The position numbers and the translations under genes were made by a program. Source: Buxus sempervirens (lineage: Eukaryota > Streptophyta > Magnoliopsida > Buxales > Buxaceae). Taken from it: 64,000 nucleotides of DNA. Location: positions 6,944,001-7,008,000 of the forward strand of contig OX387193.1 of NCBI GenBank assembly GCA_947561395.2. The letters are read 5' to 3'. Positions 1 to 64,000 of this stretch are shown here, one piece after another. The notes under the pieces are model-generated. The model worked only from the letters and a program-made list of their open reading frames with translations. It was not told where the DNA came from and searched no databases. How positions within the stretch are numbered: position 1 is the first letter of the stretch; each line of letters starts with the position of its first letter.

Positions 1-261
1 TGTTTACACAAACTTACATAACAGTTACAGGGTCATTGGTGGATAGGTTTCAGAGGGATATGGAGTCTTTAAAAATTTCTAAAAGACATTTTTAGGAAAC
101 CAAATTTCACATTTATAACAATAATAGAGGCGGCAAAATTGTTATTCATATTGATAAAGTACACATCTTTGAACCTACAACTCAAATGCCCACTTTTGAG
201 TTGTCTCAATTTCAATTTGAGAATTATCATTATCAACAGGATTGGTGGAATCGCCTCTTTG

Positions 262-415
262 AATGGAGACCATTTCATCTGGTGCCACTTAGTGGTACCA
301 GCGTGAAACGTGCAGATGGATGCCCCTTTTCAATAGGGGGGCCCACATCCCAAAACATATCCCATCCGGTGGTTTCATGGTACCACAGGATTCCAGCTCT
401 AGAGGAAATGAATTC
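262..415. mobile_element. Small non-autonomous DNA transposon (MITE)
   Basis: A segment of about 150 bp that reappears in opposite orientation at 40932-41090. Shared landmarks are ATTTCATCTGG/TTTCATTTAGAG at one end, a GTGAAACG block, GGATGCCC, a GGCCC core, GGTGGTTTCA, and the end GCTCTAGAGGAAATG. The ends are imperfect inverted repeats. The second copy is a clean insertion into one tandem unit, which makes the mobile-element reading strong; exact ends here are approximate because I did not find a clear target duplication. Confidence 0.6.
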
Positions 416-2414
416 CTCTGAAAACAACCTACTCTTTCCAAAAGTATGACTGGTAAAAGACAATCCACCAAAAAATAAAAAAAGAAATAACTGCCCTTGA
501 GATGATGGAGACTGGAGTGGTGAAAAATGGGCTTTGCTATAGTTGAGAAGGATGGATCACATTAAGGCACCAATGCAAGGGCAAGTTTGGGGTTTTGGAA
601 GTATCCTAATGAAACATATGTAGACTAAGGATAAGGTATGAATTGAGAAGTATGTTGGTAACTCCTTAATAGGAAATGCATAATTAATTTTGAAAAAATA
701 AATTAAAAGGTATAGAATAGGAGTCGAGACCTGGGTTGACAAGAGATCCAGGGTTTCCCAAATAATACACAGAGATGCGTTTAATGGAATTAAGGAGAAT
801 GAAGCATGAAGTTTGGTAGAAGATCTCTAATCCAAGAGATAAATTAGGTAGGAAGATCACTCAGACAAGTGATCAAACTCTGACCCTGTTCATGTTATCT
901 TCTGTACTTTCTGTTACCATCAATTAGGGTTGTAACTTGCAAGACATTCACAACAAGAATACTATAATTCAAATCAAGAGTTTCAATAAAACTGCTAGTG
1001 GAGTTAGCAATTAAAAGGGAAAATCCACAAATCTTTCCAATTGCAAAATGCCAAAAACAGTAGCACCAGCATTTACAAAAGCACATTACGCAAAGAACCT
1101 GTTCGGGAAACTATTTCAAAAATCCCATCTCAAATCGAAGAACTCAACACATAATCATGTAGAAACACACATCATAAGAAAGCAGCAAAGCCAGTTGAGA
1201 TGCAAAACCACCAACCTATAATCACCTTTTACATGCTCGAGAAAAAACCCAACTGAACTGTCATATGAATTTAAAAAATTTAAAGGAAACTGACAGTTCT
1301 CGTTACCTGGCCCAGATACACGACACAGATATCTCTCTAAGATACATGCAACTGCACTGGAGAGCTTTAAAAATGGCTATATAATCATGTCCACTTCCAG
1401 CAATCGCCATTAAAAAACCCCATTAGACAGACTAGAAGTTCTGTGCTGGGAGTAAAAGATAGTACTTACTTTCATTTTTTTTACCACGTGGCAAAACTGC
1501 TGTTAACATCAATGCAACAGTGAGTGGTGAGCTCAGAGTAGAGACGGCCTCTCCCATCCTCGTTTCCAAACATATCTATAAAGTTGGTTAGGGCTTACGT
1601 GGACCACTTCAACTGACGCGAAACCTGTATATGTATATGTTTGAACAGTCAACAAGTTTTACTATTCAGGGTCTCTAACACCACAAAACCCTAAGCTGAG
1701 TTGATAACTAGTATAAGAAAAAAAAACCAGAAAATAATAGAACAGATTTTTAAATTCTCCAAACCACAATGAAGATCAAATCAAATACTTATGGCATGAA
1801 ATCTCAGCTCTCTCTTATTTCAGAGAGAAATCTAAGGCTTGTAAAACCCTAGAACTGAGACAGCTAAACGTATCCTGCACACAAGGAATATAATTAAACA
1901 CCAAACCAAACCATCTGCCAGGGTTTTTTCCCAAATCCATAGCAAAAGAATCATCAGTTTGAATACTGAATTCTGTTCCTGCCTAGCTATATCAAAACCT
2001 TCTATCTATGAAATGTTTAGTTTCATCCAGCACAGTCCCAATACAGTGTTATTATATACTTGCTTCCTGTCTTTCTCTCTTAATACACGTGTGTGTATGT
2101 ATATGTATGCATGCATGGAAGGATGTATGTATGTATTTAAAAACTACAAGTTTCATGATCAAGTTCTTCAACAAACAACTATTATAAACTCCAAACATTA
2201 CTCACTGGTTAAAGAAGCTACAACAGCTTCTAATGACCTACATAAACTATATAAAGATATTGATCAAGTCTATTAGATAATAACTGTAAAATCCAAATCC
2301 ATGTTTTGCACATCCAGACAACAACAGTATGCAGTTAGACTCTATCCGAGTCTTTTATTTAAAAAATCTTCCACAAACTCCAAGCACTACTGACTGGTTG
2401 TTGAGGGTTTCCCC
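416..2414. other. Intergenic / 3' flank of the response regulator
   Basis: No protein family is recognisable. The minus strand below 2415 is presumably the 3' UTR and downstream flank of the response regulator. Between about 1900 and 1300 the minus strand has CT-rich leader-like stretches and two short open runs starting at ATG (near 1577 and 1420), each ending near a GT. They could be untranslated exons of a gene running leftwards, but nothing identifies them. A (TGTA)n/(GCAT)n-like stretch lies near 2090-2130. Confidence 0.4.
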
Positions 2415-5400
2415 TCATGGCTGTTCTGGGGGGCTGTCATCCACCTCATAGTCATCAATGCCCAACTTGGGATCCATGACTTCGTCATCATCTTGCTGCT
2501 ACACAAATCACAACAATTGGTTAAAATTACGTGAAGTACTTAGATAATCGAAGTATTAGAGGAAGCTTTATCTTTCTATTCATATTGAAAATCAATATTG
2601 GAATGAAATAATATGCCTGATCCATAGTTTCGTTGGTCTGAATGAAGGTGATATCCGTAAAATCAATGTTATCAAATGATTTGGCAAGACGGCTGTTTCC
2701 AAAGGTATAGCTGGATTTTATCAGTTCAAACAGACTTTCATCTCCTCCACCAGTGCCGAAACTGTTACACTCTTGTTGTTGTAGTGATGGTGGTGGAGGT
2801 GGAGTTTGTTGACGATTCACGCTGTTGGTAAAGCTTGTTGGGAATTGGTTTGCACTCCCATACCCACCAGAAGAGGATTCTCCCTGAGTTGAGTAACCAG
2901 AATTTCCACCTGATTTTGGAGGCATATTGCCCCCAAAAATCTCATCCAACAGGTTCTTGTTGTAGTCAATTCCATGTGATGATTCACCAACAACTGATCC
3001 CATGGAACCCAATCCAGACAGGTCCCCAGTACTCGCCATCTGAACTCCAGCATAGTTAGTATTGGAGTAATTGAAATTTTGGAGCTGGTTGGAACTGCCA
3101 TGAGAACCCATGTTTCCAAGAGTAAAAGTGTTCTGAGCATGGAAGCCCAACATGTTGTTAAAGTTGTTAAGTGGACCATTGGCAAAAGACCCTACTCTTG
3201 CTTGAGGCTGCTGATTGATCATCTGCATTGTATCTCTACCTCTCATAAGGCCCCTCGATGTATGCCCATTTAACAGTGAGGCCATCTGAACATGATGTGG
3301 TTCCATTCCAAAAACTGTGTTGTTGGCGTCGCTATGGAGATTAAAAGTTGCAGCAGCTCCAAATGATTGTTGTGTGTTTCCCTGATTGCTCACCGGGAAT
3401 AATTGGAATTGGCCGTATTGCGGTTGAGCTGTAGAGTTGCTAGTGGATGCTCTCTGATTAAGGTAACTTGGAGTACCTGCAGTGCCAAATGGTTGCTGTA
3501 GGTTTCCCTGATTGCTCACCAGGAGTGATTGGCTATATATCAGTTGAGCGGGGTTGCTAGTCAATGCTTCCTGATTAAGGTAATTAATTGGACGACCAAT
3601 GGAAGCCATGGGAACAGAGGCACTAAGATTCTGAATGCTGCTGCCAAAACCTTGTTGGTTCGCTGTCTGTGAGTGCTGCAGCTCTGGGAATTGGGGAAGT
3701 CTTAGCTGTGTGCTAAGCATAAACGAAGGGTCGCCCAACGCAAAGCTCGATCTAAGAAATCCACCAGCTAAGGTCCTTGCCAAACTAGGTTCAATACACT
3801 GGCTTGCTTCTTGAATTTTTTTCAAGAATAGACGATATTTCTGCAAATTTCCATGTTTGTCATTACCAAAAAATAGAAATGGAACCATAAACAATATTTT
3901 TGTATCCAAGAAGGTTTTTCAATAATTAATTAAAAGCTTTTCTTAATTTAGAAATCATTTGGCATTCATAATTATGCAATTTTGCAATTATAGTGGCGCT
4001 TTTACAAGCTGACTATTGACTAATCACTCATAGTTAAAAAGAAAAGGCATATTAACCTAAGAGTTGTTACCGTCAAGCCAATAAAGATCATATAAAAATA
4101 TTTCTTGATGAACAATCTGTGAAAAACAGTTTCATTCATTTATCAATTAGCTTCCTTGAATATATATTTTTTATAACCTGTCTATAAGTGTATGCTGCAA
4201 ATTTATTCATGAAATTTTTTTTTCACTTACTGTCCTAGTACAAAGCATGCATGCTAATACACATGGCAGTCGGCATGCATGTCATCAAACTAGCTAACAA
4301 GTGTTTGCGGCTTCTAGAGCAGCCTGTACACAAGTTTTTGCCAAGGAATAATTCGTAGAGTGAAAGACATAATACCGGAGATAATGATCTGGTTAAGCAA
4401 ACCTAAAGTGAAATCTCTAATGCCAATTCGGGACCACTGGACTGGATTTGTATTCAATAACCGCTGAAACAAAACATGAGTTAGAAATTGTAGGTGGTCC
4501 AAATTTTGAAAATTTTCAGTTGCCTTCTTGTTTAATTTAGTTCATATTTACCTTGAGGTTTTTAGTGTTGGATGCTTAAATTGTTGATCATAGTTGTATT
4601 GCAGGTTTAGATTCAGGTCATGCATTCTGCAATAGCTGTTTATGATAGTGAATCTGCTATTAATTAATACTTCTGAACATCTTTATGTACAAAAATTATC
4701 ATGCAATCTAATCTTCTCTTTATTTTTTTCCTTTTCCATTTCTTACTATGATAAAAAGTATTATCCAAATTAAATTTTAAAAAGGAAAAAAATTGTCTTC
4801 TGCATTCAAATGACAAGTGAAAACAACATAAAAAGGAAAGATCCAAAAATTTCTTCAACTTATCCAGAAAAAACCTGCAAGTGACTCGCGATATTTTCTC
4901 TAGTTAATCCGGGCATATTCATCAGCACAAGTATTTTCTTTGGGACAGCCTCTGAAGGAATACAAATCAGAAAAAAATGGTATTCAGTAAGTATCATATA
5001 AAGACATCCTGAAGCAAAGTAAACATAGTTAGAGAATCCGTGGAGTCATTTTTTAACTGAAAGAAAGATATCTCTTACTATTAAGCCCCAATTGATCAAT
5101 GGCTTCCAGGAACTTTTTGTGAAGCTCATTAGTCCAAATCACTCTCCGCTTCTTCGCGTTGGAGGAATCATCTTTATCCTTCCCTTTGCATATGTTTTTC
5201 CCTTTCGATGCTCTTTTATTGGAGTCCTCCTGCATGCTACTTCCTTCATTCACTGAAGATTCACACTCCAAATTCTCTTCAGAGACATGCCCAGCTGCTG
5301 TTGTTGATTCAGCTCTAACACTTCCCATCTGTTCAATAGCCACTGCATTCTCATTATTTGGCACAAATGCAAATTGCCAAAGATCTTTAAGGTCATCCAC

Positions 5401-6708
5401 AGTTACTGGTTTCAAGATGTAATATACTGCTCCATTTTCTAGAGCTCTTAGCATTATATCCTCATAGTCATCACCTGACATCACTACATTACATGATAAA
5501 AACCAATCAGAAACAACGATGGCTAATGGAAAAAGAATGATATATATCAAAAGCAGCACCAAAGTTGGAGACACTCACTAACAACAGGCACCTCAAATTC
5601 CTCCTTAATTCTCTCTAGTAGCTCAAATCCATCCATTTCAGGCATGTGAACATCTGTTAGAACAAGGTCAATTGAACCTTCTCTTTCCCGAAGAATGGAT
5701 AAAGCCTCAATTGCTCGTCTAATAGCACAAACTGAAATTTTGAACAAAACAAGCAATATATGAGGAAGCAATCTAGAAGGAAAAAAAATCAATTAGTACT
5801 TTGGGGGATGATCGAGAAGAAGTAATGGAGCTATCAGATCTATTTTTTCCCATGTCTTAAGAGTTCTTCAAAGAACAAGTCCACAGTCACTATCTGTTAA
5901 AGCTTATCAAAGAAGACATAAAAGGAACAAGGAGTTTTAGTACTAGATCATCAACTGAACTGCATGCAGATGCATTTCATTCAAGTTTCATGACCTAATC
6001 TTTTAGTGTTATTAGATCATGGAAGAATCAGTGATTGCACACTACTTGAACCATTAGAAATCTTCCATGGAAGATTTAAAAGCCTAAACGTAGACAACAA
6101 AAACAACCAGTGATATCTAAAAATTAACTAAACTTTGGGGGATGATCGAGAAGAAGTAATCTTAAAAAAATAAAAATAGAAATTGTAATCTGTAAGGACC
6201 AAAATGGAAGTGAATTTGCTTATAACGAGTCAAAATAAAAGGGGGTAAAGATGGAAAAATATCCATTACATTAGGAAAAGAAAGAATATCAAATATTTCC
6301 TTCTGCCAAAGATAGAGTGAAAAATGGACAAAAAATGATCATCAACTGCTTTCATCACCCTAATAGAGTTAGGGATTCATCCTCTAGCTCCATGACCCAA
6401 AATCATATCTCACTTCTACCTTCCATTGAAAAAAAAATGCTTGAAGATGGAAAGACAGGTCTCTGAGTGAATTAAAATACACATGATCAAAAGCCTTCAG
6501 TCTTGGTAAATCCGGATCTTAATTTCTAACATATCCTAAAAAAAGAAGCATGAAATCTCCTTGATATACCTCCATAGTTGCATCCTTCAAGCATCCTTGA
6601 TACAACTGCAAGGCATGCAAAATCATCATCTATAACCAAAATGCTTATAGATCCAGGAGAAGTGTTAGTCCTGCTAGATTGGGGAGAGGTAAGCATCTCA
6701 CAATTCAT
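2415..6708 (-). CDS. Type-B response regulator (ARR-B type, cytokinin signalling transcription factor)
   Basis: Six exons on the minus strand: 6570-6708, 5579-5731, 5079-5483, 4875-4951, 2617-3840 and 2415-2498. They join in one frame to 2082 nt, 693 aa, a normal length for type-B regulators. Exons 1-3 encode the receiver domain: the acidic pair in VIDDD, the phospho-acceptor Asp in [13 protein letters not shown], and the Lys in YILKPV. A basic linker follows, then the GARP/Myb-like DNA-binding domain split over exons 3-5 ([54 protein letters not shown]). The long last part is rich in Q, N, S and G, typical of the activation region. Family knowledge: histidine phosphotransfer proteins phosphorylate the Asp, and the factor then activates cytokinin genes in the nucleus. 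I start at 6708 because this gives the usual short leader before the receiver; an in-frame ATG at 6804 would add 32 residues. The last junction fits only with a GC donor (CAG|GC at 2617), so the C-terminus is the least certain part. Confidence 0.88.
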
Positions 6709-8475
6709 TTTTAGAGAACAGTGAGATTTACCAAGAAGACATCCTGGAATGGAGCCTGAGAATGGAGGTAGAATAGAATGCAAATGACATGCAGACACTG
6801 ACAAGATAACTTTTAAGGAGGAAAGAGAGAATTTAGGGAGCTATATCAAAAAGGTTCACCTCATATATTTATTTTTCCTAAAAATTTTTCACTCTATATG
6901 AAAAACATTTGACTGAAACAAAAAACTGATAAATATGATAAAAACTTCCAAAGGTATTGTCTCTAGACGCTGCATGAACCCCAGTCCAGGGACATTCATG
7001 TTGAAAGCCCAAAATGAATTTGACACTTAAGGAAAAACGCCCAAAAAAAGAGGTTATTCAATTTTGAGAAGATTTTAAAATCTTTCACATCCATCATTTT
7101 AATGCTTTTTATGGACCTTATCCTCCTTTTAAGGGATGGTTTTCAGGTTTTCATGTGTTTAAACTAGAACTCACTTAGTTAGGAGATAATTGTCTAATAA
7201 ACTAACTAAGTGTTGCTAATCATGTTTAGAGAGCAATTAGTTCATTTAACAATGTAATTAAACTTGCATAATGAAACCCTTAGGCCAAATTGCATTAGGA
7301 ACCTTGACAAAACATCTAATAATTGCCTTTCTGAGAGGCTAGCTAAGATAACATAGTAATTAATCAAGTAGGCATTCATCAAGCAATCTACAGTGTTCGA
7401 GTTTTCATGATGTAGTTACACCTATGTACATTTAGTACATTTTATCTTACTAGCTGTCTGTTGTTATAATCCGTAAGTACTAAAAAACAAATAAGAAAAG
7501 ATCATCGAACCAAAGTTCTTGTCAACAAGTATAATTCAACAACAGTTAAAAGTATTCCTAATCGATCGAAACATTCATTCCGACATGGTGGTGCTCTACT
7601 TTCAATGAATATTATTTATGGAGAAGATGGAAAATATGACCATTGGCCATCAAAACTTGAGAATCAGATTAACTGTAGCAAATATATATCGGAATAAAGC
7701 TCATTAGATTTTAAATGCACATCATCAGTAGGACACACTGTTACACTCTAGTAACCTCAATATTCTCGGTGAATCTTTCCATTTTTAGGGCTAGTATCTC
7801 AGTCAGAAGTAAGGGGAGTTATAAAAAAAAAATACTGCCCTCATATTATACTAAGTTAGCATGATTTTCTACTTACTTGTACTAATCTCTTGATCTTCTC
7901 TAATTATCAAAATAAACATAGTTAATTAAAATTATGGTTAGATTCATTCTCATCCTTTGCCATTCACCCAAATCAACAAAGATAAGGTTCTCCATGGATA
8001 TTCTTCATTGCATTAAATGTATACCCAAAAGGCAACCCATATTCCTCTATTTACCTTATTTAGCTTGAAACATTTTTTTTATTGCATTTAATTTGAGATT
8101 TCGTATCCTAAGGTAAACTTTGCATTTAATGCGAGCACGCGTAAAAAATAATTTCAAAGAGAGTGACAGATGGATGGTGGTACATTGTTTGAAACCCCCA
8201 CCCCTCTGCGTTGATAGTAGTAATAATGTTGGCAGGAAAGATGAGGGGGAGGAGAATTAACAACAATAATAGGAATGATAATAGAAGATGAAGAGACTAA
8301 AGAATGGCCTAAAACTAATGTTTGTATAATTAATATTTATTTTGTGGCAGAATAGCTACATTATGTTTTTCATATCACCTTGCTCTTGAGAGTTATTGGA
8401 CTAGAAAATGTTGGGGAAGGATTTCAAACGGATTGTCTTAGATGCAATACAAAAAAATTGATTATGTTTAATGAA
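6709..8475. other. 5' flank of the response regulator; AT-rich intergenic DNA
   Basis: AT-rich sequence with no gene recognised. It should contain the promoter and 5' UTR of the minus-strand response regulator, but I could not place a TATA box or start site with confidence. Confidence 0.4.
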
Positions 8476-8614
<139 letters not shown>

Positions 8615-8838
8615 TGATTTACATCGAAAAATCTCTTGTGCATTTGTATACAATCACCAGTTCAAGAAATAGTATCATGAGTATTGGTGCTAATGATAAA
8701 ACCTCACGCTTTTTCTACTTCAAAATTTTTTTTTTAATTCTTCTTGTCAAAAGAGGAATAGAACAGTGCGCTTTGTTCATATCATATGTTCACATAATTT
8801 TGGATATATTCTTCATTGAAACCTTCAAAAATACTTAG

Positions 8839-10026
8839 GCCTCGATTGAGTCCCAGAATAGAGGTGGAATTCAAAGTAAAAATTGGAATTGGGCTCTCAA
8901 TTCTAATATTTCTGATTGGTTGAATATTTAAAATTTGAAATTATAATTCAGCCAAATTCCATTGAATTTGTTCTTGAGGTATCTTATAGATAACCGAATT
9001 CACATAGTAATAGAAGAGAATTCAAATTATTGTGTCCAAAAAATAATTTATATAAAGATAATGTGAAGTTAGTAAAAAACCACCTTTTTGGAGAGAAGGT
9101 TTTAAAGAGAGAGAGAGAGAGAACTTTAAAACAAGGAGGGAATGCTCTAGAGGGAGAAAATATAAGGAGAAGTTGTAGAGACAAAAACCTCTAGCGAGAG
9201 AAGGTTTTAGAAAGAGTATGTTCTTGAGAGAGGATAAAAAAGTGAGAGGAATGCTCTACAGAGAGAAAATTCTAAAGAGAGAAAGCTCTAAATCGAGGGA
9301 ATGCTCCAGAGAGAAGGTTCTAAAAGGAGAAAACTCTAGAAAAAGGGGTATGCTCTAGAAAAAATCTTCAGAAATAAGGTTCTAGAGATAGAACACTCTA
9401 GATAATGGGAAATTCTCTATAGAAAGAAAATCTAGAGAAAACACGCTAGACAAGGCATGCTCTATAGCAAAAAATTCAAAGAGAGAAGTTTCTAGAAAGA
9501 GAAAACTCTAGAGAGAAGGGAATCCTCTAAAGAAAGAAAATACTAGAAAGAGAAGGGGGTGCTTTAGAGAGAAAATTTAGAAAGAGAATCTTCTAGAGAG
9601 AAAACTCTAGAAAAAGAGATGAATACTATATAGAGAGAGAAAAACTCTACATAGAGGAGAAACTTTGAAGAAAGAAAATCTAAAAAGAGAAGGTTCTAGA
9701 AAAAAACACTCTAGAAAGAGAAGGGGAATGCTCTATAGAGAATGTTCTTAAGAGAAAATTTCAGACAAAAGAAAATGATTTAAAGAGAGAAAATTTTAAA
9801 GAGAAAGAAGGGAAAAGTTTTTAGCATTATTAGTTCTATAATTAAAGAATTGTAATTGAATTTTATAAGCTCATCTAATCAATGGAATTGGAGTTAAATC
9901 TAAGTATTAAAAATTCTCATTCTAAATTTCAATTTCTCGCATCATCCATTCACAAAATTTTAATTCTATTAAATTCCAATTATGAATAAATTAGAATTTG
10001 AATTATTGGGTCCAGTGACAATGAGG
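8839..10026. mobile_element. Candidate TIR element filled with a purine minisatellite
   Basis: The left end GGCCTCGATTGAGTCCC and the inverted right end (CCTCATTGTCACTGGACC read on the minus strand) are loosely complementary. Both are followed inward by AT-rich GGAATT-type sequence, like MITE-type elements that begin GGCCTCG. The ends are too diverged and the target duplication too unclear (TTA versus TAA) to be sure. Confidence 0.3.
9080..9825. repeat. Degenerate purine-rich minisatellite
   Basis: About 750 bp of imperfect repeats built from phrases such as GAATGCTCTAGAGAGAAAA, AGAAGGTTCTAGAGAG and GAAAACTCTAGA. Strand asymmetry is strong (almost all purine plus CTCTAGA islands). The unit length varies, so it looks like a decayed tandem array, not a coding region. 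Confidence 0.75.
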
Positions 10027-10975
10027 TAAAGTAATTAAGTTTTCCAACCAAGCATATATAAAAGATATCATCTACCTTGTTTCTTCCATCTTCTTTCTTT
10101 AATTTATCATTGAAGACTAAGGGTGTGGGTATTGGATTGCAATTAAACATCCTAAACTTGTTCAAAATTTTTTCAGCATATTTTCTTTGAGAGTCAAACA
10201 CTCCTTAATGTCAATAAACTTCAAATACAAGAAAGTAAGGTAACAATCACATAGCATTAACTTCATACTTCTTTATTTCCTTTTTAAATTCTTCAATCAT
10301 CTTTTCATTACTTTCGATTAGCACCAAATCATCAACAAAAAGAGCTACAATGAGAATGTTAAACATTCCTTTATTCTTCACATACAAGGTAGGCTCACTT
10401 CTACTCTTCTTGAAGCCCTTTTAGTCAAAATAGCTATTAATTTCAATATATCATGCTTTGTAGCTTGCTTTAGCTCTTAAGTGCTTTCCTTAGCTTGTCA
10501 CTTATCGTCTTCACCTTGGATAACAACTCCTTAAGGTTGCTCCAAATAAACCTCCTTTTTAACACTATTCAAAATGCAGATTTGACACAAAATTGGTGAA
10601 ATATCAAACCTTTTTGTGCAGGTAAGCAAATGAGAGCTCTCATCTTGTCTAGGCAAGCTATTGGAACAAAAGTTTCATTATAATTAACATTGAGCTGTTG
10701 CACCCTTGGAAACTAATCTTGCCTTGTTAATTTCTTTGTACCAAGCCATCCACATTATATTTCAGCTTGTAGATCCACTTTACTCAAACGATTTTTTTTT
10801 TCCTGTTCGTTTTTTGGCCTCTCAACCAACACTCATGTCTTGTTCTTCTTAATCTCTTCTTCCACGGCCTTCTTCCAACAGTCTTCTTTCATCGCTTCTT
10901 CAAAATTTTCTACTTCAACAATTAACATAAAAGTTACTTCTTGCATAAATATCATCTAAGCTTTTTGATTTTATT
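9980..10975 (-). pseudogene. Decayed Ty1/copia reverse transcriptase fragment
   Basis: Minus-strand translation gives recognisable copia RT blocks in several broken frames. From 5' to 3' of the old gene: an EEAMKEDCWKKAVEEEIKKN-like block (about 10830-10905), a VALFVDDLVLIESN-like block carrying the catalytic DD (about 10310-10370), and KYAEKILNKFRMFNCNPIPT to LVGKLNYFTS (10020-10190). Stops and frameshifts separate them and no LTRs are visible, so this is an old fragment. Confidence 0.8.
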
Positions 10976-11412
10976 GAAGTTGAGATTGGTAATGAGGAAC
11001 TTAAACTTGGATGTGTTGGTGAGCTTGGTTGTAAAACTCTACTTTTGAAAAGGAAAACAGTTCCATTTGAGAGGTAGCTAGCCAGTTGCATCAACTCTTA
11101 TTTGGCTTACAATTTTACACATGCTCAAAGCAAGACCAAGTTATCCCCCAATGGTTCCATAGAAGAGAATGAGTCTTAGGTAATTGTGGATCGATTACAA
11201 TACTTTTTTCAACTTTTCTATTTCGTATAAGGAAACTTTTTTGTCAATAATGTTGGAAAGATTGAATAAAACAGGTTTATTCCTATAGTTGCACACTTTG
11301 ATCTGAACGGTCCACACGATATTGGTCTTTCATTAATGTATCAAGTTCTTTAGTTTTGCTAGGGCTTGGAAGTATCTTCATCTGTATACGGGTGCAGCTC
11401 TTTATTTTATGT

Positions 11413-11796
11413 TGTATATTTATATGGAGATCTCTTCTTCCTTCCTATTTTTGAAACATAAGTAGTTGTGAAAAGAAAAGATGGATGGCTAACTTCGACG
11501 GTAGCCGAACCTCCTAGTTCAAGTGTTGAATAAATTAAAGACTTCATAATCTTTATTAGATAACCAAAATACCTTAAATACATTAGCTCTTGATACGATG
11601 GACTCTTCCGGCAACAACTACCTCCTATTATCTAGGATACTAGGACTTTGAATACTTATCTCCTAGGACTCTTGACAATTATCTACTAACTGATTAGGAG
11701 GTTGCAGATAATCACCCAAACTACTAAGAATGCTAATTCCACAATGACTCTTATCTATCCTACCACATGGAAGTACTAAGAATTAAATCCTTATCA
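11413..11796 (-). repeat. 3' LTR of the gypsy element
   Basis: In element orientation it begins TGATAAGGATTTAATTC and ends in TACA, giving the usual TG...CA termini. It aligns end to end with 16206-16588. Confidence 0.93.
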
Positions 11797-11812
11797 TTCC
11801 TCCCCCCTTGAA
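11797..11812 (-). other. Polypurine tract of the gypsy element
   Basis: On the minus strand CAAGGGGGGAGGAA lies directly before the TG of the 3' LTR, the expected place for the plus-strand primer. Confidence 0.75.
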
Positions 11813-11871
11813 AAAGCCTTGTCCTCAAGGTTAGCTTCATGAAATCTAATATGTAAATCACGAAGACGCTC

Positions 11872-14800
11872 CTAGATTGCATCCTCTTGACTTGCTCCTG
11901 ACCACTGGACTAAGACTTCAGTTATACCTTTGTTTCGATGCTTGACAATTCGCCTGTCTATGATGGCCACATGATGCACTTGCATAATACGTACCTTCAT
12001 CAGTAATAGTGGGTAAAGTAGTTTGAGTAACATGTTCTCCCACTTTTTCCTTGAGACATGAAACATGAAAAATGGGATGCACATGAGACCCTTCTGGCAA
12101 AGCAAGTTTGTAAGCAATTGTGCCCACTTGTTGTATGATTTGATAGGGTCCAAATTACCTTGGTGAGAGCTTTAACACCTTCCTCATGGCCACCGAGTGC
12201 TGTCTATATGGCTGTAATTGCAAGAAACCAATCACCTACCCTAAACTCCCTTTCAATTCTATTCTAATTAGCAAGATATTTCATACAAGTTTGAGCCATT
12301 TGAAGGTTTTCCTTGAGAAGCTTTAGAATTTGGTCTTTGATTTTTATTGCATTCTCCACTGCTGGAACCTTTTTTGTACCTACTACATAGGAAAGCAGTC
12401 ATGGTGGAGCAACTCCATACACTGCTTCATAAGGTGTCATTTTTGTTGAAAAATGTGTAGAAGTGTTGTACCACCACTCTGCAAGAGACAACCATTTGCT
12501 CTAATCCTTTGGTCAGCTTCTCGTAAAACATCTCAAGTAATTTTCAAGACATCTATTTACAACTTCAGATTGTCCATTGGATTGAGGGTGATAGGACGAG
12601 CTTAAGTTTAATTGAGTTCCCTGCGTCGTGAAAAATTCCTTCCAAAAATTACTGATAAATATGCGGTCACGATCACTTACTATAGTCTGTGGCATGCCAT
12701 GGAGCTTGAAAACATGATCTATGTAGACTTGTGCCACCATTGTTGCTGTATAAGGATGGGACAATGCAAGAAAATGAGCATACTTTGATAATCGATCAAC
12801 AACTACCATGATAACATCATTGCCTTTTTAGAAAGAGGTAACCCTTCTATAAAATTCATCGTCACATCAGTCCAAATGCTAGTTGGTGTTGGCAATGGCT
12901 GAAGTAATCCAGGTGATGAGACATTCTCAGATTTAATTCCCTGGCATGTTTCACACTCTTTGATGAAAGCCATTATGTATGACCTCATCCCTTTCCAATA
13001 AAAATCTACCTTGACTTGTTGGAGAGTCTTATGGTAGCATGAGTGCCCTCCATTTGGTGACTCATGAAGTTGCTTGAGCAGCAGATATCTTAAAGCTAAT
13101 TGAGACCAATGCATAACCTTCCTTTATAAAACAGTACTCCCTCATGACTTATGTATCATGTGAGATCTAGCTACCATTCCTTGTAGCGCTTCATTTTCTC
13201 TAACAATTTTGGGTCATTATTATATTCAGTCCGTACAGCTTCAAACCAAGAAGCCATTGGAGAAGAAATGGCCATTAAAATATTGGATTCATCCCTTCTA
13301 TACAATGCATCAGCAGCTTTGTTTTCATGGCCTTGGCGATATTCCACAACGAAGTCATAACCCAAAAGCTTACTTAACCACCGTTGCTGTGTTGGAGTGG
13401 CAATCCGTTGCTCAATTATATGTTTTAGGCTTTGCTAATATGTTCTTATAACAAATTGATGGCCTCATAGGTAAGGCCTCCACTTCTGCAATACCATCAC
13501 AATAGCGTACAACTCCTTATATGTAGAGAGATTCAAGTTCTTTCCCTTCAAGGCATGGCTTAAGAATGCAAGTGGTTTTTCTTCCTGCATCAAAACTGCA
13601 CCTATTCCACTACCATAGGCATCACACTCAATAAAAAATTTCTTTGAGAAGTTAGGCAATGTAAGGAAAGGAGGGCTAACCATGGCACATTTTAATCCTT
13701 CAAAGGCTTCTAATGCCACATTATCCCATATAAAAGAATTCTTTTTCAATAAAGAAGGGGTGTTGCTAATAAACCATAGTTCCTAATAAACTTACAGTAA
13801 TAACCCGTCAAACCAAGAAACCCCTTTAGAGACTTAATATTGGTGGGACATGGCCATTTAAGCATGCAAGAAATTTTATTAGGGTCTGCTGCTACTCCCT
13901 CTTTGGAAATTTTATGCCCCAAGTATTCAATTTCATCACAACCAAAGCGACATTTGGACTTCTTTGCATACAACTTATGAACCCTCAATAAGTCCAAAAC
14001 TGTATGTAAGTGATCAAGATGCTCCTCTCTTGATTTACTATAGACTAAGATATCGTCAAAAAATACCAATACAAACTAGCGTAGATAAGGTCGGAATACC
14101 TCATTCATTAACTGTTGAAAAGTTGATGGAGCATTGGTAAGCCCGAACGGCATTACGAGGAATTCGTAGTGTCCTTCATGTGTCTAAAATACAGTATGTG
14201 GCACATCATCAGGTTGCACTCAGATTTGATAATATCCAGATCTCAAATCTAATTTTGAGAAGATGGTGGCCCCGTGCAACTCATCTAACAGCTCATCTAT
14301 CATAGGTATGGGGAACTTGTCTTCGATTGTAGCCTTATTCAAGGCTTGGCAATCAATACACATGTGCCGGCTCCCGTCATTCTTACGAACCAGTAAAACT
14401 GGTGAAGAGAAAGGACTTTGACTTGGTCTCACAATGCTGGATTGCAGCAAATCGCTTACTATCTTCTCAATCTCAGCCTTTTGATAGTACGGGTAGCCAT
14501 ATGGTCGGACATTAATAGGTGGGATCCCCTCCATTAATGGTATAGAATGATCATGTGATCTTATAGGTGGTAATCCTTTTGGCTCATCGAAAACATCTGC
14601 ATATTCTTGTAACAATCGATCAAACTGTGGGGGGTCGGTAGAGTCCTTCACAATCCTATCCATGCAAAAAAGATGCAATAAAACCCCCTTCTTCCTTTCT
14701 TAATTTTTTTCCATCACAATATCATCCACCATAGAGTTCTCTCCAATTGGAATTCCTTTCAAGTGATGTGTTCTGTAACTTAAACCACATTTCTAAGTTT

Positions 14801-15119
14801 GAAAAATCCCACGTTATAGGCCCAAGAGTGTGAAGCCAATATGCTCCCAAAACAGCATCACAACCACCCAAAGGAAGCAGGTGAAAATGAATAGAGATGG
14901 GTGTTCCTTGGACTGTTAGTAGCACACCCGAGCACCATCCTTGGCTACTGATCTTCTTACCATTAGCCACCACTACGTCCAATTTTTTTTTTATCATGTT
15001 GTATTTTTATTGCACATATATCGCCTTGCTACCTCTGGATCCATGAAGTTGTGGGTGCTAACCGTATCAATTAAAAGCACCAAGGGGTGTTGATTGAGCA
15101 GTCCTTTGATCCGCATTGT
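11872..15119 (-). pseudogene. Degenerate gypsy pol (protease, RT, RNase H, integrase, chromodomain-like tail)
   Basis: Blocks in order on the minus strand: protease (about 15090-14760), where the usual D-S/T-G is read as LIDTVSTHN, a Val in place of the Gly; reverse transcriptase (14678-14220 and 14069-13746, with [22 protein letters not shown] and FFDDILVYS); RNase H (13749-13465, starting FIECDAYGSGIGAVLM); integrase zinc finger (HESPNGGHSCYHK to CETCQG, 13080-12950) and catalytic core (12800-12520, [11 protein letters not shown] and [15 protein letters not shown]). A chromodomain-like VLVQWSG end lies near 11890. Stops separate the blocks, for instance a TAG just before the FFDD motif, so no working polyprotein can be made. 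Confidence 0.9.
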
Positions 15120-15134
15120 TTGTGGTGCAGGAGT

Positions 15135-16056
15135 TCAAATGATAGCATGGAGAGAAATTTCTAATGGCAACTCAGGTTCTTCAACAACATCTTCCATTGG
15201 TTCTGTAGATTCATCCTCCACCTTGTCTTCCTCCTCTACTGCTGTACCATCCAACAAAAACAACTTTTGAGTTTTGCATTTATGTGCCGATGCAAACTTT
15301 TCATCACAATTGTAGCACAACCCACGGTCCCTTCTTTCATCCCAGCATGTGTAAGGCATTTGATTGGAATTGATGATGTACCAACAGGCTTGGCCACAGT
15401 TGTTGAAGGAGCCTTGCTGATATCAATCCTACTTTGCCTTTGACGTGATAATACCTTCTCCTCTTGTAGTCGAGCTAAGCCAATGGCAGCTGGTGATGAT
15501 GTTGGTCGGAACATCTGTACATTAAGGCGAATTTCATCCTTTATCCCACCAATAAAGCAGCTGGTCATGAAGGCCTTGTCCAATCCATGAGTACGATTTG
15601 CTAAACTCTCGAACTAATCTTGATATTCATGGACTGTGGTTGTTTGCCTCAATTCGGCTAGGAGGGCTGTGGGGTCTTCATAATCAAAAGGTCCAAATGA
15701 ACCTCTAAGGCTCTTGTGAATTGTTCCCAACTTGAGATAGCTCCCATTCGTTGCAGCCAATGAAACCATTGAAGCGCTTGCCCTTCGAGATGGAAAGATG
15801 CTACCTGTAAGCGTTGGGTCATTGGGGTTTGATTATATTCGAAGAATTGTTCAGCCCGATATAACCATCCCGAAGCATCCTTGCCATCAAATCGTGGGAA
15901 ATCCAATCGCATCGTGCGAGTTTGTATCCCTGTCCTAGGCATTGGTGCCATTGGTTCCTCCTCTTGATTGATAGAATGAGTAGCAGAAGACTCACCCTTA
16001 TCACGACACACAGACTTAATAAGGTGGTCATACTTGCTGTCCATGGCTGAAATCAA
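15135..16056 (-). pseudogene. Degenerate gypsy gag
   Basis: Minus-strand segments contain typical plant gypsy gag phrases (TRTMRLDFPRFDGKDASGWL and LEGQALQWFHWLQ, about 15740-15920) and a zinc-knuckle-like CYNCDEKFASAHKC (about 15285-15325). The reading frame is broken near 15600-15660. Confidence 0.85.
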
Positions 16057-16184
16057 GTCTGATGATCAGAAGCCTTTTGTACTGCAGCCAAACTTTGACC
16101 ATGTTGGTAAGAGATTTGCTTAAGCAGTGAGATAGATTCATCGAGTTTGGAAAGCCAAGTTCCATCCGCCATACCAGAATCACC

Positions 16185-16198
16185 GGGCTCTAATACCA
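16185..16198 (-). other. Primer-binding site (initiator tRNA-Met)
   Basis: On the minus strand TGGTATTAGAGCCC follows the 5' LTR by a few bases. The canonical plant iMet site is TGGTATCAGAGC, so there is one mismatch. Confidence 0.85.
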
Positions 16199-16205
16199 AA
16201 TCTAT

Positions 16206-16588
16206 TGTGTACTTATATGGAGATCTCTTCTTCCTTCCTATATATTTTTGAAACAGTAAGTAGCTGTGAAAAGAAAAGATGGATGGCTGACTTCGAGGGT
16301 AGCCGAACCTCCTAGTTCAAGTGTTGAATAAAAGTCTTCCTAATCTTTATTTGATAACCAAAATACTTTAAACACATTAGCCTGATACGATGGACTCTTC
16401 CAACAACAACTATCTCTTATTATCTAGGATACTGGGACTTTGAATACTTATCTACTAGGACTCTTGACACTTATCTACTAACTGATTAGGAGGTTACAGA
16501 TAATCACCCAAACTATTAATAATGCTAATTCCACAATGACTCTTATCTATCCTGCCACATGGAAGTACTAAGAATTAAATCCTTATCC
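16206..16588 (-). repeat. 5' LTR of the gypsy element
   Basis: Aligned end to end with 11413-11796. The first base pair in element orientation appears mutated (plus strand ends ...TTATCC instead of TTATCA). Confidence 0.9.
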
Positions 16589-16958
16589 TTTTAGCTACCA
16601 TCATTTGCCGTAATATCTTTAACTTATTGCAAATGTTTTGTACGATGAGAATGAATGATGCCTGGAGCAAGAGAAATCTGGGACAAGCACGGCTTTCAGG
16701 GATGGTCCCCATTTTTATTGCAAAAAGTTCCATCTCTTCATAATTACAAAGAGAAAAAACAAGCACAAACTAATGTTTATGAAGAGCTATATCTTCAAAG
16801 GAAATTGCTTTTTCAGAACCAAGAAACGGATTCAGCACCATTCAAACTAAATAATTCATTGTTAACTGAGGCCAAAATGATTTCCCGACTTGAAAAAATG
16901 TTGAATATGAAGTCATTTCTGGCTATTCAAAAAACTAAAGAAATTAATGAAGCCCATT

Positions 16959-19581
16959 TTATGGCCCAGTTTTCATCTGTTCAAATATTTCCCACAACAA
17001 AATTCCAATTACAGCGTCCCTTGCCAAATTCTTTAGAAGGTTCTCGATCCAGCCTTTTGAACTGTCACCAAATGATCTCTTTCCAACAAGATCACGAAAT
17101 CGCAGGTCTCCCAGATCTGATACAAGTGCATATATTACACCATTCATGTGGCCTTTTCCAATAACTCCCACTACTGTCTTACTGTTGTTCACAGCTTTGC
17201 TCCTTTTCAGCGACCACGCAAGATACTGAAAGACCATTGGCATCGAACTCTATTTCAGTTTTGTTACAGTACTATGCAGGAGGTAAGAGGATGGGAATCA
17301 AGTAAAGAAAGAACATAATTGTTATAGCTGTTTCTAAACTGCAATGGAATCTGCAGAATAAACATGAGGAATTCTACCAGGAAGTTTAATCTAGAGTATT
17401 AAAGGAGAAACAATTGCTTGAACTCCAAAGATGTCTACAGTCCTCCAATATAATTTCTGCAATTATAGCTAGGCAATGTCTTAGTGAAATGAGACTCTAT
17501 AAATATCTGGATCAATGCATAAAAATAGTTTAGGTCACAGTATGTGCCAATATTATTTTCAACAGCTGAAATTGGAACTGCAATAATATTCCAATGCGAA
17601 AAAATGGACACGCTGAGTTACCATGTAGTTGAATAATAGTATATTACCGTGTCTCGCTCATGTATGAGAGGCTGTAGGAGAGATGGATATGAAAAGCTTA
17701 ACTGCTCATACAACTGGAAAGGGCTATCAACTGTTTCCTGGTCCTACAACAAAATACAAATTAAGTAGGAAAGAAAGAGTTATACAGGAATATGTAAAAG
17801 TGGTTTCATTTAGATGACACAAACATTATTCCACCAGTTATGCTTTCATATTTGAAACAAACAGTATTTCCCCAATCATGCTTTCGTCCTGAAATTTAAG
17901 TGAAAATAAATCAAACTTCACACAAACAATAAGTAAAAATAACGAAGAGAATGACCTCTAACTTGCTCCTTGATATCCTAGACGCTGAAGATATTCCACG
18001 AAGAACTCCAATAATGAAGCTTAGTTTATCATCCCATTTTAGAGAATTCCAAGCCCTTTCAAGCTGCAAGAACAGATTACAAACAAAGGAACTAAATTAT
18101 AAGAAAATAAAGGAACAGAGAAATTTGAGACAAAATGTAAAAAATTGAACCATATACACACACACACACACAATGGGAGGATGTAGTTGTTATTTCAATG
18201 CCAATGGATCACAAAATTCCATTGTCTGGATCAGTTGAAAAGAGAGAAATACATACAGTTATTTCAATTGGCCGATCTCCCAAAACTAGTTGAGCACCAA
18301 CTTCTTCAGACACTTTCCTAGCAACACGAAACTATGTATTTGGAAAATCAAAATGCCCCATATAAATTTATTCTGATAAAATTCAATTTCATTAAATTCA
18401 TCAGCACACTACCTCAACCCCAAAAGGCCGGTTGGCCTCTGATGAGATTCTCGAAGCCAGTACTGCCAAAAGGAGCCGTATTGCAAGAGCAGTTTGACCC
18501 CCTGTAATTGCAAAGAGTACAACTCCCTTGACTCTCCTCCACATTATTCATCCAGTATACTTAGAGAAAATAGATTCAGAAAAAAAAAAAAAAGCCCATA
18601 CAGTTCCACAATGCTTTCACATGTCAATAAGCTCAGAACTTACCCAAGTTTATGCTACGACCAACAGCACCCAGAAATCCATCCCCACTCAATGAGAACA
18701 TACTTGATTTCGATGATGGACCAGGCTCACCTTCAATGGAAGTATACATAATCCCAGCTCTGCAAATTAACTCTGCAACAATTAAAGTTAATCTATGGAA
18801 TTGAAGATATACACAAAGTGTGCTGTAACCAGTCCTTTATAAAAACCCCTTTTCTTTGTCTTTTCCCTTTCCGAATCTAGGGACATATTGATCTATAAGA
18901 CTGCAATATACATAACTACAGTCCCACAGAAAGCTCTTACTGAAAATTATAAATGTAATTAATATAGCAATGTTTTGGAAATCAGTTCTGAAAATGTATT
19001 TCCTGCTTGATAATCTTGGTGACTACAGTGAATACATTAATTTCTGATTAAAAATATTTGAGCTAAAATGATATCTACATTCCTTGATCAAATCAGACTT
19101 GCCTGCTTCTACAGAGCTCGACCACGACGTTGTCCGGCTTCACCGCTCGTAGAACACGCTCTACATCAATAGCTGATTCTTCAGATATGTGTGTAGTCCC
19201 AATCAGCCAAATCACCTCTGGCTCAACAAATTCTCTTCTCCAGGCCGGTACAGGACCGAAACGCTTCTTCTCTACAAGAGCTAAACTGCCATTCTCGACC
19301 AGATCAAGCAATTCTGGATGCATTCCCGCAACCACTTCTTGAGACTGTTTCAGAATTTCTGATCTGAAATCGAAATCCGGTGGTGGGGGTCTGATCGAAA
19401 CCCGGAGGCATTTCATACCCGTGCCACTGAGGAGATTACACGGGTGGGTTCTAAACAGGCCGTGGAGATGAGGTTTTTTGGTGAAAAGAGAAAAAGGAGA
19501 AGTTAGAGCTTCCATGGACGACGAGAGCTTTGAGGTTTCTGTGGGTTTCGGATAACGAAATTTAACTTCAACGGCTAGCAT
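16959..19581 (-). CDS. TraB-family protein (TraB/PrgY/Tiki-like domain)
   Basis: Seven exons on the minus strand: 19103-19581, 18644-18759, 18413-18501, 18257-18331, 17956-18063, 17648-17743 and 16959-17225. They sum to 1230 nt, 409 aa, in one frame with no internal stop, a usual length for plant TraB proteins. The TraB core begins in exon 1 with VIWLIGTTHISEESA (the GTxH motif) and VVVELCRSRAGIMYTS across the first junction. Exon 3 encodes GGQTALAIRLLLAVLASR, exon 4 VARKVSEEVGAQLVLGDRPI, and the last exon VVGVIGKGHMNGVIYAL, the second conserved GxGH block. The N-terminal 90 residues are Ser- and basic-rich and might be an organelle-targeting leader; a second Met lies at residue 22. Bacterial TraB/PrgY and animal Tiki proteins belong to the same fold class, but the plant role is unknown. 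The first intron uses a GC donor (AG|GCAAGT); other introns are GT-AG. Arabidopsis At5g52030, also TraB-related, is a neighbour of ERF025, as here. Confidence 0.93.
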
Positions 19582-21259
19582 TAGCTGATTTGCTGAGGAA
19601 GGAAGGGATCTGGTCTATAACATGCGCTGCTATTCTAACTTACGCAGATACAGTTAAGAAAACTGTCGTAACGATTTCAAACGCCTAAAAGAAGGGAATG
19701 TAAAGGAAACTATTTTAGCTTTTAAAAGAAGGGAATTTTTTTTTTTTGGTAAAGAAAAAGAAGGGAATTTGAATAGTTATGGCAATACCATCAATTTTAT
19801 TAATGAATCTTAACAATAATATGAGAGGAAGGAATTTTTTGGAAAGTTGCACATTTGTTTGGAATGCTTCCCAAGGGGCTTCTTGCGTTATATATAGATA
19901 AATAAGTAAACTTCATTTTCTTTTTCGTTATAGCAAAGAATATTGTTTGCAACAAAATCCTACAGCCTCACTGTTCACATTAAAAATTCAACTAACTGAT
20001 CCATATTAAATTTTTATTGAATTTTTTAATATGAACGGTTAAATACAATCCCATAATAGATAGATTGAGAGGAGTTGCAAGAATTCCAATGTGTAGGACA
20101 TAAATAAATAAATAATATGGAAATAGCTATGATACCGAAAAGACTTCTCATTGAGAAAATAGGTGATTTAGGGGATGTAATCATCTGCCGTATATACAGC
20201 CATTGTATTTTCACATTTTTCAATGTGAAAAGATATTTGTTTACACCCGCCATAGACCAGCAAATGAAAAAAAGACACGTGGCACCTATACAGTCTAGTC
20301 TCACCAGGAAAGTCACGTCATATGATGCCTTCTCTTCTTTTGGTGACAGTTTGGGTGTTAAACTATACTTATAATTGAAAAAACAATAGCAGTGAGATGT
20401 TGCACGTAAGAGTATCTTCCGCAGGCTCTTGTAGTCTATAGATGATTCCTTCGCGTGGTTGAGCACATAAATCCCAACATGTAGGCGATTTTGGTGACAC
20501 GTGCGTTTTTTCGTCTCATATTTGTTATCTAAATTAATCGCCAAGATGTAGGTGATTTAATAGTTAGTTAAATCGTCTACAGCTTAACAATTTAGCTAAA
20601 ATCATACAAGGTTTTGGATGTGCATCGAGCATGTAAATTGTTATGATCGCTATATCCCCTAAAGTGTCCTTGTTGGCCAAATTATGTCCAACACATAAAA
20701 GGTTTGACCACCTATAAATCTCAAGCGACATCTTCATCTTCTAATTAATGTTGGTTTTAATATCCTTTTTCAGGCCAATTAGGATGAAAACTATGAAAAG
20801 AAAGCCCAACAGAACATGAAAAGTATATTTTGTGTGTAGTATATACGTTGGAGCTGCTGTGATCTATTAATAGTTTTTATGTCTATGTCTACCACTCTAT
20901 GCTATTCCCTTAATTGAATCAATGACCCAAAAGCAGACACACTAGCCTCACATTATGCTGCTTTGAGTATCTTAATTTCTAAATGTAAGCCTCCGACTCT
21001 AGTTTGTACCTTCTGCTTGATTGCTACATGTAGGTTGCTACTATGGTTTTTTCCACTTCTAAATGTCAGTGGTCCTCACCTCTCCAATAGGTTGCCTGCA
21101 GTAGGACAAATAGCTCTAAGCGACTGTTATCTCTACTATTATACGTTAATTACAAAGCAAAGAGAAAGATTCTGACACGTCATTTGTTTTTCTTAAAACT
21201 AGGGAAAGGCAGATCATTTGTTATATCTGCGATGCAAAAGAATTATACTCTGTCCAACT
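19582..21259. other. Intergenic, upstream of the TraB gene
   Basis: AT-rich DNA with no recognisable gene. The minus-strand open frame 20026-20544 has no family resemblance and low-complexity composition, so I do not call it. The TraB promoter should lie just above 19581. Confidence 0.45.
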
Positions 21260-21580
21260 CATTGTTTAAAAACCAGCAAGTAACTGGGAATACTCGCCCG
21301 AGTTACTCGGATAGGTCCTATTGCGAGTTTACTCACCCTAAAAACCAGTAATTTTTACTAGGTAGTTTGATAGAGTAAATCCCAAAATTTAAACAATTTT
21401 TTCCCTAATTAACCAGGTTTTAGATAAAAACTCATTAATTTATAATATATTTCTTATTCATCTTTTAAGATATTATTTTATTTATATAATGACAAGGCTG
21501 GTAACTCGGCCTAGTTACAAGTAATTACTTGGACAGATGAGCTTCCGAGTTACCAGCCCTGTCCAGGTTTTTAAACATTG
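21260..21580. mobile_element. hAT-type MITE with 8-bp target duplication
   Basis: Terminal inverted repeats CATTGTTTAAAAACC and GGTTTTTAAACATTG bound a 321-bp element containing AGTTACTCGG/AACTCGG motifs. It is flanked by the exact 8-bp duplication GTCCAACT (21252-21259 and 21581-21588). An 8-bp duplication is the hAT hallmark. Confidence 0.9.
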
Positions 21581-22235
21581 GTCCAACTTGTCGTATGGTT
21601 ATAAACTTCATTTGAAAATTCAGTTGAAACTATTCAATATGTTCAAATAAGCAACTAACCTTAATAGACTGAAAGTGAGAGGTATTTCGGGTAGGAAATG
21701 TCAGGCCCGATCGAATCTAATTCGCTTTATATGTTAGTATAGATGGGTAATATTTTTTTAAACACTCTACTACCATTTTAACTACTCACCCACTACTTAA
21801 GAATTTAAGCACTGTACACATGCAATACTAATATTTGACCCACTAATTATGTTAGATATGAAAGTTGATCACATGCACCTTTCACTAAATTTATGTACAA
21901 CTAATGAAATTAAGTTTATATATTGCAACTGTTCAAGAGTATTATCATTAATGTCTAGGGGCGCCAATGGATTAGGCACCTCCTGATAATCCTACGCGCG
22001 TCATACAATCACGACAGAAATAACTTGCTGTCACGATCGAAAACTATACAAGTATACCAACTTGTCAATTCTGTTACCAGAATTGAATACTTAAGTGTTC
22101 CTTAAATATTAAGCAAAAGGGTGATTTTTCCTAGTCAAATTGCCCATTCAACAGGTCCTAGACAAGATTACTTTTCACATGTGGCATAATGAGATGTTAT
22201 CACTCATTTTTCACTTAAAGCCTATTTTTATAGCA

Positions 22236-22768
22236 GGTTTTTTGCATCCATGTCCTTACTTTATATTATACTTGCATGTATGCTCTCTTGTTTTCAATAT
22301 TTGTATTTATATCCCTTTGTTTTATATAACCGTTTCAATCATACCCATGACATTAAAGTCCGTTAACTTTTATTATTTATTTTTATTAAATGACTAAAGT
22401 AACATTTGATAAAGTAAAAATATTTTATATTTATCCTCTTATATTCTTATAAATTCATTTATGTACTTACATTATTATATTTATTGCATACATACTTTAA
22501 ATCATTGATATTAATTTGTTTAATTAATAATTTTTCATATGAATTCTACCTAGACCCATATTCATTTGCCTATGTATTAGACTTTTCATCTCATAGAAGG
22601 TTAATTTAGTCATTTAATAAAAATAAACAACAACAGTTAATGGAATTTAACATTAAGGGTACATCTGCAACAATTATGCTAAATTGAGGGGTATAAATAT
22701 ACGTACTTAAAAAAAGTAGATATAAATGCAAATATATCATAATGTAGGAGTATAGATGCAAAAAGTCC
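22236..22768. mobile_element. Mutator-type foldback MITE
   Basis: Long imperfect inverted arms start GGTTTTTTGCATCCATGTCC at left and, on the other strand, GGACTTTTTGCATCTATAC at right. The direct duplication TTTTATAGCA flanks both sides (22226-22235 and 22769-22778). A 9-10 bp duplication plus long arms fits Mutator-like MITEs. Confidence 0.82.
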
Positions 22769-22944
22769 TTTTATAGCAGAAACCGAGCTCAATTGAGCTT
22801 AAGAGCCCCAAAATTAATTTCATGCTTATAGAACATGATTTATTTTAAAAATTGATATATCCTTAATGGTTCATCATAAAACTGATCCAATACACATAAT
22901 GAAAATATAAGCCTTGCGCAAAGATGACTTTATTAGTCATTAAC

Positions 22945-23232
22945 CAAAATGAGACCTAGCAAAAAGTGACCCGACCTGACGGGTCAACCCGAACGGACCC
23001 GATTTAAACGGGTTTGGGTTGGACCCAACCTGCCCGTAATTGGGGTCAACCCGATTATAATTATGACCTGACTCGAACCCAGAACAAACCGACCCAATTA
23101 AGGCCCCAACCCTATTCTAATCATATTTTTTGAAAAAAACAAAAACAAAAGAAAAAATCGGGTTGGCGGGCTGGGCTTGGTTTGGGGTTTTTCCAACCCG
23201 ATTAGGACTCAACCCGTTGCCATCTCTAACCC
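22945..23232. repeat. Interspersed repeat with GGGTTGAC/CCCGACCC motifs
   Basis: Dense in ACCCGA, GGGTCAACCCGA and TTGGGTTG phrases, like the internal part of the hAT-type insertion at 41119-41486. The left edge TAGCAAAAAGTGACCCGACC resembles that element's left edge; the right edge ends GTTGCCATCTCTA. I could not pin down a target duplication. Confidence 0.5.
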
Positions 23233-24194
23233 AAATGCATGGCTGTCTATTAAATAGAAAGTTTTGAGGACAGATGGAAGTCGATCTACAACGAAAAAAT
23301 CCTATAGCCTTTCTACAAATGGGTTGTGATTGGCATATATCGTGTATTGAATTTTTATTAAAATTTTTTATTTTCATGAACCAATTAATCACAACCTTAC
23401 TACAGCATTTTGTTGCAGATGATGTGAGCTCTTGGAGGACCATCCATATATGAAATGGAAGTGGGTGAAATGTTTAGTATTAATACTCGGCACAGTACGT
23501 ATAATAAACTAACAAGAATATATCTTGATGTTTCTTTGAATTGAGTACGAGGGCGAACTTTTCAAATGTATGTTTTTGTGTAAAATTATTGGAATCCAGC
23601 ATTTGATGGGACGGTCAAACATTCCACTTACCGGCAACTAGGGGAAGGGCGCGTGGGAAAAGAATTAAATAATTCTAGGCAAGTTATTATAATGTGCAAG
23701 TAGTTATATCATGCAAGTAGTTAAGTGGGAGATTAAGTAAATAGAGATAAAGGTGAGTGGGTAATTTAGAGAGCAAATCTCAATAGGGAATCTTGAGGCT
23801 TTCCTTCATAATAAATAGCAAGGTGCACCTGCAAGTATTGTACATAGAGTGAGGGAATAGTTTTACAACTGTCCAAATTTTAAAGGAATAGGCAGAGTTT
23901 TGATTATTTTAACCATATATTAATTATGCCTTAACAACGAACGTAAAGGCTTTTTAGGAAAGTCATACATAATTTGTTGGCACGATTCCCAAGGGACCTA
24001 TTCTCGTTATATATAGTATATAGACATGGATAGATATATGTGCAGCATAATTTTATTCTAGTTTAGTTTTGGGTCCTCAAGTCCCAGAACTTTTAAGTTG
24101 AGTACTATTCTACTTGGGCACATACCTAATAACCAAACCCATTTGTCATGGGCTGACCAACCCGGTACATGGGTCGGGTCAATCATTGTTAGTG
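23233..24194. other. Intergenic, nothing recognised
   Basis: No gene or well-bounded repeat. A stretch near 23950-24010 loosely resembles 19830-19890 (GAAAGT...TTCCCAAGGG...CGTTATATATAG), possibly an old duplicate. Confidence 0.35.
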
Positions 24195-24211
24195 TTACGA
24201 CTGCATTATTC

Positions 24212-25998
24212 TTTTTTTTTTGGTAGGAAGATAACTATGTCATATCATTCATAAAGAAAAACATTACATTGAGAATAGCCGCAGCCTCCATTGATGAAAC
24301 AGAAAAACAACCATGAAAAGGTTGTCTGAAAAAATATAAAAGTGGAGAAGTTGAAGCCCCATTAGACAAATTGCAATTCTTAAACAAGGGGTCGGACTTG
24401 TAATCAAAGCTACATGAAACCACATGAAGAACAGGAGTAAGTTCCGACAAAGGGTCCATATCAACACGGATTAAAAGTCCCAATAAAGGGAGTAAAGGCA
24501 TCTACATCGAAGATGAGATAGCCAACAAGGGAGTTCTTGGAGAATTGAGAAAACTCCAACTAACAACTTCAATTTGGATAATGGGGGGCAAAGCTCCCCT
24601 GTAACGAGTAGGCCCAATATAGAAACACCAAAACACTAAACAACAAGACTTAAATCTAAACCAAAAAACCAGAAAAGGGCGGTCATCGTCGTCGATTCCA
24701 CCTTGCATGGGGACCATAGTCCTCCCGTCGGAGTCGTCAAAAAGCTTCAGGGAACTACTAGGAAAGGCAAACAGGGTCATGAACCAACCCAAACACAAAG
24801 TCAAGTAAACCCATCAGTATATTATCATTTTTAGAGGACCTCCAACTGAAAGATGTAAAAGCAAAAAGATGGTGGTCAGATGCAAAGGGCAACCACCCAT
24901 CCAGCATTTTCTAATAGTGAAAATTAGCCAGAACATGACCCGGATGTCACCGTCATCCGCATCGGCGTCATCGTCCTCTTCAGAAGTGGTTTCCATCTTC
25001 GTGATACTTACTAGGGCTGCAACTTTGGTCAATTTGGTTTGGGTTATATAGTCTTTGGGTAGGTTTTTGTTCTAAAAATAGATAACCGAATTTATTTGGT
25101 TCAGTTTTGGGTTGAAGGATCGGGTTAATTGAATCGAACCGAATTTCCTAAGTGTAAAACTGAACCGAACCAAACTGAAATATAATGATATATATAAAAT
25201 ATATAATAGATAAAATAGTTCTCTGTACTTGGTTTTCAGCTCTTTAAATCTGGTTGGTGATGATCAATACACTAAGTTTTGGAATCATGGTGATAAAGCA
25301 AATGATCCTGAGGAAGACATTTAAGATCTAATTGTATTTCATTAATTTTGTTTTGAGATAAAGTTTAATTGTCAATTAATTATTGTGCAAGAAGAAAAAA
25401 GTTGTTGTGTGTATTATTTAAAAATTTTTTTTGGACAAAAGTAAGAATCTCTCTCTTGATAACAGGTTTTAAGTATGTGAAAATGACCCAAATCGAATAA
25501 CATTGGCAATTCGGTTCAATTTGAGTTGGGTTACGGGTTTTCTTTAAATAATCGGTTTGGATATTTCGGTTCTAAGGTCGGTTTGATTCGGTTTTGGGCT
25601 GACCATCAGTAACCTTGGCTTGGTCTTGAGTTGAGGTCAATCCGAATCAATCTGCACCGAGTTACAGCCCTAGTACTTACCAACACAACAAGAGCTTAGC
25701 CAGAAAAACCAGAAACCCGAAGGATTAATAGGAAAGAAACAAGCTTGACAGACTTGACAGAGGGATACAAAAGAACGCTGATGAAAATGAGAGCTAAAGC
25801 TGGACGGAGAGTTAACCGGAGAACAGCGAGGACGACGTAAGCAAGAACACAGCCATGAACCCCCCACGGAATTTACTCGTGAAAACCGGAAAACATGGCA
25901 AACCCGCTCACATACAGGGAAATTCGCTTAATCTATACGTAAACTTCAAAATCGACCTCAAAGCCTTACGCTGACAAGACCCCACTCTTTTCAACCAT
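24212..25998 (-). mobile_element. Retroposed LINE-like segment, interrupted by a hAT
   Basis: On the minus strand the segment ends in an A10 run (T10 at 24212-24221). It is flanked by the direct repeat TTACGACTGCA at 24195-24205 and 25999-26009, extendable to about 17 bp with two mismatches. A poly(A) end plus an 11-17 bp duplication is the signature of target-primed retroposition. Without the nested hAT it is about 1.1 kb and shows no reverse transcriptase, so it is a deleted LINE, a SINE-like unit or a retroposed transcript. Minus-strand open frames (24235-24501, 24502-24804, 25670-25867) match nothing I know. It ends about 370 bp upstream of the ERF-A start codon. Confidence 0.7.
25012..25672. 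mobile_element. hAT-type non-autonomous element, TAGGGCTGCAAC family
   Basis: Ends TAGGGCTGCAAC and GTTACAGCCCTA are inverted repeats. The flanks ATACTTAC (25004-25011) and GTACTTAC (25673-25680) match at 7 of 8 positions. The interior is rich in GGTTYGGTT/AACCGAACC. The same family occurs at 61033-62205. Confidence 0.85.
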
Positions 25999-26372
25999 TT
26001 ACGACTGCAATACTCAAAGTGGACGTCGCTGTACCGAAACAGTAACTGACGGGCAATGAGGTGATGTCTTACTAAGAGAACTGACGGCGTAGGAGCTAAC
26101 AGCTAATTGCTAGCTTGCGCCAAATGCGTGTGCGACCTGTTTGTCAATCCCGCACGTGTTCTTAAGACCTTAAACTAAACATTTCTTTTTCACAGCTGGA
26201 GTCATGTTTTGACTCTCTTTCCGCGAATTCCCCACGGACTTGACCCCTCCTGAGTCCTGCCATCTGAATCCCTCCTCCTCCGATCCTTAATATAACCTAA
26301 CATGACCTCACTTGATACCTCTCTCATTAAACCCCTTATCCTTCACCCCCCATAAAGCCCCCTATTGGATAC

Positions 26373-27086
26373 ATGGCTGATGACCCTCCCACTAACGTGC
26401 GCCAAGCAGACCAACCACCACCACCTGATCCTCCTCCTCCTCTTGGAAACCCAGGAGAGCCATCCCCACAATCATCTTCCCTTCCCACGTGTGATAGCCC
26501 ACCAGTTCAACTGCCTCATCCACCAAAGACTACCATGCCCACCACCTCTTCTGGTGGTTCAACTAACCAACCCACCGCCGGAAAACACCCTTTGTATAGA
26601 GGAATCCGCTGCCGGAGCGGGAAATGGGTGTCGGAAATTCGTGAACCACGTAAGACTACACGAATATGGCTTGGTACGTACCCTGCACCGGAAATGGCTG
26701 CTGCAGCTTACGACGTGGCCGCGCTGGCCCTCAAAGGTGCAGGAACTGCTCTCAACTTCCCGAACGAAGTCCATTCCTACGCGATTCCGGCGTCTGCATC
26801 TCCGGCAGATATACGAATCGCAGCAGCTAGTGCAGCGGCGTCGAGACAGCCGAAGCCGGAAACCAGTGACACCCCAGAAGTCCGTAAGCCTGAGAGTGGT
26901 GAAACGACCAGTACTGGATTGGCAACAGGAGAAGAATTCGTCGACGAGGAGGCGCTTTTTAACATGCCCAAATTGCTGGTTAACATGGCAGAGGGAATGC
27001 TGGTGAGCCCACCAAGGATAAACTCGCCGCCGTCTGACGACTCGCCGGAAAATTCAGATGGAGAAAGTTTGTGGAGCTATTCTTGA
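26373..27086 (+). CDS. ERF025: ERF025-like AP2/ERF transcription factor (DREB group III), copy A
   Basis: Intronless gene of 237 aa. A proline-rich N-terminus (residues 1-72) is followed by one AP2 domain at about 74-131 ([20 protein letters not shown], then [20 protein letters not shown], then ALNFP), with the Val and Glu of the WVSEIRE block that mark the DREB branch. After it come an alanine-rich helix ([12 protein letters not shown]), an acidic block with [20 protein letters not shown] (about 193-212) typical of the ERF025-027 clade, and the final LWSYS. Such factors bind DRE/GCC-type elements in the nucleus; the clade's own role is poorly known. A TATA-like TTAATATAACC lies at about 26287-26297. 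The start gives the usual MADD-type N-terminus. The gene lies between the TraB gene and the CBF array, the same neighbours as Arabidopsis ERF025. A near-identical copy is at 38323-39036. Confidence 0.95.
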
Positions 27087-30000
27087 GAAGGTTCATTTAC
27101 CAACTATCACCAAAAAGATCATAAAATCTTTAGGAAATTAAACAATGAAGCTGCAACATATTAAAGGGGGAAAAGGGTTAATTTTGATCAGAGGATTGAG
27201 AATAGAGTGATTTGAACTTGGATGGTTCTTGAGTTGATATGATGGTTTAAAAAATTCAGCTCAACGACATGAATTCATGCGTTTGCAGGGTTTCAGTTGT
27301 CTGGTATTTATTAGTTATGCGCGTTGGATGATAAGAATAGCTTTGTATGTAGATTGATTGAACTCAATGAAACCGGTGAGATATGAACTGGTGATGCTGG
27401 AATTTGCGCCACGTGCCCTTCTGGGTGCCTGTTATTTTTCTTGTTAATTTATTTTCAATTCTTATGGCTGTGGGCATAGCTGAGTCTCTCACCTCGCTGT
27501 GTCTCATTAGAAAAAAGGAAAGGCTCTAGCCTAATAAGGACACGACCGGGTCACAAGACGATAGGTCCATCTTTAAATTAAGGAGAACATAAACTGATAA
27601 TCTCTCTCTCTCTCGCGTTTAGACAGTAAGGATTTGATGTGAAATTGGAGGCATGTTCTCTCTAGATATGTAGGTACAAAACTACAAATGGGGTTTTGCT
27701 TTTTGATTTCAGTATTAATTACTGCTGTCGAGCTTATTTTCAATTTCAATCAAAGCTACAGAGCTTTAAAGCAAGGTCATTGCCGATGCCGACCATGTTC
27801 CCTTCGCTTATATGTCAATGGTCCCGCCAATCTTTTACTTTCTGGGTGTTGTAGACCTTTAGTTCTAAGTTTCTAAGTTCTAACTTCTAACGACTCTCTA
27901 ATTCAGTAGTTCTTTCGAGATCCACAAATAGAAACCAATATCTTCCAACAAAGAAAAAGAAAGTCGGAATTACTTTTTTTCTCGACCATATAGTTGAACT
28001 ACATCAACGCGCATCGATCGTGACATCTTTGCTCAGGTCGGCAAGAAATTAATTACATGGCATGGCAAGTGCAGATGATCAATGAGAACCATTCACTTCA
28101 ATTAAATATGGATTCTCGTAGTTCTAAAGTTACCCATAACTCTTAATTATCGTTTGAGGCTTCTTCAAAATCTTAAAGTGCACATCACTGATGAATTCAT
28201 CTAAGCCATCCTATTAAAGGGTTTCAAGGGATTTATATTCTCTCTCTACTTCTCTCTCTATTTTGTGTAAGATAAAGAGAGAGAGAGAGATTTGGTTTTT
28301 AATTGGCTCAGCTAGCTAGACCAATCACTAATACCAATATTGAAATCTAGAAGTCAACCAAGAATCTATTTACGGGCCATCAATTCAAGTTTAAGTGAGA
28401 GATTAAACAAGGGTTCTGTTGTAATATTTGAGGGAAATGGAACAGTGAAGGGAAGTCGGCCATGACCATGAGAGCTAAAGTGGAGTATCAACTATCAAAG
28501 CTGAAAGTTGCTGTCTCCCTTTTGAACGGCAAATTAAAAGGAAGAAAAGAAGAACATACAGAGATGCGGTCGCGCTAATCCATATGATTTCCTTAGAAGC
28601 CGAAATCCTCAAAGTTTGAATTGAAAGAAACTTTTGACTGCCGTAAGACATTTCTGTACCAATCACATAATAACCGGCTGGTCATACGTCTTCTTCCTAC
28701 TCCATCCTCTCTCTCTCTCTCTCTCTGAGTCTTGGAAATGCCCTTGAAGACAGAGTCAATGACTGGAAAGCCCTGTGGGAAGGAGGTTGGTGAACTGACC
28801 TGAGAAGGTTCGTGGTTTTGTTGGACAACTTGACCTAGAAGATGACCGAGAAATTATCAAAGAATCCCATCATTTTAGGCTTTCTTGTAGACAAACGTGT
28901 CTAGAAAAAGATAATTACATCCCTGTACTGTAGATTGCATCGCGTTATAATTATAAGCTGTTTCTCTGAACACTGATGAAACCACATGGCTGAGTGGATT
29001 CTTTTTACACTCTTAACCACTAGAAGCTATGTACGACAGCAACACCTGGTGACTGGGTGAGGCTTCGCTGAACAATATTCTTGTTTACTGTGTTGCGATT
29101 TTCTCGGTCTTCTTGCAAGCTCCCACAAGAAAATTTCCAAGAAAGTAGTAGTAGGTGCAAGTCCTGAAGTGCATCCAAGAAACATAAAATTTTTTTAGAT
29201 GGTAATAGGAAAATATTTACCCAACAAGAAGTTGAACTGTTAATGATCATTCAGTCAGACATGTATGGGTTTTGGAGGTTTTCTGAGAAAGAACCACCAA
29301 CTATATGTGGGGATCGTCCCACCACCAATATAATCCATTCCTATTCTGGTAACCAAAAAAAGGGGGGATTTTCAAAGCGTCTTCATGGCCTAGCCAAATT
29401 AGTACTCTACTTTAACTTGTTTTGAATATAATTTATCTAATCATCCTTTATTGGAGTTGAAAACCTGTGAACAGTTAAGAGTCGAGGGAGAAAAGAAATG
29501 AAAAATGAGTGGAAACCTGTGCATGTGATAATCAAAACCAGGCATGATAACCCCTTTTACTTTCTCAATTATTATCAGTCCACTTGCTAGAATATATTTT
29601 ATAACCTTTCAGTACAATACAAAGCAACAAACCCGAGATTTTCGTTTAAGACAATTATATAACAATTCAGAACAAGATTCTGGATATTATTGTAGATATA
29701 AGGGATGATCGATGAAGATTTACTATATTTGATGCTTTCCACCATGGAAAGGTTGAGAGCCTCAGCCATCAATTAACTAAAAGAAATGCTAATGAACCGA
29801 GGAATGTCGGCATCATATGATGGCAATAGAGAGGTGCACACCACTTGGGTGGCTGTGGACATCCATTGGTTAGTGTACTCGAATACAGAAAAGAATAAGA
29901 GGGGACAAACATCCAACGTGGTAGACAGTATATCTATCTCTTTTCTGGGTTGGGTTTTTAAATAGGATCAAGAAAGTGACTTTCCTCTTTTAGTCTTACT

Positions 30001-30713
30001 AGGTCTTGTAATGAAGATTATTATAAGTAGAAGAGGGTGCTGTGCCCTTGGCTCTCTGGCTTCCACGTATTATACAACGGTAGCCTTGGGGAAGCACAAT
30101 TCAATGGCAAATCATTGTCTTTTTTCCCTCATTTGTGATTCTCTCATTCTTGGTGTTTGAAGATCTTTGCCTCTGGTGCCTTGACTTTTAGTTTCAGAAA
30201 CATGCTTTTTTTTCTTCCTGTACCATTTTGGCTCAAGTTTTGAGATATATATATATATATCTTCATCATCTGTGCAAGATCGACCTCACTTTTTAGCCAC
30301 TACAGTCAAAAAAACAAATTATCTTTCAAGAAAGCAAATCGATCAAATTTCAAATTAAAACACTTTTAAATATCTTTTCAATGGTTGTTGGAACTAATCA
30401 ACTGTAAGGGTCTCAACAACTTTAGGTGCATAAGGGAGAAGACTGAATATATTTAATATTTTAACTAACTGATGAAGGAGAAGAATTTTTCAAAGGCATA
30501 CTTACACAGAAAAATATGATCGATACCTTCGGACTGTTTGTTAAAAGATATATTATTAGTTGACTGATGACATTTACCTATTAGATGAAGCCATTAGGTT
30601 TTAACAGTAAATGCAGATCTTGTTTGACTGTAAGCCAGAGGTTAGTGCCTTTCCCCAACCAATCAATTGGTGTATCTTAGGTTTTAATTCGGCAAATTTC
30701 GTTCCCAGGTTCG
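27087..30713. other. Intergenic between ERF-A and the tandem array
   Basis: Homology with the ERF-B copy stops near 27306. Beyond that is unique AT-rich DNA with short CT/GA tracts (27601-27615, 28241-28290, 28709-28727). I recognise no gene, RNA or bounded transposon in 27310-30713. Confidence 0.4.
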
Positions 30714-33700
30714 CACCCAAACAGCTCCAGTAAAGCTAGTTTCTGCTGGAAATTAAGGGCCATTACCAATGAAAATTAACCTTGACCATCTTAATCCTTG
30801 TTCTTCTTTGGGGTTTTCCTTCCTTTCTAAGAATGAGCTAGTTTTTATATTATAACTTTTAAGTACTTGATCATGAAGTCCGATTAAAAAGATGCAATTA
30901 CCTGGTTGACTACTGCTAATTACACTCACCCTCAAAAAAAATAAAACTGCTTTTTATGAGTGGTGTGATGATTAATATGAACAAGATGAGTTTGATCATA
31001 GTCCTTAGGAGATGAGCCAATCGCTTCTGGATTAGCAGCTCGGAGACCTGCCTCTCTCATCAGATCTCATTGGTGGGTTTCTCATATTTTGAGGATCCTG
31101 GCCTATAATGTGATCAAAACTTGTTCTGGGCTGTGATGCTTATTGAGATTATCATACACAAGCCTGCCCATATCTTCAGAAATTTAATTTAACCTATCAT
31201 CATCAATAGATAGACAGAAATGGAAAAATCCTCAGAATTGATTAATCTCAAGTACTGACATGATTCCATGAACTCCTTTGGTATACTTAATTATTATCAT
31301 ATAGTCTTACTTTCAGAGGCTGAAATCTTTGATAGCCGATGAATCAAAGAAGCAAACTAGAATAGCCCAAATAGAGCCCAGGTTTGACCCTGTCCACCAG
31401 TAGCCTGACCTGCTTGGGTCACACGTGGGCCCCCGGCGGTGGACATGTGAACTTCATGGCATGCAACAGCTTCCACCGTCAGTCAACTGAATTCTCAGAG
31501 GTTTAATTTGTACCATATTAGGTCAAATCTGGATTTGGTTGTTGGGGACACTTCATGGCATGCATGCAACAGCTTCCACCGCCAGTCAAACAAAATCTAG
31601 GAGGTTAATTTAATTTATACCTTAGAAGAAGGTCAAATCTGGATTTGGTTCTCCGACCGCACGCAGTTTAATTACTTACTGATAATGAAAACTAAACCAC
31701 TCTTATTGACTCACCTTATTAGATTCAGAATCCATCTTCAGGCCAAATTCTAGATCGAGTCAGAGCTTTCAGGGTCACCTAATCCTTATCTGACTTCAAG
31801 TTTCGGTGACAAGTTTTTCCCTCGGAATTTTCGATGCGACGCACCGGCGTCACAGAAGAGGCGTTTCTTCTCGCCCACAGAAGAGATGACCAGGAAGATT
31901 AGTGGCTTCGCTCCACTCAGTCAAAAGCTTGAACCTTTGACCAAGTGAATATAACAGATATGGTCTTTGTTCAAGCCGCCTTGGCCCGGCCCGGCCCTAT
32001 GGTCTGAGGCTTGTAGGACTATACCCAACCTGCCCAGTTAAAAGCTATACCAAGCCTTAGACCCACTGTTGAAAAATAAAGAAATTTGTTTTTTGCCAAT
32101 AATGAAATATATGTATATATAAGAGAGATCAAAATTATAAAGAAAATTAAATATACAAGAATACAAAAAAAAAACAAGCTATAAAATAACTATTAGCCCC
32201 GCATGAGAATTCTAATACATGACCAAGCCCTCCCAAGAAATTATCAGGCTTTCTAAAAATTTTGCCCAACCCAACCCAATGGACAACCAACAAGCCTGTC
32301 GAAGAATGAGCCAGTCATCCCAGGCCGGACCCATGAACACCCCTAGATAAAAGGACAAGGTTGGTGAAGGCCTACCCCCATCGTGACCATAAATTTAAGT
32401 TATAAAATCAAGTTAGGTTGGATTTCTAGGTTTATAATAAAATCTTGCTGACATAACCCAATTAGGTATTAATTTACTCTTCCAAGTTAAACTTGTATTC
32501 TTAAACCTATCTACATACATATCACGATCAACCCAACCCAACTGTGATCCAATACCCAAAAAAAAAACCTTATTGCCACCTCTTGCAAGCGGTTCTTTCA
32601 TAACTACACTCATCAAATCACAACTTGCATGATGATCCAATTCGTTGTATCAGTAAAACTAGAGATTAACAACCTAGCAGTTGACCCATCCAGCATTACC
32701 ATCGTTAAAGAACATTCGAGGATCACTTCAGAGTCCGGGTCAACTATTAACTTCAAGTGCTGGGTTGAACCGGGCCGCCGTCGTCTGTTCGGGGTATATC
32801 CGGTCCAGACTGGTCCGGATTCTAAGAGCATTGAAGGACGAGGTCACTCTCCATGCTCGCGAGTTTAAGGGGACCCACAAGCTTTTGGGGGATATTTATA
32901 AAAGTGTTGAAAATGGACCACGTGATCCACGCGCTTCAACTGGCGGTTACTTTATAACAAAGCTTCTAACTGTCAACCGTGTTTTCTTTTTCTTTTTATC
33001 TGATATGAAAAATCTTATCCTCACGTCATTTTAAGATTGAAAGCTGTTCTTTGTCTCCGTATGCCACGTCACTCTTCCTTTCGTACTTTAGTTTGCAGCT
33101 TTCTCGGAAGTGAAGTATGATACGAGGAGTACATTCCTCGCCGATCTATCATAAGCAAAATCACGTCCACATATATTCATTATAAACTAAATTAGAAATG
33201 ACAAACTATTTGACAAAAATCAAAATATAATACAAAATATTCTAAAATTGAGATGGGCTTTATTATCAGAGAGGATTCTTTAAATGTTTCTTTTGAGACC
33301 AATCTCTCCTCCACCCGCTTTAAACATTCCTCATCTCCCTTTGTTAGGGGATGAAGTTGTCTGCAATGTAAGGTTTCATTAGCCCCTACTGTTGGAGTGC
33401 GACTGATGATGCTTTTGTGTGATCAACGGTTTTTTTTTATTTTGTAAAAGTATTATATGGGGACCACTTTAAAAAAAAAACCATTGATCGTTAGATGCTT
33501 TACGTGAAAGCATCTTACTCCGACAGCAAAGGCCATATAGAGCCTTAAATTGCAAACAATTTCATCCCCTCCATGAGGCGCCCTCTATACAAAAGTAGAC
33601 CCTAACAATCTTACTATTAGTAAAGTCAACCTTCGGAAATATTCATTAGGGATTCTAGCCCTCTTTTTTTCTCCCATAAATATCTTTCACAACAAATGAA

Positions 33701-33821
33701 AACCCCAAAATAAAACCTCCTTTCTAATATATTTTCAACTTTAACTACCAACTTTCATGTTGTACGATTATCATCCATAAAAATACAGTTATCTAGAGAC
33801 AAAATTACCCAAAGAGTTGAG

Positions 33822-34786
33822 TAGGGGTGCTCAACGGGCCGGCCCGGCACTGCCCCAACCCATTGAGAGCGGGCCGGGTGTGCCACGTTCCCAGTGAGCT
33901 GCAGCACGCGCGGCCCGTTTAGATAATACCCCGGCCCAGCATGGAATCCCCCAGTCAGTGGGCCAAGCCGGCGGACTAGGGGTATTAAAAATGAATTTTT
34001 TTTTAAAACAAGAAAAAATCCAAAAAAAATAGTAAAACAATCACAAAAAATTTCTAAAAAATATTTTTATTATTCACAACTAGGTTGGCACCCCACTCAT
34101 CTATCTTTTGCTTAAAAAATGTTTGCTAGTGGCCTTAAGAAGACACGTTGTTGTCCATTCAATCTCTGTATTAAATTACAAATTGATTATTTAAGGTTTT
34201 GCTTTAAGATGATTTAGGATTTGGACAGTAATTAAGCATGGAAGAGAGATGCTCAATAGAAACGTACGTTGTGTTGCAGGAGAATGAAACGAAGAATAAC
34301 ACCCATTAAAGACTTAAAACAGTCTAATTAAAAACCATGGACTTAACAAATATATTTAATTAGAGATTTTATAACAGCTTTTTTGGCTTATTTATACCTC
34401 ATTATTTTCTTAGCTTTGATTGATTATATAAGAGCTTCTGTAATTATATTTTCCAACAATCATGGGGGTGTCCTTAATTTTTACTTAAAATAATTTTATG
34501 ATACTATTGATGCAAGAAATTGCTATGTCCGAGTGGTTAAGGAAACATATTTGAAATATATTGGGTCAAGTTTGAACCCTACTATCAACATTTTTTTAGA
34601 TTTATTTAACCTAATTGGACGTGCCCCATAACGTGCCAGCCCACGCGACCTACTTCGCCGCGGGCCTTTGCCGGCCCGCATGCCTTGGCGGGCTGCGCCT
34701 AAACATGCCGCGGCCCAGCCCCCCTGTCCCGACACATCACGCTACAGTAAACGTGCCGTGCCCGGGCCGGCAATAAGCAACCCCTA
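33822..34786. mobile_element. hAT-type non-autonomous element upstream of CBF-A
   Basis: Ends TAGGGGTGCTCAACGGGCC and, inverted, CCGGCAATAAGCAACCCCTA bound 965 bp. The flanks GAGTTGAG (33814-33821) and GAGGTGAG (34787-34794) match at 7 of 8. GC-rich GGCCGGCCCGG arms enclose an AT-rich core with a tRNA-like stretch. Units 2 and 3 lack the insertion, so it came after the duplication. It lies about 0.5-1.5 kb upstream of the CBF-A start codon. Confidence 0.88.
34519..34589 (+). pseudogene. tRNA-Ser(UGA)-like pseudogene
   Basis: The sequence has an A-box-like TGTCCGAGTGGTTAAGGA, an anticodon loop TTTGAAA reading TGA, and a B-box-like GTTTGAACCCT, followed by a T-run that would end Pol III transcription. 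This is the layout of plant tRNA-Ser(UGA), but the long variable arm is missing and stem pairs are lost. It sits inside the hAT element, so it was captured or is the head of a SINE. Confidence 0.65.
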
Positions 34787-35049
34787 GAGGTGAGGCAAAA
34801 GAAAGCCTCAAGTGCGAGGAATCCAAATCGTTGTATTCAAATATTCTTAAAACCCGTGTCAAAAAACCAACCACACATTATAAATCGCCGATTATTTGGC
34901 CTCTCGAGAGAAAACGACCTATTGTGCTCACCAGTCGAAATCGGCACTTCGGTTTCCTTGTAGGTATACGTTCATTTCATTCTGAAAAAGTAAAAAACTA
35001 ACACCTGTCTCCAACGGACAGAACCATCTATTAAGAACGTGATCTAAAA

Positions 35050-35202
35050 TGACGTCATCACCATGACCAAACATAGCAAACAGCTGGTGAAAAGGCAATC
35101 CAACTTTCCTTCTTTGCGGCCCCTCTGGCTCCTCTTCACATTTCCGTAATCGCGTCAAAATCGCGAACGCGCGTTCCACTCTGCACACCAAAACATATAA
35201 AA
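35050..35202 (+). promoter_or_regulatory. CBF-A core promoter module
   Basis: Seen in order: palindromic TGACGTCA (35050-35057, bZIP type), E-box CAGCTG (35081-35086), CGCG box ACGCGCGT (35167-35174), and TATAAAA (35196-35202), 90 bp before the ATG. The E-box, CGCG box and TATA recur in the same order before CBF-B and CBF-C. From known CBF biology, E-boxes (CANNTG) are ICE-type bHLH sites and CGCG boxes are CAMTA sites; binding here is inference. Confidence 0.7.
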
Positions 35203-35291
35203 GCCTTCCCTTCGCAGTTAATTCAGAACAGAACGAACACTTTCAGCACAGTCAACACACTCCCCATTGCTGAACTCAAAACTCCTCTTCA

Positions 35292-35930
35292 ATGGATGCC
35301 TTCAATACTACACAGTACACCGACACACTCTCATCAACGTCTGATACAGGCATCAAACTCCGGGGAGTTTCGTATGAGGAGGTTTTGCTTGCGTCGGATC
35401 GTCCGAAGAAGCGCGCCGGCCGAAAGAAGTTCAGGGAGACTAGGCACCCGATATATCGCGGTGTCAGGCAGAGGAATTCCGATAGGTGGGTATGCGAGAT
35501 GCGCGTGCCGAACAAGAAGTCAAGGATCTGGCTTGGGACCTTCCCGACTGCGGAGATGGCCGCCCGGGCTCATGATGTTGCTGCAATGGCACTTAGAGGC
35601 AAGTCTGCATGTCTTAATTTTGCAGACTCGACATGGCGTTTGCCAGTTCCCGACTCCGCTAGTGCCACTGATATTCAAAAAGCTGCTGCAGAAGCAGCAG
35701 AGGCTTTCAGGGACTCGGAATCCGATCAAGGAGTGGCTTCTGCTGATGATAAGAGAACAGTAGTGGACGCAATAATGTTGCCGGAGAACTTGTTTTACAC
35801 AGACGAAGAAGCTGCAAGCATGGCAGAATGGCGGATATTCTCTCCAAATCCTTATATGCGAACGACTGGGTTCGATTGGGATGACATGGAAAACAATATT
35901 GACGTGTCGTTATGGAGTTACTCCATCTAA
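35292..35930 (+). CDS. DREB1: CBF/DREB1 transcription factor, copy A
   Basis: Intronless, 212 aa. The CBF signature [16 protein letters not shown] (residues 38-53) precedes the AP2 domain (54-111: [40 protein letters not shown]). It is followed at once by DSTWR (112-116), the counterpart of the canonical DSAWR. The acidic C-terminal half holds [10 protein letters not shown], and the protein ends SLWSYSI, the LWSY activation motif. Family knowledge: CBF/DREB1 proteins bind CRT/DRE elements and switch on cold and dehydration genes; the signature helps nuclear import and DNA binding. Position 19 of the AP2 domain is Val (V72), not Glu. CBF-A has Met70 where the other copies have Val. The start fits the conserved MDAF N-terminus shared by all copies. 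The promoter has a TATA box 90 bp upstream and a hAT insertion further up. Confidence 0.96.
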
Positions 35931-36471
35931 TCTGATTGGATTTGACAACACAGTTCCCCCATTTCTTTGTAATATAGTACATATAGATGCAGATTGTATT
36001 TAACTGCATTGCTCATACCAACTTTTTTGACTGGTATGGTCTCACAAGTAGAAAGCCCATGGAATTTTAAGTTCAATTCTAAAAAGAGTTTGCTCTTCTG
36101 TGAGTTTGTTGTGAAGAAGAATGGAAGCTTTTCCTTGCCAATTCTCAAACCAGACAAGATGGGTCACTAAATGTAAGATCATGATAGTGTTATAGCAGCA
36201 AGTGTTAAAAATTCAGAATACTTACAAACTGTAAAATTTTATAAGTCTGATTATGTATAATCCATCCAGGCATGATTATGCATAAACGTTCAATAGAAAC
36301 AACAATATACATCACAAAAGGAAGATACATTAGAGGAGATAGGTGGGGTCTTCCCATGTATCTACAAAAAGGAAATTTATCTACATATTAGGGAGCCCCT
36401 TCTCCATTGTATAAATGTTAGTAACTGAATGAACTGAAAAGGGGTTAGGATTGCAGAAAAAGAATGATTCG

Positions 36472-36630
36472 CTAGTCAAAAATAGAAGGCCACGCCTCAC
36501 AGACCTGGACAAATTTGGACTGGACAGCTTTCTTCTTGCTTTTGAAATCCTTTCTCTGCAATTTTCAGAATTCTCAGCCAAACCTTCCGCCGGATTTGCC
36601 TGCTGCATTTTTACCAAGTTGTCATTGAAA
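36472..36630 (-). pseudogene. Broken 3' exon of a convergent gene, unit 1 copy
   Basis: Minus-strand remnant homologous to the open exon at 54809-55078. A 133-bp deletion between TACC repeats removed the splice acceptor side and about half of the exon, and two extra T's near the end shift the frame past the old stop. The surviving protein text is MQQANPAEGLAENSEN to LSSPNLSRSVRRG. Confidence 0.6.
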
Positions 36631-37978
36631 AAACAAGAAGCATAAGCATGAATACAGCAAGTCCCGAAGCATTTGTGTACAGTCAAACAGCCTAGGAACC
36701 TAAATTTTGATAAATTTGCACATGGAGGCAACAACAGTAAAATTTTCTTGTGAACTCATGATTTTATCTCCATTTTAATGGTGGCAGGCCACAATATATA
36801 CCATTCCCATAATACTCATAATATTTTGTGGGACCTTTTCTTTGCCCAAATGGCATATGTACTTGATCATACAAACAATTCTATCCCTCTTTTCTTTCCA
36901 TCCCAATTCCCCCCTAACAACCACCCCAAAACCACACCCAAACAGATCCAGTACAGCTAGGTTCTTCTGGAAATTAAGGGCCATTAACAATGAAAATTAA
37001 CCTTGACCATCTTAATCCTTGTTCTTCCACTTGGGGTTTTCCTTCCTTTCCAAGAATGAGCTAGTTTTTATATTATAACTTTTAAGTACTTGATCATGAA
37101 GTCTGATTAAAAAGATGCAATTACCTGGTTGACTACTGCAAATTACACTCACACACAAAAATAAACTGCTTTTTATGAGTGTTGTGTTGATTAATATGAA
37201 CAAGATGAGTTTGATCATAGTCCTTAGGAGATGGGCCAATCACTTCTGGGTCAGCAGCTCCGAGACCCTGCCTCTCTCATCAGATCTCACTGGGGGTTTC
37301 TCATATTTGAGGATCCTGGCCTATAATGTGATCAAAACTTGTTCTGGGTTGTGATGATTATTGAGATTATCATACACAAGCCAGATCATATCTTCAGAAA
37401 TTTAATTTACGTATCATCATCAATAGATAGACAGAAATGGTAAAATCCTCAGAATTAATTAATCTCAAGTACTGACATGAACTCCATTGGTATACTTAAT
37501 TATTCTCAGAGGTTTAATTTGTACCATATTAGGTCAAATCTGGATTTGGTTCTTGTGGACACTTCATGGCATGCATGCAACAGCTTCCACCCCCAGTCAA
37601 TCAAAATCTAGGAGGTTAATTTAATTTATACCTTAGAAGAAGGTCAAATCTGGATTTCGTTCTCCATGCAGTTTAATTACTTGTAGGCATCAAAATTGTG
37701 TAAGACCCAACCCAAATTTGTAAATGAGTTTGTAAAAATACATCTTAGTAAGCCCAATTGTGAGTTCATATCTCACAAGATAAATATGGATTATTTTAAT
37801 TTAAAATTTCTTACTTATCCCTTAAAGGATAAATTTATAAATTCCTTGTAATTTTAACTCTATAAATAGGGGGCTTGGTTATAAGGACACACATCAAATC
37901 AAAGATAACTAGAAGGTTGAAGTTTTAGAGAAATTCTCTTGAAGAAAAAACCCTCAATATAAAGAAAATTGAAGAGAA

Positions 37979-37992
37979 AACCCTCCACCAAA
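37979..37992 (+). repeat. Left 14-bp direct repeat flanking the ERF-B segment
   Basis: AACCCTCCACCAAA, identical to 39265-39278. It belongs to the LTR, so it looks like a duplication made when the ERF segment was inserted. Confidence 0.85.
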
Positions 37993-39264
37993 AACAAAAA
38001 CTGACGGCCTAGGAGGTGATGTCTTAGTAAGAGAACTAAGGGCATGGTAGGGAACAGCTAATTGCTAGCTTCCAAATGCGTGTGCGATCTGTTTGGGAAT
38101 CCCCACGTGTTCTTAAGACCTTAAACTAAACATTTCGTTTTCACAACTGGAGTCATGTTTTGAATCTCTTTCCGCAAATTCCCCACGGACTTAACCCCTG
38201 CTGAGTCCTGCCATCCGAATCCCTCCTCCTCCGGTCCTTAATATAACCTAACATGACCTCACTTAATACCTCTCTCATTAAACCCCTTATCCTTCACCCC
38301 CATAAAGCCCCATATTTGGTACATGGCTGATGACCCTCCCACTAACGTGCGCCAAGCAGACCAACCACCACCACCTGATCCTCCTCCTCCTCTTGGAAGC
38401 CCAGGAGAGCCATCCCCACAATCCTCATCCCTTCCCACGTGTGATAACCCACCAATTCGACTGCCTCATCCACCAAAGACTACCATGCCCACCACCTCTT
38501 CTGGTGGTTCAATTAACCAACCCACCGCAGGAAAACACCCTTTGTATAGAGGAATCCGCTGCCGGAGCGGTAAATGGGTGTCGGAAATTCGTGAACCACG
38601 TAAGACTACACGAATATGGCTTGGTACGTACCCTGCACCGGAAATGGCTGCTGCAGCTTACGACGTGGCCGCACTGGCCCTTAAAGGTGCAGGAACTGCT
38701 CTCAACTTCCCAAACGAAGTCCATTCCTACGCGATTCCCGCGTCTGCATCTCCGGCAGATATACGAATCGCAGCAGCTAGTGCAGCGGCGTCGAGACAGC
38801 CGAAGCTGGAAACCAGTGACACCCCAGAAGTCCGTAAGCCTGAGAGTGGTGAAACGACCAGTACTGGATTGGAAACAGGAGCAGAATTCGTCGACGAGGA
38901 GGCGCTTTTTAACATGCCCAAATTGTTGGTTAACATGGCAGAGGGAATGCTGGTGAGCCCACCAAGGATAAACTCGCCGCCGTCTGACGACTCGCCGGAA
39001 AATTCAGATGGAGAAAGTTTGTGGAGCTATTCTTGAGAAGGTTCATTTACCAACTATCACCAAAAAGATCATAAAATCTTTAGGAAATTAAGCAACGAAG
39101 CTGCAACATATTAAAAGGAGAAAAGGGTTAATTTTGATCAGAGGATTGAGAATAGAGTGATTTGAATTTGGTGGGTTTTTGAGTTGATATGATGGTTTAA
39201 AAAATTCAGCTCAACGACATGAATTCATGCGTTTGCAGTAGTTGCATGGTTTCAGTTGTCGGGT
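37993..39264 (+). repeat. Dispersed duplicate of the ERF-A locus (about 26044-27306)
   Basis: Near-identical to ERF-A from about 330 bp upstream of the ATG to about 220 bp past the stop. The match begins at CTGACGG just inside the left direct repeat and ends at CAGTTGTCGGGTA just before the right one. Promoter and 3' flank were copied together with the gene, and no poly(A) tail is present. Confidence 0.9.
38323..39036 (+). CDS. ERF025: ERF025-like AP2/ERF transcription factor (DREB group III), copy B
   Basis: Intronless, 237 aa, full-length and open. It differs from ERF-A at eight positions, all outside the AP2 domain: five in the proline-rich N-terminus (for example S42N and Q46R) and three after the domain (P to L, A to E and E to A near residues 162-190). 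The AP2 domain (about 74-131) and the final LWSYS are identical. The copied upstream region keeps the TTAATATAACC box before the ATG, so the gene may be expressed on its own promoter, or from the LTR TATA box near 37860 that points the same way. It sits inside a solo LTR within tandem unit 2, between CBF-A and CBF-B. Function should match ERF-A; whether it is used is not visible here. Confidence 0.93.
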
Positions 39265-39278
39265 AACCCTCCACCAAA
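39265..39278 (+). repeat. Right 14-bp direct repeat flanking the ERF-B segment
   Basis: AACCCTCCACCAAA, identical to 37979-37992; LTR sequence continues directly after it. Confidence 0.85.
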
Positions 39279-40931
39279 GGCGAAAACAATTCAAAGGTAG
39301 GAGCAGATCCTCCATCCAAAGAAAAAAGACACACTTCTCTTGAAGAGAAAACCTCTTCCCAAAGAAAAACTTCTCTTAAAGAAAAAGTCTCCTAAAGAAG
39401 AAAGGGGCACTTCTCTACAAAGAGAAAATCCTCTTTCAAGTCAACAGATAAGCTGAAGCAAGCGCAAATCCCGGAGTGAAAGAACACCTACAACCACTCC
39501 AAAACTGAAGAACGCCACCTGACATTTGTCTACTCCAAACAGCTCGTCAATCAGAGGACGTTCACGTGATTGAGCACCAAAGAGAGTAAATTCCTTATTT
39601 GTATCAAATTTTCTTTATTCTTATTATTTGTAATCACCGTATTTTGTGTTAAAGCAATAAACACGAAATTTGTGTGTACACTTACTGATAATGAAAACTA
39701 AACCACTCCTATTGACTCACCTTATTAGATTCAGAATCCATGTTCAGACCAAATTCTAGATCGAGTTAGAGCTTTCTGGGTCACCTAATCCCTTTTTCCC
39801 TTCAACAAGTTTCTGTGATAAGTTTTTTCCTTGGAATTTTCAATGCGACGCACCCTCGTCATGGAAGAGGCCTTTCTTCACGCACACAGAAGAGTGGACC
39901 TAGGCTTCACTTGGTCTGAGGCTTGAACCTTTGACCAAGTGAATCTAAAGAGATATATAGTCTTTGTTCAAGCCGACCCCGCCCGATGGTCTCAGGCTTG
40001 TAGTACTGTACCCAACCTGCCCAGTTAAAGGCTAATACAAAGCCTCAGCCCGACTATTGAAAACAAAAATAAAACCTTTTTTTTTTTTTATATAAGAGAG
40101 ACCAAATATACAAAGAAAATTAAATATACAAGAATACAAAAACACAAGCGTTCAAAATCCAAATTTAAGCACTTTATATGTACATATTGTAGAAAAAAAA
40201 AGTTATACTTATAATATTAGTTAAAATACATAAAATAAATATTAGCCCCCACCAGGAATTCCCATACATGACCAAGCCTTCCCAAGAACTTTTCAGGCTT
40301 TTAAAAATTTTGCCCAACCCAGCCCTATGGACAACGAACTATCGTGTCGAAGAACGAGTCAGTCATCCAGGCCGAGACGGGCCGGACCCATGAACACCCC
40401 TAGATAGGACAAGGTTGGTGAAGACCTACCCCATCATGACCATAAGTTTTAAGTTTAAAAATCATGTTCGGTTGGACTTCTAGGTTTATAATAAAATCTT
40501 GCTGACATAACCTAATTAGGTATTAATTTACTCGTGCAAGTTAAAGTTGCAATCTTAAACCTATCTAGATACATATCACGATCAACACAACCCAACTGTG
40601 ATCCAATACCCAAAAAAAAAAAAACCCTTATTGATACCTGTTGCAAGCGGTTCTTTCATAACTACACTCATCAAACCACAACTTGCATGATGATCCAATT
40701 CGTTGTATCAAAAAACCTAGAGACTAACAACCTAGCAGTTGGCCCATCCAACATTACCGTAAGTAAATGCCAACAACTTAATTCTATTGTTAAATAACAT
40801 TGGAGGATCACTTCAAAGTCCTGGTCAACTGCTAACTTCAAGTGCTTGGTTGAATCGGGCCGCAGTAACTTGGTCTAGATTATCCGGTTCTGATTACTCT
40901 GGATTCTAAGACATTGAAGGACTAGGTTAAT

Positions 40932-41090
40932 TCGTTAATCTAAAAGCATTTCCTCTAGAGCCAAAATTCGGTGGTTCCGTGAAACCACCAACTAGGAAGA
41001 AATTTGAATGTGTAGGGCCCCTCCCGACATGGGCATCTATCCGTGCGTTTCACGTTAGCCCCACTGAGTCACTCTAAATGAAACGCTCTC
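40932..41090. mobile_element. MITE in unit 2, same family as 262-415
   Basis: Absent from units 1 and 3 at the same place. Inverted ends GCATTTCCTCTAGAG and, on the other strand, GCGTTTCATTTAGAG; flanks GGTTAAT (40925-40931) and GGTCAAT (41091-41097) form a likely 7-8 bp duplication. Confidence 0.8.
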
Positions 41091-41118
41091 GGTCAATCTC
41101 CATGCTCGCGAGTTTCTT

Positions 41119-41486
41119 ATAGAGCTAGCAAAATGCGACTCGACCCGACAGGTCAACCCGAACCGACCGAGTTAAATAGGTTTGGGTTGACCCATTTATT
41201 AATTGGGTGGTAACCCAATTAACAAAAGGGGGCAAAAGTGTCCCGTCTCAACCCGATTAACCCCCGACCCGAACCTGGTACAACCCAATCCAATTAACCC
41301 CTTAACCCTATTTTAATCATATTTATTGAAAAATAAAAAATATAATAGACGGGTTGGCAGGTTGAACCTGTTTATTTGGGGATTGGGGGTTTTCCAACCC
41401 GCCTTAATTTAGTCCAATCCGAACCCAATCCGGTTAACTCCCAACCTAATTATGACCCAACCCAAACCCGACATGCTACTAGCTCT
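41119..41486. mobile_element. hAT-type MITE in unit 2
   Basis: Interrupts the sequence GCGAGTTTCGTACAC that is continuous in unit 3. Inverted ends AGAGCTAGCAAAATGCGAC and, on the other strand, AGAGCTAGTAGCATGTCGGG; flanks AGTTTCTT (41111-41118) and AGTTTCGT (41487-41494), 7 of 8 matching. The interior is full of CCCGACCC/GGGTTGGG phrases. Confidence 0.85.
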
Positions 41487-42746
41487 AGTTTCGTACACTC
41501 AATGCCCCAGGGCACCCACAAGCTTTTGGCCTTTTGGGGGATATTTATGAAAGGGTTGAATATGGACCACGTGATCCACGCGCTTCAGCCGGCGGTAACT
41601 TATAACAAGGTTCTAACTGTCAACCGTGTTTTCTTTTTCTTTTCTTTGATCTGAAAAATCTCATCCTCACATCATTTTGAGATTGAAAGCTGTTATCTGT
41701 CTCCATATGCCACGTCACTCCTCCTTCGTATTTGAGTTGGCGGCGTCTCGCAAGTGTAAAGTGAGACGAGGAGTACATTCCTCGCCGATCTATCATAAAC
41801 AATATCACGTCCACATATATTCATTTATAAACTAAATTAGAAATGACAAAACTATTTGACAAAAACCAAAATATAATACAAAAATTCTTATATGAATTAT
41901 TTGCCAAAAATAAAATTTTAGAGACGCTTTACAATCGAAGAACCATAATCAGTCCAAATCCTCCATTGTGCTCTTAAGTCTTGAAATGTTCCTTTTGAGA
42001 CCAACCTTTCCTCCACCTACTATAAACATTCCTTATCTGCCTCAATTATGGGATGAAGTTGTCTACGTGTAAGGTTGCATCGACCCCAACCGTAGGAGTG
42101 GAACTGATGAGGCTTTTGCCTGATAAATGTTTCTTCCTTTTTTGTAAAAGTTTTATATGGAGTCCACTTATAACGAATCTTTAGATGCGCTATGCGAAAG
42201 CATCCTACTCCAATAGCAGGGACCAAATACAACCTTAAATAGTAGACAATTTCATTCCCTCCATAAGGTGTCCTCTATACAAAGGTAGGCCCAGACAATC
42301 TTATTATAGTAAAACCAACCCTCGGTAATATTTACCTAATATTCTAGCTCGTATAAATATCCTTCACAACACATAAAACCTCAAAATAAAACCTCCTTCC
42401 TAATATAATTTTCCAACTTCAACCACCTACTTTCATTCTGCACGATTATCACCAATACAAATACAATTATCTGCAAATAAAATTACAAAAAAAAAAGGCC
42501 AAAATGTAGTAATGCACGTGCCTTCACCAGCAGAGAGAAAAGAGAGACTCAGATGGTGCGGAAAAAATCGTTGTGTCCAAACATCTCCCAAAACCCCGTG
42601 TCAAAAAACCAACCACACATTATAAATCGCCGATTATTTGGTCTCTCGAGAGAAAACGACCTGTTGTGCGCACCAGTCGAAATCGGCACTTCCGTTTCCT
42701 TGTACGTTTCATTTCATTCTGAAAAAGTAAAAAATAACAACTGTCC

Positions 42747-42880
42747 GAGCATTAATCGTCTACAGCGAAAGCTGTAAACACCCCCTCACATTCAGTGGGG
42801 GGTCCCACCATTCATTTGATGGGCCCCACCATTCAATGTGAAGGGCTGTCTACAGCGTAAGCTGTAGACGATGCCCATTC
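42747..42880. mobile_element. Mutator-type MITE in the CBF-B promoter
   Basis: A 134-bp insert with inverted ends (ATCGTCTACAGCGAAAGCTG and, on the other strand, ATCGTCTACAGCTTACGCTG) and the exact 9-bp duplication CAACTGTCC at 42738-42746 and 42881-42889. CBF-A has the uninterrupted ACCTGTCTCCAACGG at the same position. It ends 331 bp upstream of the CBF-B ATG. Confidence 0.92.
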
Positions 42881-42929
42881 CAACTGTCCCCAACGGACAG
42901 AACCGTCTATTAAAAACGTGATCTAAAAT

Positions 42930-43112
42930 GACGTCATCATCATGGCGTTGTGAATGTTACAAGGCCAATCCATGGACCCAAAATAGCAAACAGCTGGTGA
43001 CAAGGAAATCTAACTTTCCCTCTTTGGGGCCTCTCTGGCTCCTCTTCACATTTCCGTGTTCGCGTCAAAATCGCGAACGCGCGTTCCACGCCGCAAACCA
43101 AAACATATAAAA
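42930..43112 (+). promoter_or_regulatory. CBF-B core promoter module
   Basis: TGACGTCA (42930-42937), E-box CAGCTG (42991-42996), CGCGTC (43061-43066), CGCG box ACGCGCGT (43077-43084) and TATAAAA (43106-43112), 100 bp before the ATG. Order and spacing match CBF-A. Confidence 0.7.
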
Positions 43113-43211
43113 GCCTTCCCTTCGCAGTTCCTAGCCAGGAAAGAAGCGAAGTTAGTAACTTCACAGCACAGTCAACACACTTCCCACAGCTGAACTCAAA
43201 ACACCTCTTCA

Positions 43212-43850
43212 ATGGATGCCTTCAGTACTACTCAATACACCGACAAACTCTCATCGACGCCTGATACAAGCATCAAACTCCGGGGAGTTTCAGATGAGGA
43301 GGTTTCGCTTGCGTCGGATCGTCCGAAGAAACGCGCCGGCCGGAAGAAATTCAGGGAGACTCGGCACCCGGTGTATCGCGGTGTCCGCCGGAGGAATTCC
43401 GATAGGTGGGTGTGCGAGGTTCGCGTGCCGAACAAGAAGTCAAGGATCTGGCTTGGGACCTTCCCGACTGCGGAGATGGCCGCCCGGGCTCATGATGTTG
43501 CTGCAATGGCACTTAGAGGCAAGTCCGCATGTCTTAATTTTGCAGACTCGACATGGCGTTTGCCAGTTCCCGACTCCGATAGTGCCACTGATATTCAGAA
43601 GGCTGCTGCAGAAGCAGCAGAGGCTTTCAGGGACGCGGAGTCCGATCAAGGAGTGGCTTCTGCTGATGATAAGAGAACAGTAGTGGAAGAAACAATGTTG
43701 CCGGAGAACTTGTTTTACACAGACGAAGAAGCTGCAAGCATGGCAGAATGGCGGATATTCTCTCCAAATCCTTATATGCGAACGACTGGGTTCGATTGGG
43801 ATGACATGGAAAGCAGTATTGACGTGTCGTTATGGAGTTACTCCATCTGA
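43212..43850 (+). CDS. DREB1: CBF/DREB1 transcription factor, copy B
   Basis: Intronless, 212 aa, same layout as copy [17 protein letters not shown] (38-53), AP2 domain (54-111) with [20 protein letters not shown], then DSTWR and a C-terminal SLWSYSI. It has the more common HPVYRGVR start of the AP2 domain where A and C have HPIYRGVR, and an Arg (RR) where they have RQ. In the C-terminal half it differs by DSDS, DAES, VEET and ESSI. AP2 position 19 is Val. The gene is complete and its frame intact. Its proximal promoter is shared with A and C, but a 134-bp Mutator-type MITE lies upstream of the module. Confidence 0.96.
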
Positions 43851-44360
43851 TCTGATTGGACTTTTCAACGCAGTTCCCCCATTTGTATTATAGTACATAT
43901 AGATGTAGATTGTCTTTAACTGCATTGCTCATACCAACTTTTTTGACTGGTATGGTCTCACAAGTAGAAAGCCCATGGAATTTTAAGTTCAATTCTAAAG
44001 AGATTTTGCTCTTCTGTAAGTTTGTTGTGAACAAGAATGGAAGCTTTTACTTGCCAATTCTCAAACCAGGCAAGATGGGTCACTAAATGTTCAAAATTCA
44101 AATTACAGACAAACTGTAAACTTTTAAAAGTCTGATTATGTATAATCCATCCAGGCATGATTATGTATAAACATTAAATAGAAACAACAATCTACATCAC
44201 AAAAGTAAGATACATTAGAGGAGATAGGTGGGGTCTTCCCATGTATCTACAAAAAGGAAATTTATCTACATATTAGGGAGCCCCTTCTCCATTGTATAAA
44301 TGTTAGTAACTGATCGAATGAACTGAAAAGGGGTTAGGATTACAGGAAAAGAATGATTCC

Positions 44361-44610
44361 CTAGTCAAAAAGAAGGCGACGCCTCACAGACTTGGGCAAA
44401 TTTGGACTGGACAGCTTTCTTCTTGCTTTTGAAATCCTTTCTCTGCCAAACCTTCCGCGGATTTGCCTGCTGCATTTTTACCTTTGTTGAACGGTAGAAT
44501 TCAGTTATACTAAGCTGGACGCCTCCGGATTTTGGTGATTCTGACCTGTCCTTGCTTCCATCGGATATTGGCCCCAATTTCTTTCTTCTTGATTTTTATT
44601 CTTTCATTTC
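44361..44610 (-). pseudogene. Broken 3' exon of a convergent gene, unit 2 copy
   Basis: Homologous to 54809-55078 and retains the AG acceptor and the final LLFD-stop. A 1-nt loss in the CCGGCGG stretch and a 19-nt deletion shift the frame, so the exon is no longer readable through. Confidence 0.6.
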
Positions 44611-46450
44611 CTACCAAGTTGTCATTGAAAAAACAAGAAGCATAAGCATGAATGCAGCAAATCCCGAAGCATTTGTGCACAGTCAAACAGCCTAGTAACC
44701 TAAATTTTGATAAATTTGCACATGGTGGCAACAACAGTAAAATTTTCATGTGAACTCATGATTTAATCCCCATTTTAATGGTGGCCACAATATATACCAT
44801 TCCATAATACTCATAATATTTTGTGGGACATTTTCTATGTCCGCATGGCATATGTACTTGACCAGACAAACAACTCTATCCCTATTTTCTTTCCATCCCC
44901 ATTCCCCCCTAACAACCACACCTCCAGTAAAGCTAGGATCTGCTGGAAATTAACGGCCATTACCAATGAAAATTAACCTTGACCATCTTAATCCTTGTCT
45001 TCCACTTGGAGTTTTCCTTCCTTTCCAAGAATGAGCTAGTTTTTATATTATAACCTCAAGTGCTTGATCATGAAGTCTGATTAATAAGATGCAATCACCT
45101 GGTTGAATACTGCTAATTACACACTCATACACAAAAATAAAACTGCTTTTTATGAGTGGTGGTGTTGATTAATATGAACAAGATGAGTTTGATCATAGTC
45201 CTTAGGAGATGGGCCAATCACTTCTGGGTCAGCAGCTCGAGACCCTGCCTCTCTCATCAGATCTCACTGGTGGATTTCTCATATTTGAGGATCCTGGCCT
45301 ATAATGTGATCAAAACTTGTTCTGGGCTGTGATGCTTATTGAGATTATCATACACAAGCCTGCCCATTTCTTCAGAAATTTAATTTAATGTATCATCATC
45401 AATAGATAGACAGAAATGGTAAAATCCTCAGAATTAATTAATCTGAAGTACTGATATGAACTCCTTTGGTATGCTTAATTATTCTCAGAGGTTCAATTTG
45501 CACCATATTAGGTCAAATCTGGGTTTGGTTCTTGTGGACACTTCATGGCATGCATGCAACAGCTTCCACCGCCAGTCAAACAAAATCTAGGAGGTTAAAT
45601 TAATTTATACCTTAGAAGAAGGTCAAATCTGGATTTGGTTCTCCAACCGCACGCAGTTTAATTACTTACTGATAATGAAAACTAAACCACTCTTATTGAC
45701 TCACCTTATTAGATTCAGAATCCATGTTCAGTCAAAACTCCAGATCGAATCAGAGCTTTCAGGGTCACCTAATCCTTATTTGACTTCAACAAGTTTCAGT
45801 GACAAGTTTTTCCCTTGGAATTTTGGATGCGACACACCGTCGTCGCAGAAGAGTTGACCTAGAAGATGAGTGGCTTGGCTACACTTAGTCAAAAACTTGA
45901 ACCTTCGACCAAGTGAATATAAGAGATATGGTCTTTGATCAAGCCGGCCCGGCCAGGCCCCATGGTCCGAGGCTTGTAGGACTATACCCAACCTGCCCAG
46001 TTAAAAGCTATACGAATTCTCAGACCGATATAAGAGAGATCAAAATTATATCTATAGATCATATTATAGATAAAAGTTTATATCTATAATATTAGTTTTA
46101 ATATATAAAATAACTATTAGCCCCGAACGAGAATTCTCATACATGACCAAGCCCTCCCAAGAACTTATCAGGCTTTTAAAAATTTTGCCCACCCAACCCT
46201 ATGGACAACCAACAAGCCAATCGAAGAACGAGCCAATCATCCTAGGCCGAGATGGGCTGGACCCATGAACACCCCTAGATAAAAGGACAAGGTTGGTGAA
46301 GACCTACCCCCATCGTGACCATGAGATTAAGTTTTAAAATCAAGTTAAGTTGGATTTCTAGTTTTACAATAAAATCTTGCTGACATAACCCAAATAGGTA
46401 TTAATTTACTCATGCAAGTTAAAGTTGCAATCTTAAACCTATCTAGATAC

Positions 46451-47761
46451 GCGTCTGTAAGGACCTGATCAAACTAAGTCATTAAATTGAGAAAAATCTT
46501 GACCAAGACCTTTAGGTCATGTAATTCCTTGATTTTGATTGGTAGGGTGTAGAGCTCATGGTACTTGAGCATACACCTTATCATGAATTTTGAATGGTTA
46601 AGATTAAAAGAAAACAATGGTCAAGATTTAATCTTAATAAGAAGGGTTAAATTGGTCTTTTCCAATCATTAAGTGGGTATTAGGGTTAAATAAGAACCCT
46701 CACTTATTTTCTTCTCAAATTTGGACAATCAAAGCTTGAAGAGAAAGAGGTTAGACAGCTGGGAGGTGGAAGAACAGTTTGGGGTTTTGGTTACAAAGAT
46801 CTTGAAGTACCATTGTTTTTATTCAAGCTTTTTACATGTAAGTGGATTTAATATGCTTTTTATGATTATGTGCATGGGTTCCCTATTCCTATTGATCCTT
46901 TGTATATCTTATTCAAATCTGTTCATGTTAAAAAAAAATATATCAAATGAATTATGATGTGTGTGGGATTATTCTATATATGTTTTTGTTAATGAACTTG
47001 TATCATGTTTGTGTTGGTGACCTAATCGTGCATGATGGAATCATGTTAATGTAGATGTGTTTTGAGGAAATAATTTAATGGGGTTTTGCTATAGATTGAT
47101 TATATATTGATCTGGTATGGATTTGATTAAGTGTGGATTGAAGCAGAGAGCAAACAGAAGTGAAAAAGGTCTTCGTAACGAACCTAGGTTTCGGTCGCTT
47201 GACACATCGATCGAGCGTGAGTGTTGAGCGACCAACCCAAAGAGCACTTTTAGGAGGGTGCCCAACACATTGCTCAAGCAATGTGTCAAGCGCCCCTTTA
47301 TGTTGCTTTTTGGGAGGACGCTCAACACATTGCTCAAGCAATGTGTCAAGCGCCCCTTACATAAACAATGTTATATTTCTTTTGTTTTACTTAATTTATC
47401 GCTAAACTTGGGGCTTAAGCCTGGAGGTTGAGCGCCCACCCTTCTAAGTATATTTTGGGTATTTTAACATGTGTTTTGAATTACAATGTTTAAGCAGAGG
47501 TCTGATTAAGTTCTAGAAAATGATATTTTATAGTTTAATGCATCCTAATGCATGTCTACTACACTGTTGAGCATGTTTAACTGAAATTACTTAAATTTGA
47601 TAACTGTTTACAAAATATTGTAGTGAGATCAGGACATGATACATGTAGTTGATAATTTTATTTGGAACATGGGTATGTGATGATAATACTGCTAGTGAAT
47701 TGCCAATTCAGTACCCAGCATTCATGTAATGTCTGGGATGATGATTGAATTGTACTACTAG
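46451..47761. mobile_element. Unclassified repeat (LTR-like) in unit 3, left part
   Basis: Interrupts unit sequence after ATCTAGATAC. It begins near TGTAAGGACCTGATC, holds a short tandem repeat with palindromes (47261-47360) and ends with one unit of the GTACTGCTAGC...CAGTACCC minisatellite seen at 62925-63345. No coding region is visible. It may be one side of an LTR whose other side resembles the end of the window. Confidence 0.5.
47261..47360. repeat. Tandem pair with perfect 22-bp palindromes
   Basis: The phrase ACACATTGCTCAAGCAATGTGT occurs twice, about 60 bp apart, each followed by CAAGCGCCCCTT. Its 10-bp arms pair perfectly around CA. Confidence 0.9.
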
Positions 47762-48032
47762 CACTACAAAACAAGTGACTTTTAGCGGCAGACCAAGACC
47801 GCTGCTAAAAGTCCTACCGAACGACGCCTGTCCACTGATGACTCGTCTATCGCTGATTCTTTCAACGGCGGTCTTTTTTACTTTTAGCGACGGTCTTGGT
47901 CCGCCACTAAAAGTCCCTATTTTCCTTCTTTTTTTTCCTACCCAAATCGACCCATTATCTTTTAATTTTTACAACCGCACCCCTCAAATTTCTATCCCCC
48001 CACCCACTAAATTTCTATTATTACGAACAAAC

Positions 48033-48078
<46 letters not shown>

Positions 48079-51000
48079 CGTCTCTTTCTCTTTGCTTGCC
48101 TAAATTACACGATGAAGCCAAAAAAAAAAAAAAAAAAATTTTAATTTGCAATTTGAAAAAAGTCATTAATTTGAAAGTTGCACTTTCCATTACAATATTA
48201 GTACCAAGCCACAAACAAAAAAAAAACTGTTTCACAACATTTGATGGTTCAAAAATATCCATCTACAAACCTTATCAAAAAAAACAAAAAAAGTTTTCTC
48301 ACAACTATGATTTGATGCTTCAAAATCCATCTCCAAACCTTCAAGCTCCACTGCAAAAATAGTCACCTCCAAGTGCTAATAGATCTGCCCTCGACTGAGA
48401 ACTGCCAGATGAAAGTAGAATCCAATATTAATAAAACCATGTGATTGCAAAGGCACAAATCAAGTATAATTATTTTAAACCAATAGAAAAAGGGATGTCT
48501 TTCAGCTATGATAATAATAATAATACAGACAGAACTGGATTATGTTTTCTATGAATGGTTATCCAGTGTAACGTTGTCCATCAAAAATTATTTAATTCAG
48601 TTGGCTAAAGACTGTAAATTCAAACTATCCCTTCGAGGCTTCGATTAGTTCTCCAATCCCACTGTTAACTTCCATTCAAAAATTATGTAATTCAGTTATG
48701 AACAACAGAATCCATCATATGGATTGAAGGTGGCTTCTAATCCATTCCTACTCACAACAATATCCACAACCAAAATCAAATTTTTAAATGAAATAATAAA
48801 ATTTGGATCCTCGTTTATGAGAACATTATCTACGAAATGAATGATAATAACAATTTGATTCCATACAACCACAATTACACTAAAGCCTCTCACCCCCAAC
48901 AAGAAAAATCAGGCCCAAATAAAACAAACTGACTATTTGTAACAGAAAAAAAAGGTAAAGGACGATGAACTAACTCACCTGCTAGCACTTTCATGTTGCT
49001 GATAAATGAGAAGGTTTTTTATGATAATATAACTGTTTAGTTATCGGTGATTTGGAAGTTTAACTAGACAAGGCTGTTGGGTACTGTTTTGGTCCTCTGT
49101 TTAGTTATTGGCCAATGTAGGAAATAGGGCTTGCAGTAAAAAGGCCATAAGCTTAAAAGTGTATTTACAGATGTAAACAGCACATGGGGCATCAGCTCAA
49201 TCTTGACTAAGGCAGAGATGGTTCACCAACTTGCATTTATGGATGCATACACAACACTACAGATCTATACACAAACAGGAACAGAGCATGGTCTGGTCTC
49301 AAGTTAGAATTCTGAACCTGTGAAGCATACAAATGTGATTATGTCTGGGCTCAGTCCAGCTTTAACCATCTCATTGAAGTTAGTTGGACAGACTCACCAA
49401 ATCAATTCAAAATTTAAACACTAGATTGGAGGTAGTAGCTAGGGCTAAGCTTTTTCATTCATTTTTGGTATCATAAACCCAAGTACTTGTACAAAGCTTT
49501 AGTTGGAAGCCCAAGTTCCAAGTATAAAAAGAGGTCAAGCATTTCCTTTTGGGATTGCTCAAGCCATGGTGCTCTTTTGGCCCCCATCCACATTCTTTCG
49601 ATTTTCTTATTGTTTGAAATTTGAGATGTGTGAACATGACCACACCCCTAGTAACTTCATTATATTATAAAATAGTGAATAAAACTAGTACCTTCATAAA
49701 GGAATGCTTTTAAGTAAGCATAAAGTAGGTTCATTGTGGTGGACCCATTGTGTCTTCCTCTAATGAAACCTCATGTTGAAATGATCCCATCCTTTACCCG
49801 ACCAATACCTACATTTCAAATTATCTCAACACTAAACTCAGCTTTACCGAAAATGATAAATAATCCCACAAGCTACTCTTTAAGCCTTCCAAACTGGTTG
49901 AGGTTCATTTCTAAATTAACAAAAGGCATTTAAAAGAATTTCAACCAGCATATACGTACTGTTTAAATAGGCAACAGATTACTTTCACATGCTTTCACAT
50001 GGTTTCAGGGAACTTAATAGATTGGGTAATACAGAAACTAGTTTAGTAGAAAATAGAAAATAGAATTCCAGAAATCTGAACATAATCAAAGAGAGCAAAA
50101 TGCAAACCATAATAGAGCCTCTTGTGACAGGGAAGATGCATTTCAGAACAAATAAATAAGTAAATAATGTACCCCAAAAAATAAATAAATAAACACGTTC
50201 ATACCTTCGATTATGCCAAGCTGAAAACTCTTTAAAATCGGTATATGTGAACTGTAGCTCCTCTTACTCCTGCATGTTATGAAGCTGCAACAGATCTGAA
50301 AAAAATTACGAGACATATGTTAACAACTTCAAATATGTACTCCTTTATACATGAAAACAAACTCGAAAATGTAGATCATCACATGCAAAAATTATATGAC
50401 ATGGGGGAAATCAAGTATAAAAGCTTCAAGAAGATTGCAGCAGTATGAAAAAATTGATTAATTTTATTATGAAAAAATAAAATAAAATGCAAAGAGGAAT
50501 TGTCATCTGATACTTCAATGGACTTTATATTAGTGGCATCAAGCATAACAAAGGGGGAATCAAGCATAACAATAGATCAGATGAATCGAACAGTGCGAAA
50601 AAGAGGAATGCACAACAATAAATTCTCATATTGTAGCAGTGCAAACAAAGGGGGAATCAAACATAGCAAAGAGGAATCGAACAGTACGAACAAGAGGAAT
50701 CAAGCATAACAAAGGGGGAAAAAATAACACTCCAAAAATAAAGAGATTCAGAAAATATTTATGACGATCTTACATTGTGTGAAGAAATCAATAGATCAGA
50801 TGAAATTTATAAAATGTGCAATACCTGTTATTGATTGAATGCACAACAATCGCATATCAACAGAACTCTCGTAAAATTCTTCGACAGCTCAACGAGTACG
50901 ATTTTTCTTTTGTGAAAAGATTTTCAAAGCAGGAGCATTCGGCACTCGCTGAAGAGAAAGGCTCCAACTGAGATATGCGAGAGAGATGCAGATCGAGAAA

Positions 51001-51420
51001 ATCGAACTAACATATGCGAGCGAGAGATTTGTTGAAGACGAAAAGGCTTTTCATCGATTGCGGCTAAGGCTTGCAATCGAGAAACTTTTCATCAACTATG
51101 GCTTCAACATATGCGGCTAAGGTTTTTAAAAAGAGAAATTTTATCTTTGATGATAAGGGCTTTTCGAAGTGTTGGAGCATTGAAGGGCAGATAGGAAAAA
51201 TCGAGCGGACTGGAGAAGATGACTTCACAGGAGACTGGTTAGGGGAAAAATCGAGGGGAAAAATCGAGCAGGAGAAGATGACTCGCAAGAGGCTTTTGCA
51301 GGGAGACTGGGTTGGGGGAAAATTGGATTGCTTAGGGCATATGTGATTGAATATTTGACTTTTAGTGGCGGTCTTTAAAATGACCGCTACTAAAGGTGCA
51401 TTAACCTCCGCCGCTGTAGC
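47762..51420. mobile_element. CACTA (En/Spm-type) non-autonomous element
   Basis: Starts with the diagnostic CACTACAAAAC after TAG. Subterminal inverted motifs follow: ACTTTTAGCGGCAG...CCGCTGCTAAAAGT (47778-47812) and ACTTTTAGCGACGG...CCGCCACTAAAAGT (47880-47914). Near the right end ACTTTTAGTGGCGG...CCGCTACTAAAGG (51358-51396) faces them. The last bases of the right terminus are missing or altered after CGCCGCTGTAG. No transposase gene is recognisable in the 3.6 kb. Confidence 0.75.
48034..48077 (+). repeat. Homopolymer C44
   Basis: An uninterrupted run of 44 C inside the CACTA element, followed shortly by an A-run at 48120-48138. Such length is very unusual and may be partly an assembly artefact. 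Confidence 0.9.
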
Positions 51421-52025
51421 CGTAATCGGAGTACAGGATTAGAAGTCAAAGGCGGCCGCAACCTCCTTGCCGGTGGCAGGGTCTTTACCTTAACCGGAGT
51501 AACTAGTAGCCTGAAGTATCACTGCGACAGGGAGCAGTGAGAGAAATTCTAGATTATCCTTTCTTGCTACAGTTTGAGTGTAAGATACTGGATAGTGATC
51601 ACGGATGATTGAGTTATAATCATAATAACTGGTTGCGGTTGAGTAAAAGTTGTCCTCGAGCTCTTCGAATTTGTGCCTTTTATAGCTGGATTCTGACAGT
51701 TGCTACCGACCCACGTCCACACGAACTCTGCTTCCGTTCCGGTAGTTATTCATCGATTTCTTCTTATCCATGTAAGATAACTTCTTTGCTACGTTCATAA
51801 ACTAATAACTTCCTCGTCCGTCGTTGCCCATCCACATCGTCCGTCAATCCTCAGTTGATGGTGACATTACCCCTTAAACGTGGGATCACGGTTGTCTTAT
51901 GTGCTTACGTGGCTTCGGTTAAGTGTGTAGTCCATGTAGATGCTAACGTGGTCTATCTGATTAAATTAGGTCATGTAGATGCACGTGACCTTTCTTTATT
52001 TACTGGTCTACGGAGGCCGTGATCG
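51421..52025. other. Unassigned DNA between the CACTA end and the resumed unit
   Basis: About 600 bp with no match to units 1 or 2 and no recognised gene. Unit homology returns at 52026. It is probably the remaining part of the compound insertion. Confidence 0.4.
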
Positions 52026-53472
52026 ATAACATTGAAGGATCAGTTCAGAGTCCTGGTCAAGTGCTAGGTTGACCCGGGCCGCAGTAATCTGCTTATCTTC
52101 TTTCTCCATGCTCGCGAGTTTCGTACACGTCATGTGTCCAAGGGGACCCAAAAGCTTTTGGGGGATATTTATAAATGTGTTGAAATGGACCACATGATCC
52201 ACACGCTCCAACTGGCAGTTGCTTATAAGAAGCTTCTAACTGTCAAACCGTGTTTTCTTCTTTCAAAAATCTTATCCTCGAATCATTTTAAGATTGAAAG
52301 CTGCTCTGTCTCCATATGCCACGTCACTCCTTCTTCGAACTTTAGTTCGCAGCTCCTCGGAAGTGAAGTGTGAGACGAGTACATACCTCGCCGATCAATC
52401 ATAAACAAAATCACGTCCACATATATTCATTTTTAAACTAAATATAAATTAGACATGACAAAACTATTTGACAAAAACCAAAATATAATACAAAATATTC
52501 TTATATGAATTATTTGCAAGAATAAAGTTTTAGAGATGCCTTACTAGTTACTATCAATGAACCGTTACAAGAGAGATCAACAGTCCAAATCCTCCAATGT
52601 GCTCTTTAGTCTTGAAATGTTCCTTTTGAGACCAACCTTTCCTCTACCTGCTCTAAACATTCCTTTTCTCCCTCTATTAGTATTAGGGGATGAAGTTGTC
52701 TGCAATGTAAGGTTGCATTGGCCCATACTATTGGAGTGGGATTGATGATGCTTTTACGTGATCAGCAGTTTTTCTTTTTTGTAAATATTTTATATGGGGC
52801 CCATTTGGAAAAAACACTTATCATTTTATGCACTACATGAAAGCATCCTACTCTAACAACGAGGGCCAAATAGAGCCTTAAATTGCAAACAATTTTATCC
52901 CCTCCATATGGTGCCCTTTATGCAAAGGTAGGTCCAGACAATCTTACCACTAGTAAAGCCAACCCTTGAGAATATTCACGAGGAATTCTGGATCTCTTTT
53001 TTTTTTTCATAAATACCCTTCACAACACATAAAAACTCTAAATAAAGTCTCCTCCCTAACATAATTTCCAACTTCAACCATCTATTTTCATGCTTTACGG
53101 TTATCATTAATAGAAATTAGGGGGATTGCATGCGCTATGTGCATAGCCAACTACAAAATAAGTAATTTGTACACTGTATTGTGGGGTCCACTAATTAATT
53201 ATAGGTATTTAAATTTGAACGTGGGTGGAGCAAGGAGGGTCATTACCAAAAAAAAAAAAAAAAAACCAAAAACAATGTTGGGAGGAAAAAAAGAGGGGCA
53301 GAATCAAAGAATATCCGTCCCATTATAATCGCCGATGATTTGGTCTCTCCAGAAAACGACCTATTTCACACCAGTCAAAATCGGGACTTTGTTTCCTTGT
53401 ACTTTCCCAATTCAGAAAGAGTAAGAAGGGACACCTGTGTCTCCAGAGTCGCCGCCAGACTCAGGATAGAAA

Positions 53473-53609
53473 CAGCTGGTGACAGGTCATCCCTTCTTTC
53501 CCTCCTTTGGGGCCTATCTGTCTGGCTCCTCTTCACGATTCCGTGTTCGCGTCAAAATCGAGAAAACGCGCGTTCCACTCCGCAGTCCACACACCAAAAT
53601 CTATAAATA
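53473..53609 (+). promoter_or_regulatory. CBF-C core promoter module
   Basis: E-box CAGCTG (53473-53478), CGCG box ACGCGCGT (53566-53573) and TATAAATA (53602-53609), 72 bp before the ATG. The TGACGTCA palindrome present in A and B is absent. Confidence 0.68.
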
Positions 53610-53680
53610 TAACCCTTCCCCTTCGCGGTTAATTTAGAACAGTCAAGGCACTCCCCTGCTGAACTCAAAACACCTCTTCA

Positions 53681-54319
53681 ATGGATGCCTTCACTACTAC
53701 ACAGTACACTGACACACTCTCATCAACGTCTGATACAAGCGTCAAACTCCTGGGAGTTTCCGATGAGGAGGTTTCGCTTGCGTCGGATCGTCCGAAGAAG
53801 CGCGCCGGCCGAAAAAAGTTCAGGGAGACTAGGCACCCGATATATCGCGGTGTCAGGCAGAGGAATTCCGATAGGTGGGTATGCGAGGTGCGCGTGCCGA
53901 ACGAGAAGTCAAGGATCTGGCTTGGGACCTTCCCGACTGCGGAGATGGCCGCCCGGGCTCATGATGTTGCTGCAATGGCACTTAGAGGAAAGTCCGCATG
54001 TCTTAATTTTGCAGACTCGAAATGGCGTTTGCCAGTTCCCGACTCCTCTAGTGCCACTGATATTCAGAAGGCTGCTGCCGAAGCAGCAGAGGCTTTCAGG
54101 GACTCAGAATCCGATCAAGGAGTGGCTTCTGCTGATTATAAGAGAACAGTACAGGACGCAACAATGTTGCCGGAGAACTTGTTTTACACAGACGAAGAAG
54201 CTGCAAGCATGGCAGAATGGCGGATACTCTCTCCAAATCCTTATATGCGAACGACTGGGTTCGATTGGGATGACATGGAAAACAATATTGACGTGTCGTT
54301 ATGGAGTTACTCCATCTGA
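53681..54319 (+). CDS. DREB1: CBF/DREB1 transcription factor, copy C
   Basis: Intronless, 212 aa, same architecture as A and B: signature 38-53, AP2 domain 54-111, an altered DSKWR in place of DSTWR at 112-116, C-terminal SLWSYSI. Private changes include Glu75 (VPNEKSRIW instead of VPNKKSRIW) inside the AP2 domain, a charge reversal next to the DNA-facing strand, and Lys115 in the DSxWR motif. It is therefore the copy most likely to differ in DNA binding. The frame is intact. The promoter keeps E-box, CGCG box and TATA but not the TGACGTCA palindrome. Unit 3 contains a large CACTA-bearing insertion that ends about 1.7 kb upstream. Confidence 0.96.
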
Positions 54320-54808
54320 TCTGATTGGACTTGACAACACAGTTCCCCCATTTGTTTGTAATATACTTATAGTACATATAGATGCAGATTGTATTTAACT
54401 GCATTGCTCATACCAACTTTTTTGACTGGTATGAGCTCATTCAATTTTAAGTTCAATTCTAAAGAGAGTTTGCTCTTCTGTAAGTTTGTTGTAAAGAAGA
54501 ATGGAAGCCTTTTACTTCCCATTTCTCAAACTAGACAAGATGGATCACTGAAAGTAAGATTTTATTCAAAATTCAGATTATAGACAAACTGTAGACTTTA
54601 TAAGTCATGATTATGTATAAACATTAAATAGAAACAACAATCTACATCACAAAGGGAAGATACATTAGAGGAGATAGATGGGGTCTTCCCATGTAGCTAC
54701 AAAAGGGAAATTTTTATCTACATATTAGGGCGCCCCTTCTCCATTGTATAAATGTTAGTAACTGAATGAACTGAAAAGGGGTTAGGATTACGGGAAAAAA
54801 ATGATTCG

Positions 54809-55078
54809 CTAGTCAAATAGAAGGCGACGCCTCACAGACTTGGGCAAATTTGGGCTGGACAGCTTTCTTCTTGCTTTTGAAATCCTTTCTCTGCCATTTT
54901 CAGAATTCTCAGCCAAACCTTCCGCCGGATTTGCCTGCTGCATTTTTACCTTTGTTGAACGGAAGAATTCAGTTATACTAAGCTGGACGCCTCCTGATTT
55001 TGATGATTCTGACCTGTCCTTGCTTCCATCGGATATTGGCCCCAATTTCTTTCTTCTTGATTTTGATTCTTTCATTTC
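54809..55078 (-). pseudogene. 3' terminal exon fragment of a convergent gene, unit 3 copy (open)
   Basis: A 270-nt open exon with a good acceptor (TTGGTAG|GAAATG at its 5' edge) ending in RRRLLFD and a stop. The protein text is basic and Ser-rich (SGGVQLSITEFFRSTKVK, ENGRERISKARRKLSSPN). Its upstream exons are not in the window, because the tandem unit breaks about 300 bp further on, so it cannot be a full gene. From memory, the SITEF...KSVRRRLLF style resembles the C-terminal tails of GEN/SEND-type RAD2/XPG nucleases, but I hold that only weakly. Confidence 0.55.
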
Positions 55079-55386
55079 CTACCAAGTTGTCATTGAAAAA
55101 ACAAGAAGCATAAGCATGAATGCAGCAAATCCCGAAGCATTTTTGTACAGTCAAACAGCCTAGGAACCTAAATTTTGATAAATTTGCACATGGTGGCAAC
55201 AACAGTAAAATTTTCATGTGAACTCATGATTTTATCCCCATTTTAATGGTGGCCACAATATATACCATTCCCATAATACTCATAATATTTTTTGGGACCT
55301 TTTCTTTGCCCAAATGGCATATGTACCTGACCAGACAAACAACTCTATCCCTCTTTTCTTTCCATCCCCATTCCCCCCTAACAACC

Positions 55387-56394
55387 ACACCTCCAGTAAA
55401 GCTAGGATCTGCTGAAAATTAACGGCCATTACCAATGAAAATTAACCTTGACCATCTTAATCCTTGTCTTCCACTTGGAGTTTTCCTTCCTTTCCAAGAA
55501 TGAGCTAGTTTTTATATTATAACCTTAAGTGCTTGATCAAGAAGTCTGATTAATAAGATGCAATCACCTGGTTGAATACTGCTAATTACACACTCATACA
55601 CAAAAATAAAACTGCTTTTTATGAGTGGTGTGTTGATTAATATGAACAAGATGAGTTTGATCATAGTCCTTAGGAGATGGGCCAATCACTTCTGGGTCAG
55701 CAGCTCCGAGACCCTGCCTCTCTCATCAGATCTCACTGGTGGGTTTCTCATATTTGAGGATCCTGGCCTATAATGTGATCAAAACTTGTTCTGGGCTGTG
55801 ATGCTTATTGATATTATCATACACAAGCCTGCCCATATCTTCAGAAATTTAATTTAATGTATCATTATCAATAGATAGACAGAAATGGTAAAATCCTCAG
55901 AATTAATTAATCTCAAGTACTGACATGAACTCCTTGGTATGCTTAATTATTCTCAGAGGTTTAATTTGTACTCTATTATTAAGTCAAATCTGGATTTGGT
56001 TGTCGTGGACACTTCATGGCATGCATGCCACAGCTTCCACCGCCAGTCAAACAAAATCTAGGAGGTTAATTTAATTTATACCTTAGAAGAAGGTCAAATC
56101 TGGATTTGGTTCTCCGACCGCACGCAGTTTAATTACTTACTGATAATGAAAACTAAACCACTCTTATTGACTCACCCTATTAGATTCAGAATCCATCTTC
56201 AGGCCAAATTCTAGATCGAGTCAGAGCTTTCAGGGTCACCTAATCCTTTTTTGACTTCGACAAGTTTCGTTGACAAGTTTTTCCCTTGGAATTTTGGATG
56301 CGACGCGTTTCTTCTCGCCCACAGCAGAGTTGACTAGAAGATGAGTGGGTTGGCTTCAATTAGTCAAAAGCTTGAACCTTTGAGTAAGTGAATA
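55387..56394. repeat. Truncated tandem unit 4 (D block only)
   Basis: Begins CTCCAGTAAAGCTAGGATC as in unit 3 and follows the D block up to AAGTGAATA, where the Helitron end cuts in. No fourth CBF gene is present in the window. Confidence 0.85.
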
Positions 56395-56425
56395 CTAGCA
56401 GATAGCCCGTGCGATGCAGGGGCAC
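56395..56425 (-). mobile_element. Helitron 3' terminus
   Basis: Read on the minus strand: a hairpin (GCCCCTGCATCGCACGGGC, one mismatch), a 7-nt spacer, then CTAG abutting host T. Units 1 and 3 show the uninterrupted GTGAATATAA, so insertion was between A and T as Helitrons require. The element runs rightwards; its other end was not found. Confidence 0.72.
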
Positions 56426-57627
56426 TGCATATAAAATCAATACTTAGCTTAGAAAACTAATTTAACATCTATATTTGTTAGTTTGAAGATTTTGAAATGA
56501 AGAGTTTGTTCGTTCCTTAAAATCTTAGACCTTTTAACTGTACATGCCATGAAAGGGATTGATACCCAATATAAATCTTAGATGTTTCAATTTTATATAG
56601 AAATTCCGAAATTTACATATTGAAAGATAAGTGTTTATAAAATTTGAAGCAATCATAACGGGGTCATATATCAGATGAGATCTTATGCAACCTTTATCTA
56701 CAACCTTATATGCAGGATTACTTAACAGGATTGCTTAAAATTTTACAGATATACCATTCACAATAGACATGCCATTCACAATATAAATCTTATACATTCA
56801 AAATTTATCTACAATCTTAGACATTGTCCCTTCCTGAAAATACGGATGGCATTACCGATTTTGGAAGATTTGTTTGTTTTAGCAAGTCTGCAAGGTTACA
56901 AAATAGAACTATAGTCTAGTAACGTGAATAAGACATACAAAAGTGTGTTATCAGAAGTAACACTTTCTATTAATGTTACTTCTATTAAAATTACAGAGTA
57001 AAACACACAAACAACAGTAGCAACTAAAGGTCCTCGACGAACCTAAAACTGCCTCACCAGATTGACCTAAGTATGCCCCAGATGCTTGAAAAACGCCATC
57101 TACTCCACCTCTTCCCATGTATCTTGATTCAACCTTCAGGTTGAAGGATCATCAGCCCATAATAGTTGAAATCAACAGCTACAGAGTCTTCAGATTGACC
57201 TAAGTATGCCCCCAGATGCCTTGATGAAGCATGTAAGAAAAGCATTGTACATGTCCACTCAACAGAAGATCTCCGATTTCAAGTATCTGAAGCGTGGGAA
57301 TATAACATGCATTTGCGACTAATGTCTATATGAATTTTTCTCTTATGCCTTGCACTTCCATATACAGGTTGAATTAACGCACTTCCAATAGGATTAGTCG
57401 TAGGTTTAATATAGTTAAGACCCAATCTTATAGGGTTTGTTAGGCTTTGTGAAAACAGAGCCTATTTCCCCCACTTATTTTAAACCTAATCTTAATCCAC
57501 ATACTACCATTTAATTGTATAACATAAAAGTATATATGTTTTATAAGTAAATGTATCAATTATTTTATATATTTTAATCAACAATATATAATACAATTGG
57601 ATCAGTCTGGCTTACCTAATTACAGAA

Positions 57628-57867
57628 ATTAAAGCTAAGTTCCCTCATATGCTAATGATTCAAACATCAATTGCATTAGTTGAAAAATGCTCACCATATC
57701 AGAAGTTTTCACATATGCAAGAAGAGGGCGTTTTTATCTAACCTGAATATTCTAAATGATTAACATTTCTCCAACCTTAAATAGGAGTCAACCTGGTAAG
57801 TATATTGATAAATTCATGAGTCTACAAAAAGTAGCTACAAATTATTTCATGATAAATCAAAACAAAT
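57628..57867 (+). repeat. Direct repeat, copy 1
   Basis: Starts ATTAAAGCTAAGTTCCC, contains CTCACCATATCAGAAGTTTT and GGAGTCAACCTGGTAAGTAT; about 88-90 per cent identical by eye to 59073-59318. Confidence 0.88.
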
Positions 57868-59072
57868 AATATGCCAACACTGAAGATTCCCCAAATTCTG
57901 AGAACTCATCTTGAAGGAGATCCTCTATCAAATCTTAATCTAAATTCTTTACATAAACATTTATAAATTTAGACACATATCTGAAGGAGGGAAAGTATAA
58001 GAGCTATCAGATAAACCAGCACAAACTAAAACAAACTCAATTTCCTTAATGGAACAAAAAAAAATCAGGAAAGAATATGTTGCAAACATCACTATGAACA
58101 CAATATGCCAAGAAGTGCTTGCACATAATCAATAATTCAATGGGAAAACTAAGGAGAAATAAGCCACCAAGAGAGCATGAGGAATAGCAAAAGTAAGAGT
58201 AAACATGGAAATTAAGAAGGAACAAAAGAGTATCATACAGTTTATTCCCATGAAGCAGTATCAAGGAGAGCATTGATAGTAGCCATGGCAGATTCCTCTA
58301 ACGAAGAGATTGCCAATAGATTCTTTCTTGGAATAGGATTTCTCTCACACCACACGATTCTCATGGGCTTCCAATTCAACTTTTTGTGGTTTAGAGAGCT
58401 CAGAACCTTGGAGGCTCAAAAAGAAGAAAAAAAATGCAAGTGGCCATTAAGAAAATAATGTAGAGCTTCAAAATTATCTAAAATTTTTGAACGTTGTACA
58501 TAACATAATATATATATGGAAAGAAATAATAATAAATTAGAAAACCCAAAGCATTATAATAGAAAGAGATTTAAAGATAAGACGTTCACAAATTCATAAT
58601 TAACGATGAAATTTTGACATTTAAAAACAAAAAGAAAATGATACTTTGCAAAGTGAGTGATCTTCCTCCACTGTTATTTAAGGCACTGAGAACCCTTGAA
58701 TCACCTAAATCATTTGGATCATTTGGATAAAAGAAAATAATAGTTAATAAGCTGAGAAATTCGTTGAGACTTTACAAAGACAATGCAATCAAGTAAAGCG
58801 GACTCCATAAAGAATTGTAATTCGAGACTCCATGAAATGCAATATCTTAAAGTTCCTAACTTCTTCTGGAGATAAATTACTCGAAGACAAAAGTAAAAAT
58901 TAAGAACTATGTGAGCCTAAGACTCTGCCATTGCTAAGTGTATACCTGCATGGGAGGTGACAGAATGGGATAAACCCAAAACCCGATAAGCGTTCCAAGG
59001 AAAGTTTAGGTGCTCTAATGGATAAAAAAGAAGTCGATGCCATCTACGAAAACTGCAAGAAAAGTTGCGGAC

Positions 59073-59318
59073 ATTAAAGCCAAGTTCCCACTGTATGCTA
59101 ACAATTCAAATATGAAGTGCATTAGTTGAAAAAGGCTCACCATATCAGAAGTTTTTACATATGCAAGAAGAGGGCATTTTATCTAACCTGAATATTCAAA
59201 ATGACTTAACATTTCTCCAACCTCAAACAGGAGTCAACCTGGTAAGTATAATTTGATAAATTCACGAGTCTACAAAAAGTAGCTACAAATTATTCCATGA
59301 TAAATCAAAAGAAACAAA
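59073..59318 (+). repeat. Direct repeat, copy 2
   Basis: Second copy, starting ATTAAAGCCAAGTTCCC, about 1.45 kb downstream of the first and in the same orientation. Confidence 0.88.
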
Positions 59319-60860
59319 CGGAATGAAATTTATAGAGAATATAACTAATTATACAGCCAAAACAACCATCACTCATCAATAGAAATAATTTGGAAGCAAA
59401 AAAGACTATGCATCACTTTAAAGGCTCCAATACAAAAAAAAAAAAACCACAATAACAGCTACTTGTTCTTTCACTTCATCGGAAATCCCAAGCTCGTCAT
59501 AAGGAGAAAAAAATTGAAGCTTATATTAAACTGAATATTAGGTGTCTTTCTTCTTTTTGATGAATATATATTTTTTAATTCGGTTCTTGTAAGTGGCCTC
59601 ATCTCCTGGGAACCAAATTCTGGAAATTAAAAACAATGCGATCCGCACATCACTATAGTATCATACAGGTCCAAACCTCGAAAATTGCAAGAAATAAAAA
59701 ACACAGGAACAAATATTTGCCAATGCAAATACGGAATTTATATCCTCAATAAGTAGGCAACTTCACCCAATTCTAAATAATCTCTTTCCCTCTTGATCAA
59801 TCTCTTGGAACTCAAACTTTAGCAATTACCAATTCAAAAACTTCTCCCGTAATCAAGCAGAGAAAAAATTCAGATTTAGAGAATAAAAGAGATAAAGAGA
59901 TTAGAGAAAAAATAAAAGAGATCAGAGAAGAAAAAATAAAAGAGATAGAGAGATTAGAGAAAAAAATCAGATAAATATTTAAAATAAAAGAGATAGATTA
60001 GAGGAGAAAGATGGGGTAGGGATACTCACGTAGGGTTCATCGTTGAATTTGCAAATACAGAAAACACCACAGGCGGCATCCTTATTTGCAAATTCTCCAA
60101 CCTTTTGAAGACCCATATCTTGGTTCTTTGCAGAGTCTTCAACCGATTTGGGTGTTTGAGATCAAACAGCGAAGAAAGTTTTTTATTTCCCTAGAATCTT
60201 CTTTCATACCGTTTTTGTGACCGAGACTGTCTTCCTTTGAATAGTTGGGGCTTCTTCTACAACCATAAGATAGATAGATAATATTAACCAACAAAGAAAT
60301 TTTTAAATTTAATGTGTTGGAGAAGTAACCATCTCGTGGAAGAGAAGAGCAGAGAAATAGATAATTAGGGTTTGAAAGCTACCTTTGGGTCCACGTGCAG
60401 AAGCGGTTTTGGGTGTTGCCAGCGACGTAGTAACATTGTTCTTCGCCTGTTTCACTCCAAGCGTAGACTGGGGCTTTGTCTCCTCGATAGTAGTCATCTC
60501 ACCGAGCATTCCAGAAGGTGTAAAGAAGGTGTTAGAGAATCAGGATGGAGAGAGAAGGGAGAAGAGGAGAAGAGGAGAGGAGCGAGAGTCACTAAAACCA
60601 TTGCTAAGGGCTCGAAGATGTCGAACTTAGACCTCACTGAGCATTCGAGAATGCCCTAGAAAATCGGGATGGAGATGGATAAGTGATAAGAGGAAAGGAG
60701 AGAGAGGATAGAAGAATCGGGAAAGAAACATTAAAAATCGGGATGGACCTTCGAAAGAGCTTTCAAGAGAGGGGTTATGGAAGAATCCAGAAGAGCCCGG
60801 AGGCCGCAACGAAGAGACAGAGAGGAAGCTTGCTGGAGAAGGAAGAAGGTCGTCAGCCCC

Positions 60861-60867
<7 letters not shown>

Positions 60868-60940
<73 letters not shown>
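60868..60940. repeat. (GA)n microsatellite
   Basis: About 36 uninterrupted GA units; the reading frames across it are artefacts. Confidence 0.97.
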
Positions 60941-60944
<4 letters not shown>

Positions 60945-61032
60945 TATAATTGTATACTTCACGGAAAAATTATATATCCAACGTCAAGAAATTTGTGTCT
61001 TACCCACATATTTCTTGATATTAGGTTTTTAC

Positions 61033-62205
61033 TAGGGTGCAACTCAGTTCGGTCCGGGTTAACCCAAGACCAAACCGAAAGTACATATATTTAACTCAAA
61101 ACCAAACTGAACTGATTTCTAAACCGAAAACTGAACCAAAGTTAAATGAAATAACCGAAACCCAAACCGAACCGAACCGAATTACATGAGGTCAGTTCGG
61201 TTCGGATCGAGTAAAACGATTTAGCTAAGGCATGTTTAATCAAATTGAACCACCTGAAAGGTATTCTGTGATGAAGAACAATGCGCAAATGAAGAATACA
61301 TCATAAACCTTAATCCCGAGTTTAAACACCAAAACAACAAACTACAAAAAGTATCTCATTTCAATCGTAAGAGAACTTTACAAGCATGAACACACTAAGA
61401 TGTAATCCCGAGTTGACCAACCATAGAAATCATGAAAATAAAGAAAACCAAATAACCTAAAGCCCTCTAAATCGATACCATATAATCTTTTCGAAATCAA
61501 AATTTTCTATCACAACTGGCTCTTCCGATCACCAAAATAATCGGATCAATCAATCATGATCATCAAATGAAAAAAATAGAAAAAAAAAAAGTTCAAAAAA
61601 CCAATAACCTCAACCTTTTGGGTCACAGCGCTTTTCTTGCGGCACTTGGTGTGATTGAAGTCGAATAATGGTGCCTTTAATCAATCGGCTTTAAGGAACA
61701 ATAATGAATCTGGCCTTTAATCAATTGGCTTTATGGTTGATCAGAGGAAGAGACGAACCTACTTGAGTGGCTTCTCAGTTTACTAATTCTGGCGAGAAAA
61801 CGAAGAACAGATCTAAATGAGAGAGAGGGAGAGAGGGAGAGAGGGAGAGAGGGAGGGAGCGAGACAAGAGTGAGGGAAGGAGGGAGAGACGAGGAGGGAG
61901 GGAGGAAAAGAGATGAGAGAGAGAGAGAGATGGGAGGAAGATGGTCTTCTTCAACCTCAAGTCAGCGAAGTGATCTCCGATTGCAATTTGAAAAGTTTTG
62001 TCGGGATTTGTAATTTTATTAAATTTTAAAGGTATTATAAATTTTAATATTATATATAATAATTCGGTTCAGTTCGATTTAACCGAACACAAAAACCAAA
62101 ACCAAACCGATTTAATTCGGGTTAATTTTTTATGGACCAATACCGAACCGAAGTCGGTTTGGTTCGGGTGAGTTTTGGGTTTACCCGGACCGAGTTGCAG
62201 CCCTA
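61033..62205. mobile_element. hAT-type non-autonomous element, TAGGG(C)TGCAAC family
   Basis: Ends TAGGGTGCAACTCAGTTCGG and, on the other strand, TAGGGCTGCAACTCGGTCCG. The 8-bp duplication GTTTTTAC is exact (61025-61032, 62206-62213). The 1.17-kb interior is flanked by AACCGAACC-rich arms and holds a GA/GAGGG-rich stretch (61817-61935). No transposase is recognised. Same family as 25012-25672. Confidence 0.9.
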
Positions 62206-62880
62206 GTTTTTACCATTCCAAAATTACATATAGACATTTAATTTAAATGGGTACCCAACCGGTTGACAAAGAGCTTAAAGGAAACTTTAATTTAAATGGG
62301 TACCAAATCGGTTGACCCGTTTTTAGACGGGTTTTGAGAAAACCTAAACCCAAGTCCAAACCAATTATTAAATGGGTCAATCCGAACCCATTTAATCTGG
62401 GTTGGGTTCGGGTGGATTGGCGGGTTGATTTAGAAATGGCCAGCTCTATGGGAAAGCAAAAAGAAGGATGAAAAACCTGAAAAAAAAACTATTATAATTT
62501 GAAGCTCAAAACCACAGCCCAGAAAAGAAGAGAAAAAAAAAAGGCTTAAAAAAAAATCTTCGGAAAACCTGCAAAAAAAAAAACTGTGAACCAATTTTAC
62601 TGCCACGAAATTCAAATCGGTCAATGATTTCAATATCTGTCGATGGATCACTCACTGAACCAATCAATCCATCAAACAAATCCCAGAATTTTTTTTTTCT
62701 AGTAGACTTTTTGAATCAGCGGAATCTCCCTCCAAACCCTAACAAAAGCTCCACATTTGCATCGCAGTCCGAGAGAGAGAGAGGAAAAAGCCAATATCTC
62801 TCGATCGATCACTCACTGAACCAATCAAAAAAATTCCAAAAATTCTTTTTCCAAGTGAGCTCTCTAAATCACCGAAATCT

Positions 62881-62932
62881 ACTAAAGGTGCATTAACCTT
62901 CGCCGCTATAGCCTTCCTTTTTTGTACTGCTA
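62881..62932. mobile_element. Right end of another CACTA element
   Basis: CTACTAAAGGTGCATTAACC and CGCCGCTATAGCC match the right subterminal region of the element at 51384-51420. Here the end runs on to CCTTCCTTTTTTGTA, close to the expected ...TTTTGTAGTG, before minisatellite sequence begins. Confidence 0.6.
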
Positions 62933-63345
62933 GCTTTTCTTAGTTCAGTACCCGCTGTGTGAGATGACCACTGAGATTTGATGTGATTGTACTGCTAGCC
63001 ACGCTAGTTTGGTACCAAGTGTGTGATTAACCACTGGGAATTAAGACGTAATAGTATTGCTAATGGCAAGGTTCACTTGTTCAGTACCCAATATGAAGAC
63101 TGGCAGGCAGACCTATATGGTGGTACTTCTACTTGTGAGGCCACACACTAGTTATGTAGTCTGTCAGGGACATTCTATTAGGATTGAGATTACTGCTAGT
63201 CTATACTAGTTTAGTACCCAACAAGGGACCCCCACTGGAAAGGATATTGAGGTGATTGTACTGTTAGCAGACACTGCTAATTCAGTACCCAGCGTAACCT
63301 AGATGTCTACTAGGATGTGAGGATGATATTGGATGGTTATTATTT
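62925..63345. repeat. Degenerate minisatellite, about 65-bp unit, six copies
   Basis: Units read roughly TGTACTGCTAGC, then CTAGTTCAGTACCC about 15 bp later, then GACCACTG, recurring near 62930, 62990, 63053, 63120, 63190 and 63258. One unit also precedes the CACTA element at 47665-47760. Confidence 0.75.
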
Positions 63346-64000
63346 CTTTATATTCGGTTATTTTATTCTGTTATTTATATATTCTATAAGGTATATATCT
63401 ATAAAAATCACAGGTAAGTATTTCTAACTCTCAGATTAAGGTTTATTTATTTGTTTTTAATCATGTTTAATTTATTGTTCTTATGTTAGAATGCATGATC
63501 CCTTATGTTGAATATTGTTAATATTAAAATATATATGTAAATATGTTATGAACCAAACTTAGGAAAACTTTGCATGTTTATTGATAATAATATTAAATAC
63601 CTATTTGGTGTAAATATATTATTCAAATAAGGAGTAATGTGCAGATTATCATATGAGGTGTATTAGCCTCACTTACTTGGTTTCATTGAGACTCGCCCCT
63701 CATATTTTGACAGGAAACCAGAAATCTAGAGGTAATGGAAATGAGGTGACGGGATGGTTATTGGAATGATGAAACATATTGCTTGAGTTTGTTATTGTTT
63801 TGGCAAGAATCTTTGAGTTGATGTATTTTATGAACCATCGGGGTTCAAGATTGTAACCGATTGCATTTGGTTAAACCATGGTTCCAGCTGGTTCAATTTT
63901 GGTTTTGAATTGTTATATTGGTTTAATTTACACTGTAACTCTAGTTTAAGAAATATTAAATGAAATTGTCAAGTATTTATTAGGTTAAAAATATATATTG
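63346..64000. other. AT-rich end of window, no gene recognised
   Basis: Probably the continuation of the retroelement that holds the minisatellite; it runs off the window. Confidence 0.35.

Follow-up and report, generated by a model that had tools for sequence, protein, structure and literature searches.

The window analysed here, 64 kb of contig C19 in an assembly of 676.5 Mb, contains several AP2 genes in a row. Three of them, at 35292, 43212 and 53681, encode proteins of 212 aa that we take, from their amino acid sequences, to be CBF/DREB1-like, and diverged tandem units run around them. The other two, ERF-A (ORF 26373–27086) and ERF-B (ORF 38323–39036), each encode 237 aa in an uninterrupted frame. 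Pfam recognizes an AP2 domain in all five—at residues 73–122 in ERF-B (PF00847, 41 bits). Positions are counted from the first base of the window, and the parts of the ERF-B locus, its donor and the empty LTR sites all lie on the + strand. ERF-B sits within a solo LTR, and the solo LTR within one of the tandem units. An initial annotation of the window had proposed these three nested layers—unit, LTR and ERF patch—and all three stand.

The outermost layer is read from the site into which the LTR inserted. The empty form of this site, TTAATTACTTACTGATAATG, occurs exactly in three paralogous units, at 31668–31687, 45658–45677 and 56129–56148. The empty site had at first been assigned to units 1 and 3, with the LTR in unit 2; the LTR insert and the empty sites are as described, but the empty units number three rather than two. 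The sequences flanking the solo LTR, TTACT on the left (37677–37681) and CTTAC on the right (39681–39685), are shifted by one base, making an imperfect target duplication, and do not restore the empty site exactly. Compared with the empty sites, they fit either a 4-bp duplication (ACTT) or a small later change. By eye, clean 5-bp target duplications flank five other members of the family (L003, L010, L018, L026 and L031).

The LTR itself, 37682–39680, is defined by the ends of its family. It begins TGTAGGCA, which is the exact start in 27 of the 36 relative rows, and ends TGTGTACA, the exact end in 17 of the 36, with small variants in most of the others at either end. It is solo: a single LTR with family-typical ends and no internal region, with unit 2 sequence on both sides. 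Without its insert and one copy of the 14-bp repeat discussed below it measures 713 bp; relatives that lack long interruptions are mostly 637–768 bp. The left part (37682–37992), which ends with the first copy of the repeat, has 45 matches in the genome, and the right part (39265–39680, searched as 39279–39680) has 42, counts that include the LTR's own place and fragments, with 40 candidates scored in each search. The family is dispersed in the genome. For comparison we used the 36 best-scoring relatives from the same genome, which amount to 34 distinct LTRs, L004 overlapping L022 and L006 overlapping L027. Scanned in six frames, the stretch behind one of these LTRs (L054, behind L008) contains retrotransposon gag and reverse-transcriptase RNase H domains, which points to a family of the Ty3/gypsy type; its closer placement may be near Tat/Ogre. 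The LTR also has imperfect internal subrepeats.

What interrupts this family member is not another transposable element but a host gene. The insert, 37993–39264, is 1,272 bp long and comprises the whole ERF-B locus. It is 95.4% identical to the ERF-A locus at 26037–27306, which alignment, together with comparison to an outgroup gene on C9, identifies as the donor. In a blastn search, 26037–27288 aligns with 37992–39238 at this identity over 1,252 columns, and in a local alignment the match continues past a 9-bp indel to 27306/39265, ERF-B having near its 3′ end 9 bp without counterpart in ERF-A. Much as first described, the patch is a near-identical 1.27-kb copy that includes some 330 bp of sequence upstream of the ATG and 220 bp past the stop codon. 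It has the same orientation as the donor and lies 10.7 kb from it on one contig. Among the seven matches found in the assembly, all of them scored, only ERF-A and ERF-B are near-identical loci; the runner-up, on C9, reaches 72% identity across part of the insert. Misassembly of a simple duplicate is unlikely, since 47 of 1,250 aligned bases distinguish ERF-A from ERF-B.

The patch is bracketed, as the initial annotation had it, by an exact 14-bp direct repeat, AACCCTCCACCAAA, at 37979–37992 and 39265–39278, and no third site lies elsewhere in the 64-kb window within two mismatches. Among 200,000 random pairs of positions 1,286 bp apart, flush repeats of at least 9 bp turned up 22 times, a figure in which draws of the true site are not separated out. 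At either end the ERF homology takes in just one base of the 14-mer, an A, and goes no further. Extension of the homology beyond the repeats, named earlier as a finding that would speak against an insertion, is thus absent. The homology does end at the repeats, as had been expected, but the 5′ edge is less sharp than that implies: it is rich in A and uncertain by a few bases, with an AAACA match, two mismatches and then AACTGACGG. Inspected by eye, neither edge of the patch carries poly(A) or poly(T)—a run of five A at the 5′ edge includes the repeat's own AAA, and it is not at the 3′ end—and neither shows terminal inverted repeats or Helitron ends. Junction microhomology, also judged by eye, is weak: AAA at the 5′ junction and about 1 bp at the 3′.

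Unsplit relatives reveal where the repeat came from. Nine of the 34 distinct LTRs contain the exact 14-mer, once each and unsplit (L010, L011, L012, L016, L018, L020, L029, L032 and L037); the proof of the duplication had been made to rest on such unsplit copies, and they exist. Not one of the 34 fetched relatives has two exact 14-mers, the arrangement that would have spoken against a duplication at the time of insertion. In four (L011, L012, L016 and L029) a second copy with two mismatches lies 41–86 bp away. The break site can be aligned at 11 or more of the 14 positions in 30 of the 34, the exceptions being L006, L028, L031 and L034, in local alignments that allow gaps and leave inserted bases uncounted, as in L024. 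The left copy of the repeat, with the 10 bp upstream of it, matches the relatives' single site, and the right copy runs on into the LTR sequence that follows that site. In eight relatives (L010, L011, L012, L013, L018, L025, L029 and L037) the matches to the two arms overlap, and the overlap is precisely the 14 bases of a single site; the left copy therefore has the flank upstream of that ancestral site, and the right copy the flank downstream of it. Judged by these relatives, and with one ancestral site to start from, the 14-bp repeat is a real target-site duplication.

On the three relatives examined, the LTR family does not appear to be a hotspot for patches. Four other relatives are interrupted (L016, L021, L022 and L035), and the inserts of the three examined, L022, L016 and L035, are multicopy, with at least 41, 47 and 131 matches, respectively, own place and fragments counted, and are hence nested repeats rather than patches. 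The insert of L022, at L022:1781-3038 (C11:8821935-8823192), with its at least 41 matches, breaks the LTR within the subrepeat region that the ERF patch also interrupts; it is about 1.26 kb long and has internal repeats offset by 69 bp.

ERF-B differs from ERF-A by eight amino acids, none of them within AP2 residues 73–122, and the original description of an intact gene with an unchanged AP2 domain holds. Over the coding sequence dN is 0.015 and dS 0.053 (NG86). In 12 of the 17 coding differences the C9 gene sides with ERF-A, and in none with ERF-B; it agrees with neither at four and is unaligned at one. Within the part aligned by blastn, from codon 69 onward, the score is eight to none, and binomial estimates for 12:0 and 8:0 are 0.0005 and 0.008. 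All 12 of the coding changes that can be polarised fall on the ERF-B branch, which makes ERF-B, going by this one outgroup, the derived copy and the one that has changed faster. Six of the 12 are replacements and six are silent, so relaxed constraint is as likely as function for ERF-B. Differences in the C/G-to-T/A direction outnumber the reverse in ERF-B by 18 to 7; decay driven by methylation was sought as a cause and is unproven, only four of the 18 being at CG sites. Two ERF-like matches lie at C9:45414019-45419274 (L041 and L042); these may mark a duplicated partner of the ERF/CBF region, perhaps from a genome duplication.

Upstream of ERF-A, a 25-bp noncoding block (26097–26121, 252–276 bp above the ATG) is 92% identical to sequence 187–211 bp above the ATG of the C9 paralogue L041 (E 6.5e-5 in a pairwise search). 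We consider this block a candidate regulatory element. Its core was copied along with the gene: 19 bp of the donor (26098–26116) are unchanged in ERF-B, at 38053–38071. The CACGTG of ERF-A is kept in the patch, too; the C9 gene has none within 500 bp. No match to the pattern TATA[AT]A occurs within 500 bp of ERF-A. A TATA-like sequence, AATATAAC, was located by eye, with the clear TATA box that the C9 gene has at –63 as the guide; the patch reaches some 250 bp upstream of this TATA-like sequence.

The LTR has a TATA of its own, and the initial annotation suggested that ERF-B could now use it. The position given then, near 37860, agrees with ours (about 37861, by eye), but the distance to the ERF-B ATG is nearer 460 bp than 450. 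Five other ATGs lie in the stretch from the presumed LTR start near 37890 to the ATG of ERF-B, four opening short frames that close before the gene begins and one opening a frame that overlaps the ERF-B ATG. An LTR transcript would thus make a poor messenger, and these upstream ATGs disfavour use of the LTR promoter. The copied native promoter would be the likelier driver of ERF-B, if anything drives it.

How did the gene come to be there? The explanation that fits best, and one in which we have considerable confidence, is that a break whose ends were staggered by 14 nt was mended by patch-type, synthesis-dependent repair. Repair of this type from a template 11 kb away was part of the first reading of the locus, and with a donor at 10.7 kb, promoter DNA in the copy and no poly(A) it is still the best fit. 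Nesting gives the order of events: units, then LTR, then patch. A retrotransposon would have inserted into one tandem CBF/DREB1-like unit and then shrunk to a solo LTR. Later, this LTR would have been broken by nicks 14 bp apart on opposite strands. The broken end finishing in the A-rich ...CACCAAA would then have primed synthesis at an A-rich spot above ERF-A, and 1.27 kb of genomic DNA, from the promoter through the uninterrupted gene to the 3′ flank, would have been copied. This newly made strand would have been joined to the other end of the break without notable homology, and fill-in at both staggered ends would have doubled the 14 bp. The sequence itself shows the donor and the copy, the one ancestral 14-mer, the nesting, the promoter DNA and the lack of poly(A); that the break was staggered, that strand invasion (SDSA) did the copying and that end joining closed the gap are steps that we infer. 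The exact 14-bp duplication is consistent with fill-in of staggered ends, and the conserved 25-bp block in the copy, the reach of about 250 bp above the TATA-like site, and the lack of poly(A) all argue that the template was DNA.

One set of numbers sits awkwardly with this order. Silent divergence between ERF-A and ERF-B is 0.068 in the 5′ flank and 0.054 in the 3′ flank, beside the coding dS already given; unit 2 diverges by 0.045 and 0.053 from two of the other units, neither of them the one near 31 kb. Divergence of the patch (0.053–0.068) is therefore not below that of the units, contrary to what the nesting implies. Faster change in ERF-B, or conversion among the units, could lie behind the mismatch. 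The patch site was compared within one assembly.

A replication fork, rather than a break, might have done the copying. Under FoSTeS/MMBIR, the fork would stall in the LTR, switch to ERF-A, copy 1.27 kb, and return to a point 14 bp upstream of its departure, yielding an equal templated DNA copy and a direct repeat. The location of the donor on the same contig, 10.7 kb off and in the same orientation, and the A-rich microhomology at one edge would suit such an excursion well enough, and the sequence offers no feature that separates template switching from break repair. The return 14 bp upstream would have to be a matter of chance, however, while a short duplication follows straight from staggered ends, and the edges show no further rearrangement. 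We regard fork switching as improbable.

Retroposition of the LINE type has less in its favour, and we give it little credence. By this account a long read-through transcript of ERF-A underwent target-primed reverse transcription, and the 14 bp are the usual target duplication; such duplications span a range that includes 14 bp. Introns cannot decide the matter because the ORF is uninterrupted in both genes. The edges, though, lack poly(A) or poly(T) by eye, and the copy starts some 250 bp upstream of the TATA-like site, taking in the conserved block 252–276 bp above the ATG. In PMC2671141, target duplications accompany 12 of 17 poly(A/T) events, but it is to events with poly(A/T) tracts that its authors assign retroposition. 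An ordinary processed retrogene is rejected on similar grounds: the patch exceeds the presumed transcript, as set by the TATA-like site placed by eye, and has no poly(A).

Could both 14-mers have been subrepeats of the LTR from the start, the insert having replaced whatever lay between them? The LTR does contain imperfect internal subrepeats, and a second copy with two mismatches lies 41–86 bp off in four of the 34 relatives. Two exact copies occur in no fetched relative, however, and in eight relatives the left and right copies carry the upstream and downstream context of one site, which leaves this account with very little probability. Least credible of all is that a DNA transposon or Helitron captured ERF-A and brought it into the LTR: such elements do carry plant genes, but we know of no class of DNA transposon that a 14-bp duplication would fit, the edges lack terminal inverted repeats and Helitron ends by eye, and the search of the assembly gave no other near-identical copies. 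Judged by the edges and the relatives, we reject the LINE, subrepeat and transposon accounts.

Patch-type repair, which we prefer, is a known mechanism—repair-mediated duplication, filler DNA and gene movement are all familiar—and what is notable here is the size and the completeness of the patch. Many gene duplicates cannot be assigned a mechanism because their breakpoints have decayed or sit in unknown sequence. At this locus the unsplit form of the LTR is known, the donor is close by, and the target duplication has no mismatch, which allows the event to be followed at single-base resolution. As an instance of a known route of gene duplication it is unusually clean and long, combining a whole gene and its promoter with an exact duplication and a donor that can be read, and it suggests that repair of the patch type can supply an entire regulatory gene, promoter included, beyond mere fragments. 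A bolder proposal, which we put forward as a doubtful one, is that break repair here amounted to one-step gene birth, placing a complete stress-type transcription factor gene and its conserved promoter block into an LTR and creating a second working gene, controlled jointly by LTR and native elements, that is evolving faster than its parent. In the titles and abstract openings found, no AP2/ERF or CBF-cluster gene is named as having been copied into an LTR by repair.

Similar events have been described for other genomes. Wicker, Buchmann and Keller reportedly found in 2010 that genes move in grass genomes by gap patching. As proposed here, a gene-bearing fragment served as filler DNA in SDSA repair of a break; their break was reportedly tied to insertion or excision of a transposable element, whereas ours lies inside an old solo LTR where no such event is seen. 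In rice, Vaughn and Bennetzen are said to have described in 2014 a patch-mediated process of break induction and repair with insertions of 10–1,000 bp. Those inserts, too, reportedly lie between short duplications from staggered ends, but ours is longer and contains an intact gene. In the literature found, the gene-patch mechanism is reported for grasses and vertebrates. That a gene-bearing fragment can act as filler DNA in SDSA repair in plants is stated in PMC3445842, with a similar statement for foreign segments at transposon excisions in PMC4423477. Filler DNA in maize is also copied into the repaired break from nearby, but the sizes quoted in PMC2686159 are 1–131 bp, none a whole gene, against 1.27 kb and a whole gene here. 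Of 27 recent non-colinear rice genes, according to PMC4812662, 14 are ascribed to end joining, 12 to transposable elements and one to homologous recombination. In mouse cells, staggered Cas9 breaks undergo fill-in and then end joining to give short duplications (PMC8355091).

A close parallel comes from vertebrates. In Pace et al. 2009 (PMC2671141), transposable elements are interrupted by duplicates of single-copy sequence, with target duplications of 4–21 nt and microhomology of 2–9 nt. None of the 39 proximal events examined there has poly(A). Summing the entries of their table, we count target duplications in six of these 39 poly(A)-free proximal events, in seven of 12 poly(A)-free interchromosomal events, and in 12 of 17 events with poly(A); by the first two counts, duplication is not the rule in such events. 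Proximal events are up to 619 bp long, with donors within 5 kb; those of the distant class reach 3,424 bp, with donors up to 122 Mb away. The ERF-B patch, at 1.27 kb, is longer than the proximal maximum and shorter than the distant one, and its donor, 10.7 kb off, lies outside the 5 kb of their confident class. Theirs are vertebrate events, and ours involves a whole gene with its promoter. Otherwise the resemblance is close: a transposable element split by a duplicate of single-copy DNA from the same chromosome, without poly(A), its edges marked by weak, A-rich microhomology on the 5′ side and by a short target duplication that falls within their range of 4–21 nt.
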